In this document: piece by piece, positions 1-64,000 of the stretch
Position numbering within the stretch: the stretch's first letter is position 1
Layout of the letters: each line of letters begins with the position of its first letter
From: Kaistia defluvii
GTDB taxonomy: Bacteria; Pseudomonadota; Alphaproteobacteria; Rhizobiales; Kaistiaceae
Assembly: GCF_026343955.1 (NCBI RefSeq)
Contig: NZ_JAPKNI010000003.1
Span: forward strand, 124,001-188,000
Length of the DNA: 64,000 bases
Direction of reading: 5' to 3'
Program-made: the position numbers and the translations under genes
The notes under the pieces: generated by a model
What the model saw: the letters and a program-made list of their open reading frames with translations, nothing else
Told to the model about the DNA's origin: nothing
Database searches by the model: none

Positions 1-71
1 TATCCTCGGGGATCGGCGGGCTGGCCCGTCTGGACGGGCGAACGCTTTCTTAAAGCAGAAACCGTTACAGA

Positions 72-1559
72 ATGCTCGGATCGTCCCGTTTTCCCTTCTC
101 GGTTCAGGAGTTCCGCCGGGTGCGTGTTTCCTTCGTCGGCATGGTAGAGCGCCTCGCGCCGGCTGGGCTGCGCGCCCGTCTGGTCCGCATGGCCGCGATC
201 GCCGACAGCATCGTCGCCGGCCGCGATGATCGCGCTGTCGCCCAGCGCATGGCCCTGACCGCCTTCACCATCCGCATCCTGTCCGCCGTCATCGCCTATG
301 CGAGCCAGGTGCTGCTGGCGCGCTGGATGGGCGAATTCGAGTATGGCGTTTACGTCGTCGTCTGGGTCGGCGCCGTGATCATCGGCGGCCTTGCCTGCCT
401 TGGCATCCAGACCGCGGTGGTGCGCTTCGTGCCGGAATATGCCGCCCGCAACGAACTGGCGCTGTTGCGCGGCATCCTGATCGGCAGCCGCGTGCATGGC
501 CTCGCCACGGCGACGCTGATCGCTGCCATCGGCCTCATCGGCATCTTCCTGTTCCGCGACAGCATCGCCGGCTACTACGTCATGCCGCTCTATCTCGCGG
601 CGATCTGCATCCCGATGCTGGCCATCGGCGAGATCCAGGATGGCCTGGCGCGCGGCTTCAACTGGGCCGACCTCGCACTCTGGCCAACCTTCATCATCCG
701 TCCCGTCCTGATCATCCTCTTCACCTATCTGGCGCTGGAGATGGGCGCGGTCCCGGACGCCACCACGGCGATGACGACGGCGATCCTCGCCACCTACCTG
801 ACAAGCCTGCTGCAGATGGGCGCACTCGCCTATCGCACGCAAAAGGTCGTGACGCCCGGCGTCCGCCACTACCGCTCCTTTACCTGGATCGCGGTCGCCT
901 TCCCGATCTTCCTGGTCGAGGGCTTCTTCAACCTCTTGACCAATGTCGACATCCTGATCGTCGGCCAGTTGCGCCCGCCGGAAGAGGTCGCCGTCTATTT
1001 CGCCACGGTGAAGACGCTGGCGCTGGTCCACTTCGTCTATTTCGCCGTCCGCGCCGCCACCATGCAGCGCTTCTCGCAATATTATTCGTCCGGCGACCGC
1101 GTCCGCTTCGAGGCGACGGTGCGGGATTCGCTGCACTGGACGTTCTGGCCTTCGGTCGTCGCCGTTCTCGTTCTGCTGCTCTGCGGCCGCTTCCTGCTGT
1201 CGATGTTCGGCGCCAGTTTCGTCTCCGGCTTCCCGCTGATCTTCATCTTCGCCGCCGGACTGCTGGTGCGCGCCTCGATCGGCCCGGCGGAAAGCATCCT
1301 GACCATGGCGGGCGAACAGCGGATCTGCGCCGCCGTCTATGCGGGGACGTTCCTGGTCAACCTCGTCCTCAACTACACGCTGATCCCGCATTTCGGATTG
1401 GAGGGCGCGGCGATCGCCACCTCTTTGGCGCTCTGCCTGGAAACGCTGGCCGTGTATCTGGCGGTACGCTGGCGGCTGAGACTGCGCTGCTCGATCCTGC
1501 ATGTGCTGGGGTCGCACGGCACCATCCGCCTGACGCCGCGCTCGGAGAGCCAGCCGTGA
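72..1559 (+). CDS. Oligosaccharide flippase (Wzx/MATE-like, polysaccharide biosynthesis family)
   Basis: This 495-residue protein is an inner-membrane polytopic protein with about 12-14 hydrophobic segments from residue 60 to the end. Its length and pattern fit the polysaccharide biosynthesis/Wzx flippase family, which moves lipid-linked sugar units across the inner membrane for surface polysaccharide assembly. The first 55 residues are basic and not membrane-spanning, so a downstream start such as Met24 is possible. The stop overlaps the GTG start of the next gene by four bases, so the two are probably translationally coupled. Substrate cannot be told from sequence. The family call is firm. 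Confidence 0.8.
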   Translation: MLGSSRFPFSVQEFRRVRVSFVGMVERLAPAGLRARLVRMAAIADSIVAGRDDRAVAQRMALTAFTIRILSAVIAYASQVLLARWMGEFEYGVYVVVWVGAVIIGGLACLGIQTAVVRFVPEYAARNELALLRGILIGSRVHGLATATLIAAIGLIGIFLFRDSIAGYYVMPLYLAAICIPMLAIGEIQDGLARGFNWADLALWPTFIIRPVLIILFTYLALEMGAVPDATTAMTTAILATYLTSLLQMGALAYRTQKVVTPGVRHYRSFTWIAVAFPIFLVEGFFNLLTNVDILIVGQLRPPEEVAVYFATVKTLALVHFVYFAVRAATMQRFSQYYSSGDRVRFEATVRDSLHWTFWPSVVAVLVLLLCGRFLLSMFGASFVSGFPLIFIFAAGLLVRASIGPAESILTMAGEQRICAAVYAGTFLVNLVLNYTLIPHFGLEGAAIATSLALCLETLAVYLAVRWRLRLRCSILHVLGSHGTIRLTPRSESQP

Positions 1560-2704
1560 CGACCCCGTCGGTCGCGGAAGCGCCGACTTCGGCGATGGGG
1601 CCGGTCGCCCGCCCGGCCGAGGACAATCCCTTCTTTAGCGCCGGCATTCTCGGCGCGGCGCAAAAGCATCTCGGCGACCCCACGGTGACGATCGCCGCCA
1701 TTGCCGATGCCAGCGGCGACGTCATCGCCCTGGCGCCGGTCCGCTCCACCCCTCTCGGCCGGCTGATCCCCGCCATGTCGATCTGGGTGCATCCCCATGG
1801 GCCGCTCGGCACCCCGCTTCTCGACGCCGGTGCGATCGACGCCGCGGCGGCCGGCCTGATCGCCGCGATGGATGGCGGGAAGCCGGGACAACGCATTCTC
1901 GAATTCCCCTATCTGCCGCTGGCCGGCCCCGTCGCCGACGCATTGCGACACCAGGCCGAGATCACGGGCCGGCCGATCGCCGTGCTCGGCGCGCACCGCC
2001 GCGCGATGTTGAAGCGCACGGATTCCGATCCCGCGCGCTTCCAGCAGGCGATCTCGGCCAAGAAACGGAGAGAACTGGCGCGCCAGCTTCGCCGCCTCGG
2101 GGAATTGGGAACGCTCACCGTCGAGCACGTCTCGGATCGGGACCGTCTCGCTGCCGCGCTGGAGGATTTCTTCGCGCTGGAGGCGAGCGGCTGGAAGGGC
2201 CGGCGCGGCACGGCGCTCATGCTCCGCGAGCCAGAGAAGGCGTTTGCCAAAGCCGCCGTCGCCGGAGGCGATGCGAGGATCCACGCGATCCGGCTCGACG
2301 GTCGCGCCGTGGCGATGCTGGTCAGCTTCACGGCCGGCCGCAGCGCCGTGACCTGGAAGATCGCCTATGACGAGGCCTATGCGCGCTTCTCGCCCGGTGT
2401 CCACATCATGCTGGAAGCGTCCGTCGCCCTCCTGGCGGATCCGGCCATCGACCAGATCGATTCAATTGCCATTCCCGACCATCCCATGGTCGACCCGATC
2501 TGGCCGGACCGGCTGGAGATCGGCACGCTCGTCATCGGGCCGAAGGGCGGCGGTCTCCGCTACGAGATCGGACTGGCGCTGGCGCGGCTGGAACTGAACC
2601 TGCGCGCCCTCGCCCGCCGCCTCGTCCGCACCGCGCGCAGGAAAGCCGGGGCGCTGAAGGCGGGGCTCAGGCGATCCCCATCCACCGGATCGCCACCAGG
2701 CTGA
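1556..2704 (+). CDS. GNAT/FemAB-like acyltransferase (CelD/BcsL type)
   Basis: This 382-residue soluble protein has the layout of the CelD/BcsL acetyltransferase family: an N-terminal half with little similarity to a catalytic core, and a C-terminal GNAT-like fold around residues 150-330 that includes the stretch W-K-I-A-Y-D-E-A followed by a predicted pantetheine-binding helix. Such proteins acylate sugars or lipid carriers during exopolysaccharide or cellulose assembly. The GTG start overlaps the upstream flippase stop, which supports a joint role in surface glycan formation. The C-terminal tail is rich in Arg and Ala. Its last 38 bases overlap the converging YeiH-family gene. The exact acyl acceptor is unknown. 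Confidence 0.7.
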   Translation: MTTPSVAEAPTSAMGPVARPAEDNPFFSAGILGAAQKHLGDPTVTIAAIADASGDVIALAPVRSTPLGRLIPAMSIWVHPHGPLGTPLLDAGAIDAAAAGLIAAMDGGKPGQRILEFPYLPLAGPVADALRHQAEITGRPIAVLGAHRRAMLKRTDSDPARFQQAISAKKRRELARQLRRLGELGTLTVEHVSDRDRLAAALEDFFALEASGWKGRRGTALMLREPEKAFAKAAVAGGDARIHAIRLDGRAVAMLVSFTAGRSAVTWKIAYDEAYARFSPGVHIMLEASVALLADPAIDQIDSIAIPDHPMVDPIWPDRLEIGTLVIGPKGGGLRYEIGLALARLELNLRALARRLVRTARRKAGALKAGLRRSPSTGSPPG

Positions 2705-3743
2705 TGATGCCCAGCGCCGCGAGCGACAGTACGACCGTTGCCGTGACCCGCAGGCCGGCCCGCGCCACGGAACGGACGTCGACGCCAAGGCCCAGCGCCG
2801 CCATGGCGAGCACCGTCAGGAAGCTCGCGAGCGGGGCCGTGTAGCCGACGACCCAATCGGGGATCAGGCCGGCGGAACGCAGCATGCCGAGCCCGATGAA
2901 GCCGAGGATGAACCAGGGCACCATGTGGCGGAGATTGGGGCGGCCGGTCGCGATCTCCGCGCCGTCGATCCGGCTTTGCAGCAGCGACAGCACCAGCACG
3001 ACCGGCCCCAGCATCAGCACGCGCAGCAGCTTGACCAGCGTGCCCATCTGCACGCTGGCGGCGGCGACCGGCGCCGTCGCGGCCAGCACCTGCGGCACGG
3101 CATAGACGGTGAGCCCGGCGAATACGCCGTACTGCGTCACGGACAGGCCGAACACGGATATCAGCAGTGGCAGCGTCAGCACCACCACCACGCCGAGCAC
3201 CGCCGTGAAGGCGATGGCCGAGGCGACGTCCTCGCCATCGGCATGGATCACGGGCGCCGCGGCGGCGATGGCGGAGTTGCCACAGATCGAGTTGCCGCAG
3301 GCGATCAGAATCGCCATGCCGCGATCTAGCCCCATCATCCGGCCGATGCCATAGCTGACCAGAATGGCGCAGGTGACCACCAGCGCGACGCCGATAAGGA
3401 GGGTCAGGCCCTGCGCGGCGACGGCGGCGGCGCTGATCGAGGCGCCGAGCAGCATGACCGCCAGTTCCAGCAGCGTGCGCGCGCTGAACACGACGCCGGG
3501 CAGGAAGCGCCCGCCAGGCCGCCAAACGGAGCGCACAGCCACGCCGATCAGGATCGCTAGTACGACGCCATCCAGCCAGGCGCGGCCGAAGAAGGCGGCT
3601 TCGGCATGCTCGACCAGGAGGGCCGCGACCGCCACGGCAGCGGTAAGGGCCAGTCCCGGAGCCAGGGGGTGCAGACGAGCGGGGAAGGAGCGGAGCGCGA
3701 AGGACATGCCGGGAAGATGCAGCCGGCTAATCATGCAATCCAT
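2667..3743 (-). CDS. YeiH-family putative sulfate/anion exporter
   Basis: This 358-residue membrane protein has about ten transmembrane helices and the family hallmark G-N-S-I-C-G-N-S-A-I in the middle of the chain, as in the YeiH/PSE family. Family members are poorly characterised; export of sulfate or a related anion has been proposed. The gene diverges from a LysR regulator with only 47 bases between the starts, the usual YeiH/YeiE arrangement. Met1, Met4 and Met13 are all possible starts, and the coordinates use the longest. Its 3' end overlaps the preceding GNAT gene on the other strand. Confidence 0.8.
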   Translation of the reverse strand: MDCMISRLHLPGMSFALRSFPARLHPLAPGLALTAAVAVAALLVEHAEAAFFGRAWLDGVVLAILIGVAVRSVWRPGGRFLPGVVFSARTLLELAVMLLGASISAAAVAAQGLTLLIGVALVVTCAILVSYGIGRMMGLDRGMAILIACGNSICGNSAIAAAAPVIHADGEDVASAIAFTAVLGVVVVLTLPLLISVFGLSVTQYGVFAGLTVYAVPQVLAATAPVAAASVQMGTLVKLLRVLMLGPVVLVLSLLQSRIDGAEIATGRPNLRHMVPWFILGFIGLGMLRSAGLIPDWVVGYTAPLASFLTVLAMAALGLGVDVRSVARAGLRVTATVVLSLAALGIISLVAIRWMGIA

Positions 3744-3790
3744 TTCGAAATATAATACTGTTCATTCGATCCAATCGAACAAACATTCTC
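3744..3790. promoter_or_regulatory. Short divergent promoter region between YeiH-family gene and LysR gene
   Basis: The two start codons are separated by 47 AT-rich bases that must carry both promoters or overlapping ones. The half-sites TTCGAT and ATCGAA give a small inverted repeat near the LysR start, compatible with a LysR-type operator. This is inference from layout and one short repeat only. Confidence 0.4.
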
Positions 3791-4681
3791 ATGACCCTCG
3801 ACCAGCTTAGAATTTTTATCGCCGTCGCCGAGCGCGAGCATCTGACGCGCGCCGCCGAGGCGCTGCGGTTGACGCCGTCAGCGGTAAGCTCCGCCATCCA
3901 TGCGCTGGAAGCGCGCTACGACACGCGCCTGTTCGACCGGGTGGGCCGGCGGATCGAACTGACCGAGGCGGGGCGTGTCTTCCTCGTCGAGGCGCAGGCG
4001 ACGCTGGCCCGCGCCCAGGCGGCCGAACTGGCGCTGGCGGAACTGGGCGGGCTGATGCGCGGCACGCTGGAAATCCAGGCGAGCCAGACGATCGCCAGCT
4101 ACTGGCTGCCAGCGGCGCTCGTCCGCTTCCGCGCCGCCTATCCCGCGATCGGTATCCATCTCGCCACCGGCAACACCGAAACCGTGCGTCATGCGGTGCA
4201 TGAAGGTCTCGCGGAAATCGGCTTCATCGAGGGCGAGATCGACGATCCCGCGCTGGCGACCCGGGCGGTTGGCGAGGACCGGCTGATCCTGGTCGCCGCC
4301 CCCGGCCATCCCCTGACGATGGCAACCGAGGTCGGCGCGGCGGAGATCGCTGCCACACGCTGGGTGATGCGCGAGCGCGGCTCCGGCACGCGCTCAGTGT
4401 TCGAGGCGGCGCTGACCGCGCGCGGCATCCTGCCCGAGACGCTGAAGGTCGAGCTGGAATTGCCCAGCAACGAAGCAGTCCGGGCCGCCGTCGAAGTCGG
4501 AGATCACGCGACCGTGGTATCCGAGTTGGTCGCCAGCCCGCCTATCGCGGCCGGCAAGCTGGCGCGCGTCGCCTTCGAGATGACGCCGCGCGCTTTCAGC
4601 ATGGTCTGGCACAAGGAGCGCTACCGCTCCAAGGCCGCCCTGGCCCTGGAGACGCTGCTCGTCGCCCCGGCTAGCGGTTGA
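3791..4681 (+). CDS. LysR-family transcriptional regulator (YeiE/CbbR-like)
   Basis: This 296-residue protein has an N-terminal winged helix-turn-helix at residues 1-60 (L-D-Q-L-R-I-F-I-A-V-A... S-A-V-S-S-A-I-H-A-L-E) and a C-terminal periplasmic-binding-like effector domain, the full length of a LysR regulator. The divergent YeiH-family transporter 47 bases away is its probable target. LysR proteins usually repress their own gene and activate the divergent gene when bound to a small metabolite; the ligand here is unknown. The gene's last 11 bases overlap the converging CAP-domain gene. Confidence 0.88.
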   Translation: MTLDQLRIFIAVAEREHLTRAAEALRLTPSAVSSAIHALEARYDTRLFDRVGRRIELTEAGRVFLVEAQATLARAQAAELALAELGGLMRGTLEIQASQTIASYWLPAALVRFRAAYPAIGIHLATGNTETVRHAVHEGLAEIGFIEGEIDDPALATRAVGEDRLILVAAPGHPLTMATEVGAAEIAATRWVMRERGSGTRSVFEAALTARGILPETLKVELELPSNEAVRAAVEVGDHATVVSELVASPPIAAGKLARVAFEMTPRAFSMVWHKERYRSKAALALETLLVAPASG

Positions 4682-5282
4682 CGACCGCGCCGCCGATCGA
4701 GACGACCGTGCTGCCATCGGCCGGCAGCGGTCCGCCGCCGATGACGGCCGGGCGCTCATAGGGCTTGGCCAGCACGAGCGACCAGTAGACCTTGTACTTG
4801 CTCTTCGGCGCGTAGGCCGTGCCGATCCCGATCCGGGTCACGCCCGGCTTCAGCATGTTGGCGTTGTGGTGGGGCGAATCGCGCCATCCCGAAAAAGCTT
4901 CGGCCAGGGTGCGGTAGCCCGCGCCGACATTCTCAGCCGCGATGCCCGCATCGAAGCCGGAAGCGGCGAGACGGCGCTGGAAGCTGCCGCCGACGTCATG
5001 ATTGACCTTGTCGGCCTTGGCCATGGCGCGCGCCTGATCGGCCGCCATCTTGTTCAGAAGCGGATCGACCGTGACGGGGCCGAGGCCCTTGTTCATGCGG
5101 TATCCCGTGATGAGGCTGGCTGCGGCCTGCGGATCGACGGTGGCGCCGGCGGAATCGATCCGGTTGTAGAAGACCGGCGATTTCGGCGTCGTATCGACGA
5201 CCGTTTCCGAGCAGCCGGCGAGGACGGCGGCGGCGGTCAGAGCGGCAAGCAGCGGCGGCATGCGCCGGAGGAAAGGGTTCAT
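4671..5282 (-). CDS. CAP-domain (SCP/PR-1-like) lipoprotein
   Basis: This 203-residue protein begins with a lipoprotein signal peptide whose lipobox is L-A-G-C (Cys at residue 23), so it should be membrane-anchored on the periplasmic side. Residues 55-175 form a CAP/SCP domain, with the typical helix start L-I-T-G-Y-R, then N-H-D, A-A-E-N-V-G-A-G, and the W-R-D-S-P-H-H-N-A-N-M-L block carrying the family's His/Glu pocket. Bacterial CAP proteins are widespread and mostly of unknown activity. The gene is monocistronic and converges on the LysR gene. Confidence 0.85.
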   Translation of the reverse strand: MNPFLRRMPPLLAALTAAAVLAGCSETVVDTTPKSPVFYNRIDSAGATVDPQAAASLITGYRMNKGLGPVTVDPLLNKMAADQARAMAKADKVNHDVGGSFQRRLAASGFDAGIAAENVGAGYRTLAEAFSGWRDSPHHNANMLKPGVTRIGIGTAYAPKSKYKVYWSLVLAKPYERPAVIGGGPLPADGSTVVSIGGAVVNR

Positions 5283-5373
5283 GGAGCAGCCTCGGGGGGT
5301 AAGGAAAGCGGAGACATCGACATAGTCAAGAAACGCTAACGAACTACGAGCGACGGCAGGAGAGGCAGGCGGC

Positions 5374-7755
5374 TCAGCCTGGCAGAGCCACCCCCGCTTC
5401 CTTCAACCGGCGGAGGATGGCGAACCGCAGCTCCGAACGAACGGTCGCGCCGGTCGCGATATCCGCAAGGTAGCAGCGCAGCTCGAAATCGAGCGCCTTC
5501 TCGCCGAAATTCAGGAACAGGACGATCGGCTCGGGATAGCGCAGCACCAGCGCGTGGTCCCTGGCGGCTTCGAGCAGGATGGTCTTCACCACCTCCGCAT
5601 CGGACAGCTTGCTGACCGTGACCGGCATGATGATGCGGCCCGACCGGTCGCGCAGCACCATGTTCTTGACGACGCCGGTGATCAGGCTCGAATTCGGCAC
5701 AATGACGGTGGCGCGATCGAACGTCTCGATCTCGGTGGCGCGCACGTTGATGCGCTTGACCGTTCCCTCCTCCGCCCCGACCGTGATCCAGTCGCCGGCG
5801 CGGATCGGCCGCTCGGCCAGCAGGATCAGCCCCGAGACGAAATTGTTGACGATCGCCTGCAGTCCGAGACCGATACCGACGGAGAGCGCACCCGCGACGA
5901 TCGCGATGTTGGAGAGATCCAGGCCAGCATAGCCGAAGGCCAGCGTCGCCGCGCAGATCATGCCGACATAGCCGAAGGTGGTGCGGATCGAGTTGCGCAG
6001 GCCCGAATCGAGCCGTGTGGTCGGCAGGAAGCGCGTGTCGAGCCAGCTCTGAAGCGAGCGCGTGACCAGCAGGCCGACGACGAAGACGGCGATACCCGCC
6101 ATCAGCGTCGACAGCGAGATGGTGATGGACCCGATCTTGAAGCCGAAGAAGAGCTGCCGGATCGTCTCGAACAGCCCCGATGAATCCACGCCCCACTGCG
6201 CCACGATGGCCAGACAGGCGAAACCGATCAGCACCAGATGCGCCACGCCATTGGCGAGCACGCCGGCCTGCGTCACCGAACGCGGCGCGAAGCCCACCGA
6301 GGAGATCAGGCGGCTGCCGACGACGCCGTCGCGCCGGAAGGAGGCCGCGGTCAGTTCGTCCGTGACCTTTAGCAGCAGATAGAGCAGCGAAATGACGACC
6401 GTGACCCAGACCACCTGCGTCGTCAGGAAACGTCCCAGCGCGACATAGCCCATCAGGTTGGCGAGGATCGCGACACCGGCTACCAGGCCCGCGACCATGA
6501 GCGCGATCCGACCCAGGCCGTAATCCTCGTCGGCCGGATCGTCAGCTTCCTCCTCCTCGGAATCGTTGCGCCGGGTCAGCGTGCGAACCATGCCGATGAC
6601 GAGGATCGCTATGATGATCGACAGCATGCCGTCCAGCGCGATGACGAACTGCAGCGATGCCAGCGTCACCTTGGCGAGACTCTGATGGACGATCACAAGT
6701 GCTTCCAGCGCGGCGATCGCCACCGAGAAGCGGAAAGCGCGGATGGCGACGGCATCCTCCACCGGTACCAGACGCCAGGACGCGCGCGTCGGCGCCAGCA
6801 GCGCCCGCGACACGCCAAAGGCGAGCGAGAAGAATACGATCGCCGCCGTCCCGCCCGTCCACACCAGATCGATGCGATAGGGCATCAGATCCAGCGCCTT
6901 CAGGATCGACTGCACGCCGGTCAGCACCACCAGCGGCAGGAAGGCGTTGACCGCGACGATCGCGGCGGCGGACATCACCCTGGTTCGCATGGTCGGTTGC
7001 TGGTCGGCGGTTGGCCGGCGCAGCCTGGAAAGCAGGAACCGGCGGCCCGGCACCAGCACCAGGACGATTAGTGCCAGAAGGCTGGCGAAGATCGCGATCA
7101 CCGAGCGGTCGCCGCGCTTGACGACGACGCTGGCCCATTCATCCGCGATCGAGCCGGAGCGGCTCGCGATCGCGGGCACATCCGTGGCGGCATCGCCCCA
7201 CAGACCGGGGTCGATCAGGCTGGAATTGCGCTCGAGCAACGCCGCGGTGAAGCGATTGCGCCGACGCTCGCTGATCTGCGAAAGCGTGTAGGAACCATGC
7301 GTGGCGACGGCAAGCGCCTGTTTCTGGAAGCCGGTCAGATCCGCCAGCTGTTGCTGCGCCTGCGCCCGGTTCGCCTTGGCAGCGGCCGATTCCGCCGCCT
7401 CGGTCGTCTCCGTCGGCTTCAGCTGTTCGAACTGCGTCGTCGCGGCCTCGACCTTGGGCGTCAGTGTGTCGGCAAATGCATTGGCCGCCAGCACGATGTC
7501 CGTCGCGTCCTGCTTGTAGCGGCGGAAATCGGCATCGGTCACCCCCGGCTGATCAATGGCGAGATCGATCCGCTCCAGCGTGGCGTTCCAGGTATCGATC
7601 TGCTTCTGCGGGTTGTCCGGCTGGGCCCATGCCGCCCCGACCGTCATGACGGCGAGCAGCAGCGTGGCGACAGCCAGGCGCAGATGCGCAGCCAGGCCGG
7701 CGCGACGCATGTCGACAAAAGCGGTCTGGCGATGGAAGGAGGCGACGCTGAACAA
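5374..7755 (-). CDS. Large MscS-family mechanosensitive channel with N-terminal DUF3772 domain
   Basis: This 793-residue protein has a signal-peptide-like segment, a periplasmic coiled region (about residues 45-200, DUF3772 type), a series of transmembrane helices, and a C-terminal MscS core: a pore helix rich in Gly and Ala (I-V-A-G-A-L-S-V-G-I-G-L-G-L-Q), then N-N-F-V-S-G-L-I-L-L-A-E-R-P-I and the beta domain. Such channels open under hypo-osmotic stress. The coordinates use the TTG start, which is preceded by a GGAG ribosome site. An ATG at residue 16 (position 7710) would give a cleaner signal peptide and may be the true start. It stands alone. Confidence 0.85.
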   Translation of the reverse strand: MFSVASFHRQTAFVDMRRAGLAAHLRLAVATLLLAVMTVGAAWAQPDNPQKQIDTWNATLERIDLAIDQPGVTDADFRRYKQDATDIVLAANAFADTLTPKVEAATTQFEQLKPTETTEAAESAAAKANRAQAQQQLADLTGFQKQALAVATHGSYTLSQISERRRNRFTAALLERNSSLIDPGLWGDAATDVPAIASRSGSIADEWASVVVKRGDRSVIAIFASLLALIVLVLVPGRRFLLSRLRRPTADQQPTMRTRVMSAAAIVAVNAFLPLVVLTGVQSILKALDLMPYRIDLVWTGGTAAIVFFSLAFGVSRALLAPTRASWRLVPVEDAVAIRAFRFSVAIAALEALVIVHQSLAKVTLASLQFVIALDGMLSIIIAILVIGMVRTLTRRNDSEEEEADDPADEDYGLGRIALMVAGLVAGVAILANLMGYVALGRFLTTQVVWVTVVISLLYLLLKVTDELTAASFRRDGVVGSRLISSVGFAPRSVTQAGVLANGVAHLVLIGFACLAIVAQWGVDSSGLFETIRQLFFGFKIGSITISLSTLMAGIAVFVVGLLVTRSLQSWLDTRFLPTTRLDSGLRNSIRTTFGYVGMICAATLAFGYAGLDLSNIAIVAGALSVGIGLGLQAIVNNFVSGLILLAERPIRAGDWITVGAEEGTVKRINVRATEIETFDRATVIVPNSSLITGVVKNMVLRDRSGRIIMPVTVSKLSDAEVVKTILLEAARDHALVLRYPEPIVLFLNFGEKALDFELRCYLADIATGATVRSELRFAILRRLKEAGVALPG

Positions 7756-7947
7756 GCAGATCTCCGGCTAGGCTACGAAGCGCGTCATGCGCCCGCCTGA
7801 GCTATAGGAGGAAAGATGACGAGAATAGGGATTTAAGCGGCAATTTGCCGAGGGTGCACGCGCTGTTTGTTCGGTACGTCTGGGGTGGCGCGGCGTCGCC
7901 GGCACCCCATATGCGAGCCTCGATCCATCGCAAAGGGACTCCGCCGC

Positions 7948-8616
7948 TTGCTTCGAGATCAGCCCCCCGAGGAAACCACGGCGGCGTTCTTCCGCACCCG
8001 CTCCGCCTCGGCGATTCTGGCCGATCTCGGCTCGGTCCTGACGAAGGACCGGGTGAGCCTCGGCGACATGGTGGACGCGCTTGGCGAAGCCGGGCTCGGC
8101 CTGACCATCCTGATGCTGGCCCTCCCCTCCTTCATCCCGATCCCCGGCCTGCCGACCGGCTTCGTCTTCGGCACGGCGCTCGCCATCCTCGCGCTGCAGA
8201 TCATGACCGGGGCCGACCGGCTGCTGCTGCCGCAATGGCTGCGCCGCCGCAGTCTCCCCAGGGGGCCGGTGGTGAGCGGCGGCGCCTGGATCGCGCCCTG
8301 GTTCAAGCGCGTCGAATGGATGCTGCGGCCGCGCTATTCCTTTCTTTCGGGACGGCTGGCCTATTCCATCCTGGCCGTGCCGATCTTCGTGCACGCCGTG
8401 ATGATCCTGCTGCCGATCCCGCTCGGCAACCAGCTTCCCTCTCTCGCCGTCATCGTCTTCGCCTTCGGGCTGATCGAGCGCGACGGGCTGGCCGTGATCC
8501 TTGGCTGGGTGCTGACCGGAATCGCCATCGCCTGGAACTCGGCGATCGTCTTCTTCGGCACAGAACTGTCGTTGTTTCTCTATCGCTGGACGGCGGATCT
8601 CTGGGTGTCGGCCTGA
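7948..8616 (+). CDS. exoD: ExoD-family exopolysaccharide-associated membrane protein
   Basis: This protein of about 222 residues matches the ExoD family: a short polar N-terminus with T-R-S-A-S-A-I-L-A-D-L, then L-P-S-F-I-P-I-P-G-L-P-T-G, and three to four membrane segments ending near the C-terminus. ExoD was defined in rhizobia as needed for normal exopolysaccharide production, nodule invasion and alkali tolerance; its biochemical role is unknown. I chose the TTG at 7948 because AAAGGGA lies at a proper distance upstream; an in-frame TTG at 7867 would add 27 basic residues of no evident function. No co-transcribed partner is visible. Confidence 0.75.
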   Translation: MLRDQPPEETTAAFFRTRSASAILADLGSVLTKDRVSLGDMVDALGEAGLGLTILMLALPSFIPIPGLPTGFVFGTALAILALQIMTGADRLLLPQWLRRRSLPRGPVVSGGAWIAPWFKRVEWMLRPRYSFLSGRLAYSILAVPIFVHAVMILLPIPLGNQLPSLAVIVFAFGLIERDGLAVILGWVLTGIAIAWNSAIVFFGTELSLFLYRWTADLWVSA

Positions 8617-8748
8617 GGCGCCGTTCCCCGGACGCGAACCGGCGGCGGGCCCCGGAAGGCTCTCTCCCCCGCGACACGTCTCCTCAAACTTTCTCTGCAA
8701 CTTGCCCTCGACCGGCTTGCGCGACGAGAAAACTGTGCTAGCCTTGAC

Positions 8749-8766
8749 TGAGAAAAGGTTTTCTCA
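8749..8766. promoter_or_regulatory. Candidate LacI-family operator 1
   Basis: The site TGAGAAAAGGTTTTCTCA has two perfect 8-base arms (TGAGAAAA and TTTTCTCA) around a GG centre. It lies next to TTGACT (8744-8749), a possible -35 box. A second copy in the opposite orientation is found 67 bases downstream, in front of the LacI-type gene. LacI-family operators are commonly this size and symmetry. Confidence 0.65.
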
Positions 8767-8774
8767 ATAGGCCC

Positions 8775-8805
8775 GGGCGGCGGGACAATCCCGTCCGCCC
8801 TTTTT
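8775..8805 (+). terminator. Intrinsic terminator between the two operators
   Basis: GGGCGGCGGGA (8775-8785) pairs with TCCCG-T-CCGCCC (8789-8800), with a CAA loop and one bulged T, and is followed at once by five T residues. It ends transcription from the exoD side before the LacI gene. Because it lies between two operator copies it could also act on transcripts started upstream of operator 1. Confidence 0.75.
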
Positions 8806-8815
8806 CTTCCCCGGT

Positions 8816-8833
8816 TGAGAAAACCTTTTCTCT
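8816..8833. promoter_or_regulatory. Candidate LacI-family operator 2
   Basis: TGAGAAAACCTTTTCTCT is the inverted counterpart of operator 1 (centre CC instead of GG) with one end base changed. It sits about 50 bases before the chosen start of the LacI-family gene, which suggests autoregulation, and two sites 67 bases apart could support DNA looping. Confidence 0.62.
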
Positions 8834-8882
8834 AAAGAACAGGCCACTGCTCGAACGGATGGCCAGGGTGAGGAACAACGGC

Positions 8883-9932
8883 ATGAGCGACGGCAGCGAC
8901 AACGTGATTCAGCCCGCCCGCAGGCGGCCTGTGACGTTGCGCGACGTCGCCGAGACGGCCGGCGTCAGCGTCGCCACCGCCTCCAAGGCGCTGAATGACC
9001 AGGGCCGCATGACCGTCGAGACGCGGACCCGCATCCGCAGCGTGGCGCTGCAGCTCGGCTTCCGCCCCAACGGCCTTGCCCAGAGCCTGCTGCGCCGGCG
9101 CAGCTTCACCGTCGGCCTGCTCACCAACGACACCTATGGCCGCTTCTCTCTGCCGGTGATGGCCGGTGTTTCCGAAGCGCTGCTCGACAATGGCGTCTCG
9201 GTCTTCCTGTGCAATGTCGAGGACGACCCGCGCCTCGGCCAGATGCATGTCGACGCCATGCTTGAAAAGCGCGTCGACGGCATCATCGCCTCGGGCAAGC
9301 GGCTCGACCGCCACCTGCCGGTCGACCTGTCCAATCTCGGCATCCCGGTGATCTATGCCTTCACCGAACCCGACCCGAACTCCATCGCCTTTGTCTCCGA
9401 CGATGCCGGCGGGGCCCGCCTCGCCGTCGAGCATTTCGTGGCGCTGGGCCGCCGGCGTATCGTGCATGTCACGGGGCCGGAGACCTTCGAGGTCGTGCAC
9501 CAGCGCGCCGGCGCCTATCGGGCCGTCCTGGCCGAACGGGGCATGGCGCCGCCGCGCGTGCTGATGGGGCCCTGGTCGGAAGGCTGGGGCCACCAGGCGG
9601 TGGCGCAACTCTTCGACGCAGCGGGCGAGAAGCCCGACGCCGTCTTCTGCGGCAACGACCAGATCGCGCGCGGCGTCGTCGATGCGCTGCGCGAGCGCGG
9701 ACTGCGCGTGCCCGACGATGTCGGCGTCATCGGCTTCGACAATTGGGAGATTGTCGCCGCGGCCACGCGCCCGCCGCTCACCACGGTCGACATGAATCTG
9801 ACGGCGCTCGGCCGCGAGGCCGGCCTCACCTTGCTTTCGCTCGTCGACGGAAAGCCCGTCGAGCCGGGCATCCGAAAACTGCCGTGCCGGTTGGTGGTGC
9901 GTCAGTCATGCGGTCGTCCGCCGGGCGACTAG
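8883..9932 (+). CDS. LacI-family transcriptional regulator of the sugar operon
   Basis: This 349-residue protein has the LacI layout: helix-turn-helix near residues 16-40 (V-T-L-R-D-V-A-E-T-A-G-V-S-V-A-T-A-S-K-A-L), the hinge around F-R-P-N-G-L-A-Q-S-L, and a two-lobe ligand-binding domain to the end. I chose the ATG at 8883 because it leaves a normal short N-terminus. The next gene downstream (58 bases away) starts a sugar importer and glycosidase operon, its likely target together with itself, through the two operators upstream. The inducer is unknown but the GH127 enzyme points to an arabinose-containing compound. Confidence 0.88.
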   Translation: MSDGSDNVIQPARRRPVTLRDVAETAGVSVATASKALNDQGRMTVETRTRIRSVALQLGFRPNGLAQSLLRRRSFTVGLLTNDTYGRFSLPVMAGVSEALLDNGVSVFLCNVEDDPRLGQMHVDAMLEKRVDGIIASGKRLDRHLPVDLSNLGIPVIYAFTEPDPNSIAFVSDDAGGARLAVEHFVALGRRRIVHVTGPETFEVVHQRAGAYRAVLAERGMAPPRVLMGPWSEGWGHQAVAQLFDAAGEKPDAVFCGNDQIARGVVDALRERGLRVPDDVGVIGFDNWEIVAAATRPPLTTVDMNLTALGREAGLTLLSLVDGKPVEPGIRKLPCRLVVRQSCGRPPGD

Positions 9933-9989
9933 GGTTACCTGTCACGGTCCCGGGAGGAGCCTGGATCGGACATACAGGGAGGGAAGACC

Positions 9990-11237
9990 ATGAAAAGACT
10001 GACAAGCCTGCTGGCGGCAACCGCCACGCTGCTTTCGATGACGGCGCTCGCCTCGGCGGCCGAAACCGCCAATATCTGGGTCCGTGCCGACGGCTCCAAT
10101 TTCATGCCGCAGATCGTCGAGGCCTTCAACAAGAGCCACGAGAACCAGATCAAGCTCGACATCATCCCCAACGCCGAACTGGTCCAGAAATACGCGACCT
10201 CGGCGGCGGGCGGCACCGCGCCGGACGGCCTTTCGCTCGACCTGATCTACACGCCGGCCTTCGCCGCCGCCGGCCAGCTCGAGGACATCACCGACTGGGC
10301 GAAATCACTGCCCTATTTCAAGGATCTGTCACCGGCGCATGTGAAGACCGGCACCTACAAGGACAGGATCTACGGACTGCCCTTCTCGGCCGACAGCTCC
10401 GTGCTGATCTGGAACAAGAAGCTGTTCAAGCAGGCCGGCCTCGATCCCGATAAGGGTCCGACCAACTTCGCCGAGATCGCGGCGGATGCCGAGAAGGTCG
10501 CCGGGCTCGGCGGCGACATCAAGGGCTTCTACTTCTCCGGCGCCTGCGGCGGCTGCAACATCTTCACCTTCACCCCGCTGATCTGGGCTTCGGGCGGCGA
10601 CATCCTGAGCGAGGATGGCTCGAAGGCGACGCTCGACACGCCGCAGATGCGCGACGCCATCGCGCTCTATCGCGGCATGGTCGACAAGGGCCTGGTCCCC
10701 GAAGGCGCCAAGACCGATAGCGGCGCCAACTTCTTCGCCGCCTTCGCCGCGGGCAATATCGGCATCGCGCCGTCCGGCGCCTTTGCCATCGGCGCGCTCA
10801 ACACCCAGTACAAGGACATCGACTACGGCGTGACCTTCCTGCCAGGCAAGGACGGCGGCTCGTCGTCCTTCGCCGGCGGTGACAATTTCGTCGTCACCAA
10901 GGGCACTCCGAAGCTGGCCGTGCTGAAGGAATTCCTTGATTACGCCTATTCGCTCGAGGGCCAGACGCTGCTCGCCAGCCGCGGCAGCCTTCCCGTCCGT
11001 GGCGACCTCGCCAAGGAAGCGCTGAAGGATCTAGATCCGCGCTACCAGGTCGCGGCCGAGGCGATGGCCAAGGGCCGGACCCCGTACAGCGTCGTCTTCA
11101 ACGACATCATCAACAGCGCCAACGGCCCCTGGGCCCAGATGGTCAACGAAGTGTTCTTCGGCGACGACGTCGATGGCGCGCTCGCCAATGCGCAGGAAAC
11201 GATGCAGGGCATCATCGACGCCGGCACCGGCCAGTAA
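9990..11237 (+). CDS. Sugar ABC importer, periplasmic solute-binding protein
   Basis: This 415-residue protein has a Sec signal peptide cleaved near A-S-A-A-E (about residue 23) and the family 1 solute-binding fold of carbohydrate importers (N-I-W-V-R-A-D-G-S... F-N-K-S-H, and later G-L-P-F-S-A-D-S-S-V-L-I-W-N-K-K-L-F). It delivers a sugar or short oligosaccharide to the two permeases encoded next. A strong ribosome site, GGGAGGGAAG, precedes the ATG. It is first in the operon, as usual for the binding protein, and is followed by a stable hairpin that could protect its mRNA. Confidence 0.88.
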   Translation: MKRLTSLLAATATLLSMTALASAAETANIWVRADGSNFMPQIVEAFNKSHENQIKLDIIPNAELVQKYATSAAGGTAPDGLSLDLIYTPAFAAAGQLEDITDWAKSLPYFKDLSPAHVKTGTYKDRIYGLPFSADSSVLIWNKKLFKQAGLDPDKGPTNFAEIAADAEKVAGLGGDIKGFYFSGACGGCNIFTFTPLIWASGGDILSEDGSKATLDTPQMRDAIALYRGMVDKGLVPEGAKTDSGANFFAAFAAGNIGIAPSGAFAIGALNTQYKDIDYGVTFLPGKDGGSSSFAGGDNFVVTKGTPKLAVLKEFLDYAYSLEGQTLLASRGSLPVRGDLAKEALKDLDPRYQVAAEAMAKGRTPYSVVFNDIINSANGPWAQMVNEVFFGDDVDGALANAQETMQGIIDAGTGQ

Positions 11238-11249
11238 GGCCACTCGATC

Positions 11250-11275
11250 GGCGGGGGCGCGGTTGCGCCTCCGCC
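11250..11275 (+). other. Intercistronic hairpin after the solute-binding protein gene
   Basis: GGCGGGGGCGC (11250-11260) pairs with GCGCCTCCGCC (11265-11275) over 11 base pairs including one G-T, with a GGTT loop and no T-run. Hairpins at this place in ABC operons commonly shield the binding-protein mRNA from 3' decay, giving more binding protein than permease. Confidence 0.6.
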
Positions 11276-11307
11276 GTCCGCCAGCCTCGCTCGCGAAGGA
11301 AATATCC

Positions 11308-12240
11308 ATGTCCTCGATCACGGCCAAGGCGGGCGCCATGCCCTCCCAGCCCGTCCGCCGACGCGCGAAAGTCGACCGCAGCCACTGGGTCGGCCTCCTC
11401 TACATCGCCCCGGCCATCCTCCTGGTGACGGTGTTCTTCGTGATCCCGCTCGGCATGACCGCCTGGATGTCGCTGCACAACTGGCCGCTGATGGGCCAGC
11501 ACCGCTTCATCGGGCTCGACAACTACCTCGCGATCACCAAGGACACGCGCTTCTGGAACGCCCTCAAGTTCACGCTCTACTATACGGTGATCGTCACCAT
11601 CGCGATCTTCGCGGTCGCCTTCCCACTGGCGCTCTTCGTCGAGAAGCCACGGCCGATGGCGAGCGTCTATCGCACGGCCTTCTTCATGCCCGTGGTCGTC
11701 GGCTTCGCCTCGGCCAGCCTGCTCTGGGCCTGGCTGCTCAATGTCGATAGCGGCCTGTTCAGCCCGGCGGCGCAGCAACTCGGCCTGACGGAAAAGAAGT
11801 TCAACCTGATCGCCACCTTCAACCCGGCCTTCTGGTCGATCATCGTCATGGTGGTGTGGAAGGTGGCCGGCTTCACCATGGTCATCCTGATGACCGGATT
11901 GCAGTCGATCCCGACCGAATTGCAGGAAGCCGCCAAGATCGACGGCGCCAATGCCTGGCAGCGCTTCCGCACCATCACCCTGCCGCTGATGCGCCGGACC
12001 GTGGCGCTTGCGCTGATCCTTTCGGTCGCCGGCTCGATCCTCGCCTTCGACCAGTTCTACATCCTGCTGCGCGGCGGCCCGCGCAATTCGACGATCACGG
12101 CGGTGTACTGGATTTTCAACCAGTCCTTCGTCTCGTTCAAACTCGGCTATGGCGCGGCGCTGTCCATGGTGCTGCTGGTCATCCTCGTCGTGCTGAGCCT
12201 GATCCAGCTCCGGCTGCTGCGTAACCCGGAGGGCACATGA
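11308..12240 (+). CDS. Sugar ABC importer permease (MalF/UgpA type)
   Basis: This protein of about 310 residues has six transmembrane helices and the cytoplasmic E-A-A loop motif near residue 210 (E-L-Q-E-A-A-K-I-D-G-A-N-A-W-Q-R-F), where the ATPase docks. It is the MalF-like partner of the next gene. I chose the ATG at 11308, which gives a short basic N-terminus before the first helix. Its stop overlaps the start of the second permease by four bases. Confidence 0.88.
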   Translation: MSSITAKAGAMPSQPVRRRAKVDRSHWVGLLYIAPAILLVTVFFVIPLGMTAWMSLHNWPLMGQHRFIGLDNYLAITKDTRFWNALKFTLYYTVIVTIAIFAVAFPLALFVEKPRPMASVYRTAFFMPVVVGFASASLLWAWLLNVDSGLFSPAAQQLGLTEKKFNLIATFNPAFWSIIVMVVWKVAGFTMVILMTGLQSIPTELQEAAKIDGANAWQRFRTITLPLMRRTVALALILSVAGSILAFDQFYILLRGGPRNSTITAVYWIFNQSFVSFKLGYGAALSMVLLVILVVLSLIQLRLLRNPEGT

Positions 12241-13118
12241 TGGCCAAGGCATCTTCCATGGCGAAGACCAAGCACGGCGAGGGCGGCCTTTCCGCCCGCC
12301 TCGTCGGCGAGCACGGCATCGGCCTGTTCCTCTCGATCCTGTTCATCGCGCCGATCGCCTGGGCGATCCTGTCGACCTTCAAGCCGCCGGCCGAGGCGCG
12401 GCTGCCACCGATCCCGCCCTGGCCGACCACCGGCTTCTCGCTCGAAAATTATGTGACGCTCGACAGCTTCGGCGCCGGGCTCTGGCACTCGGCCCAGAAC
12501 AGCATCTTCGTCGCCGGTTCCAGCGTCGTGCTGACGGCGGTGATCAGCCTGCTGGCCGGCTATGGCTTCTCGCGCTTCCGCTTCCCGTTCAAGAACCTGT
12601 TCTTCATCCTGATCCTGTCGACGATCATGATCCCGTTCCAGTCGATCCTGACGCCGATCTTCCTGATCCTCTCCTGGCTCGGGCTGCAGAACACGCTGAC
12701 CGGGCTCATCCTCGTCTATGTGACACTGCAGATGCCGTTCTCGATCTTCATGATGCGCAACGCCTTCGACGCGGTGCCGAAGGAGATCGAGGAGGCCGCC
12801 CGCATCGACGGCGCCACCAATTTCGCGCTGCTGACCAAGGTGATGTTGCCGCTGGTCTGGCCCGGCGTGGTGACGGTGGGGCTCTTCGCCTTCCTCAACA
12901 CCTGGAACGAGTTCCTCGCCGCCCTCGTGCTGATGACCGACCAGGGCAAGTTCACCCTGCCGATCATGATGACCGCCGTGCAGTCCGGCCGCTTCGGCGC
13001 CGTCGACTGGGGCGCCGTGCAGGCGGGCGTCACCGTGATGATGATCCCCTGCCTGATCCTCTTCCTGCTGCTGCAGCGCTACTACATCCGCGGCCTGACG
13101 GCCGGCGCGGTGAAGTAG
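12237..13118 (+). CDS. Sugar ABC importer permease (MalG/UgpE type)
   Basis: This 293-residue protein has six transmembrane segments and the conserved loop E-I-E-E-A-A-R-I-D-G-A-T near residue 185, as in MalG-type permeases. It is translationally coupled to the preceding permease (ATGA overlap). No ATP-binding subunit is encoded in the operon, so the importer must borrow a shared MsmK/UgpC-type ATPase from elsewhere in the genome, which is common for this transporter group. Confidence 0.88.
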   Translation: MMAKASSMAKTKHGEGGLSARLVGEHGIGLFLSILFIAPIAWAILSTFKPPAEARLPPIPPWPTTGFSLENYVTLDSFGAGLWHSAQNSIFVAGSSVVLTAVISLLAGYGFSRFRFPFKNLFFILILSTIMIPFQSILTPIFLILSWLGLQNTLTGLILVYVTLQMPFSIFMMRNAFDAVPKEIEEAARIDGATNFALLTKVMLPLVWPGVVTVGLFAFLNTWNEFLAALVLMTDQGKFTLPIMMTAVQSGRFGAVDWGAVQAGVTVMMIPCLILFLLLQRYYIRGLTAGAVK

Positions 13119-13157
13119 CCCCCCCGAACTCAAGCTTCCAATGAACAGGAGTCTTCC

Positions 13158-15095
13158 ATGAGTGCCCTGCCATCCGCCGCCCACGACGTGCCGCGCGCCC
13201 GTTTTCGTCCGCCCGCAGTTCCCCAGGTCGAAGTCCGCGGCTTCTGGGGCGCGCGCGTCGACGCCGTCGCCGACAAGACCGCCGACATCCTCTACCAGCG
13301 CTGCGTCGAGGCGGGCATGCTCGACCAGATCGACCCGGACCGGCCGGTGCCGGCGCTGCGTATCCCGTTCCACCCGAACGGCACAGTGACGATGCAGATG
13401 TTCTGGGATTCCGATCTCGGCAAGACGATCGAGACGGCGGCCTATTGCGTCTATCGCAAGCCCAATCCCGCGCTCGAGGCCAAGATCGACGCGGTGATCG
13501 ACATGTTCGAAAAGCTGCAGCAGGAAGACGGCTACCTGTCGAGCTGGTACCAGCGCATGGAGCCCGGCAAGCGCTGGACCAATCTGCGCGACTGCCACGA
13601 ACTCTATTGCGCCGGCCATCTGATCGAGGGCGCCGTCGCCTATTACCAGGCGACCGGCAAGCGCAAGCTGCTCGACGTCATGTCGCGCTATGCCGACCAT
13701 ATCGGCACCGTGTTCGGCCCCAATCCAGGCCAGAGGAAGGGCTATTGCGGCCATGAGGAGCTGGAGCTGGCGCTGGTCAAGCTCGCCCGCGTCACCGGCA
13801 ACCACAAATACATGGATCTCGCCAAGTACATGGTCGACCAGCGCGGCCAGCAGCCGCACTATTTCGACGAAGAGGCGAAGGCGCGGGGCGCCGATCCGTC
13901 CGAGTATCACTTCAAGAACTACGAGTACAACCAGGCGCACAAGCCGGTGCGCGAGCAGGACAAGGTCGTCGGCCACGCCGTCCGCGCCATGTATCTCTAT
14001 GCCGGCATGGCCGATGTCGCGACGGAATATGGCGATGACGACCTGCGCAAGGCGCTCGATCGGCTCTGGGACGATTTGAACTCGAAGCGGCTCTATGTCA
14101 CCGGCGGCCTCGGCCCGTCGGCCGATAATGAGGGCTTCACCTCGGACTACGACCTGCCGAACGAGACGGCTTATGCCGAGACCTGCGCCGCCGTGGGCCT
14201 CGCCTTCTGGGCCAACCGCATGCTAGGCATGGGCCCGAACACGCGCTATGCCGACGCCATGGAACTGGCGCTCTACAACGGCTCGATCTCCGGCCTGTCG
14301 CTCGACGGTTCGCTGTTCTTCTACGAGAACCCGCTCGAGAGCCGCGGCGGCCACAATCGCTGGAAGTGGCACCGCTGCCCGTGCTGCCCGCCGAATATCG
14401 GCCGCATGGTCGCATCGATCGGCACCTACATGTACGGCCAGGCCGAGGGCGAAGTCGCCGTTCACCTCTATTGCGACTCGACCGCGACACTCGACATCGG
14501 CAGTGCCGAGGTCAAGCTGACCCAGAACACCCGCTATCCCTGGGACGGCGCGATCGGCATCACCGTCGATGTCGACAAGCCGACCCGTTTCGCGCTCAAC
14601 CTGCGGATCCCGGCCTGGTGCCGCAAGGCGACGCTTTCGGTCAATGGCGCGCCGATCGATCTCAAGGGAGTGACCGAGGACGGCTATGCGCGGATCGAGC
14701 GCGAGTGGAAGGCCGGCGACGCCGTCCAGCTCGATCTCGACCTCACCGTCGAGCAACTGCATGCCCATCCGGAGGTCCGCCAGGACGTCGGACGCGTCAC
14801 GCTGAAGCGCGGGCCGCTGGTCTATTGCCTGGAAGGCATCGACAACCCGCTGTCGCTGAACCGCATCCGCGTTCCCGCCGCATCGAGCTTCACGGCCAAT
14901 TTCGAGCCGGGCCTGCTCGAAGGCGTCGTGACGCTGGCGGCCGAGGCGGAAGCGGATGCCACGGGCGACTGGAACGGCGATCTCTACCGGATCGCCCCGC
15001 CCCAGACCGAGACCGTGCCGATCAAGGCCGTTCCCTACTATGCCTGGGACAATCGCGAACCCGGCGAAATGCTGGTCTGGCTGCGCGGCGGCTAG
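13158..15095 (+). CDS. Glycoside hydrolase family 127 beta-L-arabinofuranosidase
   Basis: This 645-residue protein matches GH127: an (alpha/alpha)6 barrel over roughly residues 30-440 followed by beta domains. The metal/catalytic residues of the family are recognisable: Glu341 and Cys343 in A-Y-A-E-T-C, and Cys409-Cys410 in H-R-C-P-C-C-P-P-N. In characterised members a Zn-bound Cys acts as nucleophile and releases L-arabinofuranose from beta-linked arabinosides such as those of plant hydroxyproline-rich glycoproteins. No signal peptide is seen, so it should act in the cytoplasm on imported oligosaccharides. It closes the LacI-controlled operon. Confidence 0.87.
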   Translation: MSALPSAAHDVPRARFRPPAVPQVEVRGFWGARVDAVADKTADILYQRCVEAGMLDQIDPDRPVPALRIPFHPNGTVTMQMFWDSDLGKTIETAAYCVYRKPNPALEAKIDAVIDMFEKLQQEDGYLSSWYQRMEPGKRWTNLRDCHELYCAGHLIEGAVAYYQATGKRKLLDVMSRYADHIGTVFGPNPGQRKGYCGHEELELALVKLARVTGNHKYMDLAKYMVDQRGQQPHYFDEEAKARGADPSEYHFKNYEYNQAHKPVREQDKVVGHAVRAMYLYAGMADVATEYGDDDLRKALDRLWDDLNSKRLYVTGGLGPSADNEGFTSDYDLPNETAYAETCAAVGLAFWANRMLGMGPNTRYADAMELALYNGSISGLSLDGSLFFYENPLESRGGHNRWKWHRCPCCPPNIGRMVASIGTYMYGQAEGEVAVHLYCDSTATLDIGSAEVKLTQNTRYPWDGAIGITVDVDKPTRFALNLRIPAWCRKATLSVNGAPIDLKGVTEDGYARIEREWKAGDAVQLDLDLTVEQLHAHPEVRQDVGRVTLKRGPLVYCLEGIDNPLSLNRIRVPAASSFTANFEPGLLEGVVTLAAEAEADATGDWNGDLYRIAPPQTETVPIKAVPYYAWDNREPGEMLVWLRGG

Positions 15096-15256
15096 TTCGA
15101 CCGGCCCGAACCGGACCGACAAAGGTAGGGCGTCGCGACCGCAAGGTCGTGGCGCTCTTCTCGTTGGGGGAGAGACAGGAATATCCTCGCCAGCCGAATT
15201 GCCAGACGCTGCGCAAACCCGCATCAAAGATGCGACGAGGCGGGCGAGAGCGATCG

Positions 15257-15544
15257 ATGCTGGAAGAGGTGGACTTCACCGGCCGATGGGAGATCTTCCG
15301 CGATCAGCCGGGGAACGGCTGGATCGACTGGCCCGGCGGCCCGGCCCCCTTCGACAGCGGCACGGTCGACGTCCGGTTGCGCTCGGGCCGCCTGATTCTC
15401 TATCGCAGCCCCATCGGGATTGGCGGCCGACCGACGCCGGGCGGTGGCTGGCTTCATACCGGCGAGCGGACGGATATCGTCGCCTATCGCCGCCACTTAG
15501 AACCGACACGGCTTGGAACGGAAGACGACGTCCTGCCGTTCTAG
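15257..15544 (+). CDS. Small hypothetical protein, D-W-P-G-G-P motif
   Basis: This 95-residue protein is acidic to neutral, has no signal peptide or membrane segment, and is marked by G-W-I-D-W-P-G-G-P-A-P-F near residue 22 and a Gly/Pro-rich middle. I do not recognise the family. The ATG was chosen because codon usage from there fits a coding frame, while the longer open frame upstream is an antisense-type shadow of the GH127 gene. It lies 160 bases behind the sugar operon and could be part of it or independent. Confidence 0.5.
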   Translation: MLEEVDFTGRWEIFRDQPGNGWIDWPGGPAPFDSGTVDVRLRSGRLILYRSPIGIGGRPTPGGGWLHTGERTDIVAYRRHLEPTRLGTEDDVLPF

Positions 15545-15629
15545 CTGACGACCGCCGCACCGGCTCTGGCGCGGCAGGCGTTCTTGTCTATGCTCGGCGA
15601 AACTTTGCGTCGCACAGGGGTTATCAGCG

Positions 15630-15911
15630 GTGTTCTTTCTCGTTCGTATGGCGGTGTTCTACTGCGTGATCGGCGTCGCCATCCTGCTTGTGCAGCTCAG
15701 CTTCACCACCTGCGAACGGCCACTCGTGCTGGATGACGGCACCAGTGCGACGCATGGCCCGATCGAACTCGGCCGCATCGGCAAGGACAGCGACTACACC
15801 AAGCAGCTCGCCAAGGACGTGGTGTTCTGGGGCCCCCGCGCCTTCGACTTCGTGATCAAGGGCGACGTGTCGGTGAAGAACTTCCTGTTCGCCACCGACT
15901 GCAAGCGCTGA
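15630..15911 (+). CDS. Small hypothetical membrane-anchored protein
   Basis: This 93-residue protein starts with one hydrophobic segment (residues 3-23) and continues with a polar tail containing T-T-C-E-R-P-L-V-L-D-D-G and ending in A-T-D-C-K-R, with two Cys that could form a disulfide. It is probably anchored in the inner membrane or secreted. The GTG start is preceded by AGGGG at a normal distance. It converges on the L,D-transpeptidase gene. No known function. Confidence 0.55.
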   Translation: MFFLVRMAVFYCVIGVAILLVQLSFTTCERPLVLDDGTSATHGPIELGRIGKDSDYTKQLAKDVVFWGPRAFDFVIKGDVSVKNFLFATDCKR

Positions 15912-15930
15912 GGCGCGGCCGGCTCCCGCT

Positions 15931-16665
15931 TCAGATCACGACCAGCGACGTCTTCGACGGCACCCGGTCGTAGAGATCGATGACGTCCTGGTTGAACATC
16001 CGCACGCAGCCGGAAGACGCCGACTTGCCGATCGTGCGCCATTCCGGCGAACCATGGATACGGTAAAGCGTATCGGCGCCGTCCTTGTAGATGTAGAGGG
16101 CGCGGGCGCCGAGCGGGTTCTGCAACCCGGGCGGCATGCCGGTGCGCCATTTCTCCAGCTCGGGCTTGCGGCCGATCATGGCGGAGGGCGGAGTCCAGGT
16201 CGGCCATTTCCGCTTCCACTGCACGACCGCGCGGCCTTTCCAGGAATAGCCCTGGCGGCCGAGGCCCACGCCGTAGCGCATCGCCTTGCCGTCCTTCAGC
16301 ACGAGATAGAGGTGCTTTTCCTTGGTGTTGACCACGAGGGTGCCGGGCGCCTCGCCGGTCGGATCGTCGACCAGTTGGCGCAGATATTTGGGATCCACGG
16401 CGTCGTGGCGAATGGCCGGCAGCTTGAAGTCGCCATCGGTGACGGCCGCATACATCCGCGCATAGTCGCTGCCACCGGAAACCGGCTCGGCGGCGGCAGC
16501 GACCGGCTCGGCCGCCGCCGGGGCGGAAGACAGCCCCGGCGCCAACGGCGCGAGGCTCGTCTCCACGCCGGCCTGCTTCGGCACTTGCGCGCAGGCGGCA
16601 AGCGCCGAAATGCCGACAAGGGACATGCCGGTCAGGAACGACCGGCGCGATAGAACGGAAGACAC
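15931..16665 (-). CDS. L,D-transpeptidase (YkuD domain) lipoprotein
   Basis: This 244-residue protein has an N-terminus with S-R-R-S-F-L (twin-arginine-like) and lipobox L-A-A-C (Cys 25), so it is likely an exported lipoprotein. The C-terminal half is a YkuD domain with the catalytic motif I-H-G-S... S-S-G-C-V-R-M near residue 225. Such enzymes make 3-3 peptidoglycan cross-links or attach proteins to peptidoglycan. A variable linker rich in Ala and Glu lies between lipobox and domain. It stands alone, 135 bases downstream of bioD on the same strand. Confidence 0.88.
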   Translation of the reverse strand: MSSVLSRRSFLTGMSLVGISALAACAQVPKQAGVETSLAPLAPGLSSAPAAAEPVAAAAEPVSGGSDYARMYAAVTDGDFKLPAIRHDAVDPKYLRQLVDDPTGEAPGTLVVNTKEKHLYLVLKDGKAMRYGVGLGRQGYSWKGRAVVQWKRKWPTWTPPSAMIGRKPELEKWRTGMPPGLQNPLGARALYIYKDGADTLYRIHGSPEWRTIGKSASSGCVRMFNQDVIDLYDRVPSKTSLVVI

Positions 16666-16799
16666 GGGAACGGAAACCTTGGAAATGGACGGGAGCGGTC
16701 AGGCGCAGCGCACGGACCTTGGCCCGCCTCCTACCAGAGGGAATGCGGCGCGTATGTGATGGCGGCCCGCAACGCAGCCATGCAGGGGCGCATCGGCAG

Positions 16800-17468
16800 C
16801 TACAGTTGCGGAAACATCACACTTCCGTCCCCGCCCGGTGCCACGTCGAAGCTCGCGCCAAAGCCCTGGCGGAACGATCGGCGCAGCGACTCGGCCGACA
16901 GCTGCGGAAGCCGGGGCAGCCGGCCGAGGATACGGACGCAACCGATCCCGGCGATCGCCTGCTCCGTCTCGGGCTCGGCCTCGCCAACGAACGCGACGCC
17001 GAGAAGCGGAACGGCGCGATGGCGAAGCGCCTCCAGCGACAGCAGCGTGTGATTGATCGTGCCAAGCGACGTTCGGGCGCACAGCACGACCGGCAAGCGC
17101 CAGCGCGCAAAGACGTCGGCGAAGGTCTCCGTCGGGGTCAGGGGCACCAGGACGCCGCCCGCGCCTTCGATGACGAGCGGCCGGGGCGTCGCCGGCGGCC
17201 TTAAGGCAGCAGGCACGATCGAGATGCCTTCGCTCGCCGCGGCATGGTGCGGCGAAGCTGGCAGTTGCAGCCGGAACGCCTCGGCATGGATGCGATCGGC
17301 GCCCGCCTCGGCGAGACGGGCGACCACGTCGCCATCCGTCTCGCCGTCGAGCCCCGCCTGCACCGGCTTCCAGTAATCCGCCGCCAGCAGCCCGACGAGA
17401 CCGGCCGAGAAGACCGTCTTGCCCACGCCGGTATCGGTGCCGGTGACGACGATGCGAGGCGGAGTCAA
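16800..17468 (-). CDS. bioD: Dethiobiotin synthetase
   Basis: This 222-residue protein has the P-loop G-T-D-T-G-V-G-K-T near its start and W-K-P-V-Q-A-G, both typical of BioD, which closes the ureido ring of dethiobiotin from 7,8-diaminononanoate, CO2 and ATP in the cytoplasm. The later [11 protein letters not shown] motif also fits. The ATG overlaps the bioB stop by four bases, so bioB and bioD are co-translated. bioF and bioA are not in this cluster. Confidence 0.92.
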
Positions 17469-18481
17469 CCCGGGCGAGCCGGGACAACGGCAGCACGCAT
17501 GCCAAGCTTCGCCAGAAGCTCGGCATCCTGCTGGCGTTGCGGGTTGCCAGTGGTGAGCAGCATGTCACCGGTGAAGATCGAATTGGCCCCGGCAAGGAAA
17601 CAGAGCGCCTGGGTCTCAGCGCTCATGACATGACGTCCCGCCGACAGGCGCACGACGCTTTCCGGCATCAGGATGCGCGCCAGCGCCACCAGCCGGACGA
17701 AGTCGATCGGGTCGACCCGCTCGCCCGTGTCCATCACCGGCGTTCCCCGGATCTCGCTCCACATATTGATGGGAACGCTTTCTGGCGGCGGATCCAGATT
17801 GGCAAGAAGGACGAGCATGCCGATCCGGTCGGCAATCGTCTCGCCCATGCCGACGATGCCACCCGAGCAGACCCGGATGCCGCCCTGACGGACCAGGGAC
17901 AGCGTCTCGAGACGGTCTTCCATGGTCCGTGTGGTGATGATCTCGGGATAGAATTCGCGCGAGGTATCGATGTTGTGGTTGTAGAAATCGAGCCCGGCTT
18001 CGCGCAGCCGTCCGACCTGGTGCGGCGTCAGCATGCCGAGCGTCACGCAGGTCTCCAGCCCGAGGGCGCGGACGCCGCCGATCATCGCGCATACCTTGTC
18101 CATGTCGCGATCCTTGGGGCTCCGCCATGCCGCGCCCATGCAGAACCGGGTCGCGCCGCCCTCCTTTGCCCGCCGCGCCGCGGCGACGACGCGCTCGACT
18201 TCCATCAGCTTCGTCGCCGCGACGCCGGTGTCGTAGCGAGCACTTTGCGAGCAATAGCCGCAATCCTCCGGACATCCTCCGGTCTTGATGCTGAGCAGGC
18301 TTGCCTGCTCGATCTCGGCCGGATCGAAATGCTGGCGATGCAGGCTCTGGGCCCGAAACATCAGCTCCGGGAACGGCAAGGCGAAGAGCTCCGCCGCCGC
18401 CTCCGCCGTCCATGCCAGACAGGGCTTCTCCGCCAGCGTCGCAGGCGGGGAAACCGTCACGGTGCCGCCACTCCCGATCAT
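17465..18481 (-). CDS. bioB: Biotin synthase (radical SAM)
   Basis: This 338-residue protein carries the radical SAM cysteine motif C-P-E-D-C-G-Y-C near residue 53 and later S-A-G-R-H, both conserved in BioB. It inserts sulfur into dethiobiotin using two iron-sulfur clusters. The gene overlaps bioY upstream and bioD downstream by four bases each, forming a tight bioY-bioB-bioD operon expected to be repressed by BioR. Confidence 0.94.
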
Positions 18482-19044
18482 CGGCCGATCGTCCCGACAA
18501 AGCGGGCAGGCACGATGGCAGCGCCGAGCGCGACCATGGCGATATTGATCAGATCGCCGAGAATGAACGGCGTGAAGCCGAGCGTCAGAATGTCCCGGGC
18601 CGGCACGAACATGCCGAGCCAGGGCAGACCGATGGCATAGGTGACGGCAAGGCCGGAGAGCATGGCGAGCGTGCGGCCCAGCGTCTTGCGCCCCTCGGCC
18701 AGCGCGCCGGTGACCCAGCTCGCCGTCAGATAGCCGAGCAGATATCCGCCGGTCGGCCCCACCATGTAGGCAAGGCCGATGCCGCGCTCCGGCGAATCCG
18801 AGAAGACGGGCATGCCGGCGGCGCCGACAGCGAGATAGCCGAAGAAGGTCGCCGTCGCGAGACGCGGACCGGCGGCGATCGCGATCGCCATGACGGCGAG
18901 CGTGTGCAGCGTCATGGGCACCGGCCAGGACGGGATATGGATCTTAGCGCAGAGGGTGATCAGCGCAATGCCGATCGCCACGACCGCGGCAGGGCGGACC
19001 AGCGTCCGCACGTTGCGGGATGTCGGGTTGAGAACCGAGTTCAT
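18478..19044 (-). CDS. bioY: Biotin transporter S component BioY
   Basis: This protein of about 188 residues has six transmembrane segments and the BioY signatures W-P-V-P-M-T-L and Y-L-L-G-Y ([11 protein letters not shown]). BioY binds biotin and can work alone or with an ECF module. I prefer the ATG at 19044 because an upstream alternative at 19077 would place the BioR boxes inside the coding region. It leads the biotin operon: uptake and late synthesis steps are controlled together. Confidence 0.9.
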
Positions 19045-19060
19045 GCCGTCTCCGGGAAAA

Positions 19061-19132
19061 TTATAGATAATAATCAAGTCTATCTATAATAGAATCCATA
19101 ACGGGTGACGATTCGCAACTCACTATCTATAA
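19061..19132. promoter_or_regulatory. Three BioR boxes in front of bioY
   Basis: TTATAGATAA lies at 19061-19070; CTATCTATAA, the reverse complement of TTATAGATAG, lies at 19080-19089 and again at 19123-19132. The known BioR consensus in alphaproteobacteria is TTATMKATAA. The first two boxes are 17-46 bases before the bioY start, a place suited to repression. The third lies just past the bioR stop codon. Confidence 0.85.
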
Positions 19133-19135
19133 TTC

Positions 19136-19804
19136 TTAGCCAACGATAGCGAAGGCCTCGCGAACCTTGCCACCGGAGGCCGGGACCGGGCGCCGGCCAA
19201 TCCACTGCACATGGCCCGCCAGCGTCGAGCAGGCGGCATCGACCTGCCGGCTGCGCAAGGCTGCGAGGATCGCGCGATGATCGTGATCTGTCCGCGCCTC
19301 CCAATCGGCGCGCCACGCGGCGAACAGGAAGCGCGCGCTTGCCGCATGCAGGTCGTCGATCGAGGCCAGCAGGCGCGGCATGGCGCAGGGGGTCAGAATC
19401 AGGCGATGAAAGCTTCGGTTCGCCTCTTCCCAGGAGCGGACGTCGCGCGATTCGTCTCCCGCCTTCGTCGCCGCCTCGGCTTCGTCGAGAATGGCGGCCG
19501 TCAGATTGGGGGCGGCGTGGCGCAACGCCAGGACCTCCAGCGCGGCGCGCATTTCCGCCACTTCCTTGACTTCGGCCAGGTTGAACGAGGCAACCCGCAC
19601 CCCCCGGCGCGGCTCGCTGACAGCAAGGCCCTGCGCCTCCAGCCGGCGAAACGCCTCGCGGACCGGCACATGGCTGGCGCCGAATTCCTCTGCGACATGG
19701 TCCTGCCGCAGCCGCGATCCCGGCTCGATCTGGCCCGCTATGATGCGATCGGCCAGTGCGCGACTGATCCGGACCGCCAAGGTCTCTTCTTTCGGCTTGC
19801 TCAT
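19136..19804 (-). CDS. bioR: GntR-family biotin regulator BioR
   Basis: This 222-residue protein has an N-terminal winged helix-turn-helix of the GntR/FadR group (residues 8-75, L-R-Q-D-H-V-A-E-E-F-G-A-S-H-V-P-V-R-E-A-F-R-R-L) and an all-helical C-terminal FCD domain. BioR represses biotin genes in alphaproteobacteria, and its boxes are found both before bioY and directly before this gene, so autoregulation is likely. The start codon at 19804 is only four bases from a BioR box, leaving no room for a ribosome site, so the mRNA may be leaderless or the true start slightly further in. Confidence 0.88.
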   Translation of the reverse strand: MSKPKEETLAVRISRALADRIIAGQIEPGSRLRQDHVAEEFGASHVPVREAFRRLEAQGLAVSEPRRGVRVASFNLAEVKEVAEMRAALEVLALRHAAPNLTAAILDEAEAATKAGDESRDVRSWEEANRSFHRLILTPCAMPRLLASIDDLHAASARFLFAAWRADWEARTDHDHRAILAALRSRQVDAACSTLAGHVQWIGRRPVPASGGKVREAFAIVG

Positions 19805-19807
19805 GTT

Positions 19808-19817
19808 TTATAGATAA
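19808..19817. promoter_or_regulatory. BioR box directly in front of bioR
   Basis: A perfect TTATAGATAA begins three bases upstream of the bioR start codon. This supports autorepression. Its position where a ribosome site would normally be suggests that transcription starts at or very near the start codon. Confidence 0.8.
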
Positions 19818-20055
19818 TTTCCGGTGCGATCCTTGTCGATGGTCCATCCACCCGCTTTCGCGCCAATATTCCGCCGCCGGCCGCGCGCCTCCTGTCCGTA
19901 TTTTCAGCCGCAGGTTGTTCGACGATCCGCAAGATGGCAATCTTGCCGATATTCCCGCGGACGGTCCGGTAAGACCCCGATCGAGGCGGACGGGCCGCCC
20001 CAAATACGCCGATATGGGAAGCGACGCTGAAGCAGAAGCCATCTGGGAGGAGGCC

Positions 20056-21021
20056 ATGTCGAAGCCGGAAATCGTACAGCATGCCGACAGGATTCAGCTC
20101 GCCATCCGATCGGGCGAGGCAGCGACGTCGGCGCTGGTCGCATCCTGGCAGCGCTCCGTCCGGCTGCATCAGCTCGACCCGGCTGAACGCCGGCAACCGA
20201 CCCGTCTCGGCGAGCAGGAGTTGGCGGTCGCGCGGCAGCGCATGGAGCCGCTGCTGCGCGCGGCTCAGTCGAGCCTGGACAGGCTCTATCTCGCCGTGGG
20301 CGGCATGGGCTGCTGCGTCCTGCTCGCGGATGCCGACGGGATGCCGGTGGAGCGCCGCTGCGGCGACGCCGACGCCGACACCTTCGAAGACTGGGGCCTC
20401 TGGACGGGATGCATCTGGAGCGAGGAGAGCGAAGGCACCAATGGCATCGGCACCTGCCTCGTCGAGCAGCGCGCCCTGACCATCCACCGCAACCAGCATT
20501 TCTACTCGCGCAATACCGCACTCTCCTGCACCACGGCGCCGATCTTCGACCATGAAGGCCGCCTGGCCGCCGCGCTGGACGTTTCCTCCTGCCGCACCGA
20601 CCTGACCGAGGAACTCGTCAATCTCGTCGCCATCGCCGTCGGCGAGGCGACGCGGCGGATCGAGGCCGAGAATTTCCGCCTGGCCTTCCCCGATGCCCGC
20701 ATCCTGGTCGCGCCGACCGCGGAGTGGTCGCCGAGCGCGCTGCTCGCGATCGACAGGGATGACATCGTCATCGGCGCCACCCGCGCCGCGCGCCATGCCT
20801 ACCGCCATCGCGAAGCCCTGATCGGCCAGCCCCTACCCCTCGGCGACCCCGCCAACGAAACCCGATTCGACGACGGATTGCGGCATGCCGAGCGGATCAT
20901 CCTGGAAAGGGCCCTGCTGCGCTCCGGCGGCAATGTGACGGCGGCGGCCCGCAACCTCGGCGTCTCGCGCGCCACCCTGCACCGCAAGCTGGGCAAACTC
21001 GGCCTCGAACGTCCCCACTGA
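20056..21021 (+). CDS. GAF-domain regulator with Fis-type helix-turn-helix, lacking the AAA+ domain
   Basis: This 321-residue protein resembles the N- and C-terminal parts of AcoR-type activators: an N-terminal helical region, a GAF sensor (about residues 60-210, with [10 protein letters not shown]), and a C-terminal Fis-like helix-turn-helix ([21 protein letters not shown]). The sigma-54-contacting AAA+ domain with its G-A-F-T-G-A motif is absent, so it cannot act as a classical sigma-54 activator. The ATG at 20056 follows an excellent GGGAGGAGG site. It probably controls the aldehyde dehydrogenase gene that follows in the same direction. Confidence 0.78.
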
Positions 21022-21037
21022 GTATTGCACTGCACAG

Positions 21038-21055
21038 TGTCGCAAAGCTGAGACA
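21038..21055. promoter_or_regulatory. Possible operator before the aldehyde dehydrogenase gene
   Basis: TGTC and GACA half-sites face each other at the ends of an 18-base stretch in the 134-base gap between regulator and dehydrogenase genes. Fis-type regulators of this group often bind short TGTC/GACA repeats. Only the repeat is seen; no second copy supports it. Confidence 0.3.
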
Positions 21056-21155
21056 GTTGCACGTCCCAACCCTTTGCAGCCGGGCTGACAGAAGCCGCCG
21101 GAGGGCCGACCTTTCTCTCATGACGCCGTTCAAGCGTCGACCAAGGGAGGTCTTC

Positions 21156-22673
21156 ATGAACAAGCCGGAATTCACCCGCGCCACCAAGGCGCCATTCGCA
21201 CCCCGCTACGACAACTATATTGGCGGCAAGCGCGTCCCGCCCGTATCGGGCCGCTATTTCGACAACACGTCCCCGGTCAACGGCCGTGTGCTGTGCGAGA
21301 TCGCGCGCTCCGAGGCCGCCGACATCGAGCTGGCGCTGGACGCCGCCCATGCCGCCAAGGACGCCTGGGGCCGCACCAGCGCCGCTGAGCGCGCGCTGAT
21401 GCTGAACCGCATCGCCGACGTCATGGAAGAAAACCTCGCGACGCTGGCGCTGGCGGAGACCTGGGACAACGGCAAGCCGATCCGCGAGACGACCGCCGCC
21501 GACATGCCGCTCGCGATCGACCATTTCCGCTACTTCGCCGGCGCCGTCCGCGCCCAGGAAGGCGGCATTTCCGAGATCGACCATGACACGGTCGCCTATC
21601 ATTTCCACGAGCCGCTCGGCGTCGTCGGCCAGATCATTCCGTGGAACTTCCCGATCCTGATGGCCGTGTGGAAGCTGGCGCCCGCACTCGCCGCCGGCAA
21701 TTGCGTCGTACTGAAGCCGGCGGAACAGACGCCCGCCTCGATCCAGGTCCTGCTCGACCTGATCGACGGCATTCTGCCGCCGGGCGTCCTCAACGTCGTC
21801 AGCGGCTTCGGCCTCGAGGCCGGCAAGCCGCTCGCCTCCAGCCCGCGCATCGCCAAGATCGCCTTCACCGGCGAGACGACGACCGGCCGGCTGATCATGC
21901 AATATGCCTCGCAGAACCTGATCCCGGTGACGCTCGAACTCGGCGGCAAGTCGCCGAACATCTTCTTCGCCGACGTCGCGGCCGAGGACGACGATTTCCT
22001 CGACAAGGCGATCGAGGGCTTCGTGATGTTCGCGCTCAACCAAGGCGAGGTATGCACCTGCCCGAGCCGCGCGCTGATCCACGAGAAGATCTATGACCGC
22101 TTCATGGAGAAGGCGCTGAAGCGCGTCGCGGCGATCCAGCAGGGCGACCCGCTCGATCCCGCCACGATGATCGGCGCCCAGGCCTCCAGCGAGCAGCTGG
22201 AAAAGATCCTCTCCTATCTCGACATCGGCAAGAAGGAAGGCGCCGAGCTGCTGATCGGCGGCGAGCGCAACGAACTGCCGGGCGACCTCGCCGGCGGCTA
22301 CTACGTCAAGCCGACCGTCTTCCGCGGCCACAACAAGATGCGCATCTTCCAGGAGGAGATCTTTGGACCGGTTGTCTCCGTCACCACCTTCAAGGATGAT
22401 GCGGAAGCGCTCTCGATCGCCAACGACACGCTCTACGGCCTCGGCGCCGGCATCTGGACGCGCGACGGCAACCGCGCCTACCGCTTCGGCCGGGCGATCC
22501 AGGCCGGCCGCGTGTGGACCAATTGCTACCACGCCTATCCGGCGCATGCGGCCTTCGGCGGCTACAAGCAGTCCGGCATCGGGCGCGAGAACCACAAGAT
22601 GATGCTCGATCACTACCAGCAGACCAAGAACATGCTGGTCAGCTACTCGCCGAAAAAGCTGGGCTTCTTCTGA
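21156..22673 (+). CDS. NAD-dependent aldehyde dehydrogenase (ExaC/AldB acetaldehyde type)
   Basis: This 505-residue protein is a full-length aldehyde dehydrogenase. The general base Glu sits in [12 protein letters not shown] and the catalytic Cys in [11 protein letters not shown], a variant typical of the ExaC/AldB acetaldehyde or chloroacetaldehyde branch. It oxidises aldehydes to acids with NAD. The ATG at 21156 follows AAGGGAGG. A GAF/Fis regulator precedes it and a DUF779 protein follows, a known association for this dehydrogenase branch. Confidence 0.92.
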
Positions 22674-22693
22674 CAGGGCTCCTCCCCAGACTA

Positions 22694-22725
22694 GCACCGC
22701 GCGGGCGCTCCGCGCGGTGCCTTTT
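22694..22725 (+). terminator. Intrinsic terminator after the aldehyde dehydrogenase gene
   Basis: GCACCGCGCG pairs with CGCGCGGTGC across a short loop and is followed by CTTTT. It lies between the dehydrogenase stop and the DUF779 gene, so the latter is probably transcribed by read-through or from its own promoter. Confidence 0.65.
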
Positions 22726-22762
22726 CCAGCGGGATCGCCAGGAAGCGCAAATGGAGGCCGTC

Positions 22763-23110
22763 ATGGAACAGCATTCCGAAGACCGTGTCACCGCGACCCC
22801 GGCGGCACGAGAACTGCTCGACGAGATCATCGCCGATCACGGTCCGGTCCTGTTCCATCAATCCGGCGGCTGCTGCGACGGCTCGTCGCCCATGTGTTAT
22901 CCGCGCGGTGATTTCATCCTCGGTGACCGCGACGTGCTGCTCGGCACGATCGGCGACACGCCTTTCTATATCGGCGCCGCGCAATATGAGGTCTGGAAAC
23001 ACACGCAACTGACGATCGACGCGATCAACGGCCGGGGCGGCATGTTTTCGCTCGACAATGGCCGCGAGCGCCGCTTCCTCGTCCGTTCGGATGTCTGTGC
23101 CGTCGGTTGA
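22763..23110 (+). CDS. DUF779 family protein
   Basis: This 115-residue soluble protein belongs to DUF779, with the Cys-rich block G-G-C-C-D-G-S-S-P-M-C-Y-P at residues 35-47, which may bind metal. The family is usually encoded beside aldehyde or alcohol dehydrogenases, as here, and its function is not established. I chose the ATG at 22763 because GGAGG lies five to six bases upstream; an ATG at 22751 is in frame but has a weaker site. Confidence 0.8.
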   Translation: MEQHSEDRVTATPAARELLDEIIADHGPVLFHQSGGCCDGSSPMCYPRGDFILGDRDVLLGTIGDTPFYIGAAQYEVWKHTQLTIDAINGRGGMFSLDNGRERRFLVRSDVCAVG

Positions 23111-23126
23111 GCCGATACCTGCGCGA

Positions 23127-23312
23127 TCAGGGTCCGGGTAGCCGGATCGCCTCGTGAAAGACATTGGCGCTCGCCTGCTCCAGCAGCCGGTTCATCTGCC
23201 GCAATACGGCTTGGGAACGCCGCAGCGCGACCGCGACCTCCGCGAGCCTCGCCTCCGTCGCGTCGCCAGGGCCGTCAGCCGAGACGGGTATGGGAGTGCC
23301 TGCGTTTTCCAT
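23127..23312 (-). CDS. Possible small hypothetical protein
   Basis: This 61-residue open frame encodes a helical, Arg/Leu-rich segment (R-L-A-E-V-A-V-A-L-R-R-S-Q-A-V-L) with coiled-coil character. It is the only candidate gene in the 600 bases between the DUF779 gene and the integrase gene. I recognise no family and cannot exclude chance. Confidence 0.3.
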   Translation of the reverse strand: MENAGTPIPVSADGPGDATEARLAEVAVALRRSQAVLRQMNRLLEQASANVFHEAIRLPGP

Positions 23313-23490
23313 GGAGAGCAGTTTATCGACCCGGCGACCGAGCCGGTCCAGTGTCCACCGTCACAGCCCATCGCCTCTTTCCCACCGCAGCGGGCCGGCG
23401 GGGCTCACGACCGTCGATCGCCGCCCCGGGGCTGGGACGATGCGCGACATGAAGCCGGATCGGAATGGACGCAGCCAGAAGATTTGAAGA

Positions 23491-23543
23491 TGGTGCGGGC
23501 GGTCGGAATCGAACCGACACTCCTTTCGGAACCGGATTTTGAG
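23491..23543 (-). tRNA. tRNA-Leu(CAA) 3' fragment: left attachment site of the integrated element
   Basis: Reading the minus strand, the 53 bases run from the anticodon loop C-T-C-A-A-A-A through the 3' half of the anticodon stem, a long variable arm, the T arm (G-G-T-T-C-G-A-T-T-C-C) and the acceptor strand ending in CCA at 23491. The long variable arm and CAA anticodon identify a leucine tRNA. Beyond 23543 the match stops: the 5' half is missing and unrelated sequence follows. This is what remains when an element integrates into a tRNA gene and rebuilds the intact copy at its other end, which lies outside this window. Confidence 0.82.
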
Positions 23544-23722
23544 AGACCGAATATCCCCTATCCTTTATCTATCCGGGGGTATCCGATTTCCCGATAACCG
23601 ATTGCAAGCACTAGCTTTTCTCGGATATCGCATCATCCATACCTAACCGGATTTACGCCACGGTTGGATTTCTAGGTGCTCCTATTTTGCACCTGATTTC
23701 CAGCCTCAACGGAGGTTAGGGA
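23544..23722. other. Attachment-side region and integrase promoter
   Basis: These 179 AT-richer bases between the tRNA fragment and the integrase start hold TATCCGA (around 23580) and its reverse complement TCGGATA (around 23624), plus other CCGAATATC/GGTATCCG-like repeats. Such repeats next to an attachment site are candidate integrase arm-binding sites. AACGGAGG lies at the expected distance before the integrase ATG. Confidence 0.45.
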
Positions 23723-25147
23723 ATGCCCAAAATCAAGCTCACAAAGACCGCTGTCGACGCCGCGAGTGCGCAGGGGCGCGATTACGAACTCAGGGACACG
23801 ATAGTCCCTGGGTTTCTGGTAAAGGTTACGCCGACAGGTCGCAAGACCTTCATGCTGGCCTACGTTGCGAACAACGGTCAACGCCGAAAGCCCGCCATCG
23901 GACGCTACGGCGAAGTGACCGTCGAGCAGGCTCGAAATATCGCTCAGGATTGGTTGGCCGAGGTCCGACGCGGTGTCGATCCGAGCGCGGAGCGCGAGGC
24001 TGCGCGCAAAGCGCTTACGGTGAAGGAGCTGTTTGATCGCTTCATCACGGAGTATTCGGAGGGCCGGAATAAACCTTCGACGGTGAAGTCGAACCGTGGA
24101 TACGGGAAGCGCTACATTCTTCCGATCCTGGGGCAGCTCAAGGTGCCCGACGTGACGCGCGCGGACATCGCGCATCTGATGAAGAAGATGTCGAAAAGCC
24201 CGACGAACGCCAACCGGGTGCTCGCCGCCGTGCGGAAGATGTTCAACATGGCCGAGGTGTGGGGCCTTCGACCGGATGGGTCCAATCCGTGCCGTCACAT
24301 TCCCAAATTCCCCGAGCGCGGAAAGACACGGCTTATCCCCGACGCGGAATTGCGGAAACTCTATGAGTACCTCGACCGTGCAGAGGCCGAGGGCTTGGAA
24401 CACCCGTTCATTTTGCTCGCCGTTCGGCTTCAGTTCGAGTTTGCGGCTCGCATGTCCGAAATCCTCGAGATGCGTTGGGAGTGGGTTGATTTCGATAATC
24501 GCCGTGTTGTTTGGCCAGACAGCAAGACCGGCGGAATGTCCAAGCCCATGAGCGCCGAGGCTCTGCGCCTTTTCGAGACCGCGCCTCGACTAGAAAGTTC
24601 GCCGTTCGTTTGCCCTTCGATTTTCGACCCCGAAGCGGCAATGTCAAAACACACCTACTATCATGGCTGGCGGCGCATCCTCTCGCGTGCAGGAGTGCAG
24701 CACATCGGAACGCATGGCATTCGCCACCGCGCGGCGACCGACATCGCAAATTCCGGAATCCCGGTGAAGGTCGGCATGGCCCTCACGGCGCACAAGACGG
24801 TCACGATGTTCATGCGCTACGTCCACACGGAAGACGATCCGGTAAGGGCGGCGGCCGAGGCGGTGGCTCAGCGGCGGCAATCCGTGGTGGCCAGCGCCCC
24901 TGTACCCACCACTCCACCCGCCCTCGTGATCCAGCAGCCGGTGGAAGTCGTTGCGGCAGCTCCGGCCGAAGCAGCGCCCCCGGCCCGACTGGCGCCGGAT
25001 GGGAAACCGCTTGGCTTCGAAGACGGTAGCTACACGTCTAGGACGCGCCTGGGGAACTATCGCCCCTATCGTCATCGTTCCGGCGAAAATCGCGCCACGC
25101 CTCCGGGCACCAAACCCGTGCCCACCAAGGAGGTGAAACATGTCTAA
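23723..25147 (+). CDS. int: P4-type tyrosine integrase (DUF4102 N-terminus)
   Basis: This 474-residue protein has the N-terminal DUF4102 arm-binding domain (residues 1-90, I-V-P-G-F-L-V-K-V-T-P-T-G-R-K-T-F), a SAM-like core-binding domain (100-195) and a catalytic domain with Arg in A-A-R-M-S-E-I-L, His-x-x-Arg in H-G-I-R-H-R, a second His in T-A-H-K-T, and Tyr in F-M-R-Y-V-H. It should catalyse site-specific recombination at tRNA-Leu(CAA). A long Pro/Ala-rich C-terminal extension of about 90 residues after the Tyr is unusual for the family. Its stop overlaps the next gene. Confidence 0.92.
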   Translation: MPKIKLTKTAVDAASAQGRDYELRDTIVPGFLVKVTPTGRKTFMLAYVANNGQRRKPAIGRYGEVTVEQARNIAQDWLAEVRRGVDPSAEREAARKALTVKELFDRFITEYSEGRNKPSTVKSNRGYGKRYILPILGQLKVPDVTRADIAHLMKKMSKSPTNANRVLAAVRKMFNMAEVWGLRPDGSNPCRHIPKFPERGKTRLIPDAELRKLYEYLDRAEAEGLEHPFILLAVRLQFEFAARMSEILEMRWEWVDFDNRRVVWPDSKTGGMSKPMSAEALRLFETAPRLESSPFVCPSIFDPEAAMSKHTYYHGWRRILSRAGVQHIGTHGIRHRAATDIANSGIPVKVGMALTAHKTVTMFMRYVHTEDDPVRAAAEAVAQRRQSVVASAPVPTTPPALVIQQPVEVVAAAPAEAAPPARLAPDGKPLGFEDGSYTSRTRLGNYRPYRHRSGENRATPPGTKPVPTKEVKHV

Positions 25148-25442
25148 ACAGGCGCGCCGTGGATCTAGCTGGCCTTCGACCGAGCTGTTGCAGCGAGCGA
25201 CATTCGTGGACGACGCCGGTCCGGTTCGCTTCGTCGATACCGAGGCTGCGGCGCGCTATCTCGCCCTCGATGCCCATACGCTCGAGTGCTACCGCTCCCT
25301 CGACAGCGGACCGGCGTTCTACAAGTTCGGCCGTTATGTCCGCTATGCAGTCACCGACCTCGACGCCTGGGCGGAAAGCTGCCGACGTTCGACATCGGCC
25401 TCGCCGCATGCGCCGCGGGTCCTTCCCGTTGACGCAACATAG
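25140..25442 (+). CDS. AlpA/MerR-like helix-turn-helix protein (putative excisionase)
   Basis: This 100-residue protein has a winged helix-turn-helix of the excisionase group (T-E-A-A-A-R-Y-L-A-L-D-A-H-T-L-E-C-Y-R... G-P-A-F-Y-K-F-G-R-Y-V-R-Y) at residues 33-80. Its ATG overlaps the integrase stop by eight bases. Proteins of this type direct excision or control the integrase in islands and prophages. Confidence 0.8.
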   Translation: MSKQARRGSSWPSTELLQRATFVDDAGPVRFVDTEAAARYLALDAHTLECYRSLDSGPAFYKFGRYVRYAVTDLDAWAESCRRSTSASPHAPRVLPVDAT

Positions 25443-25457
25443 CCTGAAAGCTATATC

Positions 25458-25823
25458 ATGTGGGAAGTCCAATTCCATGCAGCCTTCGAAGCTGAGGTTT
25501 TGGCCTACGAGCGCGACGTTCGCATCGCCTTGATCGCCGTCACCAAGCTGTTGGCCGATTACGGCCCTCAGCTTGGCCGGCCCTATGCGGACACGCTCAA
25601 AGGTTCGAAGCACTCAAATATGAAGGAACTGCGCTTTGAAGCAGCCGACGGCGAATGGCGCGCAGCCTTCGCCTTCGACCCGCAGCGACGGGCAATCCTG
25701 CTCGTCGCCGGCGACAAATCCGGCGGAAGTCAGAAATTCTTCTATCGTCGTATGGTCGCCAAAGCGGATTTCAGGTTTTCCGAACATCTGGAAAAACTGA
25801 AACCCGGAAAGAAGGGAAAGTAA
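25458..25823 (+). CDS. RelE/HigB-like toxin (Gp49 family)
   Basis: This 121-residue basic protein fits the phage-derived Gp49/HigB toxin family: W-E-V-Q-F-H-A-A-F at the start, L-G-R-P-Y-A-D-T-L-K-G-S-K-H-S-N-M-K-E-L-R-F, then a core strand W-R-A-A-F-A-F-D-P. Members cleave mRNA, often at the ribosome. The antitoxin gene follows after one base, the toxin-first order of HigBA modules. A related but diverged copy, reduced to the toxin's last residues, lies at 31,336. Confidence 0.85.
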   Translation: MWEVQFHAAFEAEVLAYERDVRIALIAVTKLLADYGPQLGRPYADTLKGSKHSNMKELRFEAADGEWRAAFAFDPQRRAILLVAGDKSGGSQKFFYRRMVAKADFRFSEHLEKLKPGKKGK

Positions 25824-25824
25824 A

Positions 25825-26187
25825 ATGGCGCGGAGCCTGAACGATATAATCGCCAGTCTGCCTCCGGGCGAGCAGGAGGAGATCGAAGCGCGCTATCAGG
25901 ACCTCAAGCAGGAAGTAGAGGGTCTTCGAGAGCTGCGGCGGATCGCAGGAAGGGCGCAGGAAGACGTCGCGACTGCCCTCAAGATCAAGCAACCCTCAGT
26001 CTCGAAAATCGAGAAGCAAGCCGACATGTACCTGTCGACCCTGCGCGGCTATGTGGAGGCAATCGGCGGGAAGTTGGAGCTTATCGTCAAGTTGCCGTCT
26101 CGACCGCCGGTCACAATACAGCACCTTGGTGACCTTGCTCTCTCGGAAGGTCCAAAATCGGCCAGGCGCGGCACTACGAAGTCATAA
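25825..26187 (+). CDS. XRE-family antitoxin of the HigBA-like module
   Basis: This 120-residue protein has an N-terminal helical region and a Cro/CI helix-turn-helix (A-Q-E-D-V-A-T-A-L-K-I-K-Q-P-S-V-S-K-I-E-K) at residues 50-75. It should neutralise the toxin encoded just upstream and repress the operon. It is strongly similar to the antitoxin at 31,421, although the DNA of the two copies differs at many codon positions, so this is not a recent duplication. Confidence 0.85.
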   Translation: MARSLNDIIASLPPGEQEEIEARYQDLKQEVEGLRELRRIAGRAQEDVATALKIKQPSVSKIEKQADMYLSTLRGYVEAIGGKLELIVKLPSRPPVTIQHLGDLALSEGPKSARRGTTKS

Positions 26188-26338
26188 GACCTTGCGCTTG
26201 GCGTGAATGGGGGACAATCTGTACACTGAGGGGGCTCGTCGCTGGCGGTTCCCCGTGAGATCAGGTGGCAAATAACTAATTCCAGCCCTCTTCGGGGCGC
26301 ATATTAGCAGGGAGGCGCCGGCCCCCTGCCGCTGGTTA

Positions 26339-27469
26339 CTAGCCGACCGTGATCGTCGGGACAAAAGCCTGCGCAGTTCGGTTCTGGTCGTAGAGTTTCA
26401 TCGCGAGATCCGCTTTCGGCATCCATACTCGCCCCGTCTCAACCGCTACGGACGCCGGCACTACCGGGAAGACATGCAACAACACGCCTTCCCCGTGATA
26501 AGCCTTAATCCGGTTGAATAGGTCGCGCAGCAAATGCTTGTAGGCGGCGAGGTCGTCTTTCCGTCGCATGATGTCATTGCCGGGCTGGTCGCAGGTAATT
26601 GACCAGATGGCAGTATTTTCGCCCAATACCGAGGTAATGCGGTCGTCATTCACCGTGGCGCTCAGGGCCAACTTCAACGCGACCGGCACGTCCTTCCTGC
26701 CGCCATACTCGTTGACTTTGTAGGCAATGCGCGGCTGGTCGGGCAGCCATTTCCAGGTGTCCGGTTCGCGGTGCTTTTGATGCACCGAGACCGGTACTAT
26801 GTCGCCAAGAAGCGTCCCGAGACGGATGAGCAACGGCTGCGGCGCCAACGCGAAGACGCTGAGTTGGCGAATTTCCCGCTGCTCGATGCGTTCCTTGATT
26901 TTGCGGGCGAAAAGGCGCTCGAGGTTCTCGTTCTGCTCGGTCCAGTAGACTTCTTCGTGATCCTTGCGCTCCGACCCGATCAACTCGATGTCGATTGTCC
27001 GGCCTTCGGCGGGATGGTGATCCGGAGGCATGGCGCTGAAGATCGAACGGGTTGTTACCAAGGAGTCACGCTGGCCAATAGTCGCCGCGAACCTGACGAC
27101 ATGGGAGACACGGTCGACATCCATGTCGGTAACGATCTCGATGCGGTCCTCATGCTCCGCTTTCATGGCCAGGAGGACATCCTCGGGGTAGTCGGCCAGA
27201 TAGTCCACATCGATCGCCTTATGGTGGACGGGACACATCAGCATCAGGTTGTCGATGTCTTGCGCAAGCAGTGGCGATCTCACGGGATCACCCCTGGGAC
27301 CTCCAGCCTCGTCGGCGACGATGTGGGCGATATAACCGAACTTGCCCGTACGCTTGCCGGCGATCAAGTCACCGATCAGGAGCTTGTTGCATCCACGAAA
27401 CTGACACCGCCCCCCAGCCTTTGCCCAAAGCGCATTTGCAACTTTTGGTGGAATAGCAGTCTTAGACAT
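26339..27469 (-). CDS. cap5: CBASS effector Cap5: HNH nuclease fused to SAVED domain
   Basis: This 376-residue protein has an N-terminal HNH nuclease with Cys22-x4-Cys27, the catalytic histidine in Y-I-A-H-I (His49), Asn74 and C-P-V-H-H (Cys79), and a C-terminal SAVED domain (about 170-370, with A-L-A-P-Q-P-L-L-I-R-L-G and A-V-N-D-D-R-I style strands). In characterised Cap5 proteins SAVED binds a cyclic nucleotide and the HNH domain then degrades DNA, stopping phage spread by killing the cell. A strong GGAGGGG site precedes the ATG. It is last in the four-gene operon and converges on the toxin-antitoxin pair. Confidence 0.92.
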   Translation of the reverse strand: MSKTAIPPKVANALWAKAGGRCQFRGCNKLLIGDLIAGKRTGKFGYIAHIVADEAGGPRGDPVRSPLLAQDIDNLMLMCPVHHKAIDVDYLADYPEDVLLAMKAEHEDRIEIVTDMDVDRVSHVVRFAATIGQRDSLVTTRSIFSAMPPDHHPAEGRTIDIELIGSERKDHEEVYWTEQNENLERLFARKIKERIEQREIRQLSVFALAPQPLLIRLGTLLGDIVPVSVHQKHREPDTWKWLPDQPRIAYKVNEYGGRKDVPVALKLALSATVNDDRITSVLGENTAIWSITCDQPGNDIMRRKDDLAAYKHLLRDLFNRIKAYHGEGVLLHVFPVVPASVAVETGRVWMPKADLAMKLYDQNRTAQAFVPTITVG

Positions 27470-27494
27470 GTCGCCCCTCCAATTGCCGACGCCT

Positions 27495-27986
27495 TCAGAT
27501 GAATCTTCTTTTCGGTCGTGACACCGGGTCGTCGATCATCTCGACGCGTTGCGGACTTTGGCCGCGCATGAACAGGTACGTTCCCACCTGCAGCATCACG
27601 AACATCCGCAGCCGAACGATCATCAAGACCGAGAAGTCGATGTTTCCGGCGTCCTCGACCATCGCTTGCATGGTCCTGATGTCGGTCGTGCTGGGGCTCA
27701 CCGGAAAGCGTGGATGGGAATGCCATTCCCCCAAGTAGTTGAAACGACTGAAGTCGTTGCCATTCTTCTCGAAGAAGGCTTCCAGTGCCTGTGCGTGCAG
27801 TTCCGGACGACGCTCGAAGTACGCGCTCTCGCCGCCCCTCGGGTCCACAGTGACGTCCACGACCCGAAATCGCCCTTCGTCGTCGAGTTGCTCGGCAAGC
27901 AGCAACCCCCCGGTTTCCCGGCGCCCTGATAAGGACAGTTCCTTGCAAATCTTCTTGCGAACAGAGCTAGGCAGGGCGATCTGCAT
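27495..27986 (-). CDS. cap3: CBASS JAMM/JAB isopeptidase Cap3
   Basis: This 163-residue protein carries a complete JAMM zinc site: Glu24 in E-T-G-G, then H-S-H-P (His89, His91) and Asp102 ten residues later. In type II CBASS, Cap3 cleaves conjugates made by Cap2 on the CD-NTase and so tunes signalling. Its start overlaps the end of cap2 by 20 bases and no good ribosome site is seen, suggesting coupling to cap2 translation. cap5 follows after 25 bases. Confidence 0.93.
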   Translation of the reverse strand: MQIALPSSVRKKICKELSLSGRRETGGLLLAEQLDDEGRFRVVDVTVDPRGGESAYFERRPELHAQALEAFFEKNGNDFSRFNYLGEWHSHPRFPVSPSTTDIRTMQAMVEDAGNIDFSVLMIVRLRMFVMLQVGTYLFMRGQSPQRVEMIDDPVSRPKRRFI

Positions 27987-29685
27987 CTTGGGCCTGTTCG
28001 GGGAAGAGGAGGGTCACGAGCTCTTTCAGTTTCACTTCGTCGGGCGACGATCCCGCGTCCCAGCCTTCCGTGCCGGTATAGGTGATGGGGTGCGTATCGA
28101 ATGGGGCAGTGAATATCCAACCTTCCCCGAGGCCGACTGCATACGCCGGTGCGGGGAACTGGCTCCCCCCGCCGCGAAGCGTGTCGATCGCGAGCCGCGC
28201 TAAGTGACTGGCAATTACGGAAACGTCGGCATCGTCTGCGATCAACGGGGCCTGATCTGCCCGCAGGATGCCGTACTCCATCTGTCGAGAGGGCATCTCC
28301 CACTCGACGCCCTTGCCGTCACACCACGTCAAGATTTGGCGGCGCGCCACGTCGGGAGCCGGATCGTGACCGGGTCGGGACCGCGCAACGATTCCGCCGA
28401 TCCCTCCCCCGAACACCTCGCCCCATACCATTGGACGGCCCTTGAATCTCGCGGCAGCAGCAGCGAGGCCGAAAACAGTCGCGTCCGCCGTAGCGTCGAT
28501 GATCAGGTCACAGTTGGAAAGCGTCTCCAGCGCGGTGGCGGTCCACTCGGAACTCTCCTGGCCACCAAGGTTCACTATCTGCACCGTGATCTTCGCCTCG
28601 GGGGCAATCTCGAGCAGCCGTGCCCGCAGTGCCTTGGCCTTGTGCGCCCCGACACCACGCCAATCCAACTCGTTCCTCACCAGGTTGCCGGGAGAGAGAA
28701 TGTCGTCGTCGAACAGTTCGAGCTTCCGGGCACCCGATCGCACAAGCATTGCTGCTGTTCTCGATCCGAGTGACCCGCATCCGATCAGCGCGATCCGTTT
28801 GTCGGCCAGCGCCGCGTTCATGGTGGGCAGTCGCTGTTGGTCGGCATCGATAACAAACGTGGCGTAGCCGTAATCCTGAACGACACCATCGGCCTTGCGG
28901 TAGACCATCGCCAACCACGCGGTTGTGTCATCTACCAGCAGGTAGGTTCCAGGCGGCCACGCCGGATATTCAGTGGTGATGCCCGCAGACTTGAGGGCAA
29001 CCTCCAGGGTCTTTTCGGTGGCCGGTCCCGGAAATTTTAGACCCCGTGGAATACGAACTGCGGTGCCTTTGTAGTTGGATGCAGTCGAGACCGGCTTGCT
29101 CCGATGCCATATCCGATCACCGTCTCCACCCAGGGCGGTCAGATGGGCAACCGCGGCTTCGCCATAATAGTGTTCTTCGACCTCGATCGGCTCCGTGTGG
29201 CCATCAGCCATCGCCTGGATTAGTCGCAATGGTTCATCGGGTATGACCAGCCTGAGATAGCTCCCGCGAAGACGCTGGCCTTCGGATACGGCATGAGCTG
29301 ACGGAACCCCGTGACCCGCCAGCTCCGCGCTCTCCCCAACGAGTAGTCGATGGGCGCTTTCGATCATCATCGCGCCAGTCCAACTAAGCTCCCAGTTGTC
29401 GGGTCGATACTCCAGGCAAAGTTCGCCTGACAGACCATATTGATGCCCGGATAGGCGCTCGCCGTCCGCGTTGAATACCAACGGCGGGATAGAAGGGAAG
29501 AAGTCTGGGTAGTGCATCACGAGACGCCACCTGGATTCGGCTTCGACAATCTCAAAATCCAGGAGCAACTTCAGGCCGTCGAGGCGCCACCGTGCGTTCT
29601 GAAGCCAGTCGGCAGACTGCTCGAGCCGAGCGATCGCAAGCCGCTCCGACAGGCCCCGGTCCGGATCCGAAACCCACCAGATCAT
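27967..29685 (-). CDS. cap2: CBASS E2-E1 fusion Cap2
   Basis: This 572-residue protein combines an N-terminal ubiquitin-conjugating (E2-like) domain with putative catalytic Cys90 in G-E-L-C-L-E-Y-R-P-D-N-W, a linker domain, and a ThiF/E1-like adenylation domain with the nucleotide motif G-C-G-S-L-G at 302-307 and D-D-D at 326-328. Cys455 in T-W-C-D-G is a candidate E1 thioester residue. Cap2 attaches the CD-NTase C-terminus to target proteins, priming cyclic nucleotide synthesis. The ATG overlaps the CD-NTase stop (ATGA). Confidence 0.92.
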   Translation of the reverse strand: MIWWVSDPDRGLSERLAIARLEQSADWLQNARWRLDGLKLLLDFEIVEAESRWRLVMHYPDFFPSIPPLVFNADGERLSGHQYGLSGELCLEYRPDNWELSWTGAMMIESAHRLLVGESAELAGHGVPSAHAVSEGQRLRGSYLRLVIPDEPLRLIQAMADGHTEPIEVEEHYYGEAAVAHLTALGGDGDRIWHRSKPVSTASNYKGTAVRIPRGLKFPGPATEKTLEVALKSAGITTEYPAWPPGTYLLVDDTTAWLAMVYRKADGVVQDYGYATFVIDADQQRLPTMNAALADKRIALIGCGSLGSRTAAMLVRSGARKLELFDDDILSPGNLVRNELDWRGVGAHKAKALRARLLEIAPEAKITVQIVNLGGQESSEWTATALETLSNCDLIIDATADATVFGLAAAAARFKGRPMVWGEVFGGGIGGIVARSRPGHDPAPDVARRQILTWCDGKGVEWEMPSRQMEYGILRADQAPLIADDADVSVIASHLARLAIDTLRGGGSQFPAPAYAVGLGEGWIFTAPFDTHPITYTGTEGWDAGSSPDEVKLKELVTLLFPEQAQDADRPA

Positions 29686-30893
29686 CTGCCGCCGAACCCT
29701 GCCGGTTTGCCCGGAACGCGCGCCGCCGCAGGGAAGGTTGGTGCAGCCGCGGCGGCGGATGCTGCCGTAGCGGGACGCAGGAGCGATGAAGCCGGCTTTG
29801 GTGCCGCACGATCCCTGGCCCTCTCGGCAAGGCCACGGCCGATGCGGGGAGCAACGGAGTCGGTGATCATCTGACGACTGGTCACCTGCGCTGCATAGAA
29901 GAAGTCTCGCCGGGCTGCTTCCAGCCATTCGAAGAACGCCGCCCGGCGTTCCGGATGATCGGCCCATTTGTCGGCGAAGTTCTCGAGTGGATCAGACGGG
30001 TTAGGTATGTAGGACCGGACGCCATCGAAGTCGATGAAGCGGTGCATGTTGGCCAGGATCGAAACGAGGGCTTGGCCGATTGTTTCCTCGCCTTCGTATG
30101 CGTGGGCGGACAGGGTCGTGAGGATGACAGAGATCGGTTTGACATCCTTGCGTTCCGCGAACATCTGATCGCGATGCCGTTTCAGGATCATGATCGCCTG
30201 TTGCAACGGGGTGACTACCCGGTATTCGGGAATGCTCTCAACGCTGGCTTGGGCCGCTTCGGCAAGCTTGCGGCGCTTGCGCGCGAAAGCCACAGCCATC
30301 CGCGAACGGAACCAGTTGGCATAGCCCTTCGGGTTGGAGCGGGGCCATTCGGTGGTAGGCTGATAAAACAGTGGGTGCTTGTTGTCCGTGATGGCGATCG
30401 CCGTGCCGGCCCACTGCGCGTCTAGGCCGCGAGACTCCAGCAACAACCTTGTGGACGCGCCATTTGGCAGCGCCGGCACGATATCCATGTGGAATTGGGC
30501 ACCGTCGGCATATTCGAGCGTCCAGCAACGACGGCCTTCGCCGAGCGGCTTCACCATCGCCTGTGCCGTGCGATACGCCTCGATCTCGACCCGAAGCAGT
30601 TCCTTAAGCGCATACTGGGTCAACTGTTCCTTCTTCAGGGCGGTCAACTCGCAAACCGAGTCGATGTCATACTGGCCGTTTTCGTCCTCGGGCTTGATGA
30701 CTGTGCCCAGCCGGAACGAACCCTGCGAGTAGACCTGCGGGTCGTACTGTTTCACCTTCGAAGCGTCACGATGCAGCCACTTGCCTAAAGACTCGTACCG
30801 AGCGACCGCCTGCTCGTATCTGGCGGGTGAGATCGTGAGCTCGTCTGCCAGCGCCTCGAGGTAGCCCTCGGCTTCCTTAGTAATCGTAACCAT
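29682..30893 (-). CDS. CBASS cyclic nucleotide synthase (CD-NTase)
   Basis: This 403-residue protein is a cGAS/DncV-like nucleotidyltransferase: G-S (58-59) in Q-G-S-F-R-L-G-T, the metal-binding pair Asp76 and Asp78 in Y-D-I-D-S, and Asp137 in F-H-M-D-I. On sensing phage it makes a cyclic oligonucleotide that activates Cap5. I chose the ATG at 30893, preceded by GAGGA. Its C-terminal tail is Ala/Pro-rich and ends in F-G-G-R; the tail is what Cap2 acts on in related systems. The clade and product cannot be assigned from sequence by eye. It is first in the operon. Confidence 0.92.
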   Translation of the reverse strand: MVTITKEAEGYLEALADELTISPARYEQAVARYESLGKWLHRDASKVKQYDPQVYSQGSFRLGTVIKPEDENGQYDIDSVCELTALKKEQLTQYALKELLRVEIEAYRTAQAMVKPLGEGRRCWTLEYADGAQFHMDIVPALPNGASTRLLLESRGLDAQWAGTAIAITDNKHPLFYQPTTEWPRSNPKGYANWFRSRMAVAFARKRRKLAEAAQASVESIPEYRVVTPLQQAIMILKRHRDQMFAERKDVKPISVILTTLSAHAYEGEETIGQALVSILANMHRFIDFDGVRSYIPNPSDPLENFADKWADHPERRAAFFEWLEAARRDFFYAAQVTSRQMITDSVAPRIGRGLAERARDRAAPKPASSLLRPATAASAAAAAPTFPAAARVPGKPAGFGGR

Positions 30894-31151
30894 CGTGTCC
30901 TCATCCTGCAGACCCAGTGATGAGCACGACCACCGGTGCCCGCGCCAGATGGCGCATGTCGTTCGACAACTCGGATCGGCTATGCCTAAAGCCGGACCGG
31001 GTGCGTCGCGACAAACGAAGCAGAATGGATAGTGCCCCCACGGCAATTACCGCCTACCAATAACATGTAGGCTGGCGCCAAAGGCCGATCAACGGGGGCG
31101 CTGCTATATGTCTTGCCATTAGCGGCTTTGGAGTTGCTCGCTTCTTAAGGA
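30894..31151. promoter_or_regulatory. CBASS promoter region
   Basis: These 258 bases between the CD-NTase start and the next open frame on the other strand must hold the CBASS promoter. I see a GAGGA ribosome site but no convincing promoter boxes or operator repeat. Local base composition is lower in GC than the backbone to its right. Confidence 0.4.
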
Positions 31152-31436
31152 ATGGCGAATATCGATCACATCGTCGAGAGAAAAATGGAAGAACTAGACC
31201 GCGTCACTCGGGAAGCCACGGCAGTTATTGATGTTATCTATTTTCATTTGCCTGTGGATGGAGGTGACCCTGTCTATAGAGAGCGCGTCTACTGTTACGA
31301 ACTGATATCATCAGATGAGGTCGATCTGCGCTCGGTTCTACCGGCAGCTCATCGCAAAAGCGGATCTCCGGTTTTCCGAGCATGTGGAAAGCCTGAAATC
31401 CGCAAAGAAGGGACGTTGAGATGGCACGGAGCCTGA
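31152..31436 (+). CDS. Chimeric open frame at the CBASS/toxin junction
   Basis: The first 60 or so residues (M-A-N-I-D-H-I-V-E-R-K...) look like a genuine protein start that I do not recognise. From about 31,336 the frame runs out of register through the remnant of a toxin gene, whose real frame is a different one. The simplest reading is a gene cut by recombination and continued by chance into toxin sequence. Confidence 0.3.
   Translation: MANIDHIVERKMEELDRVTREATAVIDVIYFHLPVDGGDPVYRERVYCYELISSDEVDLRSVLPAAHRKSGSPVFRACGKPEIRKEGTLRWHGA
31336..31419 (+). pseudogene. Remnant of a second HigB-like toxin (last 27 residues)
   Basis: In the frame ending at the TGA 31417-31419 the sequence reads F-Y-R-Q-L-I-A-K-A-D-L-R-F-S-E-H-V and ends in K-K-G-R, matching the C-terminus of the intact toxin at 25,458-25,823 (F-Y-R-R-M-V-A-K-A-D-F-R-F-S-E-H-L, ending K-K-G-K). 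The rest of the gene is absent. It is directly followed by an intact antitoxin. Confidence 0.85.
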
Positions 31437-31798
31437 ATGAAATCATCGCCGGGCTTCCTGCTGACGAACAGGCAGCTATCGAGGCGCGCTATCAGGAATT
31501 GCGGCAGGAGGTAGAGAGTCTGCGCGAGCTTCGCCAGATCGCCGGCAAGGCGCAGGAAGACATCGCCTCGGCCCTCAACATCAAGCAGCCGTCGGTGTCC
31601 AAGATCGAGAAGCAGGCGGATATGTATCTCTCGACGCTACGCAGCTATGTCGAAGCCATCGGCGGCAAGCTCGAACTCACGGTGAAGCTGCCATCGCATC
31701 CGGCGTTTCATCTCCATAGCCTGGGTGACATGACCATGGGCGAAAGCGCTGGCGTTCGCACTGTGGCCCGCCGTCGAAAGCAGGCCGGAACAAGGTGA
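31421..31798 (+). CDS. Orphan XRE-family antitoxin (second copy)
   Basis: This 125-residue protein shares most residues with the antitoxin at 25,825, including the helix-turn-helix A-Q-E-D-I-A-S-A-L-N-I-K-Q-P-S-V-S-K-I-E-K, but has a different C-terminus. Its own toxin is reduced to a short remnant directly upstream, so it is an orphan. It could still repress or neutralise the intact module on the other side of the CBASS operon. Confidence 0.82.
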   Translation: MARSLNEIIAGLPADEQAAIEARYQELRQEVESLRELRQIAGKAQEDIASALNIKQPSVSKIEKQADMYLSTLRSYVEAIGGKLELTVKLPSHPAFHLHSLGDMTMGESAGVRTVARRRKQAGTR

Positions 31799-31892
31799 GC
31801 AGTTGAGGTGAAGGGGGAAAGCCTTCCCCCTGGCCGGCGCCGAGGTCGCCGGCACACCCCCTTCTGCGGGGAGACCCCGCAACGCCCCCTGT

Positions 31893-31963
31893 AGAGTGAG
31901 AGTGCGGACGGGTTTTCCGTGACGGGTTGAGGACCGGGAGAGAGTCTTCCGGCGCCCGTCGCG
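31893..31963 (+). ncRNA. Repeated structured leader, copy A (before ardC)
   Basis: The copy starts with AGAGTGAGAGTGCGG and, 26 bases after the start of that box, forms a 9-bp stem CGTGACGGG (31918-31926) with CCCGTCGCG (31955-31963). The 28-base loop contains GGGAGAGAGTCTTCCGG with its own inner pairing. It ends ten bases before the ardC ATG. Two further copies precede the ParB-like gene and the gene at 36,369. I do not recognise it as a named RNA family; whether it acts as RNA or DNA is unknown. Confidence 0.65.
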
Positions 31964-31973
31964 GAGAACCGCG

Positions 31974-32927
31974 ATGTCCAGACATGATCGCACCCCTTGC
32001 ACCGGCGTCGACCGGGCGAACCTCTATGACGAAATCACCGACAAGATCATCGCCGAGCTGGAAGCCGGCCGCGTCCCGTGGGTGCAGCCTTGGGGAACCT
32101 CGGCTGCCAAAGCCCCGCTCGGCCTGCCGAAGAACGCCGCGACCGCGCGCAGCTACAGCGGCATCAATGTCCTGATCCTCTGGGGCGCCGTCGTCGAACA
32201 TGGCTTCCCCGGTCAGGGCTGGCTCACCTTTCGGCAGGCGCTGTCACTCGGCGGCCATGTCCGCAAGGGCGAGCGCGGCACCACCGTCGTCTATGCCGAT
32301 CGCTTCACGCCGGAGGATGAAAAGCGCCGCGCCTTCGAGGCCGGCGAGAAAGCGCAGGCGATCCCATTCCTCAAGCGCTTCACGGTGTTCAATACGGCGC
32401 AATGCGACGACCTGCCCGACGACATCGAGGCGATCGTGCCTCCGCCGCCGCCCGGCATGATCGAGCCCCAGGTCGAGGCGCTGATCAAGGCGACCGGCAT
32501 CGACTTCCGCATCGGTGGCAACAGGGCGTTCTACGTGCCGTCTCTCGACTATGTGCAGGTGCCGCCGCCGGCCGCCTATTTCGACCCGATCAACTGGCAC
32601 CGGACGGCGCTGCACGAACTCGGTCATGCCAGCGGCGCAGCGCACCGGCTGAACCGGAATCTCTCCGGCTCCTTCGGCTCGAAGCTCTATTCGGTCGAGG
32701 AAATCACGGCCGAATTGACCTCGGCATTCTGCTGCGCTTCGCTCGGCATCGTCCCGACCGTGCGCCATGCCGACTACATCGGCTCCTGGCTGGAAGTTCT
32801 GCGCGAGGACAATCGCGCCATCGTCCGCTGCGCTTCGCAGGCGAGCAAGGCGGCGGACTGGCTCTTGTCCTTCCTGCCGGATGCCGAGCATCTTCCCGAC
32901 ACCGACGATATGCGGAGGGCCGCGTGA
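31974..32927 (+). CDS. ardC: ArdC-like antirestriction protein (ssDNA-binding plus zincin domain)
   Basis: This 317-residue protein has an N-terminal DUF1738/ArdC domain (residues 10-130, W-V-Q-P-W... S-Y-S-G-I-N-V-L-I-L-W) that binds single-stranded DNA and a C-terminal metallopeptidase-like domain with H-E-L-G-H at 214-218. ArdC proteins are encoded on conjugative elements and protect incoming single-stranded DNA from restriction in the recipient. The stop overlaps the start of the next gene by one base. A structured leader lies just upstream. Confidence 0.85.
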   Translation: MSRHDRTPCTGVDRANLYDEITDKIIAELEAGRVPWVQPWGTSAAKAPLGLPKNAATARSYSGINVLILWGAVVEHGFPGQGWLTFRQALSLGGHVRKGERGTTVVYADRFTPEDEKRRAFEAGEKAQAIPFLKRFTVFNTAQCDDLPDDIEAIVPPPPPGMIEPQVEALIKATGIDFRIGGNRAFYVPSLDYVQVPPPAAYFDPINWHRTALHELGHASGAAHRLNRNLSGSFGSKLYSVEEITAELTSAFCCASLGIVPTVRHADYIGSWLEVLREDNRAIVRCASQASKAADWLLSFLPDAEHLPDTDDMRRAA

Positions 32928-33874
32928 TGAACGCGCTCGCTTTCCCCGGCTTCGTGCCCGATCCCTGCCTCGCAGCCGACATACAGTTGCGCGTGCTCAG
33001 TCTCGGTGCGGGCGTCCAGTCCACCACGCTCGCCCTGATGGCCGCTCATGGTGAAATCGGCCCCATGCCGGATTGCGCGATTTTCGCCGACACCGGCTGG
33101 GAGCCCAAGGCGGTCTATGAGCATCTCGCCTGGCTCAGAACGCCCAACGTCCTGCCGTTCCCCGTCCATATCGTGTCAGCCGGGAATTTGCGTGCAGACC
33201 TCATTGCGGCTTCGCGCGGTGAACGATGGGCTTCGATCCCGGCTTTCACCCGCACGGTCACGCCCGCCGGCTCCGAGCTGCCCGTCTATGATGAGGACGA
33301 TAACGGCGACCTCGTTCCCGTCGGCTCCCGCATTCTGAAAACCGAGCGCATCGGCGTCGGCATGATCCGCCGGCAATGCACCTCTTCCTACAAGATCGTG
33401 CCGATCCGCCGGAAGGTGCGCGATCTGCTCGGCATAGCCGGACGGCGCTCGCCTGGATCGCCGGTCTCCGAGCAATGGATCGGCATTTCACTCGATGAGG
33501 CGCTGCGCATGAAGCCGTCGTTCGAGGACTGGCAGGTCAACCGCTGGCCACTGATCGAGCGGGGCATGACCCGGCACGACTGCCTGCGCTGGCTGGAGCG
33601 CCACGACTATCCCCGGCCACCCAAGAGCGCCTGCATAGGCTGTCCCTTTCATTCGGATGCCGCATGGCGGAGCCTGCGCGACAATGATCCCGAGGCGTGG
33701 GACGACGCCGTGTCGCTCGACGCCATGATCCGCACTGGCCTTCGCGGCATTCGTGGCGAAGTCTATCTTCACCGCTCTGCGGTGCCGCTGGAGGAAGCGG
33801 ACCTGACGACGGCGGCCGGCCACGGCCAGCTCGATCTCTGGCAGAACGAATGTGAGGGGATGTGCGGAATCTGA
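32927..33874 (+). CDS. PAPS-reductase-like protein of the PP-loop ATPase family
   Basis: This 315-residue protein shows the PP-loop S-L-G-A-G-V-Q-S-T-T near residue 25, then I-F-A-D-T-G-W-E-P, and a C-terminal C-I-G-C-P-F-H motif, as in phosphoadenosine phosphosulfate reductase-like proteins found on rhizobial elements. Function here is unknown; relatives include DNA phosphorothioation (DndC) and sulfate activation enzymes, but no dnd genes are nearby. I chose the ATG overlapping the ardC stop. The open frame extends far upstream inside ardC without coding sense. Confidence 0.78.
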   Translation: MNALAFPGFVPDPCLAADIQLRVLSLGAGVQSTTLALMAAHGEIGPMPDCAIFADTGWEPKAVYEHLAWLRTPNVLPFPVHIVSAGNLRADLIAASRGERWASIPAFTRTVTPAGSELPVYDEDDNGDLVPVGSRILKTERIGVGMIRRQCTSSYKIVPIRRKVRDLLGIAGRRSPGSPVSEQWIGISLDEALRMKPSFEDWQVNRWPLIERGMTRHDCLRWLERHDYPRPPKSACIGCPFHSDAAWRSLRDNDPEAWDDAVSLDAMIRTGLRGIRGEVYLHRSAVPLEEADLTTAAGHGQLDLWQNECEGMCGI

Positions 33875-33957
33875 TCGGCTGAAAGCCGGAAATACGGAAA
33901 GCCGGATGCGTGCGTCTGCGACAATCCCGCGAGCATGGCGCGTGGCGCTGCCCTCCT

Positions 33958-34028
33958 AGAGTGAGAGGGCGGCGCTTCGCTTCGTGACGGATTGAGATCC
34001 GAGAGAGAGCCTCACGGAGTCCGTCATG
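33958..34028 (+). ncRNA. Repeated structured leader, copy B (before the ParB-like gene)
   Basis: AGAGTGAGAGGGCGG is followed by a stem CGTGACGGA (33983-33991) with TCCGTCATG (34020-34028). Against copy A the last pair changes from G-C to A-T and the third from T-G to T-A, both keeping pairing. The loop is again 28 bases and contains CCGAGAGAGAGCCTCACGG. It ends 11 bases before the chosen ParB-like start. Confidence 0.65.
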
Positions 34029-34039
34029 GAGTGAAGACC

Positions 34040-36214
34040 ATGGCCAAGGCCGCACGCAAGCAGACCCCCGCCGTCGCCCCAATGATCGAATTTTCGCGCG
34101 CGCGCGACATTCCGTTCAACCGTATCAGGCTTTCGGACAGCAATGTCCGCGAGATCGACGTCGAACAGGGCCTCGATGAGCTGACCCAGGACATCGACCG
34201 CCGCGAAGACCTCGTGATGGGCCTTAATGTCCGTGCCGTCCTCGACGATGCCGGCGCCGAGACCGGCGATTTCGAGACCCCGGCCGGCGGCAGGCGCTAC
34301 CGCGCTATCGCCCGCCTGGTCGCGGCAGGCCGCTTCCCCGCCGATGGCTTGGTGCCCTGCCTGGTCAAGAAGGCCAATGCCAAGACCTCGGCCGTCGACG
34401 ATTCCTACGCCGAGAACGTCATCCGGCTGGCGCTGCATCCGCTCGACCAGTTCAAGGCGTTCAAGCGCATGGTCGATGGCGGTATGTCCAAGGAGGAAGT
34501 CGCCGACGCCTATCGCACCACGCCGCGCTATATCGCCCAGCGGCTCCGGCTCGCCCGCGTCGCGCAGTCCCTGCTGGACGCCTATGCACGCAGCGAGATG
34601 ACTCTGGCGATGCTGGAGGCGTTCACCGTCAACCCGGATCATGCCCGACAGGAACAGGTCTGGGAGGCGATCCAGCGTTCGCACAATCGCCAGCCCTGGA
34701 ATATTCGCGATCTTCTCACCGAGACGACCGTGCCGACCGATGACAAGCGCGCGCAGTTCGTCGGAGTCGAAGCCTATGAGCAGGCCGGCGGCGTGATGCT
34801 GCGCGATCTCTTCTCCGACGAGGACGAAGGCTGGCTGGAAAACCCCGCGCTGCTCGACCGGCTCGTCTCCGACAAGCTCAAAGCCATCGCCGATGAAGTC
34901 GCGGCCGAAGGCTGGAAGTGGATCGAGGTCGATACCGATCTGCCCTACGGCCATGATCGCGGCCTTCGCGTCCTGACCGGCACGTTCCCCGATCTGAGCG
35001 AGGAGGAACGCGCCACCCGCGAGGCGCTGCGCGAGGAATATGAGCGGCTCGAGGCGGAACACGCCGATTACGACGAGTTGCCCGATGACATCGACACGCG
35101 CCTCGGCGAGATCGAGGCCGCGCTGAGCACCTTCGAGAACCGCCCGGCCATCTATGACGCTGCCGAGATCGCCCGCGCGGGCGTCTTCATCAGCATCGAC
35201 CGCGCCGGCGAGCTTGTCGTTGCGCGCGGCTACGTTCGTCCCGAGGACGAGGCGCTCGTCACCGTCGACGGCGAGGAGGATGCCGGCGATGGCGAGTCCG
35301 ATGCCGAAGGCGGCGCGGTCGCGGCCCAGGTCGGCGTGCAGCGCGCCGTCATCACCATCGGCGGCGAGCCGGTCGATGCGGAGGACGAGGAGGACGACAG
35401 CATCAAGCCGCTTCCCGAACGGCTGGTGATCGAACTCACCGCCCATCGCACGCTCGCGCTCCACGACGCGCTCGCCAACAACCCGCATGTGGCGATGACG
35501 GCGCTCCTGCACCGCATGGTCATGCAGCGTTATCACTACTCGGCGCCGACCGGCTGCATGGAGATCTCCGTGCGCCAGCAGCATTTCGGTGTGCAGGGCG
35601 GTGATCTCAGCGACACGCCCTCGGCCAAGGCCATCGACGAACGCTTCGACGCCTGGAAGGCCGATGTGCCCTCCGACGAAGGTGCGCTCTGGGACTGGAT
35701 CGCCGCGCTCGACGACGCCAGCCGGATGGCGTTGTTGGCTCATTGCGTCAGCTATGGCGTCAACGCCCTCTACGAGCGGCCCAATCCGCACAGCGGTTCC
35801 GGCGTCTCGCAGTTCGGACTAGATCGTCGCCTCTCCGGTGCCGATCGCATCGCCCGCGCTACCGGCTTCGACATGGTGGCCGACGCCGGCTGGAGGCCCA
35901 CGGTCGACAACTATCTCGGCCGCGTGACCAAGCCGCGCATCCTCGAAGCCGTCCGCGAAGGTGCGGGCGAGCGCGCCGCCCAGCTCATCAGCCATCTGAA
36001 GAAGGGCGACATGGCGAAGGAAGCCGAGCGCCTGCTGGCCGAAACCGGCTGGCTGCCCGAGCCGCTGCGCCTGGTGGACGTCGACGGTGACGCCGCGAAT
36101 GCTGGCGATGCCGGTGACGGCGAGACCTTGCCGGACTTCCTGGCAGGCGATGGTGACGAGGATGAAGCCGCTGAGGCTGAAGACGAGCACGTCGCGCTCG
36201 TCGCGGCCGACTGA
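34040..36214 (+). CDS. Large ParB-like protein
   Basis: This protein of 724 residues has an N-terminal ParB/Spo0J-like domain (about residues 15-140) with V-R-E, then T-P-A-G-G-R-R-Y-R-A-I-A and a helix-turn-helix around T-P-R-Y-I-A-Q-R-L-R-L. The remaining 500 residues are acidic and mostly helical with an Asp/Glu-rich stretch near 410-460. Proteins of this size are regular parts of rhizobial integrative elements, where they bind DNA or act as ParB-type nucleases; no partner ParA is encoded here. I chose the ATG at 34040, which directly follows the structured leader. Confidence 0.85.
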   Translation: MAKAARKQTPAVAPMIEFSRARDIPFNRIRLSDSNVREIDVEQGLDELTQDIDRREDLVMGLNVRAVLDDAGAETGDFETPAGGRRYRAIARLVAAGRFPADGLVPCLVKKANAKTSAVDDSYAENVIRLALHPLDQFKAFKRMVDGGMSKEEVADAYRTTPRYIAQRLRLARVAQSLLDAYARSEMTLAMLEAFTVNPDHARQEQVWEAIQRSHNRQPWNIRDLLTETTVPTDDKRAQFVGVEAYEQAGGVMLRDLFSDEDEGWLENPALLDRLVSDKLKAIADEVAAEGWKWIEVDTDLPYGHDRGLRVLTGTFPDLSEEERATREALREEYERLEAEHADYDELPDDIDTRLGEIEAALSTFENRPAIYDAAEIARAGVFISIDRAGELVVARGYVRPEDEALVTVDGEEDAGDGESDAEGGAVAAQVGVQRAVITIGGEPVDAEDEEDDSIKPLPERLVIELTAHRTLALHDALANNPHVAMTALLHRMVMQRYHYSAPTGCMEISVRQQHFGVQGGDLSDTPSAKAIDERFDAWKADVPSDEGALWDWIAALDDASRMALLAHCVSYGVNALYERPNPHSGSGVSQFGLDRRLSGADRIARATGFDMVADAGWRPTVDNYLGRVTKPRILEAVREGAGERAAQLISHLKKGDMAKEAERLLAETGWLPEPLRLVDVDGDAANAGDAGDGETLPDFLAGDGDEDEAAEAEDEHVALVAAD

Positions 36215-36221
36215 TCGAAAC

Positions 36222-36253
36222 ATGCGCCCCATCATCCGGTGGGGCGCATTTTT
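36222..36253 (+). terminator. Intrinsic terminator after the ParB-like gene
   Basis: ATGCGCCCCA (36222-36231) pairs perfectly with TGGGGCGCAT (36240-36249) and is followed by TTTT. It ends the ParB-like transcript; the next gene therefore needs its own promoter, placed near the third leader copy. Confidence 0.85.
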
Positions 36254-36277
36254 CATGCTGGCCACAGCCAACCTTCC

Positions 36278-36357
36278 AGAGTGGAGAGAGGCAGAGGCCG
36301 GACGGCCTGGCCGTGACGGGTTACGAGGTGGAGGAGAGGCTTCCGCCGACCGTCGCG
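36278..36357 (+). ncRNA. Repeated structured leader, copy C (before the 36,369 gene)
   Basis: AGAGTGGAGAGAGGC is followed by a stem CGTGACGG (36312-36319) with CCGTCGCG (36350-36357), eight base pairs; the ninth position is unpaired G against A. The loop is 30 bases and again holds a GGAGGAGAGG purine run with CTTCC. It ends 11 bases before the downstream ATG, the same spacing as in copies A and B. Confidence 0.6.
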
Positions 36358-36368
36358 GAGTGAATCCC

Positions 36369-36926
36369 ATGATCTTTTCTCGCCAATCCCGCGTCGCCTC
36401 GATCGGCGCCATTCTCGCCCGCCACGTCCTGCCGACCCTGCAGCGCGCACAGAAATTCCCGTTGCGCATCTCCTGCATCGGCACCGCCAGCTACGACGGC
36501 AGCAATGAAGCCGATGGTTTCGACCATATCCTCGTCATCGGCGAATGCCCGTCGCCCGAAGAGGCCATGTCGCTCGCCGGCCGCCGTCTCGCAGGCGGCG
36601 ACATCCGCGCCGGAACCGACGACATGCTGCGCTTTCGCCCGCGCATCATGGTCATTCAGGATTGCGATCAGGGGCTCGTGCTCGCCGGAACGATCCGAGC
36701 CGGGATTATCCTCTGGCAGCAGCCGGTCGCATCCGACGCCGAGGCCAGCCAGATCGTGACCGAGGCCAGCAAACTGCGTGGCGCCGCCTTCGCCGCGGCC
36801 GGTCGCGGCGAGCACGGCCCGGCTCGCGAATATCGCTACCGCGCCAGCCAACTCGAAGCGCGGCTGGTCGATGCGCCGTGGCGCGAGACGGTCGCCGCGC
36901 TTCTGCGATTGCCGCTCGCCGCCTGA
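36369..36926 (+). CDS. Conserved element protein of unknown function
   Basis: This 185-residue soluble protein has no signal peptide or membrane segment. Features are I-S-C-I-G-T-A-S-Y-D-G-S-N-E-A-D-G-F-D-H-I-L-V-I-G-E-C-P and a helical C-terminal half rich in Ala and Arg. I do not recognise a domain. The ATG at 36369 follows GCGGAG within the leader. It is placed between the ParB-like gene and another unknown gene, as in the backbone of similar elements. Confidence 0.7.
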   Translation: MIFSRQSRVASIGAILARHVLPTLQRAQKFPLRISCIGTASYDGSNEADGFDHILVIGECPSPEEAMSLAGRRLAGGDIRAGTDDMLRFRPRIMVIQDCDQGLVLAGTIRAGIILWQQPVASDAEASQIVTEASKLRGAAFAAAGRGEHGPAREYRYRASQLEARLVDAPWRETVAALLRLPLAA

Positions 36927-36995
36927 CTTTCCGCCACGCTCTTTCATCCATTCGACCCGGCCATGCGCCGGGTTTCGTCGTTTCAGGAGCCAGTC

Positions 36996-37412
36996 ATGGC
37001 CGAATATTTCACCCGCTTTTCCTGCCTGCTCGACGTGGGCACGCCCGACAATGCCGCTCGCGCGCTCGAAATCTACAACACGCTCGCCGCCGAGAACGCC
37101 GCCGAAGACCCGCCATCGGAAAGCTTTCTCCTTTCGATCGAGTCCGAGCATGGCGGCACGCAGCTCTGGATGCGCGACGATGCCACCGGCGATCCCGCGC
37201 GTGTCATCCAGTTCGTCCAGCGGTGCGCGGCGGCGTTCGGTCTCTCCGGCCGCTGGGGCTTCCAATATGCCAACACCTGTTCGCGGCCGCGCCTCGACGG
37301 CTTCGGCGGCGGCGCGCATGTCCTCGATCTCGCCACCGGCGAAACCATCGCCTGGATCTACACCGATGGCTGGCTTGCCCAGGTTCTCGATGGAGGCGCC
37401 CCCGATTCCTGA
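36996..37412 (+). CDS. Conserved element protein of unknown function (138 residues)
   Basis: This 138-residue protein begins M-A-E-Y-F-T-R-F-S-C-L-L-D-V-G-T and ends in a G-G-G-A-H-V-L-D-L-A-T-G-E-T-I-A-W-I segment. CAGGAG precedes the ATG at seven bases. A hairpin (ACCCGGC with GCCGGGT, 36955-36973) just upstream could end the preceding transcript. It overlaps the start of the frameshifted gene that follows. No function can be assigned. Confidence 0.68.
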   Translation: MAEYFTRFSCLLDVGTPDNAARALEIYNTLAAENAAEDPPSESFLLSIESEHGGTQLWMRDDATGDPARVIQFVQRCAAAFGLSGRWGFQYANTCSRPRLDGFGGGAHVLDLATGETIAWIYTDGWLAQVLDGGAPDS

Positions 37413-37650
37413 GATCATCGAAACGACCCTCTATCGGCTCGACGAGCTTTCCGATGACGCCAAGGACAATGCGCGGGCCTCGTATCGTGAAGGCTGTTTC
37501 GACCACGACCGGTATGAAACCGTCTCGGGGATTTCCAGCGAATCGCGGAAATCCTGGGCATCTCCCTCAAAATTCGGCTCGGCCGCCTCATGCTGGATCG
37601 CCTACCTCGCCGGATGGAAGCCGCGCGGAGAGCTGGATTTCCTTGTATAA
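37390..37650 (+). pseudogene. Frameshifted conserved element gene
   Basis: The frame starts P-P-I-P-E-I-I-E-T-T-L-Y-R-L-D-E-L-S-D-D-A-K and keeps protein character to Y-E-T-V-S-G. After about 37,530 it turns to poor sequence, while the next frame reads D-F-Q-R-I-A-E-I-L-G-I-S-L-K-I, a natural continuation. One base has been gained or lost there. Decay continues downstream. Confidence 0.7.
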
Positions 37651-37827
37651 CGGTGAGGTCGCCCCAACCTTGCAGGCAGGTGCGCAGAGAAACACTACGG
37701 GCCGCCGATACGCTTGCAGTGCAGAGCCAAGAACGACGAAGCGGAGAACTACATCTACTCCATATCCCTCTAGAACCCTCTTTTGCGACAACGAGGTGAA
37801 ATGCTCCTTTTGCTGGACGATGAAGCC
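37651..37827. other. Degraded junction between element backbone and cargo
   Basis: These 177 bases hold no complete gene. One short frame on the plus strand (C-A-E-K-H-Y-G-P-P... A-E-N-Y-I-Y-S-I-S-L, then stop at about 37,779) looks like the end of a lost gene. It marks the change from ParB-type backbone genes to the redox cargo, possibly a cargo insertion point. Confidence 0.4.
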
Positions 37828-38925
37828 TCACAGCCTGAAATACGGCCCCGCCATGTCTGGATGATCGTCGCCGACGAATCCATGATCATCGCGCCCGCCT
37901 GCAAACCTGCAGGCGGGCGCTTTCATAATCGGCGGGACCTGCCTCTCACCCTCCGACACTTGGAGCGCCTGGCCTGCCGAGAAAAGAGGCCCTGTCGCTA
38001 TCGGTCTGACTCCGTCCGAGGCGTCGCGCAGAAGAAACAGCACGTCTAGGCCAAGGTGCTGGGCAAGCTCGGTCCCGGACGTCGGGCCGAGAACCGTCAA
38101 CGCGGTCGCCCAGGCGTCGGCTTCAGCGCAGGTTCGCGCGACGACCGTGACCGAAGCGGGCGACGACAGCAGCGGCGCGCCACGGCGCGGATCCATGGTG
38201 TGCGAGAGACGGCGACCGTTCACGACAGTCCAATGCCGGTAATCGCCAGAGGTAGCGACCGCAGCCTCCTGCAAAGCGAGGATGGAGTGCGGCGCTCGAC
38301 GGGCCGTGTCGGGACTTTCAATGGCGATATTCCAAGGCTCACCGCCGGGACGCAGACCGAGCGCCCTCATCTCGCCGTCAATTCCCGCGAGGCCAGAAGT
38401 TATGCTGAAGCGCCCGAGGATCGCGGCCAGCCGGTCGACGCCATATCCCTTGGCAATGCCGTTGAGGTCGATGGCGATCGGCGCGCGCTTTCGCACCGTC
38501 GCGTGAACAGGATTGAGCTCGAGCGCCGCATGGGCGGGTTGGCGCGATGTCGCGAGTGCCTTCTGGATTAGGGCCCGGTCGGCCGCTTGCGGGCCAAAAC
38601 CCCAGGCGCCGACAGCATCGCCCACGCCGATATCGAAAGCCCCGCCGGACGCACGACCGATTTCAAGCGCCAAGCGCAGCACGTCTGCCAGACGCGCCGG
38701 CACCTCGATCCAGTCGCCGACGGGACCGGCGTTCAACGTCATCAGGGCGCTGTCGGGCTTCCAGGTAGACATCTGCGCGTCCACCTCGTCCATTTCCGCC
38801 TGAAGAGCGTGCCGAACCGGCTCCGGATCGAACCCTGCCTCTGTGTAGAACAGCGCGGACCAGCGCGTTCCCATGGTGGGTCCGTTGAGCGCATGCCTCA
38901 TCGGATCAGTAGACGTCTTCGACAT
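37828..38925 (-). CDS. apbE: FAD:protein FMN transferase ApbE
   Basis: This 365-residue protein matches ApbE: G-P-T-M-G-T-R-W-S near the start, A-F-D-I-G-V-G, D-L-N-G-I-A-K-G-Y-G-V-D, and the flavin/metal region S-H-T-M-D-P-R-R-G-A-P-L. ApbE moves FMN from FAD onto a Ser or Thr of target proteins; the DUF2271 protein in the same operon has the target motif. Most ApbE proteins act outside the cytoplasm, but no signal peptide is visible here. The start lies inside the end of the preceding reductase gene (20-base overlap). Confidence 0.9.
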   Translation of the reverse strand: MSKTSTDPMRHALNGPTMGTRWSALFYTEAGFDPEPVRHALQAEMDEVDAQMSTWKPDSALMTLNAGPVGDWIEVPARLADVLRLALEIGRASGGAFDIGVGDAVGAWGFGPQAADRALIQKALATSRQPAHAALELNPVHATVRKRAPIAIDLNGIAKGYGVDRLAAILGRFSITSGLAGIDGEMRALGLRPGGEPWNIAIESPDTARRAPHSILALQEAAVATSGDYRHWTVVNGRRLSHTMDPRRGAPLLSSPASVTVVARTCAEADAWATALTVLGPTSGTELAQHLGLDVLFLLRDASDGVRPIATGPLFSAGQALQVSEGERQVPPIMKAPACRFAGGRDDHGFVGDDHPDMAGPYFRL

Positions 38926-41122
38926 AGCGTCCCTCCGCCTTGAGCAGGGCCGGCGTCAATCCGGCCGGCGCGAGAATCTCGGCAAGCGCCGTCGAAACGC
39001 CGACGGCCATATCCCGCCCACCACAGACCATGACCTTCGCGCCGCCGCGGATCAGGGCCGCGATCTGGGCAGCGTCCTCAAGAAGGGCGTGCTGGACATA
39101 GCGCGGCATCCGCCCACGCGAGCAGGCCCCGACGAGCCGGCGAAGACGTCCTTCGCGATGCCAGCGCGTCAGTTCGTCCTTGTAGAGGAAATCACTGGCA
39201 GGATGACGCATTCCGAAGAACAGGTGGATCGGACGGCGGCGCGCATTGGCGCGCACGAAGCCCGCCAGCGGCCCTATTCCTGTTCCAGCTCCGATCAGGA
39301 TGAGCGGTGTCTTGCTCCTGCCGGCATGGAAGCCGGGATTGGTTCGGATGAATGCGCGAACGGCACATCCTGGCTCCAGATTGAAGAGCTGCCCGGAACA
39401 GAGCCCCGCCGGATGCTTCTTCACGACGATCTCGATGAAGCCGTCGCGCCGTCCCGAAGCCAGCGAGTAGAACCGGGGAACGGACGAGCCCTCGGGCAGC
39501 ACGCCGAGAAGATCGCCTGCCGAAAACCGACCGAAGCCACGCCCGGCCAACCGATGCCAGAAGGGGACTTTGGGCAGCGCGAACCGCAGGATCACTGTCG
39601 GTGCTTGCACCTCCGCGCCGTATTCGCGTCGCGAAACGAGGGTCAGTGGGGAGGCCGCCGGCAAGGCTGGCCGATGGACAAGCTCCAGCCCGATCCCCAT
39701 CGCCTCGCCCAGCGATCGTCCCCAACGGGCAAAATCCTGCGGCGACTGCCGGTCGACGGTTTCGTATGGGATGAGCGTGCTCCACCCTCGCGCCTCGGCG
39801 GCCCTCGCAACGACCTGGGCAAAAGCGCAGTAGGCCGGGAAGCTGCGGTCACCGAAGCCGAGCACGGCCACTGGAATGGCCGGTTCGGCCGGCAGGGCTT
39901 GCAGGCGATCGAGGAACTCCCGCGCCGAAGCGGGCGCATCGCCATCGCCATAGGTTGCCGCAAGGATGAGAACGCGCCGGGCATGCCGGTAACGCTCAGG
40001 ATCGAATGACGACATCGGCGCGGTGTGAACCGCCTGCCCGAGCTTCGTCAGCGCGGCGTGCAGTGTCGCAGCGAAGCTCCATGTGCTGCCGCTCTCGCTG
40101 CCGACAAGCAGGATCGTTTCCGCACGTCCAGCCGTTACATTGCCGTGAATTCGTGGCCGCCCGCGCCGACCCGCCAGCCACAGGATGAGGCCGGTGCCCG
40201 CCATCGCCGGCACGCCGAGCGCCATCATGCCGAGCACGAGGCCCAAGGCGGCCGCGCCTCGACCGGTATGCAGCATATAGATGGTCTCCGAGAGACGCTG
40301 CCATCCGGTCAGGTCGCTCCAGGCCAGCAGCACGCCGGTGCCCTGATCCAGATAGCCCGTGCCGCGATCGGTCTTGAGCGTGAAGACATCCGTCGCATCG
40401 GCCGGATCGGGAAACGCCAGGCTGCGCAGTTCGGTGACCGGTGTCCGTTTCAGCAGGTCCATATGCGATGCGGCCATGCCGGCCCGGCCGCTCGCCTCGA
40501 TCCGGGCAACGGGAGACGTGGCCGCGTCGGGAAGGAGATCGAATGTCGACGCCGTCATCCACAATGCAGTGACCGAGGACAAGACGAGGCCCACGACGGC
40601 GACGCGCGCGATCTCGACATGCAATCTTCCGGCGAGCGGCCCGCGTATCGGCGCGAACCATCGCCGCCAGCCGCCGGCCCTGCGGGCGACGAGCATGGTG
40701 CCGGACACAGCCAGGACCAGCATGGCGGCAGCGCCCACTGCCGCCGCGATACGCCCGCCGTCACCGAGAAAGAGCGACCGGTGCAGACCGGTAAGCCACT
40801 GCTCGACGGTATTCGGATCGCTGGAGGCGACACCCAGCCCTGTTGCGGGATCGATGATGGCGGCCTGAGGCACCCCATCCTCGAACCAGTAGGCGGTGAT
40901 CTTGCCGGAGGGCGCGCGACGTATTTGTTCTATTTGAGGGTGGATGGCGAGGATACGTCCGGCCAGCGTCCCGACGGAAAGCCCTGCCTCGGCCTGCGGG
41001 GCGGACAACCGTTCGGCGGCGGGAAACAGCGAGAGTGCTGCACCGCTAAGGCTCAAGACCAGCAGAAAAAGAGCGGCCAGAAGGCCTGGCCAGCGATGGA
41101 TGGCACGGATCATGTCGTCCAC
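38906..41122 (-). CDS. PepSY membrane protein fused to NADPH-flavodoxin reductase
   Basis: This 738-residue protein has a PepSY-associated membrane part (about residues 1-325, four helices, starting with I-R-A-I-H-R-W-P-G), a flavodoxin domain (345-480, L-L-V-G-S-E-S-G-S-T-W), and an FAD/NADPH reductase domain with R-F-Y-S-L-A-S, G-A-G-T-G-I-G-P-L and V-C-G-G-R-D. It should pass electrons from cytoplasmic NADPH through FAD and FMN to the membrane and on to a periplasmic acceptor. It is encoded between DUF2271 (three bases away) and apbE (overlapping). Confidence 0.88.
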   Translation of the reverse strand: MDDMIRAIHRWPGLLAALFLLVLSLSGAALSLFPAAERLSAPQAEAGLSVGTLAGRILAIHPQIEQIRRAPSGKITAYWFEDGVPQAAIIDPATGLGVASSDPNTVEQWLTGLHRSLFLGDGGRIAAAVGAAAMLVLAVSGTMLVARRAGGWRRWFAPIRGPLAGRLHVEIARVAVVGLVLSSVTALWMTASTFDLLPDAATSPVARIEASGRAGMAASHMDLLKRTPVTELRSLAFPDPADATDVFTLKTDRGTGYLDQGTGVLLAWSDLTGWQRLSETIYMLHTGRGAAALGLVLGMMALGVPAMAGTGLILWLAGRRGRPRIHGNVTAGRAETILLVGSESGSTWSFAATLHAALTKLGQAVHTAPMSSFDPERYRHARRVLILAATYGDGDAPASAREFLDRLQALPAEPAIPVAVLGFGDRSFPAYCAFAQVVARAAEARGWSTLIPYETVDRQSPQDFARWGRSLGEAMGIGLELVHRPALPAASPLTLVSRREYGAEVQAPTVILRFALPKVPFWHRLAGRGFGRFSAGDLLGVLPEGSSVPRFYSLASGRRDGFIEIVVKKHPAGLCSGQLFNLEPGCAVRAFIRTNPGFHAGRSKTPLILIGAGTGIGPLAGFVRANARRRPIHLFFGMRHPASDFLYKDELTRWHREGRLRRLVGACSRGRMPRYVQHALLEDAAQIAALIRGGAKVMVCGGRDMAVGVSTALAEILAPAGLTPALLKAEGRYVEDVY

Positions 41123-41125
41123 CGC

Positions 41126-41593
41126 CTAGAAGGAGTAGGCAACGGTCGAAACGTAGCGTCGACCGCGAACAGACGCCTTTGCGCCCGCAGTGGTCAGGGG
41201 AACGGCGACCTCGTTGGGGCTGTCACGCATGTCCTCCACGGCTGCGTCGACATGCAGCGTGTAACCTGCGTCGAAAAGCGCATCGGCAAGGTCGAGCGAG
41301 ATCTCCAGCGTGCGCCCCGCACCGACGCTGGCGCCGGTAATGCCGTCGATACCGGCGCGGCCGCCAGTGGCGCGATACCAGCCCGATAGATGCTCGTAAT
41401 ATTTGGACTTGCCGCCAGCGACCCAGAGCGTGCCAGCATATTTGCCCTGGGGATCGGTGACATAGAGCGCGAGATAGGCGCCGTCGCCGCCATAGTTGGT
41501 CAGCGTTGTGGTCAATGTCACCGGCCGGGCCATGGCAAGGCCCGGCAGCGTGAGGGCGGTTGTCATGGCGAGAGCTGCGAGAAGCGATTTCAT
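41126..41593 (-). CDS. Periplasmic DUF2271 protein with flavinylation motif
   Basis: This 155-residue protein has a Sec signal peptide (cleavage near A-M-A-R, about residue 21) and a DUF2271 domain. Residues 83-89 read D-G-I-T-G-A-S, matching the ApbE target pattern [DN]xx[ST]GA[ST], so Ser89 is a candidate FMN attachment site. Paired conserved W-Y-R and Y-Y-E-H residues lie just before. With ApbE and the PepSY-reductase in one operon, it is the likely extracytoplasmic electron acceptor. The ATG at 41593 starts the signal peptide. Confidence 0.85.
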   Translation of the reverse strand: MKSLLAALAMTTALTLPGLAMARPVTLTTTLTNYGGDGAYLALYVTDPQGKYAGTLWVAGGKSKYYEHLSGWYRATGGRAGIDGITGASVGAGRTLEISLDLADALFDAGYTLHVDAAVEDMRDSPNEVAVPLTTAGAKASVRGRRYVSTVAYSF

Positions 41594-41859
41594 GTCGGCT
41601 TGCCTTCTGCGAGGAAACGATATCCGGGTCGTCACAGAGCGCCGACCCGTCCTCGTCACTCTGGCAACGCCGCCTGAGAGCTGCCTGACGGTCATCGGGA
41701 TTTTCCGTCAGCACTTCGTCAGGAAGCATCGGACACGGTCAGGTCCACAGCAGATAGAGCAGCGGCCGGCCTGTTGGCAGGCCAGCCGCGAAAGCTCCGG
41801 GGACTGAACAAGTCGGCAGCCAGCCACGCTCCGCTCGGGCGCGTGATTCTGCCGCCGCG

Positions 41860-42375
41860 TTAGCGCGGGGACATCCGCTGCAACGTCCCGTCGCGCAGGA
41901 CGTACTGGTGCCAGACCGCCATCGCGGCATGCAGTCCGGCGAGGTAGAGGATGATCGTGCCGGCATTCTCATGAATGTCCGCAATCAGGCCCGGTGCGCC
42001 CTGCACCCGCTCGGTGATCGCCGGAAGCTGGAAGCCGAAGAAGGAAACGGGAACACCGAGGCGCGAGGCGGCGTACCAGCCGCTCAACGGCAGGGCAATG
42101 AGGAACAGATACAGCAGCGCATGTCCGGCTTTGGCGGCAAGGGCGAGACGGCCATTGGACTGCGGCGCGTCCGGGGTTGCGCCCACAAGGCGCAGGATCA
42201 AGCGCGGAAGCACCAGGACGAGCACGGCCAACCCGAACGAGAAATGCAGCAAGGGCGGGTTTTCGGCCATATGACGGCCTCCCGTCGAGGTCAGCCAGGC
42301 CCCGAGGATCAGCAGGGCCGTCAGCCAGTGGATGACGATCATGCTTCTGGAATAACGGGCCGGATCATGAGGCAT
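41860..42375 (-). CDS. Cytochrome b561 family protein
   Basis: This 171-residue membrane protein has four helices with haem-ligand histidines in I-H-W-L (16), L-H-F-S-F-G (44), G-H-A-L-L-Y (90), I-H-E-N-A-G and L-H-A-A-M-A in the last two helices. Bacterial b561 proteins move electrons between quinol and periplasmic acceptors. It follows the PepSY gene by 54 bases and precedes the DUF2271 gene by 266 bases, all on the minus strand, so it probably feeds the same electron path. Confidence 0.88.
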   Translation of the reverse strand: MPHDPARYSRSMIVIHWLTALLILGAWLTSTGGRHMAENPPLLHFSFGLAVLVLVLPRLILRLVGATPDAPQSNGRLALAAKAGHALLYLFLIALPLSGWYAASRLGVPVSFFGFQLPAITERVQGAPGLIADIHENAGTIILYLAGLHAAMAVWHQYVLRDGTLQRMSPR

Positions 42376-42429
42376 GGCGGAATCTCCTTGCGACGGTCGC
42401 AGTGCTTGAGCGACAGCGAGATGGGATTG

Positions 42430-42825
42430 TTACTTGATGGTGGTTTTGGGCCGCACGGTCGTCCCGAGCAGGGTGTTGGAGGATGTCCCGCCTGCGGCGT
42501 CGTTCTCCGAGGCCGGCAGCCGCTGACGCCTCGATCCGTGACGGTCGTCATCGCGATCCCTGTGCCGGAACTTGACGATTTCGAGGGTTTCCGGATCGAC
42601 CTTGGCCTTGAAGGTGAGGCCGTTCCGGTCGGTTCCCCGGATTTCGTAACAGCCGTCGTCGATCTTGATCCTGGCAACGGTCCAGCCTTGACCGGAGGCC
42701 ATCGTTTCGACCGCTTCCCGCGGCTTCCATCGATCCATCGAGACATGGCAATCGTCGTCGTCAGCCTTGGCGATACCGGGACCGGAAAACGCCAGAACGA
42801 GGATCGCGGCCAGCAAATGTTTCAT
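42430..42825 (-). CDS. Exported PepSY-domain protein
   Basis: This 131-residue protein has a signal peptide (cleavage after G-I-A-K-A) and a PepSY domain containing R-I-K-I-D-D-G-C-Y-E-I-R-G-T-D and K-V-D-P-E-T-L-E-I-V. It is paralogous to the protein at 53,060 (M-K-I-D-D-G-C-Y-E-L-R). PepSY proteins are periplasmic and often paired with two-component systems and cytochromes; the exact role is unknown. It leads the redox operon and diverges from the response regulator. Confidence 0.8.
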   Translation of the reverse strand: MKHLLAAILVLAFSGPGIAKADDDDCHVSMDRWKPREAVETMASGQGWTVARIKIDDGCYEIRGTDRNGLTFKAKVDPETLEIVKFRHRDRDDDRHGSRRQRLPASENDAAGGTSSNTLLGTTVRPKTTIK

Positions 42826-42971
42826 CGTTTCATTGTTCCTGATCAACGCGCTTTCGGGGGGAACCATGGCACGCTCTCCTGACGAACGCCTGAAGCAGCG
42901 ATGGGGCGGTCTTCAGCAAACCGACAGCATCGGACGCTAGGCAGGAGGATGGCGAGACGGGTGACCTTGGG

Positions 42972-43631
42972 ATGAGAGTTCTACTGATCGAAGACGATGC
43001 AATCCTCGGAAAGGCCGTGCGCGAGCAGGTCGCGGCTCTCCACTCGGTGGACTGGGTGACACGGCTCGATGCGGCGCGCGAACATCTCCAAAGCGCGGCA
43101 TACGATCTTATCCTGCTCGACCTTATGCTCCCGGACGGACTGGGCATCGCCTTTCTCAAAAAGCTTCGAGCCGAGGGCAGTGTGACACCGGTCATCATCC
43201 TGACGGCGCTCGACCAGATCTCCGACCGCATCGCGGGCCTCGATGCCGGTGCCGACGACTACATGATCAAGTCGTTCGATCTGTCTGAACTCTCCTCGCG
43301 GCTGAATGCCGTGGCGCGGCGATATAGCGGCAACCCGAATCCTCTCATTGAGATCGGCGACCTGCGCATCGATCTCGCCGCCCGGACCGTGATGCACGGT
43401 GCGCGCCCGGTCGAGCTTACCGGGCGCGAATGGGCGTTGTTCGAAGCATTTCTGCAGCGGCCCGGCATCGCGATGACCAAGGCGCAGCTCGAAGACCGGC
43501 TCTATGCGTTCGGCGCAGAGGTCGAGAGCAATACGATCGAGGTTCACGTCAGCAGACTGCGCAAGAAGCTCGGCCACGGCGCGATCGATACAGTGCGGGG
43601 CATCGGGTATCGTCTTGGAATAGCAAGATGA
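42972..43631 (+). CDS. OmpR-family response regulator
   Basis: This 219-residue protein has a receiver domain (Asp8, Asp9, phospho-acceptor Asp50 in I-L-L-D-L-M-L-P-D-G) and an OmpR-type winged helix DNA-binding domain. The usual K-P-F after the last strand is K-S-F here. It is translationally coupled to the histidine kinase (ATGA) and diverges from the PepSY-led redox operon across 146 bases, its probable target. Confidence 0.9.
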   Translation: MRVLLIEDDAILGKAVREQVAALHSVDWVTRLDAAREHLQSAAYDLILLDLMLPDGLGIAFLKKLRAEGSVTPVIILTALDQISDRIAGLDAGADDYMIKSFDLSELSSRLNAVARRYSGNPNPLIEIGDLRIDLAARTVMHGARPVELTGREWALFEAFLQRPGIAMTKAQLEDRLYAFGAEVESNTIEVHVSRLRKKLGHGAIDTVRGIGYRLGIAR

Positions 43632-44983
43632 TGCGGCCCAGGAGCCTGCAATGGCGGCTCTCGCTATGGCTGGGGCTGGGGCTAACCGTGTTGTGGGCGC
43701 TTGCCGCAGTCGTGACCGCGCAGATGCTGCGCCATGAAATGGACGAGGTGTTCGACAGCGCCCTTGAAGAGACGGCGCAACGCATCCTGCCGCTTGCGGC
43801 GATCGAGATCATCGGGCGCGATGCCGATGACACCGAACAGCGCGTTGCCACGCTCCGCCAGCATGATGAGTATTTCACCTATGTCGTGCGCGATGCGTCA
43901 GACAAGGTTCTGCTGCGATCGCACAGCGCCGACCTCGCTGCATTCCCGCCGTTTTCCGGGATGGGCTTTGCCACGACGCCGACGCACCGCCTCTACTCCG
44001 ACGCGACCCTCCAGCAGAACCTGACCATCACCATCGCGGAGCCCCTGTCGCATCGCCGGATAACCGCCGGACGATTGTTGCTCGGGCTGAGCCTGCCGCT
44101 GGCCGTCATTGTCCCACTCGGCTTGATCGGCATCTGGGTCATTGTCCGGCTGTCCATGACCCCGGTTCGAACCTTCCGCTCGCAGATCGAGGCGCGCGGC
44201 GGCGGTGATCTGACACCCATCGACGCGGAGGACCTGCCTTCCGAGATTGGCCCCGTCGCCAAAGCAGTCAATCACCTCCTCGACCGATTAACGCGCACCT
44301 TGCAGGCCGAGCGCAGCTTGGCGGCCAAATCGGCCCATGAGCTGCGGACACCGGTGGCGGCAGCACTGGCACAGGCGCAACGCATGATCGCGCAAGCGCC
44401 GGACACCGCCACGCGCGAGCGCGCCGAGGATATGCAGACCGCCCTGCGGCGCCTTTCTCGCCTCACCGAGAAACTCATGCAACTGGCGAGAGCCGAGGGG
44501 GGACGCCTTTTCGCTGAAGTGCCTGTCGACATCGGCGCCATCCTGCGGATGGTCGTGAGCGAATTCGACGGGCAGGTCGAGATGGCAGGGCGCATCGACC
44601 TGACGCTGCCAGACGCTCCGGTATTCTCAAGCATCGACGCCGACGCCTTCGCCATCCTGGCCCGGAACCTGATCGAAAACGCCCTCAAATATGGCGTGCG
44701 GGACGAGCCAGTCGCCGTCACCTTGTCGGCAGACGGCTGTCTGCGCGTCACGAACGCCGGCCCGGTCGTGCCTCCCGCAGTGCTTGCGCGGCTGAGCGAG
44801 CCCTTCGAGCGCGGTCAGGCCCTGGTGCGGGGGGCCGGCCTCGGACTCGCCATCGCCCGGACCATCGCTGCCGGAACAAATGGACGGATAGAACTCCAAT
44901 CTCCCGCGAGCGGCAGAATTGACGGGTTTGAGGCAAGGTTCTTCATAGACAAATCATCATCAACATTCGATGCCAGATGCTGA
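43628..44983 (+). CDS. Sensor histidine kinase
   Basis: This 451-residue protein has a membrane helix at 13-35, a periplasmic sensor of about 110 residues, a second helix and HAMP segment near 150-225, an H-box in K-S-A-H-E-L-R-T-P, an N-box in N-L-I-E-N-A-L-K-Y-G and the G-box G-A-G-L-G-L-A-I-A. It phosphorylates the partner response regulator. Its ATG at 43628 overlaps the regulator's stop. The stimulus is unknown; the target operon suggests a redox or metal signal. Confidence 0.9.
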   Translation: MMRPRSLQWRLSLWLGLGLTVLWALAAVVTAQMLRHEMDEVFDSALEETAQRILPLAAIEIIGRDADDTEQRVATLRQHDEYFTYVVRDASDKVLLRSHSADLAAFPPFSGMGFATTPTHRLYSDATLQQNLTITIAEPLSHRRITAGRLLLGLSLPLAVIVPLGLIGIWVIVRLSMTPVRTFRSQIEARGGGDLTPIDAEDLPSEIGPVAKAVNHLLDRLTRTLQAERSLAAKSAHELRTPVAAALAQAQRMIAQAPDTATRERAEDMQTALRRLSRLTEKLMQLARAEGGRLFAEVPVDIGAILRMVVSEFDGQVEMAGRIDLTLPDAPVFSSIDADAFAILARNLIENALKYGVRDEPVAVTLSADGCLRVTNAGPVVPPAVLARLSEPFERGQALVRGAGLGLAIARTIAAGTNGRIELQSPASGRIDGFEARFFIDKSSSTFDARC

Positions 44984-45001
44984 AAGGCAACTCCGGAGAC
45001 T

Positions 45002-46267
45002 ATGGACACTGACGCCCTGCTCAGCCGCCTTGCGGTATCTCTTTCGATCGGTCTGCTGATCGGCCTGGAGCGTGGATGGCATACCCGCAACGAGGAAGAC
45101 CATCAGCGCGCGGCAGGTCTACGAACGTTCGCGCTGACCGGTCTCACTGGCGGCATTACCGGCGCTTTGGCCCGGCAATTCGACTCAGGCCTTGTGATCG
45201 GTCTTGTCTTCCTCGGGTTCACCGCGGCATTCGCCTCCTACCACTGGCTCGAAGCGCGGGCCGAACGAAATTACAGCGCGACATCCGTCATCGCCGGCAT
45301 AGCCACGTTCCTGTTGGGAACGCTTGCCGTCGTCGGCGACCTTGCAGCCGCCATCGCCGGGGCTGTTGCCACGGCTGTGCTGCTTGCCCTGCGCGAGCCG
45401 TTGCATCGTTGGGTCGCATCGCTGAGCTGGAATGAGATCCGGTCGGGCCTGACGCTTCTGGCCATGACCTTTCTCATGCTGCCAATCCTGCCGAACAGGC
45501 CGGTCGATCCCTGGGGCACCGTCAATCCATATGAGATCTGGTTGCTGACCATCCTGATCGCCGCGGTCTCCTTCGCCGGCTACGTCGCCGTCCGCGTGTT
45601 TGGGGACCGCCTTGGCGTCCTGATGACGGCAATTGCGGGCGGCCTCGCCTCTTCGACAGCGACGACCTTGACCCTGGCAAGGCTTGCCCGCCGGCACCCG
45701 GAGTCCAGCACGCTGCTTTCCTGCGGCGTGCTTCTTTCCGGCTTGACCATGATCATCCGCGTTGCAGTCGTGGCGACGGCCTTGAACCCAAGCTTGATTC
45801 CGCATCTCAAATGGCCGTTGCTCATCGGCGGTGGCGTGCTCGCCATCGGCGCCGGGCTCCTACTAATGCAGAGTCGCGACTCTTCTGAGCAGCTGGGCCT
45901 TACGATCACCAACCCGCTGGAATTGGTGCCTGCCCTGAAAATGGGGACGCTCATCACCGTGGTCATGGTGGTGTCGCATCTGCTTCAACAGTCATTCGGA
46001 AATGCCGGCGTCCTGGTGACAGCCGCCGCTTCGGGCATCGCCGATGTGGATGCGATTTCGATCTCCATGGCCCGCCTGGCGTCGCATTCGATCGAGCCCG
46101 GTCTTGCGGCAGATGCGATCCTGATCGCCGTGGCCATGAATACACTTGTCAAAGCCGTGATGGCGGCATGGGTCGGAGGCTCAAGGATCGGCGGGCCCGT
46201 CGGCGCCCTTAGCGTGCTCGGCCTTGCGGCCGGCATGGCAGCGTCTCTGTATCTTGGCCGTTCGTGA
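45002..46267 (+). CDS. MgtC/DUF4010 membrane protein
   Basis: This 421-residue membrane protein has an N-terminal MgtC-like part (L-L-I-G-L-E-R-G-W... L-R-T-F-A-L-T-G-L-T-G-G) and a C-terminal DUF4010 part (G-G-L-A-S-S-T-A-T-T-L-T-L-A... D-V-D-A-I-S-I-S-M-A-R). Such proteins are thought to affect ion or cation homeostasis; the function is not proven. It starts 18 bases after the histidine kinase and may share its transcript. Confidence 0.82.
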   Translation: MDTDALLSRLAVSLSIGLLIGLERGWHTRNEEDHQRAAGLRTFALTGLTGGITGALARQFDSGLVIGLVFLGFTAAFASYHWLEARAERNYSATSVIAGIATFLLGTLAVVGDLAAAIAGAVATAVLLALREPLHRWVASLSWNEIRSGLTLLAMTFLMLPILPNRPVDPWGTVNPYEIWLLTILIAAVSFAGYVAVRVFGDRLGVLMTAIAGGLASSTATTLTLARLARRHPESSTLLSCGVLLSGLTMIIRVAVVATALNPSLIPHLKWPLLIGGGVLAIGAGLLLMQSRDSSEQLGLTITNPLELVPALKMGTLITVVMVVSHLLQQSFGNAGVLVTAAASGIADVDAISISMARLASHSIEPGLAADAILIAVAMNTLVKAVMAAWVGGSRIGGPVGALSVLGLAAGMAASLYLGRS

Positions 46268-46425
46268 ATTGAAGGGGAGATTGCGGCCGGGCATGCGGCC
46301 ACACTTGGGCCTTAATGGGCCGGTCTGGTCGGCTGTAAGCGACGGTTTCGGGGAGAGTGGCGTCGCAGATCTCCCCGAAATCGGGTAATGCAAGCGGGGC
46401 AGCCAAGCGCGGCCGCGCTGTCCCC

Positions 46426-46665
46426 TCACGCGTTGCGGAGCGATGCCACGATCTTGTCTTTTAACATCAGCCGCTGGCGGCGCAGATCGGCCTCGGCTGC
46501 TTCGGAAATGGCGTCGAGACGTGTCTCGGACCGATGAATCTTGTCGTTCACCGCGTCATATTCCGTCAAAACATGCGCAAACTCCGGGCTTTTCGCCTTC
46601 AGGGCATGAATGGCGTCCATCTGGTCTGGGAATTCGTCGCCAAGAGTGTGAGGTGTATTCGACAA
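46426..46665 (-). CDS. YdcH-like DUF465 small coiled-coil protein
   Basis: This 79-residue highly charged helical protein has the DUF465 pattern: F-A-H-V-L-T-E-Y-D-A-V-N-D-K-I-H-R-S-E in the middle and L-R-R-Q-R-L-M-L-K-D-K-I at the end. The family is widespread in proteobacteria and of unknown role. It follows the unknown gene at 46,702 by 36 bases. Confidence 0.8.
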   Translation of the reverse strand: MSNTPHTLGDEFPDQMDAIHALKAKSPEFAHVLTEYDAVNDKIHRSETRLDAISEAAEADLRRQRLMLKDKIVASLRNA

Positions 46666-46701
46666 GGTTCTTTCTCCTTTTTCTGCAATTTCGCCCCGGC
46701 G

Positions 46702-47103
46702 TCAGGGCTTTTCGACGCGCGCGACCTGATAGGTGACAAACGCGCCTTCCCGCCCGACCGAGATGTATTCGCCAAGACGGAAGCACTCCTCGGCCAGGCG
46801 GAAACCGATCTCGTCGTCCCGATCACCCGGCTCGTAATCGAAATACCACTGCCCGCCGGGCTTGCGCCGCAACAGCCCGATGCGGACCGTCTCACCATCC
46901 CGGAAATGTCGGACGCGACAGGCGTCCCGAGATTTCTTCCATTCGAGCGGATCAAGGAACCCTTCGTGGTTGAGCGGAACCAGAAGATCATAGCCTTCTT
47001 CCCGATCTCCCTCCGGATGATCTTTGCCGCGTGCGAGAGCCAAACGCACATGGCGGAAACTCGAGGGTAGTTCTTGTGCCTTGACCACGATCCGATCCTT
47101 CAT
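46702..47103 (-). CDS. Conserved hypothetical protein
   Basis: This 133-residue protein is acidic with no signal or membrane segment: R-E-E-G-Y-D-L-L-V-P-L-N-H-E-G-F-L-D near residue 36 and a W-Y-F-D-Y-E-P-G-D-R-D-D-E-I-G-F-R-L block later, followed by short strands to the end. Similar proteins occur in rhizobia beside DUF465 genes; no function is known to me. The ATG at 47103 is chosen over an upstream start because the added residues lack coding sense. Confidence 0.68.
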   Translation of the reverse strand: MKDRIVVKAQELPSSFRHVRLALARGKDHPEGDREEGYDLLVPLNHEGFLDPLEWKKSRDACRVRHFRDGETVRIGLLRRKPGGQWYFDYEPGDRDDEIGFRLAEECFRLGEYISVGREGAFVTYQVARVEKP

Positions 47104-47187
47104 TTTCCCCCTGATACGCCATTGGCAAAGGAACTTTCTTGATCTGGCGCAAGTGAGATCGAGGCACCCGTCATCCAACGCCGGCCG

Positions 47188-48545
47188 CTACAGGTGAAAC
47201 TCCTGGTTCTGCCGTGGCACCACACTCGGCCAGCGCAGTTCGCGCTCGATCCGGACACGGAGCGCCTCGGAAGCTTCCGGCTCGCCGTGGACAATGAACA
47301 CACGCCGGGGCGCGCGCTTGAAGCCAGAGAGCCAACGCATCAGCTCATTGCTGTCGGCATGAGCCGAGAGCATGTCCAGTTGTGCGACCTCTGCATTGAT
47401 CGGCACCCAATTGCCATGGATTTTGAGGTCCTTCGCCCCTTGCTCCAGCGTACGCCCGCGTGTTCCGGGAGCCTGGAAACCGGAAAGCAGGATCGTGCAT
47501 CTCGGATCGGGGCCAAATGTCTTGAGATGGTGCAACACGCGCCCTCCCGTCGCCATGCCGGAGGCAGCGATGACGATCTTCGGGTATCGGTTCGCCGTGA
47601 TTGCCTTCGAAGCCTCAACATCGTTGGTATACTGGGCGATACCGAAGGCTTCCCGGCATGTCGCATGGTCGAGTTTATGTTCGCGCGGGTGTCGGCACAT
47701 CATCTCTGTTGCGTCGATAGCCATTGGGCTATCGAGGAAGATTGGCGTGGAGGCGATGCGCCCTGCCCGCTTCAGTCTCCAGAAATAGTAGAGAAGCTGT
47801 TGGGCCCGGCCGACGGCAAAGGCCGGTATCACGAGCGTGCCGCCACGCTTCACGGTGCGTTCCGCGATCGCGCCGAGCGCCTCGGCCGGATCCTCCGCCG
47901 GATGGACCCGATCGCCATAGGTTGATTCGACCATGATATAGTCGGGCTCCCATCTGATACGGGATCGGGAAACAGCGCATCGTCGTAGCGCCCGATGTCA
48001 CCTGAGAAAACCAGGCTGCGGCCGCCCCAATGAATCTCGGCGTGCGCGGCGCCTAGGATGTGGCCGGCGTGTCGGAAGCGCAGCGTCAGGCCATTGGGCA
48101 GAGAAATAGTCTTGCCAAATGGCACGATCGAAAATTGCTCAATGGCCCGCCGTGCGTCTTGCGCACCATAGAGGGGCAAGGCGGGGGTATGCTTCGACAG
48201 GTGATGTCTGTTCAGGAACTCGGCGTCTTTCTCCTGCAGAAAGGCACTGTCCATTAGAATCAACTCGGCAACGTCCCGCGTCGCCTCCGTTGCGTAGATG
48301 CTGCCACGAAAACCGTCCCTGACGAGTCGGGGCAGGTATCCGGAATGGTCGAGATGAGCGTGCGTCAGGATGACCGCGTCGATCGCCCCCGGATGAACCG
48401 GAAGCTTCTCCCAATTCAACTCACGCAGGTTCTTGAGCCCCTGGAACAGCCCGCAGTCGATAAGGATGCGGTGGCCGTCGTGTGTCAGGAGATGTTTCGA
48501 CCCGGTTACGGTTCCTGCTGCGCCGAGTGAAGTTAATGTTAACAT
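47188..48545 (-). pseudogene. Metallo-beta-lactamase/beta-CASP nuclease-type gene with one frameshift
   Basis: The 5' part has the metallo-beta-lactamase motif T-H-A-H-L-D-H-S-G and G-H-I-L-G-A-A-H plus F-S-G-D-I-G-R-Y; the 3' part has the beta-CASP and RMMBL parts (S-T-Y-G-D-R, P-A-F-A-V-G-R-A-Q, S-G-M-A-T-G-G-R, S-A-H-A-D). The two parts are in different frames, joining near 47,955 where D-P is followed out of phase by R-I-R-W-E-P-D-Y-I-M. A one-base loss explains it. Unbroken, the protein would be about 450 residues, an RNase J/CPSF-like hydrolase. Confidence 0.85.
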
Positions 48546-48732
48546 TTGCGACCTTTCAAAATCTCGGCCATGTCCAAAATAAAAGATTTCGCCTGCAATT
48601 TGCGGCCCGAAAGCCCCCTCTTTGAACTGAGCCATGCCCTCCGGATGCGGGAGAAAGTGAGCTGTTGGTGCGTTAGGCGTTCCTCCGGTAGGTATCTACA
48701 GCAGAGCCTGGCGGAGCGGGTGGTTTCTGACT

Positions 48733-49233
48733 TCAGCAACGGCGAGTTTTGAAAACCAGACGCCCTCGAATTGCTGTCACGGGGAGGAATGGTCGCTGCC
48801 ACTGCCGGCTATCGATGGACTGGGATCGATTATCACCCAACAGGAGAACATGCTGTGGCGGAACGATGAAGGTGCCAGCCGGCCCCGCCCACGTTTCGAT
48901 ATAAGGTTCAACGAGAACAAGATTATTGACCTTGATACGACCGCTTCCATCAATGTCGATTACGTCTCCGGGTGTACCGATAACCCTCTTGATGATCATC
49001 AAGCCGAGCTCATCTGAAGCGGCAACAACAATGTGTCCCCGCGCAATCGACCTTTCGCTATATACACGGGTGACCAGCGCGAATTGACCCGGCATCAGCG
49101 TCGGACACATTGACCAAGATTGGATCCTTATAACAAAGAAGATCCAGCGATGTACTGTGGCACCAAGGATGGCGCCGAGCATGAGGGCGAACCCAACGAC
49201 AATCGTCGTGCTCACGGCGGATAGCGATGGCAA
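48733..49233 (-). CDS. lepB: Signal peptidase I, short form
   Basis: This 166-residue protein has one N-terminal membrane helix, the catalytic Ser in S-W-S-M-C-P-T-L, the general-base Lys in I-I-K-R-V-I-G-T-P-G-D and L-L-G-D-N-R-S-Q-S-I-D-S-R. It is shorter than housekeeping LepB, like accessory or TraF-type peptidases on mobile DNA. It is encoded 24 bases after the end of the DUF6448 gene and in the same direction, and may process proteins of this cluster. Confidence 0.88.
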   Translation of the reverse strand: MPSLSAVSTTIVVGFALMLGAILGATVHRWIFFVIRIQSWSMCPTLMPGQFALVTRVYSERSIARGHIVVAASDELGLMIIKRVIGTPGDVIDIDGSGRIKVNNLVLVEPYIETWAGPAGTFIVPPQHVLLLGDNRSQSIDSRQWQRPFLPVTAIRGRLVFKTRRC

Positions 49234-49257
49234 CAGTGCGCCTGCGAGCCGACCGGC

Positions 49258-49854
49258 CTAATGATGATGTAACCCATGAACATCGTGTCTATGATGATCA
49301 TGATCCTCACCCTCCGCGAACTTGAAAAAACTTACATATGCCTGAACATAAGCGCGCCCGCCGTCCACGTCGTCAGGATCGTAGTTTTTGAGGCTCATCA
49401 CTTTTGCAAACCGATGCTTCAACTCATCGACGGCGTTAGGAGCGACTAGCTCAATCAACGGGCCTAGGACCCCAGTCTCTACACACTTATCGGCTACGAC
49501 GATCTTCTCATCGACAGGCGTGCCGGAGGGCTTCAGGCCCTCGAAGGGAGCGCCTTCGCCGGCGCGGTGGATTCTTACTAGGCTCTCCAGGAAGAACCGG
49601 TCAGCCAAATCCTCAGCATCTGGTCCAAGCGCGCGCACCTTGATGCTCTGGGCAAAAATCTTGCGCAACTCTTCGGTATCGTCGGCCGCAATCCACTTCA
49701 GTGCATAGTTGAGATCATTGCGCTCCAGTGCCAGCTTTCCATCCTTGACAGTCGGTCCGTCCATAGTGTCGCAATGAGCGCTGACTCTTCGAGGATAAAA
49801 AACAACAGCCGCAAAAGCAGCCAACGCCACTAGCATGACGATCAGCAAGTACAT
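49258..49854 (-). CDS. DUF6448-like exported protein with His-rich tail
   Basis: This 198-residue protein has a signal/anchor helix (3-20), then A-H-C-D-T-M-D-G-P and N-D-L-N-Y-A-L-K-W-I, a pattern of the DUF6448 family. The last 20 residues hold nine His with Asp and Glu, a likely metal-binding tail in the periplasm. Function is unknown. It lies upstream of the signal peptidase gene and downstream of the metal-exporting ATPase. Confidence 0.72.
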   Translation of the reverse strand: MYLLIVMLVALAAFAAVVFYPRRVSAHCDTMDGPTVKDGKLALERNDLNYALKWIAADDTEELRKIFAQSIKVRALGPDAEDLADRFFLESLVRIHRAGEGAPFEGLKPSGTPVDEKIVVADKCVETGVLGPLIELVAPNAVDELKHRFAKVMSLKNYDPDDVDGGRAYVQAYVSFFKFAEGEDHDHHRHDVHGLHHH

Positions 49855-50068
49855 GGTTGAGGTCTCCTATTGCGTTCTCAAATCTATGCAAGCTCGTTTC
49901 GAGCAACGTTGTCGTAGATCAAATGTGGAAGGGGATATAAAACAATTGCGGCGAGCGCCCGCCGCCAGACGCACTAATCGGAAGGTGTATCTCGGTCCGC
50001 TCCTTCAATTGGCGGTGAGCCCGGGGGCCGCAATCGAACTGGCGTCGAGCATTCCACGCCGGACCTGT
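49855..50068. other. Gap with no gene
   Basis: These 214 bases between the DUF6448 gene and the ATPase gene (both minus strand) contain no supported gene. The promoter of the DUF6448 gene should be here; I see no distinct operator or terminator. Confidence 0.4.
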
Positions 50069-52048
50069 TCATGGCGAGGTGGGCGATGCGGCCCGAGTTC
50101 GAAGCGCCTCGCTGTCAGAAGATGGAGGATCGGGCCGGCGTTGAACGGCAGCACTTCCATCACCGCTGCGGATCTTGTCGGACAAAAGGCGCAAACCGTT
50201 CATCACAACCAGAACGGTACCGCCCTCGTGTCCGATCACCGCGAGCGGAAGCGGCAGGTCGAAGAACAGACCGCCAGTCACAAGCAGCAGCATGGCGCCG
50301 ATCGCGACGACGAGATTCTGTTGGATGATGACGGCCGTCCGCCGTGCCAGCCGGTGCGCATCGGCCAGCTTCTTCATGTCTTCCGACAACAGGGCGACGT
50401 CGGCGGCCTGCAGTGCGACGTCCGACCCCGCCGCTCCCATCGCGATGCCGACGTCGGCGCGAGCCAATGCGGCGGCATCGTTGACGCCATCGCCGACGAA
50501 AGCGACCTTGCCATCACGCGCGAGGTCGCCGACCTGGAGCACCTTGTCCTGCGGCAGCATCTCGGCATGAACCTCGTCGGGAGCAAGGCCGAGCTCCGCG
50601 CCGATGCGCAACGCCACCGGCCTGCGGTCGCCGGTCATCATGACGATGCGGTTGACGCCACCGGTGCGAAGCGCGGCCAGCGCTGGGGCTGAGCTGGCTC
50701 TTGCTTCGTCCGCAACACTGACCGCCCCCAGAACGGTCGCACCGCGCCCGAGATAGACCACGGTCTGAGAACTGTCGGCGAGTTCCCGGAACGCCGGATC
50801 ATCGACGGAGGCGCCCATGTCCTCGACGAGGTGAGCGTTACCGGCCCATATCGGGCCGAAGGCATCGTAGCCGACGATGCCGGCGCTCGGATGCGACGTC
50901 ACGTCCACGACCACTGCCGGCTCAACGCCATGAACCAGGGCCTCACGACGGATGGCGGCAGCGATGTGATGCTCGGAATGCGCTTCCAGTCCGGCAAGAA
51001 GCGAAAGGAAACGGCGATCCTCACCATCCAGGGCGACAATGCGCGTGACCTCTGCACGTCCATTGGTCAGGGTCCCGGTCTTGTCGAACGCGAAGGTATC
51101 GACAGCGGCGAGCATTTCGAGCGCACCGCCCCCCTTGAACAGCACGCCGCCTCGCGCCGCGGCAGAGAGCGCCGACAGGATCGCAGCCGGGACCGATATG
51201 ACGATCGCGCAGGGACTGGCGGCGACCAGCAGCGTCGCGGCCTTGTAGAGGGCCTGCTCCCAGTCGCGGCCAAGCCAATAGAAGACCGCAAGGGCCAGAG
51301 CGGAGCCCAGCAGGACGCCGACGGTATAACGCTGGCCGAACCACGCGCTGAAGCGCTCGGATGGCGCCTTCGCTTCCTGAGCCTCGGTGACGAGCTGGAT
51401 CATGCGCGCGATCGTGCTGTCGCCGACCGTCCTGGTGACGGTCATGTCAAGGACCCCGTCAAGATTGACTGTCGCCTCGAAGACCTGGTCGCCCGGCTCC
51501 TTCGAGACCGGCATGGATTCACCGGTGATGTTGGCCTCGTCGATGCCGCTGCGGCCATGCAGGATCACACCGTCGGTCGGCACACGTGCGCCCGGACGCA
51601 GCACCACCACATCGCCGACGGCAAGCTCCGCAGCGGGAACCTCCACGACGGTGCCATCGTCCCTTTTGCGGAAAGCCGTCTCCGGCCGGAGCGCCATGAG
51701 CGCCTCAACAGCCCGGCGTGCGCGTCCCAAAGCCTGATGTTCGAGCGTGGTCGACACGCTGAACAACGTCAGCAGCACCGCGCCTTCGAACGGCGCCCCG
51801 ACGATGGCCGCCGCAACGGCCGCGACGACCATCAGCAGATCGATGTCTAGGATATGATCGCGCCACAACGCCGTCAGGGCGCTCCAGGTGGCCGGAAGCC
51901 CTCCGGCCAAATAGACCATCGCCAGACCGGGAGATCTTAGAATGGAAAGGCCTTCCGCCGGCGGCCAGGTCCCGGCGACGGCCAGCATCATCCCGAGGAC
52001 CGCAATTGCCGACATGACGGTCTGGAAATCGAACGACACGCGTTTCAT
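50069..52048 (-). CDS. P1B-4-type metal-transporting ATPase (Fe/Co/Ni exporter type)
   Basis: This 659-residue protein has the P-type features T-G-E-S-M-P-V, phosphorylated Asp322 in D-K-T-G-T and G-D-G-V-N-D. The transmembrane metal motif is Ser278-Pro-Cys280, and a later helix has H-E-G-G-T (from His607). SPC plus HEGGT defines the P1B-4 subgroup, whose members export Fe(II), Co(II) or Ni(II). No N-terminal metal-binding domain is present. I chose the ATG at 52048, two bases after the stop of the VIT gene upstream. Confidence 0.88.
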   Translation of the reverse strand: MKRVSFDFQTVMSAIAVLGMMLAVAGTWPPAEGLSILRSPGLAMVYLAGGLPATWSALTALWRDHILDIDLLMVVAAVAAAIVGAPFEGAVLLTLFSVSTTLEHQALGRARRAVEALMALRPETAFRKRDDGTVVEVPAAELAVGDVVVLRPGARVPTDGVILHGRSGIDEANITGESMPVSKEPGDQVFEATVNLDGVLDMTVTRTVGDSTIARMIQLVTEAQEAKAPSERFSAWFGQRYTVGVLLGSALALAVFYWLGRDWEQALYKAATLLVAASPCAIVISVPAAILSALSAAARGGVLFKGGGALEMLAAVDTFAFDKTGTLTNGRAEVTRIVALDGEDRRFLSLLAGLEAHSEHHIAAAIRREALVHGVEPAVVVDVTSHPSAGIVGYDAFGPIWAGNAHLVEDMGASVDDPAFRELADSSQTVVYLGRGATVLGAVSVADEARASSAPALAALRTGGVNRIVMMTGDRRPVALRIGAELGLAPDEVHAEMLPQDKVLQVGDLARDGKVAFVGDGVNDAAALARADVGIAMGAAGSDVALQAADVALLSEDMKKLADAHRLARRTAVIIQQNLVVAIGAMLLLVTGGLFFDLPLPLAVIGHEGGTVLVVMNGLRLLSDKIRSGDGSAAVQRRPDPPSSDSEALRTRAASPTSP

Positions 52049-52050
52049 CG

Positions 52051-52746
52051 TCACACCGCCCGGCCGATCAGGGAGCCGATCAATGCGGTCGAGGCCATCG
52101 CGACCGCGCCCCAGAACACCACCCGGATGGTCGGTTTCCAGATGCTGGCACCACCGGCGCGAGCCCCGATCGCACCGAGGATGGCAAGACCGATGAGGCA
52201 AGCAAGGGATACGGTCCATGCAGCCGTTCCGGACGGCGCAAGCAGGGCGACGATCAACGGCAAAGCCGCACCCGCCGCAAACGTGACCGCCGAGGTCAGC
52301 GCGGCTTGAACCGGTCTCGCCATCACATGGCTCGCCAATCCAAGTTCGTCCCGCGCATGGGCTTCGAAGGCATCCTTCGCCATCATCTGTTCGGCAACCT
52401 GCCGGGCCAGATCCGGGGCCACGCCGCGCTGCTCGTAGATCGCGGCGAGCTCGGCCAGTTCGGCCTCCGGCTGCGTCGCCAGCTCGTGACGCTCCCGCGC
52501 CATGTCGGCTTCCTCGGTATCGGCCTGCGAGCTGACGGACACATATTCGCCCGCCGCCATCGACATCGCCCCGGCTACGAGTCCGGCAACACCGGCCACA
52601 AGAATCTCATGCGAGGCGTTGGTCGCCGCGGCGACACCGACGATCAGGCTCGACGTCGAGATCAGGCCGTCATTGGCGCCCAGTACAGCCGCCCGAAGCC
52701 AGCCTATGCGTTCGATGAGATGATTTTCCTTGTGAAGGGCGCGCAT
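52051..52746 (-). CDS. VIT1/CCC1-family iron/manganese transporter
   Basis: This protein of 231 residues has the VIT1/CCC1 layout: L-G-A-N-D-G-L-I-S-T-S-S-L in the first helix, then A-G-A-M-S-M-A-A-G-E-Y-V-S-V-S-S-Q, a cytoplasmic metal-binding helical segment with E-x-x-D residues, and three more helices. Family members move Fe(II) or Mn(II) out of the cytosol. It is co-transcribed with a P1B-4 ATPase and preceded by an Irr box, as in the iron exporter MbfA, but lacks the ferritin-like domain of MbfA. The ATG at 52746 is chosen. Confidence 0.88.
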   Translation of the reverse strand: MRALHKENHLIERIGWLRAAVLGANDGLISTSSLIVGVAAATNASHEILVAGVAGLVAGAMSMAAGEYVSVSSQADTEEADMARERHELATQPEAELAELAAIYEQRGVAPDLARQVAEQMMAKDAFEAHARDELGLASHVMARPVQAALTSAVTFAAGAALPLIVALLAPSGTAAWTVSLACLIGLAILGAIGARAGGASIWKPTIRVVFWGAVAMASTALIGSLIGRAV

Positions 52747-52844
52747 GGATAGTGCTCCGGGCAGTGATCGTGTGTGCAACGGGAACGATGCCGCGTCGAC
52801 GCAACCTCGTTCCGTGATGGTGGGAAAATGCAGAAGGCTATCAG

Positions 52845-52861
52845 TTTAGAATTATTCTAAT
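52845..52861. promoter_or_regulatory. Irr-type iron control element (ICE box)
   Basis: TTTAGAATTATTCTAAT matches the ICE consensus TTTAGAA-N3-TTCTAAA in all but the last base. It lies 99 bases upstream of the VIT gene start. Irr, the haem-sensing regulator of Hyphomicrobiales, binds such sites and represses iron storage and export genes when iron is low. Confidence 0.85.
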
Positions 52862-53059
52862 TCGAGATTGATTCAAGATACGATCGGCCATTGGAACCCC
52901 TTTCGTCTTTTACGGCCCCCGGCCGTTGAGCGATGACCGGGGCCCGGAGGGTCTGCGATCAACACCAAGATCGCTCGCCCGCCGGGCGACCCGGCATCGC
53001 CCATCGATGTACCTCGATGAAGAGCTTCGAGGCCAAGCCGACTTGCTGCGCAACCGCCG
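52862..53059. other. Gap with no gene
   Basis: These 198 bases follow the Irr box and end at the stop of the PepSY gene. They contain no supported gene; the VIT-ATPase promoter probably lies at their left edge and beyond. Confidence 0.4.
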
Positions 53060-53377
53060 CTAGTCCGTTTCCGTCTCCAGCGACGTGCCGACGGCGCTGC
53101 CATCGCCGAAGCGCTTGACGCTGCCATCGACGACCTCGAGCGTTGCGGGATCGATCTTCACCTTGAGGACGTTTCCGCTGGTGTCAGTGACCCGAAGTTC
53201 GTAGCAACCATCATCGATCTTCATCTTGTCGATGGTCCATCCGAAGTCGCCTGCAAGCTTCCCGAGAGCTTCGAAGGATTGCCTCTTCTGAGGCGGAACC
53301 TCGCACACTTCTCCAGCAAACGCGGCCGTTGCCGGAAGCGTCGCGAGCAATGCAAGCACTGCCAATGTCTTTCTCAT
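53060..53377 (-). CDS. Exported PepSY-domain protein (second copy)
   Basis: This 105-residue protein has a signal peptide (cleavage near A-A-F-A) and a PepSY domain with M-K-I-D-D-G-C-Y-E-L-R and K-I-D-P-A-T-L-E-V-V, closely parallel to the protein at 42,430. The tail ends in E-T-E-T-D. It has no coupled partner; the ABC exporter upstream on the same strand ends 139 bases away. Confidence 0.8.
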   Translation of the reverse strand: MRKTLAVLALLATLPATAAFAGEVCEVPPQKRQSFEALGKLAGDFGWTIDKMKIDDGCYELRVTDTSGNVLKVKIDPATLEVVDGSVKRFGDGSAVGTSLETETD

Positions 53378-53516
53378 GATTTATGCTCCTGGGCTGTGTT
53401 GTCGATGGAGGAAATCATGCACAGAGGGACTGACGGGCTACTGAAGATCGGTAGGAATTGTCGTCAGCTTCCGGTCAGCAAACACCGCCATCGTTGCAGC
53501 GGAAAGATAATCGTTC

Positions 53517-54242
53517 TCACGGGCCTGCGTCGAAGCCGCGCCCTTCGCCTGCTTCTTCGTGGGTGACCCCGTCGCGGATGTGGTAGATGCGCCTGAAGGT
53601 GGGGATGATCTTTTCGTCGTGCGTGACGACGATGATCGCCGTTCCGAATTTGACAGCCATGTCGTTGAGGATCCGGATCACGGTCAACGCGCGCGCACTG
53701 TCGAGTGGGGCGGTCGGCTCGTCGGCAAGAATGACAGGCGGCCGGTTGACCAATCCGCGCGCGATGGCAACGCGCTGTTGCTCGCCGCCGGAGAGCTGCG
53801 ATGGCATCGCATCGGCTCGGTGCTCGACATCGAGTGCTTTTAGAAGCTCTCGCGCGCGCTGGCGTGATTCATGATTTGGGATGCCGGCAAGCATGGGAAG
53901 CAGGGCGACATTGTCGGTCACGTCCAAAAAGGGAATGAGGTAAGGCGCCTGGAAGACAAAGCCGATCTTGTCGCGCCTCAACGCGCGCAGATCGCGGATC
54001 TTCCATCCATCGTCATAGATCAGCTCGTCGCCGAGAGTCATGCGTCCACCGCTCGGGTCGATGACCGCCCCCAGAGCTTTGAGCAAGGTACTCTTTCCAG
54101 AACCCGACGGTCCAATCAAACCGACGACCTCGCCGGGCGCGACCCGCATATTGACGTCTTTGAGAGCATCGACGGCGGTGGAGCCGCTGCCATATCGCTT
54201 CCGGATTTTCTCGATCAGGATCCCGCCGCCCATCTCAGCCAC
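53517..54242 (-). CDS. ABC exporter ATPase (LolD/MacB type)
   Basis: This 241-residue protein has Walker [10 protein letters not shown], signature [10 protein letters not shown], Walker B V-I-L-A-D-E-P-T and the switch His (V-V-T-H-D). Its group powers FtsX-type permeases that export lipids, peptides or drugs. It overlaps the permease gene by eight bases and is last in the operon. Confidence 0.9.
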
Positions 54243-55437
54243 CGATCGCCTCGGCAGGGTCGACCTTCAACGCCATCCGGATCGCGACGATGCTGGCGAG
54301 CGCGCATATGGCGATGACGGCGATAACGCCGACGATCGTATCGGCGGAAAGAAGAAGGACAAACTTTGGGAACAATGGCGCTGCAAAGGTCGCTGTAATC
54401 TTGCCAACGACGAAGCCGATCAGCCCAAGCACGATCGCCTGCTGCAGGATCATCGACGCGATCGTGCGATTGCGGGTACCGATCAGCTTCAGCACCGCGA
54501 TCTCGCGTATCTTGTCCATTGTCAGGGTGTAGATAATGAAAGCGACGATCGCTGCGCTGACAACGGCAAGGATCGCCAGGAACATGCCAATCTGCTTGGC
54601 CGAGGTGGCGATCAGCTTGCCGACCAGGATCTCCTCCATCTGCGGGCGCGTATAGACCGTCAGCCGCTTCCACCGTGCGATGTCTGTCGCGATCCGGTCC
54701 TGGTCGTATCCCGGTTTGGTGCGCACCAGAACGGCATTCACATAAGGGTTGCTGTTTTGCGAGGCGATGATGGCGTCCAGCAAGCCGGGAACGCCCGGCC
54801 GATTGAACTCGGGATTCTCGCTGGTGCGCCGACGCTGACGGACAATGGAGTCGTTGTCCTTGAGGAATTGCGCTTCCTGCGCGTCCTTCAGCGGGATGAA
54901 GACCATCGGGTCGCCGCCCGACGACACCGTCCGTCGCGTCAAACCCACAACGGTAAAATGGTTCCTTCGGACAACGATCCTGTCTCCCAGAGAAAAACCT
55001 GTGGCGACATCGGCAACCGCCTCGTAGTGGCTGCGCGTGATGTGCCGCCCGGCGACAAGGAAGGGCGGTCGGCCAGGTGTCGCCATGTCCCCTGGCGCAA
55101 CGCCCACCACCATGGATCGCACGTCGGAGGTACCTTTGCGGACCTGCATCGTAAGATAAGTCACGTTGGCCGCTCGCTCGACTCCGGGGATCGCCAGGAT
55201 CATGCGGTAAATGTCATCGTTAATGCTCGAGGACTCGGCGTACGGACCGAGCGTGTTCTGCTGGACAACCCACATATCGGCGCCACTATTGTCGAGCAGC
55301 ACCTTGCCGTCATCGACCATCCCCCGATAGACGCCTGCCATGGTGAAGGTCACACCGATCAGCAGACCCAGACCGACACCCGTGAAGACAAACTTCCCCC
55401 AGGAATGCAAAATGTCGCGTCCGGCAAGACTGATCAT
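54235..55437 (-). CDS. FtsX/MacB-type ABC permease
   Basis: This 400-residue protein has one N-terminal helix, a large periplasmic domain (about residues 45-265) and three C-terminal helices with the FtsX pattern (I-A-V-L-K-L-I-G-T-R-N-R). It belongs to the DevC/MacB-like exporters. Its start and stop overlap the adaptor and ATPase genes. Confidence 0.88.
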   Translation of the reverse strand: MISLAGRDILHSWGKFVFTGVGLGLLIGVTFTMAGVYRGMVDDGKVLLDNSGADMWVVQQNTLGPYAESSSINDDIYRMILAIPGVERAANVTYLTMQVRKGTSDVRSMVVGVAPGDMATPGRPPFLVAGRHITRSHYEAVADVATGFSLGDRIVVRRNHFTVVGLTRRTVSSGGDPMVFIPLKDAQEAQFLKDNDSIVRQRRRTSENPEFNRPGVPGLLDAIIASQNSNPYVNAVLVRTKPGYDQDRIATDIARWKRLTVYTRPQMEEILVGKLIATSAKQIGMFLAILAVVSAAIVAFIIYTLTMDKIREIAVLKLIGTRNRTIASMILQQAIVLGLIGFVVGKITATFAAPLFPKFVLLLSADTIVGVIAVIAICALASIVAIRMALKVDPAEAIGG

Positions 55438-56627
55438 TTGAGGAGCTCCGCCGGATTGTCAGCGACACGAATGCGGCTCGTGCTGAGCAATTTCGAGGCG
55501 CTGTAGACGACAATCTCGTCGCCAATTTTCAGACCCTTCGTAACCTGCACGGTTCCTTCCAGGTCGGCAGCGCCCAATTGGACTGCCGTAAACCGGATCT
55601 TCCCACCTTCGATCTTCCAGACACCCAATTTGCCGCCGACGTTCTGGATCGCGGCATTCGGAATGGTCGGCGAGGCGGCGATCTCGGGCAGGGCGACCGA
55701 TACTTCGGCCAACTCGCCAATTGAGGGCAGCGGCACGGGAAGCGTGTCGAAGTTCACCTTTGCAAGATTTTCTTCCGTCACCGCATCTGCAAGGACTTCC
55801 ACCCGTGCAACGCTTCCCGGTAATCCTTCGCCGGCGCGTGAGCGCAACGCGATCGTGGCGGACAAATCCCGCCGCAAGCCCGTCGCGGCAATCTGATCGA
55901 ACCTGGCATTGATCCAGAGATTTTTTGGATCGATCATTTCCACCACCGATTGGCCCGCGACCACGGTCGTTCCCGGCTCCGCTTTTCTTGCAGAAACGAC
56001 ACCGTCTACCGGCGCAAGCAGAACCAGGTTCTCCCGCTGCTTGACCAGACCGTCACGGTCGGCGCGGTTACGATGGAGATCCTGCTGCGAAGCGAGAAGA
56101 TTGGACTGAGCGGCCGAGAGAGCGGCCTGCGCCACCTCGCTCTCTTGCCGCTTCGTTTCGACTGCGACCTCACTCACGGCGCGGGTCTTCCAGAGTTCTT
56201 CATACCGCTTCGCCTGAGCAAGTGCGTAATCCTTGCGCGTCCTGGTATCGACCACCTGCGCTTCGGCGACTTTGATCGACGCTTCCGCTCGGCCGATCGC
56301 CGCTTCAAGTGCCGCGATGCGGGCATCAAGGTCTACCGGGTCCATTTCGGCCAGGGTCTGGCCGGATCGAACCTGATCACCCACGTCAACAAGAATCCTG
56401 CCGATACGTCCCGCGCTGGTGGGGCCGATCTTGTAGGAGAAACGCGCTTCGACAGTGCCAATGCCGAACAACGCCGGTGAAATCGAACGGGCTTCAACGA
56501 CGGCAGTCGTAACGGACACCGGCGCGAGAGGGCCGGAGCGCAAGACCACATAGCCAAACAAGGCCGCGGTCACAGCTCCAACGCCAATGAGCAGCAGTGT
56601 GCGGCGCTGCAATGAAGGCAGTTTCAT
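55434..56627 (-). CDS. HlyD-family periplasmic adaptor
   Basis: This protein of 397 residues has an N-terminal membrane anchor (10-30), a biotinyl-lipoyl-like strand pair (I-L-V-D-V-G-D-Q-V-R-S-G-Q-T-L-A) split by a coiled-coil hairpin (about 95-190), and a beta-barrel. It links the ABC permease to the periplasm or outer membrane. I chose the ATG at 56627, which begins the anchor. Confidence 0.87.
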   Translation of the reverse strand: MKLPSLQRRTLLLIGVGAVTAALFGYVVLRSGPLAPVSVTTAVVEARSISPALFGIGTVEARFSYKIGPTSAGRIGRILVDVGDQVRSGQTLAEMDPVDLDARIAALEAAIGRAEASIKVAEAQVVDTRTRKDYALAQAKRYEELWKTRAVSEVAVETKRQESEVAQAALSAAQSNLLASQQDLHRNRADRDGLVKQRENLVLLAPVDGVVSARKAEPGTTVVAGQSVVEMIDPKNLWINARFDQIAATGLRRDLSATIALRSRAGEGLPGSVARVEVLADAVTEENLAKVNFDTLPVPLPSIGELAEVSVALPEIAASPTIPNAAIQNVGGKLGVWKIEGGKIRFTAVQLGAADLEGTVQVTKGLKIGDEIVVYSASKLLSTSRIRVADNPAELLK

Positions 56628-56745
56628 CGACCTGCCTCCAGGTAAATCTGCGTCATTGAATGATCTGCGATGGGGGTGACGCGCCTTGCTGACGTCGCCT
56701 TGATCGAGCGAACGGGAGATTTCGTCGCCGAGGAATGCCGATCGA

Positions 56746-57351
56746 TCATCTCGGCACCTCGACAGCGCGCCGATACAACGCAAAAACACCTGGGGCGATT
56801 GCACGTATCTGCGCAACATCGCCAACTAGCAGGGATTGCATGACAAGACCCTGGATCGCCCCGATAAAGAGCGCTACGGCGGCCTTGTCATCCAGCGTGT
56901 CGGCGAATTCACCCTGCTCCTTGCCGTCCGCGATGAGCCGCCCGAGACGCTCGCCGTAGCGTTGGATCAAAGTATGCGCCATTTGCTTGGCAAGGGTCTG
57001 CTCCGCGCGCTGCAGTTCGCCGAACAGCATCCTGGGCACACCGGGATGTTCCATGATGAACTCGATATGCGCGAAGAATGCCGCTTCCAGTGCGTCAATC
57101 GGAGAGGACGTCGCGGACGTGGCCTTGTCGATGCGCGCCAGAAGGCGCTCCGCTACCCACTCCATAACCGCCTGAAGAATGGCGTCCTTCGATGGGAAGT
57201 GCCTGAACAGGGCGCCTTGTGTCACACCCATGCGCTGCGCGATCGCTCCGGTCGTAATGTCCGCAGGGTTTTGTTCGGCCGCCAGATCGATGACGGTCTC
57301 GACGGTCACCCTGCGTCGTTCCGGAGCTGAGAGGTTGGTCGAGCGCGGCAT
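56746..57351 (-). CDS. TetR-family repressor of the exporter operon
   Basis: This 201-residue protein has a TetR helix-turn-helix (residues 15-62, T-T-G-A-I-A-Q-R-M-G-V-T-Q-G-A-L-F-R-H-F) and a helical ligand domain. A 24-base perfect palindrome lies 15 bases before its start, so it should control itself and the HlyD-ABC genes that follow 118 bases downstream. It could also affect the RND genes upstream, which end 79 bases away. Confidence 0.88.
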   Translation of the reverse strand: MPRSTNLSAPERRRVTVETVIDLAAEQNPADITTGAIAQRMGVTQGALFRHFPSKDAILQAVMEWVAERLLARIDKATSATSSPIDALEAAFFAHIEFIMEHPGVPRMLFGELQRAEQTLAKQMAHTLIQRYGERLGRLIADGKEQGEFADTLDDKAAVALFIGAIQGLVMQSLLVGDVAQIRAIAPGVFALYRRAVEVPR

Positions 57352-57365
57352 CAGCGGTTACCCCA

Positions 57366-57389
57366 AAGATAGTAATTAATTACTATCTT
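57366..57389. promoter_or_regulatory. TetR operator: 24-base perfect palindrome
   Basis: The arm AAGATAGTAATT is followed directly by its exact reverse complement. This size and symmetry are typical of a TetR dimer-pair operator. It lies in the gap between the RND gene's stop and the tetR start. Confidence 0.88.
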
Positions 57390-57429
57390 ACAATTTAGAC
57401 CATTTTTCAAGAGGCTATGCAAGCGCCGA

Positions 57430-60400
57430 TCATTTCAGCGCCACATAGATCGCCGGAATGACGAGCACCGTGAGAAGCGTCGAGGAGACGAGACCGAACA
57501 GCAGCGCGATGGCGAGCCCCTGGAAAATCGGGTCGGTCAGGATCACGCCCGCGCCGATCATCGCGGCGAGCGCGGTCAGCAGGATCGGCTTGAAGCGGAC
57601 GGAGCCGGCCTCAAGCAGTACATCGACCATTGGCCTGCCCTGCCCCCCGGAATGGCGGATGAAATCCACCAGCAGGATCGAATTGCGCACGATGATGCCG
57701 GCAAGCGCGATAAACCCGATCATCGAGGTCGCGGTGAACGGCGCCGCGAACAGCCAATGCCCGAGCATGATGCCGATGAAGGTGAGCGGGATCGGCGTCA
57801 GGATGACCAGTGGAAGCTTGAACGAGCCGAACTGCGCGACCACAAGGATATAGATGCCGAGGATCGCCACCATAAACGCCGCGCCCATGTCGCGGAAGGT
57901 GACCCATGTCACTTCCCACTCTCCATCCCACAGCAGGGTCGGGCGGGTTTCGTCATCGGGCTGGCCGTGCAGCGCGATCACCGGCTTCGGAACATTGCCC
58001 CAATCCGCCTTGGAAATCGCATCGTTGACGGCGAGCATGCCGTAGATCGGCGCCTCGTAGGCACCGGCAAGCTCGGCCATGACCATCTCCGCCGCTCGGC
58101 CATTGTGCCGGAACACAGGATACGATGCCGGCTGCTCGGAGACCGACACGACGTCGCCGAGTTCGACGACACCCCGGCCGCCGGGCAGCGCGTTGGCCGG
58201 AACGGGCGTGGTGAGCGCGCGTTCGTCAATGACCTTCTCACCCTTCGGCAGGGCGATGCGGATCGGGATCGGCTGACGGCCACCGCCGCGATGCGAATAG
58301 CCGACCGTGGTGCCGCCATGGAGATAACGCAACGTGTCATAGACGTCGGACTGCTCGACCCGATAATATTCGAGATTGTCTTGATCGATCGCGACGCGCA
58401 TGCGCTGCGGCTGATTGTGGTAGCTGTCGTCGACGTCGACAATGAAGGGCACGCTCTTGAAGGCCTCGCGCACTTTTCCGGCGACGGCACGACGCGTCTC
58501 GGCGTCCGGTCCGTATATCTCAGCCAGCAGCGTCCCCAGCACAGGCGGGCCAGGCGGCGGTTCCACCACTTTCGCTACTGTGCCCTGCGGCAACGCAAGG
58601 CCCTCGATGCGCTTGCGAATATCAAGAGCGATCGCATGGCTCGCACGGCCGCGCACGCCTTTGGGTAGAAGATTGACGACAATGTCGCCCTGCTGCGGTT
58701 CTGCGCGCAGGTAGTAGTGCCGCACCAGTCCGTTGAAGTCGAAGGGCGACGCTGTTCCGGCATAGGTCTGGAAGGATACGATCTCCGGCATGTCGCCCAG
58801 CCGCTCCACCATTTGCTGCAATGTCCGGTCCGTATCCTCGACCGAAGAGCCCTTGGGCAGGTCGACGATTACTTGAAGGTTGGTCTTGTTGTCGAAGGGC
58901 AGCAGCTTGACCGTGACGTGCTTGGTGTAGAGAAGGCCAAGCGACGCGATCGTGGCCATGCCGACGACCAGGAGGAACGCCCAGGCCCGGGCGCGGCTCC
59001 GCAGGACAGGCCGCGCGACCATCGCGTAGATTCTGCCGAGACGCCCTCCATCGGCCGCCGCATGAGCGTGTCCGCCCACTGCCTCCTTCCGGCCGAGCTT
59101 CATCATCAGCCAGGGCGTAAGGATCACCGCGACGAAGAAAGAGAACAGCATCGCTGCCGAAGCGTTCGCCGGGATCGGGCTCATATAGGGTCCCATCATC
59201 CCCGACACGAACAACATCGGAAGGAGCGCAGCTACGACGGTCAGCGTGGCCACGATGGTCGGGTTGCCGACCTCGGCAACGGCGTCGACAGCGGCCGCGC
59301 TGCGCGATCGGCCGTCCTGCATGGCCCAGTGGCGGGCGATGTTCTCGATGACGACGATGGCGTCGTCGACCAGGATGCCGATCGAAAAGATCAGGGCGAA
59401 CAGGCTGACACGGTTCAGCGTATAGCCCATGAGCCAGGACGCGAAGAGCGTGAGCAGGATGGTGATCGGAATGACGACCGCGACCACCATCGCCTCGCGC
59501 AAGCCGATGGCAATGGCGACCAGGAGGACGATCGAGACGGTTGCGAGCCCAAGATGGAACAGAAGCTCGTTCGCCTTCTCGTTGGCGGTCTCGCCGTAAT
59601 CGCGCGTGACCGTCATCTCGACATCCTTCGGAAAGATCTGGCCGCGGGTCTGCTCCAGACGCTTTACGATATCGTCGGCAATGACCACGGCATTGGTGCC
59701 TGGCCTCTTGGCGATCGCAAGAGAAACCGCCGGAACCCTTTGCAGCCCATCTGCTGTCGAACGGACATCAGTGACACGGGCCTCCGCCGGCGAGGTGGCA
59801 AGGACCGTTTTTGCGACATCGCGCACATAGACGGGCCTGCCGTCGCGCGCGGTGAGAAGGATGTTGCCAATTTCGGAGAGCTCCTGCAGCGTCTGCCCGG
59901 CAACAATCGCGCGCTGCTGGCCGCCTTCGCGCACCGTGCCGACGCGGAAGGAACGGTTTGCCCCCTCGATCTTGGCGGCGAGTTGCTGAAGGGTGATGCC
60001 ATAGAGCGAGAGCTTTTCCGGATCTGGCTCGACTTCGAACTGCTCGGGCTGCTCGCCAACGATATAGGTGAGGCCGATATCAGGCAGCTTGGCGACCTCG
60101 ACCTGCAGCTCGCGCGCCAGCCTTGTCAGCCCGTTGGCGGTCCAGTGCCCGGCGCTCCCTTGTGTTGGCCGCAGCGTAACGACGACGATCGCCACATCGT
60201 CGATCCCGCGTCCTACGATCAGCGGATCGGGAATGCCGACGGGGATGCGGTCCATGTTCGCCCGGACCTTCTCATGCACCCGCAGGATCGCGGCATCGGC
60301 ATTGGTGCCGACCTTGAACCGCGCCGTGACGAGCGCACCATCATCCTCGGTCTGGGAATAGACGTGTTCGACGCCGTCGATCGCTTTGACGATGGTCTCG

Positions 60401-60630
60401 AGCGGTTCGGTTACGAGCTTGACCGCATCCTCGGTCTTCAAGCCGTTCGCCTGTACGCGGATATCGACCATCGGCACCGAGATCTGCGGCTCCTCCTCGC
60501 GCGGCAACGATACCAGTGCAACCAGCCCCAGGACGAAGGCGGCCAGCAAGAAGAGCGGCGTTAGCGGCGAGCCAATGAAGGCACGGGTCAAGCCACCGGC
60601 CAGACCGAGAGCAAGTCTTGGCGGCGTCAT
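57430..60630 (-). CDS. RND-family efflux pump, inner-membrane permease
   Basis: This 1066-residue protein has 12 membrane helices in the RND pattern, two large periplasmic loops, and the proton-relay Asp pair in G-I-L-V-D-D-A-I-V-V-I-E-N-I. It pairs with the adaptor encoded directly upstream (ATGA overlap). No outer-membrane channel gene is present. Its position downstream of a sulfide:quinone oxidoreductase is unusual for a drug pump and suggests control by the sulfide regulator. Confidence 0.9.
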   Translation of the reverse strand: MTPPRLALGLAGGLTRAFIGSPLTPLFLLAAFVLGLVALVSLPREEEPQISVPMVDIRVQANGLKTEDAVKLVTEPLETIVKAIDGVEHVYSQTEDDGALVTARFKVGTNADAAILRVHEKVRANMDRIPVGIPDPLIVGRGIDDVAIVVVTLRPTQGSAGHWTANGLTRLARELQVEVAKLPDIGLTYIVGEQPEQFEVEPDPEKLSLYGITLQQLAAKIEGANRSFRVGTVREGGQQRAIVAGQTLQELSEIGNILLTARDGRPVYVRDVAKTVLATSPAEARVTDVRSTADGLQRVPAVSLAIAKRPGTNAVVIADDIVKRLEQTRGQIFPKDVEMTVTRDYGETANEKANELLFHLGLATVSIVLLVAIAIGLREAMVVAVVIPITILLTLFASWLMGYTLNRVSLFALIFSIGILVDDAIVVIENIARHWAMQDGRSRSAAAVDAVAEVGNPTIVATLTVVAALLPMLFVSGMMGPYMSPIPANASAAMLFSFFVAVILTPWLMMKLGRKEAVGGHAHAAADGGRLGRIYAMVARPVLRSRARAWAFLLVVGMATIASLGLLYTKHVTVKLLPFDNKTNLQVIVDLPKGSSVEDTDRTLQQMVERLGDMPEIVSFQTYAGTASPFDFNGLVRHYYLRAEPQQGDIVVNLLPKGVRGRASHAIALDIRKRIEGLALPQGTVAKVVEPPPGPPVLGTLLAEIYGPDAETRRAVAGKVREAFKSVPFIVDVDDSYHNQPQRMRVAIDQDNLEYYRVEQSDVYDTLRYLHGGTTVGYSHRGGGRQPIPIRIALPKGEKVIDERALTTPVPANALPGGRGVVELGDVVSVSEQPASYPVFRHNGRAAEMVMAELAGAYEAPIYGMLAVNDAISKADWGNVPKPVIALHGQPDDETRPTLLWDGEWEVTWVTFRDMGAAFMVAILGIYILVVAQFGSFKLPLVILTPIPLTFIGIMLGHWLFAAPFTATSMIGFIALAGIIVRNSILLVDFIRHSGGQGRPMVDVLLEAGSVRFKPILLTALAAMIGAGVILTDPIFQGLAIALLFGLVSSTLLTVLVIPAIYVALK

Positions 60631-61640
60631 GGCAGCACGATCCGATCGCCGTCATGAAGGCCGGTGAGGATTTCGATGCGGGGCTGGCCGTCATCTTCGA
60701 AGCGCTCGCCGATGATGACGGCCACATCGATCGCGCCCCCTATTCCAGCGACACGTACATAGTCGATCCCATGCAGCGTCCGCACCGCTTCCGGCGGCAC
60801 AGCAAGCACGGAGCGTTTGCCGACCGGGATGGATACGAGGGTCCTCTCATTGACGAAGTAATCGCCGATGCCGGCGACCTCGACATCGGCGGTGACACGT
60901 CCATCGACGATTTCCGGATAGACCTTGACGATTCGACCCGGAAGCCTCGTTTCGGATTGATCCGGCGACCGTTTCAGGCCGCGCTCGCCGACTGTGACAT
61001 TTGCTCCCTGCACGATATCGGCCGCATGGCGCTCCGGCAGAGAAAGACGCAGATAGTAGGGGCCAGGAGCAATGCGCGCGATTTCCTCGCCCGGCAGGAC
61101 GACCGAGCCGAGCGTCACCGGCACGGTCAGGACACGGCCTGTGGCGGGCGCGACAACAGTGCCTTCCCGAGTGCTTTGCTCGATAACGGTCTTGTCGGCC
61201 CGAGCCGCCACGACCTGATTGGTCGCCACCTCGAACTGCATTCTGGCCTGATCGAGACTGGCTTGCGTACCGGCGCCGCTTGCCCTCAATTGCTGCGCCC
61301 GCTCGAGCTGCAGTTTGGTATTGTCGAGTTGAGAACTGAGAGCATCGATTTTGGCTTGGGCGGCGTCGAGCTGGAGCGAGAGCTTGTCATCGACGATGAC
61401 GGCGATGGCGTCGCCTTCCTTGACCTCATCCCCCTGGCTGACGCGCAGTTCGCGCACCGAGCCGCCGGTGCGAACCCGCGCCGGCAGCACGATACGGCTT
61501 TCAACCTGCCCGAACACGGCCTTCATGTTCGGAACAGTCGTCGTTTTCACGATGAAGTCGGCAGCGTATGCGCCATGGCTCGTCAAAGCCACGATCAGGG
61601 CGAGCATTGCCGCTCGAGGGTAAGGGATCGGTCGATACAT
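60627..61640 (-). CDS. RND periplasmic adaptor subunit
   Basis: This 337-residue protein has a signal peptide (cleavage near A-Y-A-A-D), lipoyl-like halves around a coiled-coil (about residues 90-145) and a beta-barrel, the layout of AcrA-type adaptors. The ATG at 61640 starts the signal peptide. It is coupled to the RND gene and follows the DUF2892 gene by 65 bases. Confidence 0.88.
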   Translation of the reverse strand: MYRPIPYPRAAMLALIVALTSHGAYAADFIVKTTTVPNMKAVFGQVESRIVLPARVRTGGSVRELRVSQGDEVKEGDAIAVIVDDKLSLQLDAAQAKIDALSSQLDNTKLQLERAQQLRASGAGTQASLDQARMQFEVATNQVVAARADKTVIEQSTREGTVVAPATGRVLTVPVTLGSVVLPGEEIARIAPGPYYLRLSLPERHAADIVQGANVTVGERGLKRSPDQSETRLPGRIVKVYPEIVDGRVTADVEVAGIGDYFVNERTLVSIPVGKRSVLAVPPEAVRTLHGIDYVRVAGIGGAIDVAVIIGERFEDDGQPRIEILTGLHDGDRIVLP

Positions 61641-61705
61641 GAAGGGATTGCTTCCAAAGAAGACCGGCGCTCCACGCGACGGTGGCAAACAGGAATACTT
61701 GACTG

Positions 61706-61909
61706 CTATTTGAACGCGATGCCTGCCGGGCAGCCGAGCTTCCTGAACAGGATCGCCGCCGGGCAAAACCCGGTGATCGACGATTGGATCAGATTGAAGC
61801 CGACGAAGACGTTCAGCAGATACCACCAGGGCGAGACATAAAAGCCGAGCGCCAGGGACAACAGAACCATGAACCCCGCGAACATCAGCACGGCGCGATC
61901 GATCGTCAT
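61706..61909 (-). CDS. DUF2892 (YgaP-like) inner-membrane protein
   Basis: This 67-residue protein has two helices and the DUF2892 marks N-L-I-Q-S-S-I-T-G-F-C-P-A and L-G-C-P-A. The family is found in operons for sulfide or persulfide handling. It lies between the oxidoreductase and adaptor genes. Confidence 0.88.
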   Translation of the reverse strand: MTIDRAVLMFAGFMVLLSLALGFYVSPWWYLLNVFVGFNLIQSSITGFCPAAILFRKLGCPAGIAFK

Positions 61910-61945
61910 TTTGAATACTCCTATGTTGAGAACTCAGGTTGGAAA

Positions 61946-63238
61946 TTACTCGGTAGTCTCGATGCGGATGTCCTTCAGCTTCCCAACGCCAAGCATGTTG
62001 AGCACGAGATTTTCGTAGAACGTCTCAGCCTTGCCCTGCCGCACCTTGAGCAGGAAGTATTTCTCAAAGCCGATCTTGGCGGCATGGACCCATTTGCCGC
62101 GTGACGCCCAGTTCACGTTGCGCGGGGGAATTTGCGGCTGCGCGACGAAGGCAATGCCATCATCGCCAAAATCGGCGAGACAGACCGCGTTCCAGGTCGC
62201 GACGGCCCTGGGCTCCTCCCCCTTCAGCAGCGCGGCAATATTTTCGGCCGTCGCTGTCACCATGGATTCGATCATGAAGCCGGTCTTCGGCACGCCGACC
62301 GCGAGCGGGCTCTTGCCGACCGGCGGAATGGCAACGCAGACCCCGATGCCGAAGACATTCGGGAAAGCCGGATTGCGCTGGTGCTTGTCTATGAGGACGA
62401 AACCGCGCGGATTGGTCAGCCCTTCTATACCAGCGATCGCCGGCACACCGCGGAAGGCCGGCAGCATCATCGAGAAGGCGAAGGGCAGCTCATGAGTTGT
62501 CTTGACGGTGCCATCGTCGTGGACCTCTTCGGCGATCAGCTTGCCAGGCTCGACCGTCGTCGTCCGGGCATTGGTGATCCACTTGATGTGACGTTCGCGC
62601 AAGGCGCTTTCGAGCAGCCCCTTGGTGTCGCCAACGCCATCAAGCCCGAGATGGCCGATATAGGGCTCGGGCGTGACGAAGGTTATCGGAACCTGATCCC
62701 GCACCCGCGCATTGCGCAGCGCCGTGTCGAGGATGAAGGCATACTCGTAGGCCGGACCGTAGCAGGAGGCGCCTTGCACAGCTCCAACGACGATGGGACC
62801 GGGCCGTTTCACCAGTGCGTCGAATGCGGTCTTCGCTTGGGTCGCATGGCCGATCTGGCAGATGGATTGGGTATGAGCATCGGGGCCCAGGCCCGGCACC
62901 TCATCGAAGGCAAGGGCGGGGCCGGTAGCAATGATCAAGAAGTCATAATCGAGAAGGGAGCCGTCATTGAGTTCGACGCGGTTTTGCGCGGGCTGGACCC
63001 GACGTGCTCCCTCGGGCCTGAGTGCGATTCCATGCTGCTTCAGAACGGGAACGAGATCGACGGTTATGTCCTGCGGCTGCCGCCAGCCAACCGCGACCCA
63101 GGGATTGGAAGGAACGAAGGAATAGCTGGAGCCGAGATTGACGACAGTCAGACGATCGTCACGCCGGAGCTTGCGTTTCATCTCATAGGCCATGATGATT
63201 CCACCGAGGCCTGCGCCGAGAATGACAATATGAGTCAT
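61946..63238 (-). CDS. sqr: Sulfide:quinone oxidoreductase
   Basis: This 430-residue flavoprotein starts with the FAD-binding I-V-I-L-G-A-G-L-G-G and contains A-T-G-P. The active-site cysteines match the SQR pattern: Cys127, Cys159 in G-A-S-C-Y-G and Cys353 in N-A-V-C-L-A-D. It oxidises sulfide to zero-valent sulfur at the periplasmic membrane face and passes electrons to quinone. It leads the operon that continues with DUF2892 and the RND pump, and diverges from two ArsR-type regulators. Confidence 0.9.
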   Translation of the reverse strand: MTHIVILGAGLGGIIMAYEMKRKLRRDDRLTVVNLGSSYSFVPSNPWVAVGWRQPQDITVDLVPVLKQHGIALRPEGARRVQPAQNRVELNDGSLLDYDFLIIATGPALAFDEVPGLGPDAHTQSICQIGHATQAKTAFDALVKRPGPIVVGAVQGASCYGPAYEYAFILDTALRNARVRDQVPITFVTPEPYIGHLGLDGVGDTKGLLESALRERHIKWITNARTTTVEPGKLIAEEVHDDGTVKTTHELPFAFSMMLPAFRGVPAIAGIEGLTNPRGFVLIDKHQRNPAFPNVFGIGVCVAIPPVGKSPLAVGVPKTGFMIESMVTATAENIAALLKGEEPRAVATWNAVCLADFGDDGIAFVAQPQIPPRNVNWASRGKWVHAAKIGFEKYFLLKVRQGKAETFYENLVLNMLGVGKLKDIRIETTE

Positions 63239-63334
63239 GGCTTTCGCTCCGCTGTTTCTATGATCGGTCTGCCCATTTCTGGTTGCCGGAGACCATTCAA
63301 TTCAGACGCTTCCAAGCTTTATGGCTTGCATCTA

Positions 63335-63369
63335 ACATTCAAAGGTTTTAAATTCAAGGATATGAATGT
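63335..63369. promoter_or_regulatory. Candidate BigR operator
   Basis: ACATTCA (63335-63341) and TGAATGT (63363-63369) face each other across an AT-rich centre. BigR is known to bind AT-rich inverted repeats at its own promoter. The right arm covers the start codon of the regulator at 63,362, so an alternative start at 63,377 is possible. Confidence 0.5.
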
Positions 63370-63742
63370 AGAAGAAATGATACCGGCCGCCGAAAAGGCC
63401 GCCGAATTGATGCGCAGTCTGTCGCACCCCCAGCGGCTGCTCGTTCTGTGTGCGCTGGTCGATGGTGAACGATCGGTCGCCGAACTGCGGCAAGGACTGG
63501 CAATCGAACAAGTGCCGATGTCGCAACAACTTATGCGGTTGAGAGCGGACGGGCTGGTCGAGGCGCGGCGCGAGGGAACGACTGTCTATTACTCGATTGT
63601 CCGACCGGAGATCCTGACTGTCGTGCAGGCTTTGCACGACGCGTTCTGCCCACCAGGCAGCGGCAAACAGCCGCGAAGCGGTCCGGCGAATGGAGGAAAT
63701 GATGATGGAGCAGCGAAGCAAGCGAACGGCAACCCAGCTTGA
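63362..63742 (+). CDS. bigR: BigR/SqrR-type ArsR-family repressor
   Basis: This 126-residue protein has an ArsR winged helix (residues 15-90, M-S-Q-Q-L-M-R-L-R-A-D-G-L-V-E-A-R-R-E-G). Cys30 and Cys96 are 66 apart, the same spacing as the thiol switch Cys42 and Cys108 of BigR, which reacts to sulfide-derived persulfides and releases DNA. It diverges from the SQR operon, its likely target. Its last 41 bases overlap the next gene. Confidence 0.85.
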   Translation: MNVEEMIPAAEKAAELMRSLSHPQRLLVLCALVDGERSVAELRQGLAIEQVPMSQQLMRLRADGLVEARREGTTVYYSIVRPEILTVVQALHDAFCPPGSGKQPRSGPANGGNDDGAAKQANGNPA

Positions 63743-64000
63743 GCCCGGCAATTCCGGTTTGCCGGATCAACCATCCTTCTTTCCAGAGCTTCAACGCATT
63801 TGCGTTGCGTTGATGAGGAAGGACGAAGCCGCAGCTTTCTTGAAACTACTCGCAAACGACAAGCGCTTGCTCATTCTTCACTACTTGCTGACCGGTGGAG
63901 AGCATTCGGTAGAAGAAATCGGGATAGGTCTCGATATCAGGCAACCATCGCTCTCGCAGCATCTGGCGAAACTTCGTAACGCAGGATTTGTTCGCACGCG
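63702..64000 (+). CDS. Second ArsR-family regulator (cut by window edge)
   Basis: The visible 99 residues include an ArsR winged helix (L-L-A-N-D-K-R-L-L-I-L-H... R-Q-P-S-L-S-Q-H-L-A-K-L-R-N-A-G). It is related to the preceding BigR-type protein, but the switch Cys of that protein is His here. Three ATG codons lie in a row at 63,699-63,707; GGAGG (63,692-63,696) best fits the second. The gene overlaps the end of the first regulator in another frame and is incomplete. Confidence 0.8.
   Translation, partial: MMEQRSKRTATQLEPGNSGLPDQPSFFPELQRICVALMRKDEAAAFLKLLANDKRLLILHYLLTGGEHSVEEIGIGLDIRQPSLSQHLAKLRNAGFVRT

Follow-up and report, generated by a model that had tools for sequence, protein, structure and literature searches.

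Three copies of a similar sequence lie ahead of ardC, of a ParB-like gene and of a third gene in the 64,000-nucleotide stretch of Kaistia defluvii DNA analyzed here (the window), raising the question of whether they operate as DNA or as RNA, and at which step of gene expression. The initial annotation had wavered between translational or attenuation control and a DNA site for an element protein. A repeat search recovered the three copies (31893, 33958 and 36287), as that annotation had claimed, as a single 74-nt family, with the other two copies presenting 72% and 74% identity to copy A. Each copy carries a AGAGNNAGAG box, then an outer stem (~11 bp) enclosing an inner hairpin whose loop reads AGAG, and, towards the gene, a GGAG Shine-Dalgarno (SD) sequence and an ATG. 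The features of the locus are the following:

31893..31902, + strand: AGAGNNAGAG box of copy A, read directly
31917..31964, + strand: hairpin of copy A (RNAfold; model R1, 92.6 bits; covariation)
31917-31927 / 31954-31964, + strand: outer stem of copy A, arms CCGTGACGGGT and GCCCGTCGCGG
31934-31940 / 31946-31952, + strand: inner stem of copy A, loop 31941-31945 (AGAGT)
31963..31966, + strand: GGAG SD of ardC, first two G inside the outer stem
31974..32927, + strand: ardC, antirestriction (ArdcN and MPTase-PolyVal; Pfam)
32924..33874, + strand: gene between ardC and the ParB-like gene
33958..33967, + strand: AGAGNNAGAG box of copy B (read directly; repeat search)
33982..34029, + strand: hairpin of copy B (RNAfold; model R1)
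33982-33992 / 34019-34029, + strand: outer stem of copy B
33999-34005 / 34011-34017, + strand: inner stem of copy B, one mismatch, loop 34006-34010 (AGAGC)
34028..34031, + strand: GGAG SD of the ParB-like gene, read directly
34040..36214, + strand: ParB-like gene, 724 aa, HTH_ParB (Pfam; NCBIfam ParB matches under cut-off)
36222..36249, + strand: terminator-like hairpin and T-run, after the ParB-like gene and before copy C
36287..36296, + strand: AGAGNNAGAG box of copy C (read directly; repeat search)
36311..36358, + strand: hairpin of copy C, with the inner hairpin inside it (RNAfold; model R1)
36311-36321 / 36348-36358, + strand: outer stem of copy C, one mismatch
36357..36360, + strand: GGAG SD of the ~185-aa gene, read directly
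36369..36926, + strand: hypC, ~185-aa gene of no assigned function
36996..37412, + strand: hypD, a backbone gene (tblastn)
37405..37592, + strand: 5' fragment of a backbone gene, split into two pieces and retaining 63 of 214 residues

Structure of the leaders in the window

The outer stem, initially described as 9 bp long, spans about 11 bp; every pair is formed in copy A, and copy C keeps the stem, as had been proposed, with one mismatch. The pairing suspected within the loop corresponds to a 7-pair inner hairpin capped by an AGAG(N) pentaloop, and one of its pairs is mismatched in copy B. In the window copies the GGAG overlaps the 3' arm of the outer stem, and the even spacing noted previously also stood, with 9 nt (ArdC, 31974), 10 nt (ParB-like, 34040) and 10 nt (~185-aa gene, 36369) separating the stem end from the ATG. 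Two stem positions had been reported to change as pairs between copies A and B; the change from G-C to A-T is indeed two-sided, whereas that from T-G to T-A is one-sided. The stem regions of copies A, B and C present RNAfold z-scores of -4.55, -3.59 and -2.43, and model R1 assigns them 92.6, 79.8 and 74.9 bits, scores that are partly by construction, all three copies being part of its seed. The next-best R1 match in the window reaches 19.8 bits, with the outer stem unformed.

The gene at 32924..33874 has no Pfam or NCBIfam match, and we take it to resemble a PAPS-reductase. The AlphaFold model of the hypC product, built from 7 sequences, has a mean pLDDT of 73.6, and its predicted structure returned no PDB fold match at E<=0.001. 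The region upstream of hypD yielded no R1 match, and after the fragment at 37405..37592 the backbone picks up again at contig 15, ~204 kb.

Conserved elements and downstream genes of the collected copies

A total of 287 distinct copies were gathered with a search pattern free of both the box and the ATG, after merging copies that did not differ over the core plus 20 nt upstream and 5 nt downstream of it, and skipping those at most 100 nt (5') or 40 nt (3') from a locus end. Early, hand-made patterns had missed copies because the sequence and length of the loop vary. The AGAGNNAGAG box was found with at most one mismatch in 284 of the 287 copies (4/287 shuffled flanks), and an ATG lies 9-12 nt past the stem in 281 (11/287 when shuffled). 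The AGAG box is exact in 263/287 copies, and loop positions are among the near-invariant alignment columns. Box and stem are 15-17 nt apart in 277/284 copies. An upstream open reading frame was considered and rejected: the two variable positions of the box read TG, giving a GTG, in only 146/284 copies, and the box-stem spacing keeps no single frame.

The genes following the leader encode ArdC, ParB-like proteins, DUF932 proteins and the ~185-aa protein of no known role; rarer cases involve DUF2958 (a single instance, L236) and AlpA (two distinct copies). Among 328 downstream frames, in which at least one copy (L208/L262) was entered twice, 140 are ParB, 111 ArdC, 43 DUF932 and 17 unknown, with none detected in 17. 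The gene in first place alternates, with ArdC preceding ParB in 50 locus groups and DUF932 preceding ParB in 26, and an upstream motif is common to 68/104 ArdC and 22/35 DUF932 cases. This alternation and the common upstream motif indicate that the gene behind the leader is exchanged and the leader itself retained. ParB leaders lie within gene strings: 104 of 116 are preceded by a co-directional gene from four families, 76 of them within 150 nt. An additional hairpin around the AGAG box, upstream of the main stem, occurs in many ParB and some ardC copies but is not general (mean best stem score 17.6, against 15.3 with flanks dealt among copies).

Several R1 matches are best read with caution. 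Those below ~30 bits are doubtful as first-form leaders (window position 12254, L243_5367 before a RadC-like gene, L246, two in L247, and the R1 matches at L244_8709 and L271_5876, which are sites of the second form described below). One counter-case, L261_3807, scores 56.8 bits and presents no ATG at the usual place.

Base pairing, covariation and strand

Pairing was assessed on representatives chosen at identity cuts of 80% (79 sequences, the R1 seed) and 82% (150 sequences, after hand exclusion of R1 matches below 42 bits, of L257, truncated by a contig end, and of L261_3807). In the set of 79, 97.6% of 1419 pair cells are paired and 10 of the 18 pairs present changes on both sides; none of 500 shuffles reaches any of five covariation measures, and slid controls are 33-48% paired. 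These values refer to an 18-pair structure derived by RNAalifold from the same alignment on which it was tested. Under a tree-aware null, the 150 sequences yielded one pair at E=0.03 when all 3916 pairs were considered and 4/18 pairs at E<=0.05 in the 18-pair test, with 14/18 pairs matched by at most 7 of 300 pair-specific nulls and four pairs unsupported; with 79 sequences no pair reached E<=0.05 over all pairs, the best value being 0.48.

Most outer-stem pairs, in a stem partly fixed by the search pattern, vary on one side only, but divergent copies have rebuilt it with other bases (CGAAGGG/CCCTTCG in L253, CGACAGG/CCTGTCG in L256). The homologues covary at the inner stem, and the divergent ones at the outer stem too, so the absence of stem covariation named beforehand as counter-evidence did not occur. 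At the two inner pairs left free by the search pattern, the sense strand presents 77 G.U and 6 A.C combinations; a wobble that appears as G.U on the sense strand points to mRNA.

Masking of the Shine-Dalgarno sequence

The conserved helix pairs with the SD, as in SD-sequestering translational leaders. The bases opposite the two SD guanines are pyrimidines in 147/150 and 139/150 sequences, compared to 44% pyrimidine in the flank. The median probability of the GGAG being unpaired is 0.06 in leaders (116 with a GGAG among 120 drawn from the 287) and 0.26 in control starts (150 of 182 sites folded; p=2.5e-10). This probability is below 0.5 in 97% of leaders and also in 85% of controls; the GGAG is often paired anyway in these GC-rich genomes, and masking alone therefore proves no switch. 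U-runs after the stem are scarce, with TTTT within 12 nt in 5/287 copies and at least four T in 10 nt in 16/287. At the computational level, the leader is a conserved two-tier hairpin that carries the pairing signature of the mRNA strand and base-pairs with the SD.

Comparison with known RNA classes and related systems

The initial annotation recognized no named RNA class in the leader, and neither did Rfam 15, which returned no match in the window at gathering score; between 31000 and 37500 it gave three matches, with E of 5-8 and all far under cut-off, and at seven other loci nothing at the leaders. The radC RNA motif is found before radC, integrase and antirestriction genes. Like the leader, it (RF01754) is a structured RNA candidate of Proteobacteria, as the accessible part of its description states (PMC2864571). 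RF01754 has no match in the window nor at six type I sites, and its matches in the own genome all fall under cut-off at other places. Seven radC-motif loci (4/299 genomes) are unlike the leader: they contain multiple hairpins, and inspection by eye showed no AGAG box; the best R1 match in them scores 18.6 bits, on the opposite strand and outside the motif. STAXI (RF01728) shares with the leader a repeated structure near antirestriction genes, and is also reported near SSB, topoisomerase and integrase genes, but the accessible text describes tandem pseudoknots and lists it for Enterobacteriales (PMC2864571); it has no match in the window or in seven loci.

A close parallel, compared by description, is EGeRS1 of the pLS20 family, a conserved structured sequence just upstream of the RBS of several operons, ardC included, whose mechanism is left open in the accessible part of the source (PMC8708921). 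The leader likewise recurs, as a conserved sequence, before the RBS of ardC and of further genes within a single conjugative element. It differs from EGeRS1, given there as ~420-750 bp long, from Bacillus and with predicted structures but, in the accessible text, no covariation test (PMC8708921), in being ~75 nt long, overlapping the SD and occurring in Alphaproteobacteria. The EGeRS2/Reg system of p576, as far as its available description goes, defines an establishment regulon with ardC that is off in the donor, but, unlike the leader, operates by transcriptional repression through a ribbon-helix-helix protein at DNA operators.

A provisional second form of leader and distribution across genomes

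A second form, which we treat as a related leader with a provisional model, was detected before a strawberry-notch helicase gene (L271, L191, L236 and L244) and, in L244, before the gene for a PF03230 antirestriction protein (ArdB/KlcA). It was identified in 21 of 151 relatives, all 21 among the 35 that carry the first form (P=9e-17). In its alignment of 33 of 41 pattern matches, eight having been excluded by hand, 85.3% of cells are paired and G.U:A.C stands at 97:55; two of the five measures are no better than in shuffles (104/500 and 183/500), and the control slid by +3 has more both-side changes (43 cells vs 36). Its loop, GAGAGCG, may pair with a CGCTCTC beside the SD.

The first form was found in 35/151 relatives at E<=0.01 and, at E<=0.001, in 65/297 genomes of the order and 34/398 of the phylum, the own genome being included in each count. 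A class-wide pattern search returned 19/385 genomes, part of them chance-like matches with three mismatches. Copies were also present in plasmid records of Mesorhizobium, Sinorhizobium, Bradyrhizobium and others.

Alternative explanations and proposed mechanism

The data favor a translational leader that masks the SD and that probably defines an establishment/anti-defence regulon of ICEMlSym-like elements and plasmids, its switch and trans factor being inferred. Translational control, one of the options put forward initially, draws on SD pairing, the fixed ATG spacing, sense-strand G.U and the position within gene strings. The same masking and position would also suit a constitutive insulator that, with no trans factor, only blocks read-through translation or stabilizes the mRNA, much as the fold-back leaders of IS10 prevent translation from read-through transcripts. 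EGeRS1 of pLS20 has in fact been described, in the accessible text, as blocking read-through expression and lacking a strong promoter (PMC8708921). A simple insulator, however, would have no use for conserved unpaired bases, and here the AGAG box is exact in 263/287 copies and the loop near-invariant; also against it, a scan of the linear sigma-70 consensus found no promoter-like site in 31000-37700 of the window, with 0.9 expected by chance. We consider such an insulator unlikely, if the most serious competitor.

Frpo is a promoter for transcription of the transferred strand, with its fold on the template strand. A comparable promoter, working from single-stranded DNA as the T-strand enters, could be envisaged here, where establishment-type genes, antirestriction included, each follow a repeated hairpin and, in four elements of which three are closely related, lie upstream of and co-oriented with a DUF3363 relaxase gene, an orientation that would suit the leading region. 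Frpo or Frpo-like candidates do precede establishment and anti-defence genes of other conjugative elements, according to the accessible part of PMC11541004, and the leader shares with Frpo/ssi these hairpins before such genes. Frpo/ssi are DNA promoters, however, whereas the leader shows a folded-mRNA signature: its G.U pairs would be A.C mismatches on the template strand, the transferred strand itself being inferred. The consensus scan likewise found nothing resembling a promoter, although it reads only the linear form and the outer stem is ~11 bp, and there is little room for a 5' UTR, given that the SD lies partly in the stem and 9-12 nt separate the stem from the ATG. This makes a Frpo-like role very improbable.

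We assign an equally low probability to a transcription attenuator or antitermination site. Such a site would fit the leader position and the terminator-like hairpins seen before copy C and upstream of 4/13 hypC leaders, but TTTT follows few stems and the fixed SD and ATG spacing is left unexplained, which disfavors the attenuation proposed initially. Upstream terminators are not general either (3/104 ArdC, 2/122 ParB, 0/35 DUF932 and 0/5 other leaders; 39/2000 random windows), and belong to the system perhaps for hypC; terminator-like sites in the whole stretch number 2, with 3.8 expected from shuffles. Least probable of all, and scarcely tenable, is a duplex DNA operator bound by an element protein: an inverted sequence repeated near several genes would be expected of one, but not the G.U:A.C asymmetry or stems rebuilt with other sequence, and the DNA-site option of the initial annotation is accordingly disfavored.

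Under the favored translational reading, the leader would act in cis on the mRNA: while folded, it would hold translation of each cistron off or low in cells with an established element, also on read-through mRNA. A factor may read the unpaired AGAG motifs of box and loop and shift the fold; this would probably be an element-encoded RNA-binding protein, with an sRNA or host protein as other candidates. DUF736, considered for this role, was absent from the subset of loci examined. The genes would then be made together once the element is newly inside a cell, and the leaders would define an establishment/anti-defence regulon. More tentatively, we envisage as a possibility an RNA-level establishment programme in alphaproteobacterial conjugative elements, in which two related SD-masking leaders, their AGAG motifs read by an element-encoded RNA-binding factor, would block translation of anti-restriction and other entry genes in the donor and allow their joint expression in a new recipient.

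Few cases are known in which the timing of a mobile element's antirestriction genes after entry into a cell is explained, by DNA repressors or single-stranded promoters, and EGeRS1 of pLS20 is described, in the accessible part of its report, as unexplained (PMC8708921). The leader constitutes a compact RNA family, outside Rfam 15, in many alphaproteobacterial genomes, and offers a route for seeking anti-defence genes of no known role. If the RNA-level programme is correct, the ParB-like, DUF932, 185-aa and DUF2958 genes would be candidate anti-defence genes found through their leader.

Structure of the leader

The three leader copies (A, B and C) reported by the initial annotation proved real, forming a single 74-nt repeat family (72-74% identical to copy A), and each of the three ends just 5' of a different gene start.

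Leader copies and associated features in the window
31893, copy A: precedes ardC; product ArdC (Pfam ArdcN and MPTase-PolyVal)
33958, copy B: precedes a gene for a ParB-like protein (Pfam HTH_ParB)
36287, copy C: precedes a gene for a ~185-aa protein with no Pfam family match
31811-31890: example of the extra upstream inverted repeats of ardC and DUF932 leaders

The gene at 32924-33874, which separates ardC from the ParB-like gene, had no Pfam or NCBIfam match. Of the 9-bp stem enclosing a purine-rich loop that had been proposed, the stem was retained, but as an outer stem of ~11 bp, and the loop region was found to hold an inner stem. Each window copy hence comprises the ~11-bp outer stem, an asymmetric purine-rich internal loop, the inner stem and an AGAG pentaloop, with the Shine-Dalgarno (SD) GGAG overlapping the base of the outer stem. 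A search of the whole window identified no Rfam family at gathering score, in agreement with the earlier failure to recognize a named RNA class. With permissive settings, the region around the leaders yielded only three sub-threshold matches (E 5-8).

In an alignment of 79 representatives, 97.6% of 1419 cells were paired, against 33-48% in slid-partner controls; both-side changes were observed at 10 of 18 pairs, and none of 500 shuffles attained any of the five measures. Under a home-made tree-aware null modelled on R-scape, no pair reached E<=0.05 over all pairs in these 79 sequences (best 0.48), and one pair reached 0.03 over 3916 pairs in 150 sequences that included divergent ones. The covariation test suggested by the initial annotation gave support when applied to the 18 pairs in the 150 sequences: 4 of 18 attained E<=0.05 (three inner, one outer), most weight falling on the inner stem and on the divergent copies because the structure was derived from the alignment under test and the outer stem was partly set by the search pattern. 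Pair-specific nulls numbered at most 7 of 300 for 14 of the 18 pairs, and 46 to 257 of 300 for the other four (columns 29-76, 31-74, 36-69 and 39-66). In three divergent copies found by the covariance model (L253, L256 and L258), the outer stem is rebuilt with different bases. The leader is a conserved fold.

Wobble pairs on the sense strand were predominantly G.U (377 vs 40 A.C over all pairs), also at the two inner pairs left free by the pattern (77 vs 6, a count that omits the third tallied pair, 39-66, which is nearly always U-G). Since folding of the opposite strand would give the reverse ratio, the leader bears the signature of a folded mRNA.

Association with translation starts

Neither the ATG nor the box, an AGAG-containing sequence 5' of the hairpin, was part of the search pattern. 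The first ATG nonetheless lies 9-12 nt past the stem in 206 of 207 copies of a first set and in 281 of 287 of the full set (shuffled control, 11/287), and a box with at most one mismatch is present in 284 of 287 copies, as opposed to 4 of 287 shuffled flanks. The two SD G face a pyrimidine in 139 and 147 of 150 sequences (the flank is 44% pyrimidine), the SD A faces U in 102 and the last SD G faces C or U in 108, all four bases facing complementary bases above flank-composition expectation. For 116 leaders, partition-function folds gave GGAG a median unpaired probability of 0.06, compared with 0.26 for 150 control starts; the value fell below 0.5 in 97% and 85% respectively, the controls being mechanical ORFs that may include false genes.

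The leaders, 286 of them pattern copies and 42 found by the model (some doubtful and at least one double-counted), gave 328 downstream frames, which encode ParB-like proteins (140), ArdC (111), DUF932 (43), the single unknown family (17) and other or too short products (17). The position before ParB alternates between ArdC (50 locus groups) and DUF932 (26). A common upstream motif is present in 68 of 104 ArdC and 22 of 35 DUF932 leaders, compared with 2 of 122 ParB leaders, indicating that the leader module is kept while the gene is swapped. On their 5' side, many first-position leaders also have a stretch of ~100 nt with additional inverted repeats (GGGGAAAGCCTTCCCC, TGCGGGGAGACCCCGCA, CCCCGCAACGCCCC). 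Of 116 ParB leaders, 104 come after a gene from one of four families in the same orientation, 76 of them within 150 nt, as in an operon where translation is set separately for each gene.

A second form of the leader

Reading the 5' regions of other backbone genes revealed a related second form, consisting of the box, a GGGACGGG stem, a GAGAGAGCGC loop and CTCTCC adjoining the SD. It precedes the strawberry-notch helicase (Pfam AAA_34, Helicase_C_4) in loci L271, L191, L236 and L244, and in L244 also an ArdB/KlcA-type protein (PF03230). Its model, R2, for which 33 of the 41 pattern hits were used, is provisional: pairing was seen in 85.3% of cells, but two of five covariation measures did not exceed shuffles. 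Among 151 relatives, the second form (E<=0.001) occurs in 21, all within the 35 genomes carrying the first form (hypergeometric 9e-17), one site, in genome G458, doubling as a weak match to the first-form model, R1. The Kaistia genome has second-form sites on contig 16 and, 16 kb past the window, at 204 kb on contig 15. In many copies, such as L271:5876-5978 (-), the loop GAGAGCG is complementary to CGCTCTC beside the SD, which might allow a pseudoknot or an alternative fold that the first form lacks.

Distribution and element setting

Of 72,556 plasmid records, 202 gave a BLASTN match to copy A (131 nt); the organism named first in them was mostly Pseudosulfitobacter (70), Mesorhizobium (26), Bradyrhizobium (13) or Paracoccus (12). 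The pattern matched at least 120 stretches of genome contigs; the 80 titles listed comprise one Verrucomicrobia, two given as Proteobacteria only and 77 others, whose organism names we take to be alphaproteobacterial. A covariance model and search, also proposed initially, were realized with R1, built on 79 representatives, which matched 35 of 151 relatives. Within the order it matched 65 of 297 genomes, and within the phylum 34 of 398; each of those 34 is listed in the window's own order or class, a figure limited by the unstated share of sampled genomes outside that class. In one same-order genome (G498; L166, L236, L237), two contigs together hold 13 first-form matches (E<=0.01), and divergent forms precede ArdC, ParB and DUF2958. 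On a contig titled Verrucomicrobia bacterium LP2A, a full leader (L097:3016-3061) precedes an ArdC-like frame (76-aa match), reflecting either cross-phylum transfer or a mislabelled contig. Two leaders, along with ParB-like and strawberry-notch genes, are present on a contig from the viral collection IMG/VR (L033), which looks more like a conjugative element than a virus. Another leader-bearing region contains an Rfam RT-13 RNA match above gathering score (L255:7184-7253 (-)).

Comparison with the annotated plasmids pMC4 (Sphingopyxis indica) and pYP1 (Ketogulonicigenium vulgare) placed the leader genes in a backbone ordered ArdC - DUF2958 - ParB - ... - strawberry notch - toprim - DUF2493 - DUF736 - DUF6499/DUF2285 - RepA - ParA - ... 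- DUF3363 relaxase - TraG - trb. Compared by gene name alone, it is akin to the ICEMlSym(R7A)-type core of Mesorhizobium, which is described as including trb, traG, traF, a transglycosylase and DUF736 (PMC8627217).

Of the six strong first-form copies in the Kaistia genome, three belong to the window (contig 15) and the others to contig 16. The element on contig 15 is split: its backbone stops at 37.6 kb of the window, inside a gene of 214 aa (37405-37592), and, in the continuation examined (L274/L275, 188000-227800), resumes ~42 kb on with the helicase near contig position 204 kb, running from there to trb; the intervening DNA therefore looks inserted or like cargo. Contig 16 (L271, L276; 388000-427900) carries a second element; its backbone proteins share 86-100% identity with their pMC4 counterparts, which suggests recent transfer.

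Relation to known systems and putative function

The nearest in kind to this leader is EGeRS1 of the pLS20 plasmids: conserved structured sequences that lie immediately 5' of the RBS in establishment operons, ardC among them, with a mechanism given as unknown (PMC8708921). Frpo promoters work on single-stranded DNA, and the main text of their description does not contain Alphaproteobacteria, ArdC, hairpin or stem-loop (PMC11541004). A 2010 structured-RNA survey places STAXI near antirestriction genes and has radC in a table row (PMC2864571); the radC-motif loci compared here differ in appearance from this leader. Among the titles listed, none named such a leader; the literature searched held few subscription journals and no bioRxiv preprints, and an earlier description is possible.

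Computation thus far shows a leader whose fold is conserved and pairs as the sense strand, masks the SD and keeps a constant distance to the start codon. The strongest rival to a regulatory role is plain insulation. The set of genes preceded by the leader suggests that it could operate as a switch, with its AGAG motifs potentially read by a trans factor. ArdC of R388 is reported to be needed in recipient cells and not in donor cells (PMC7213743); judging from the same gene set, the putative switch would be timed to entry into the recipient.
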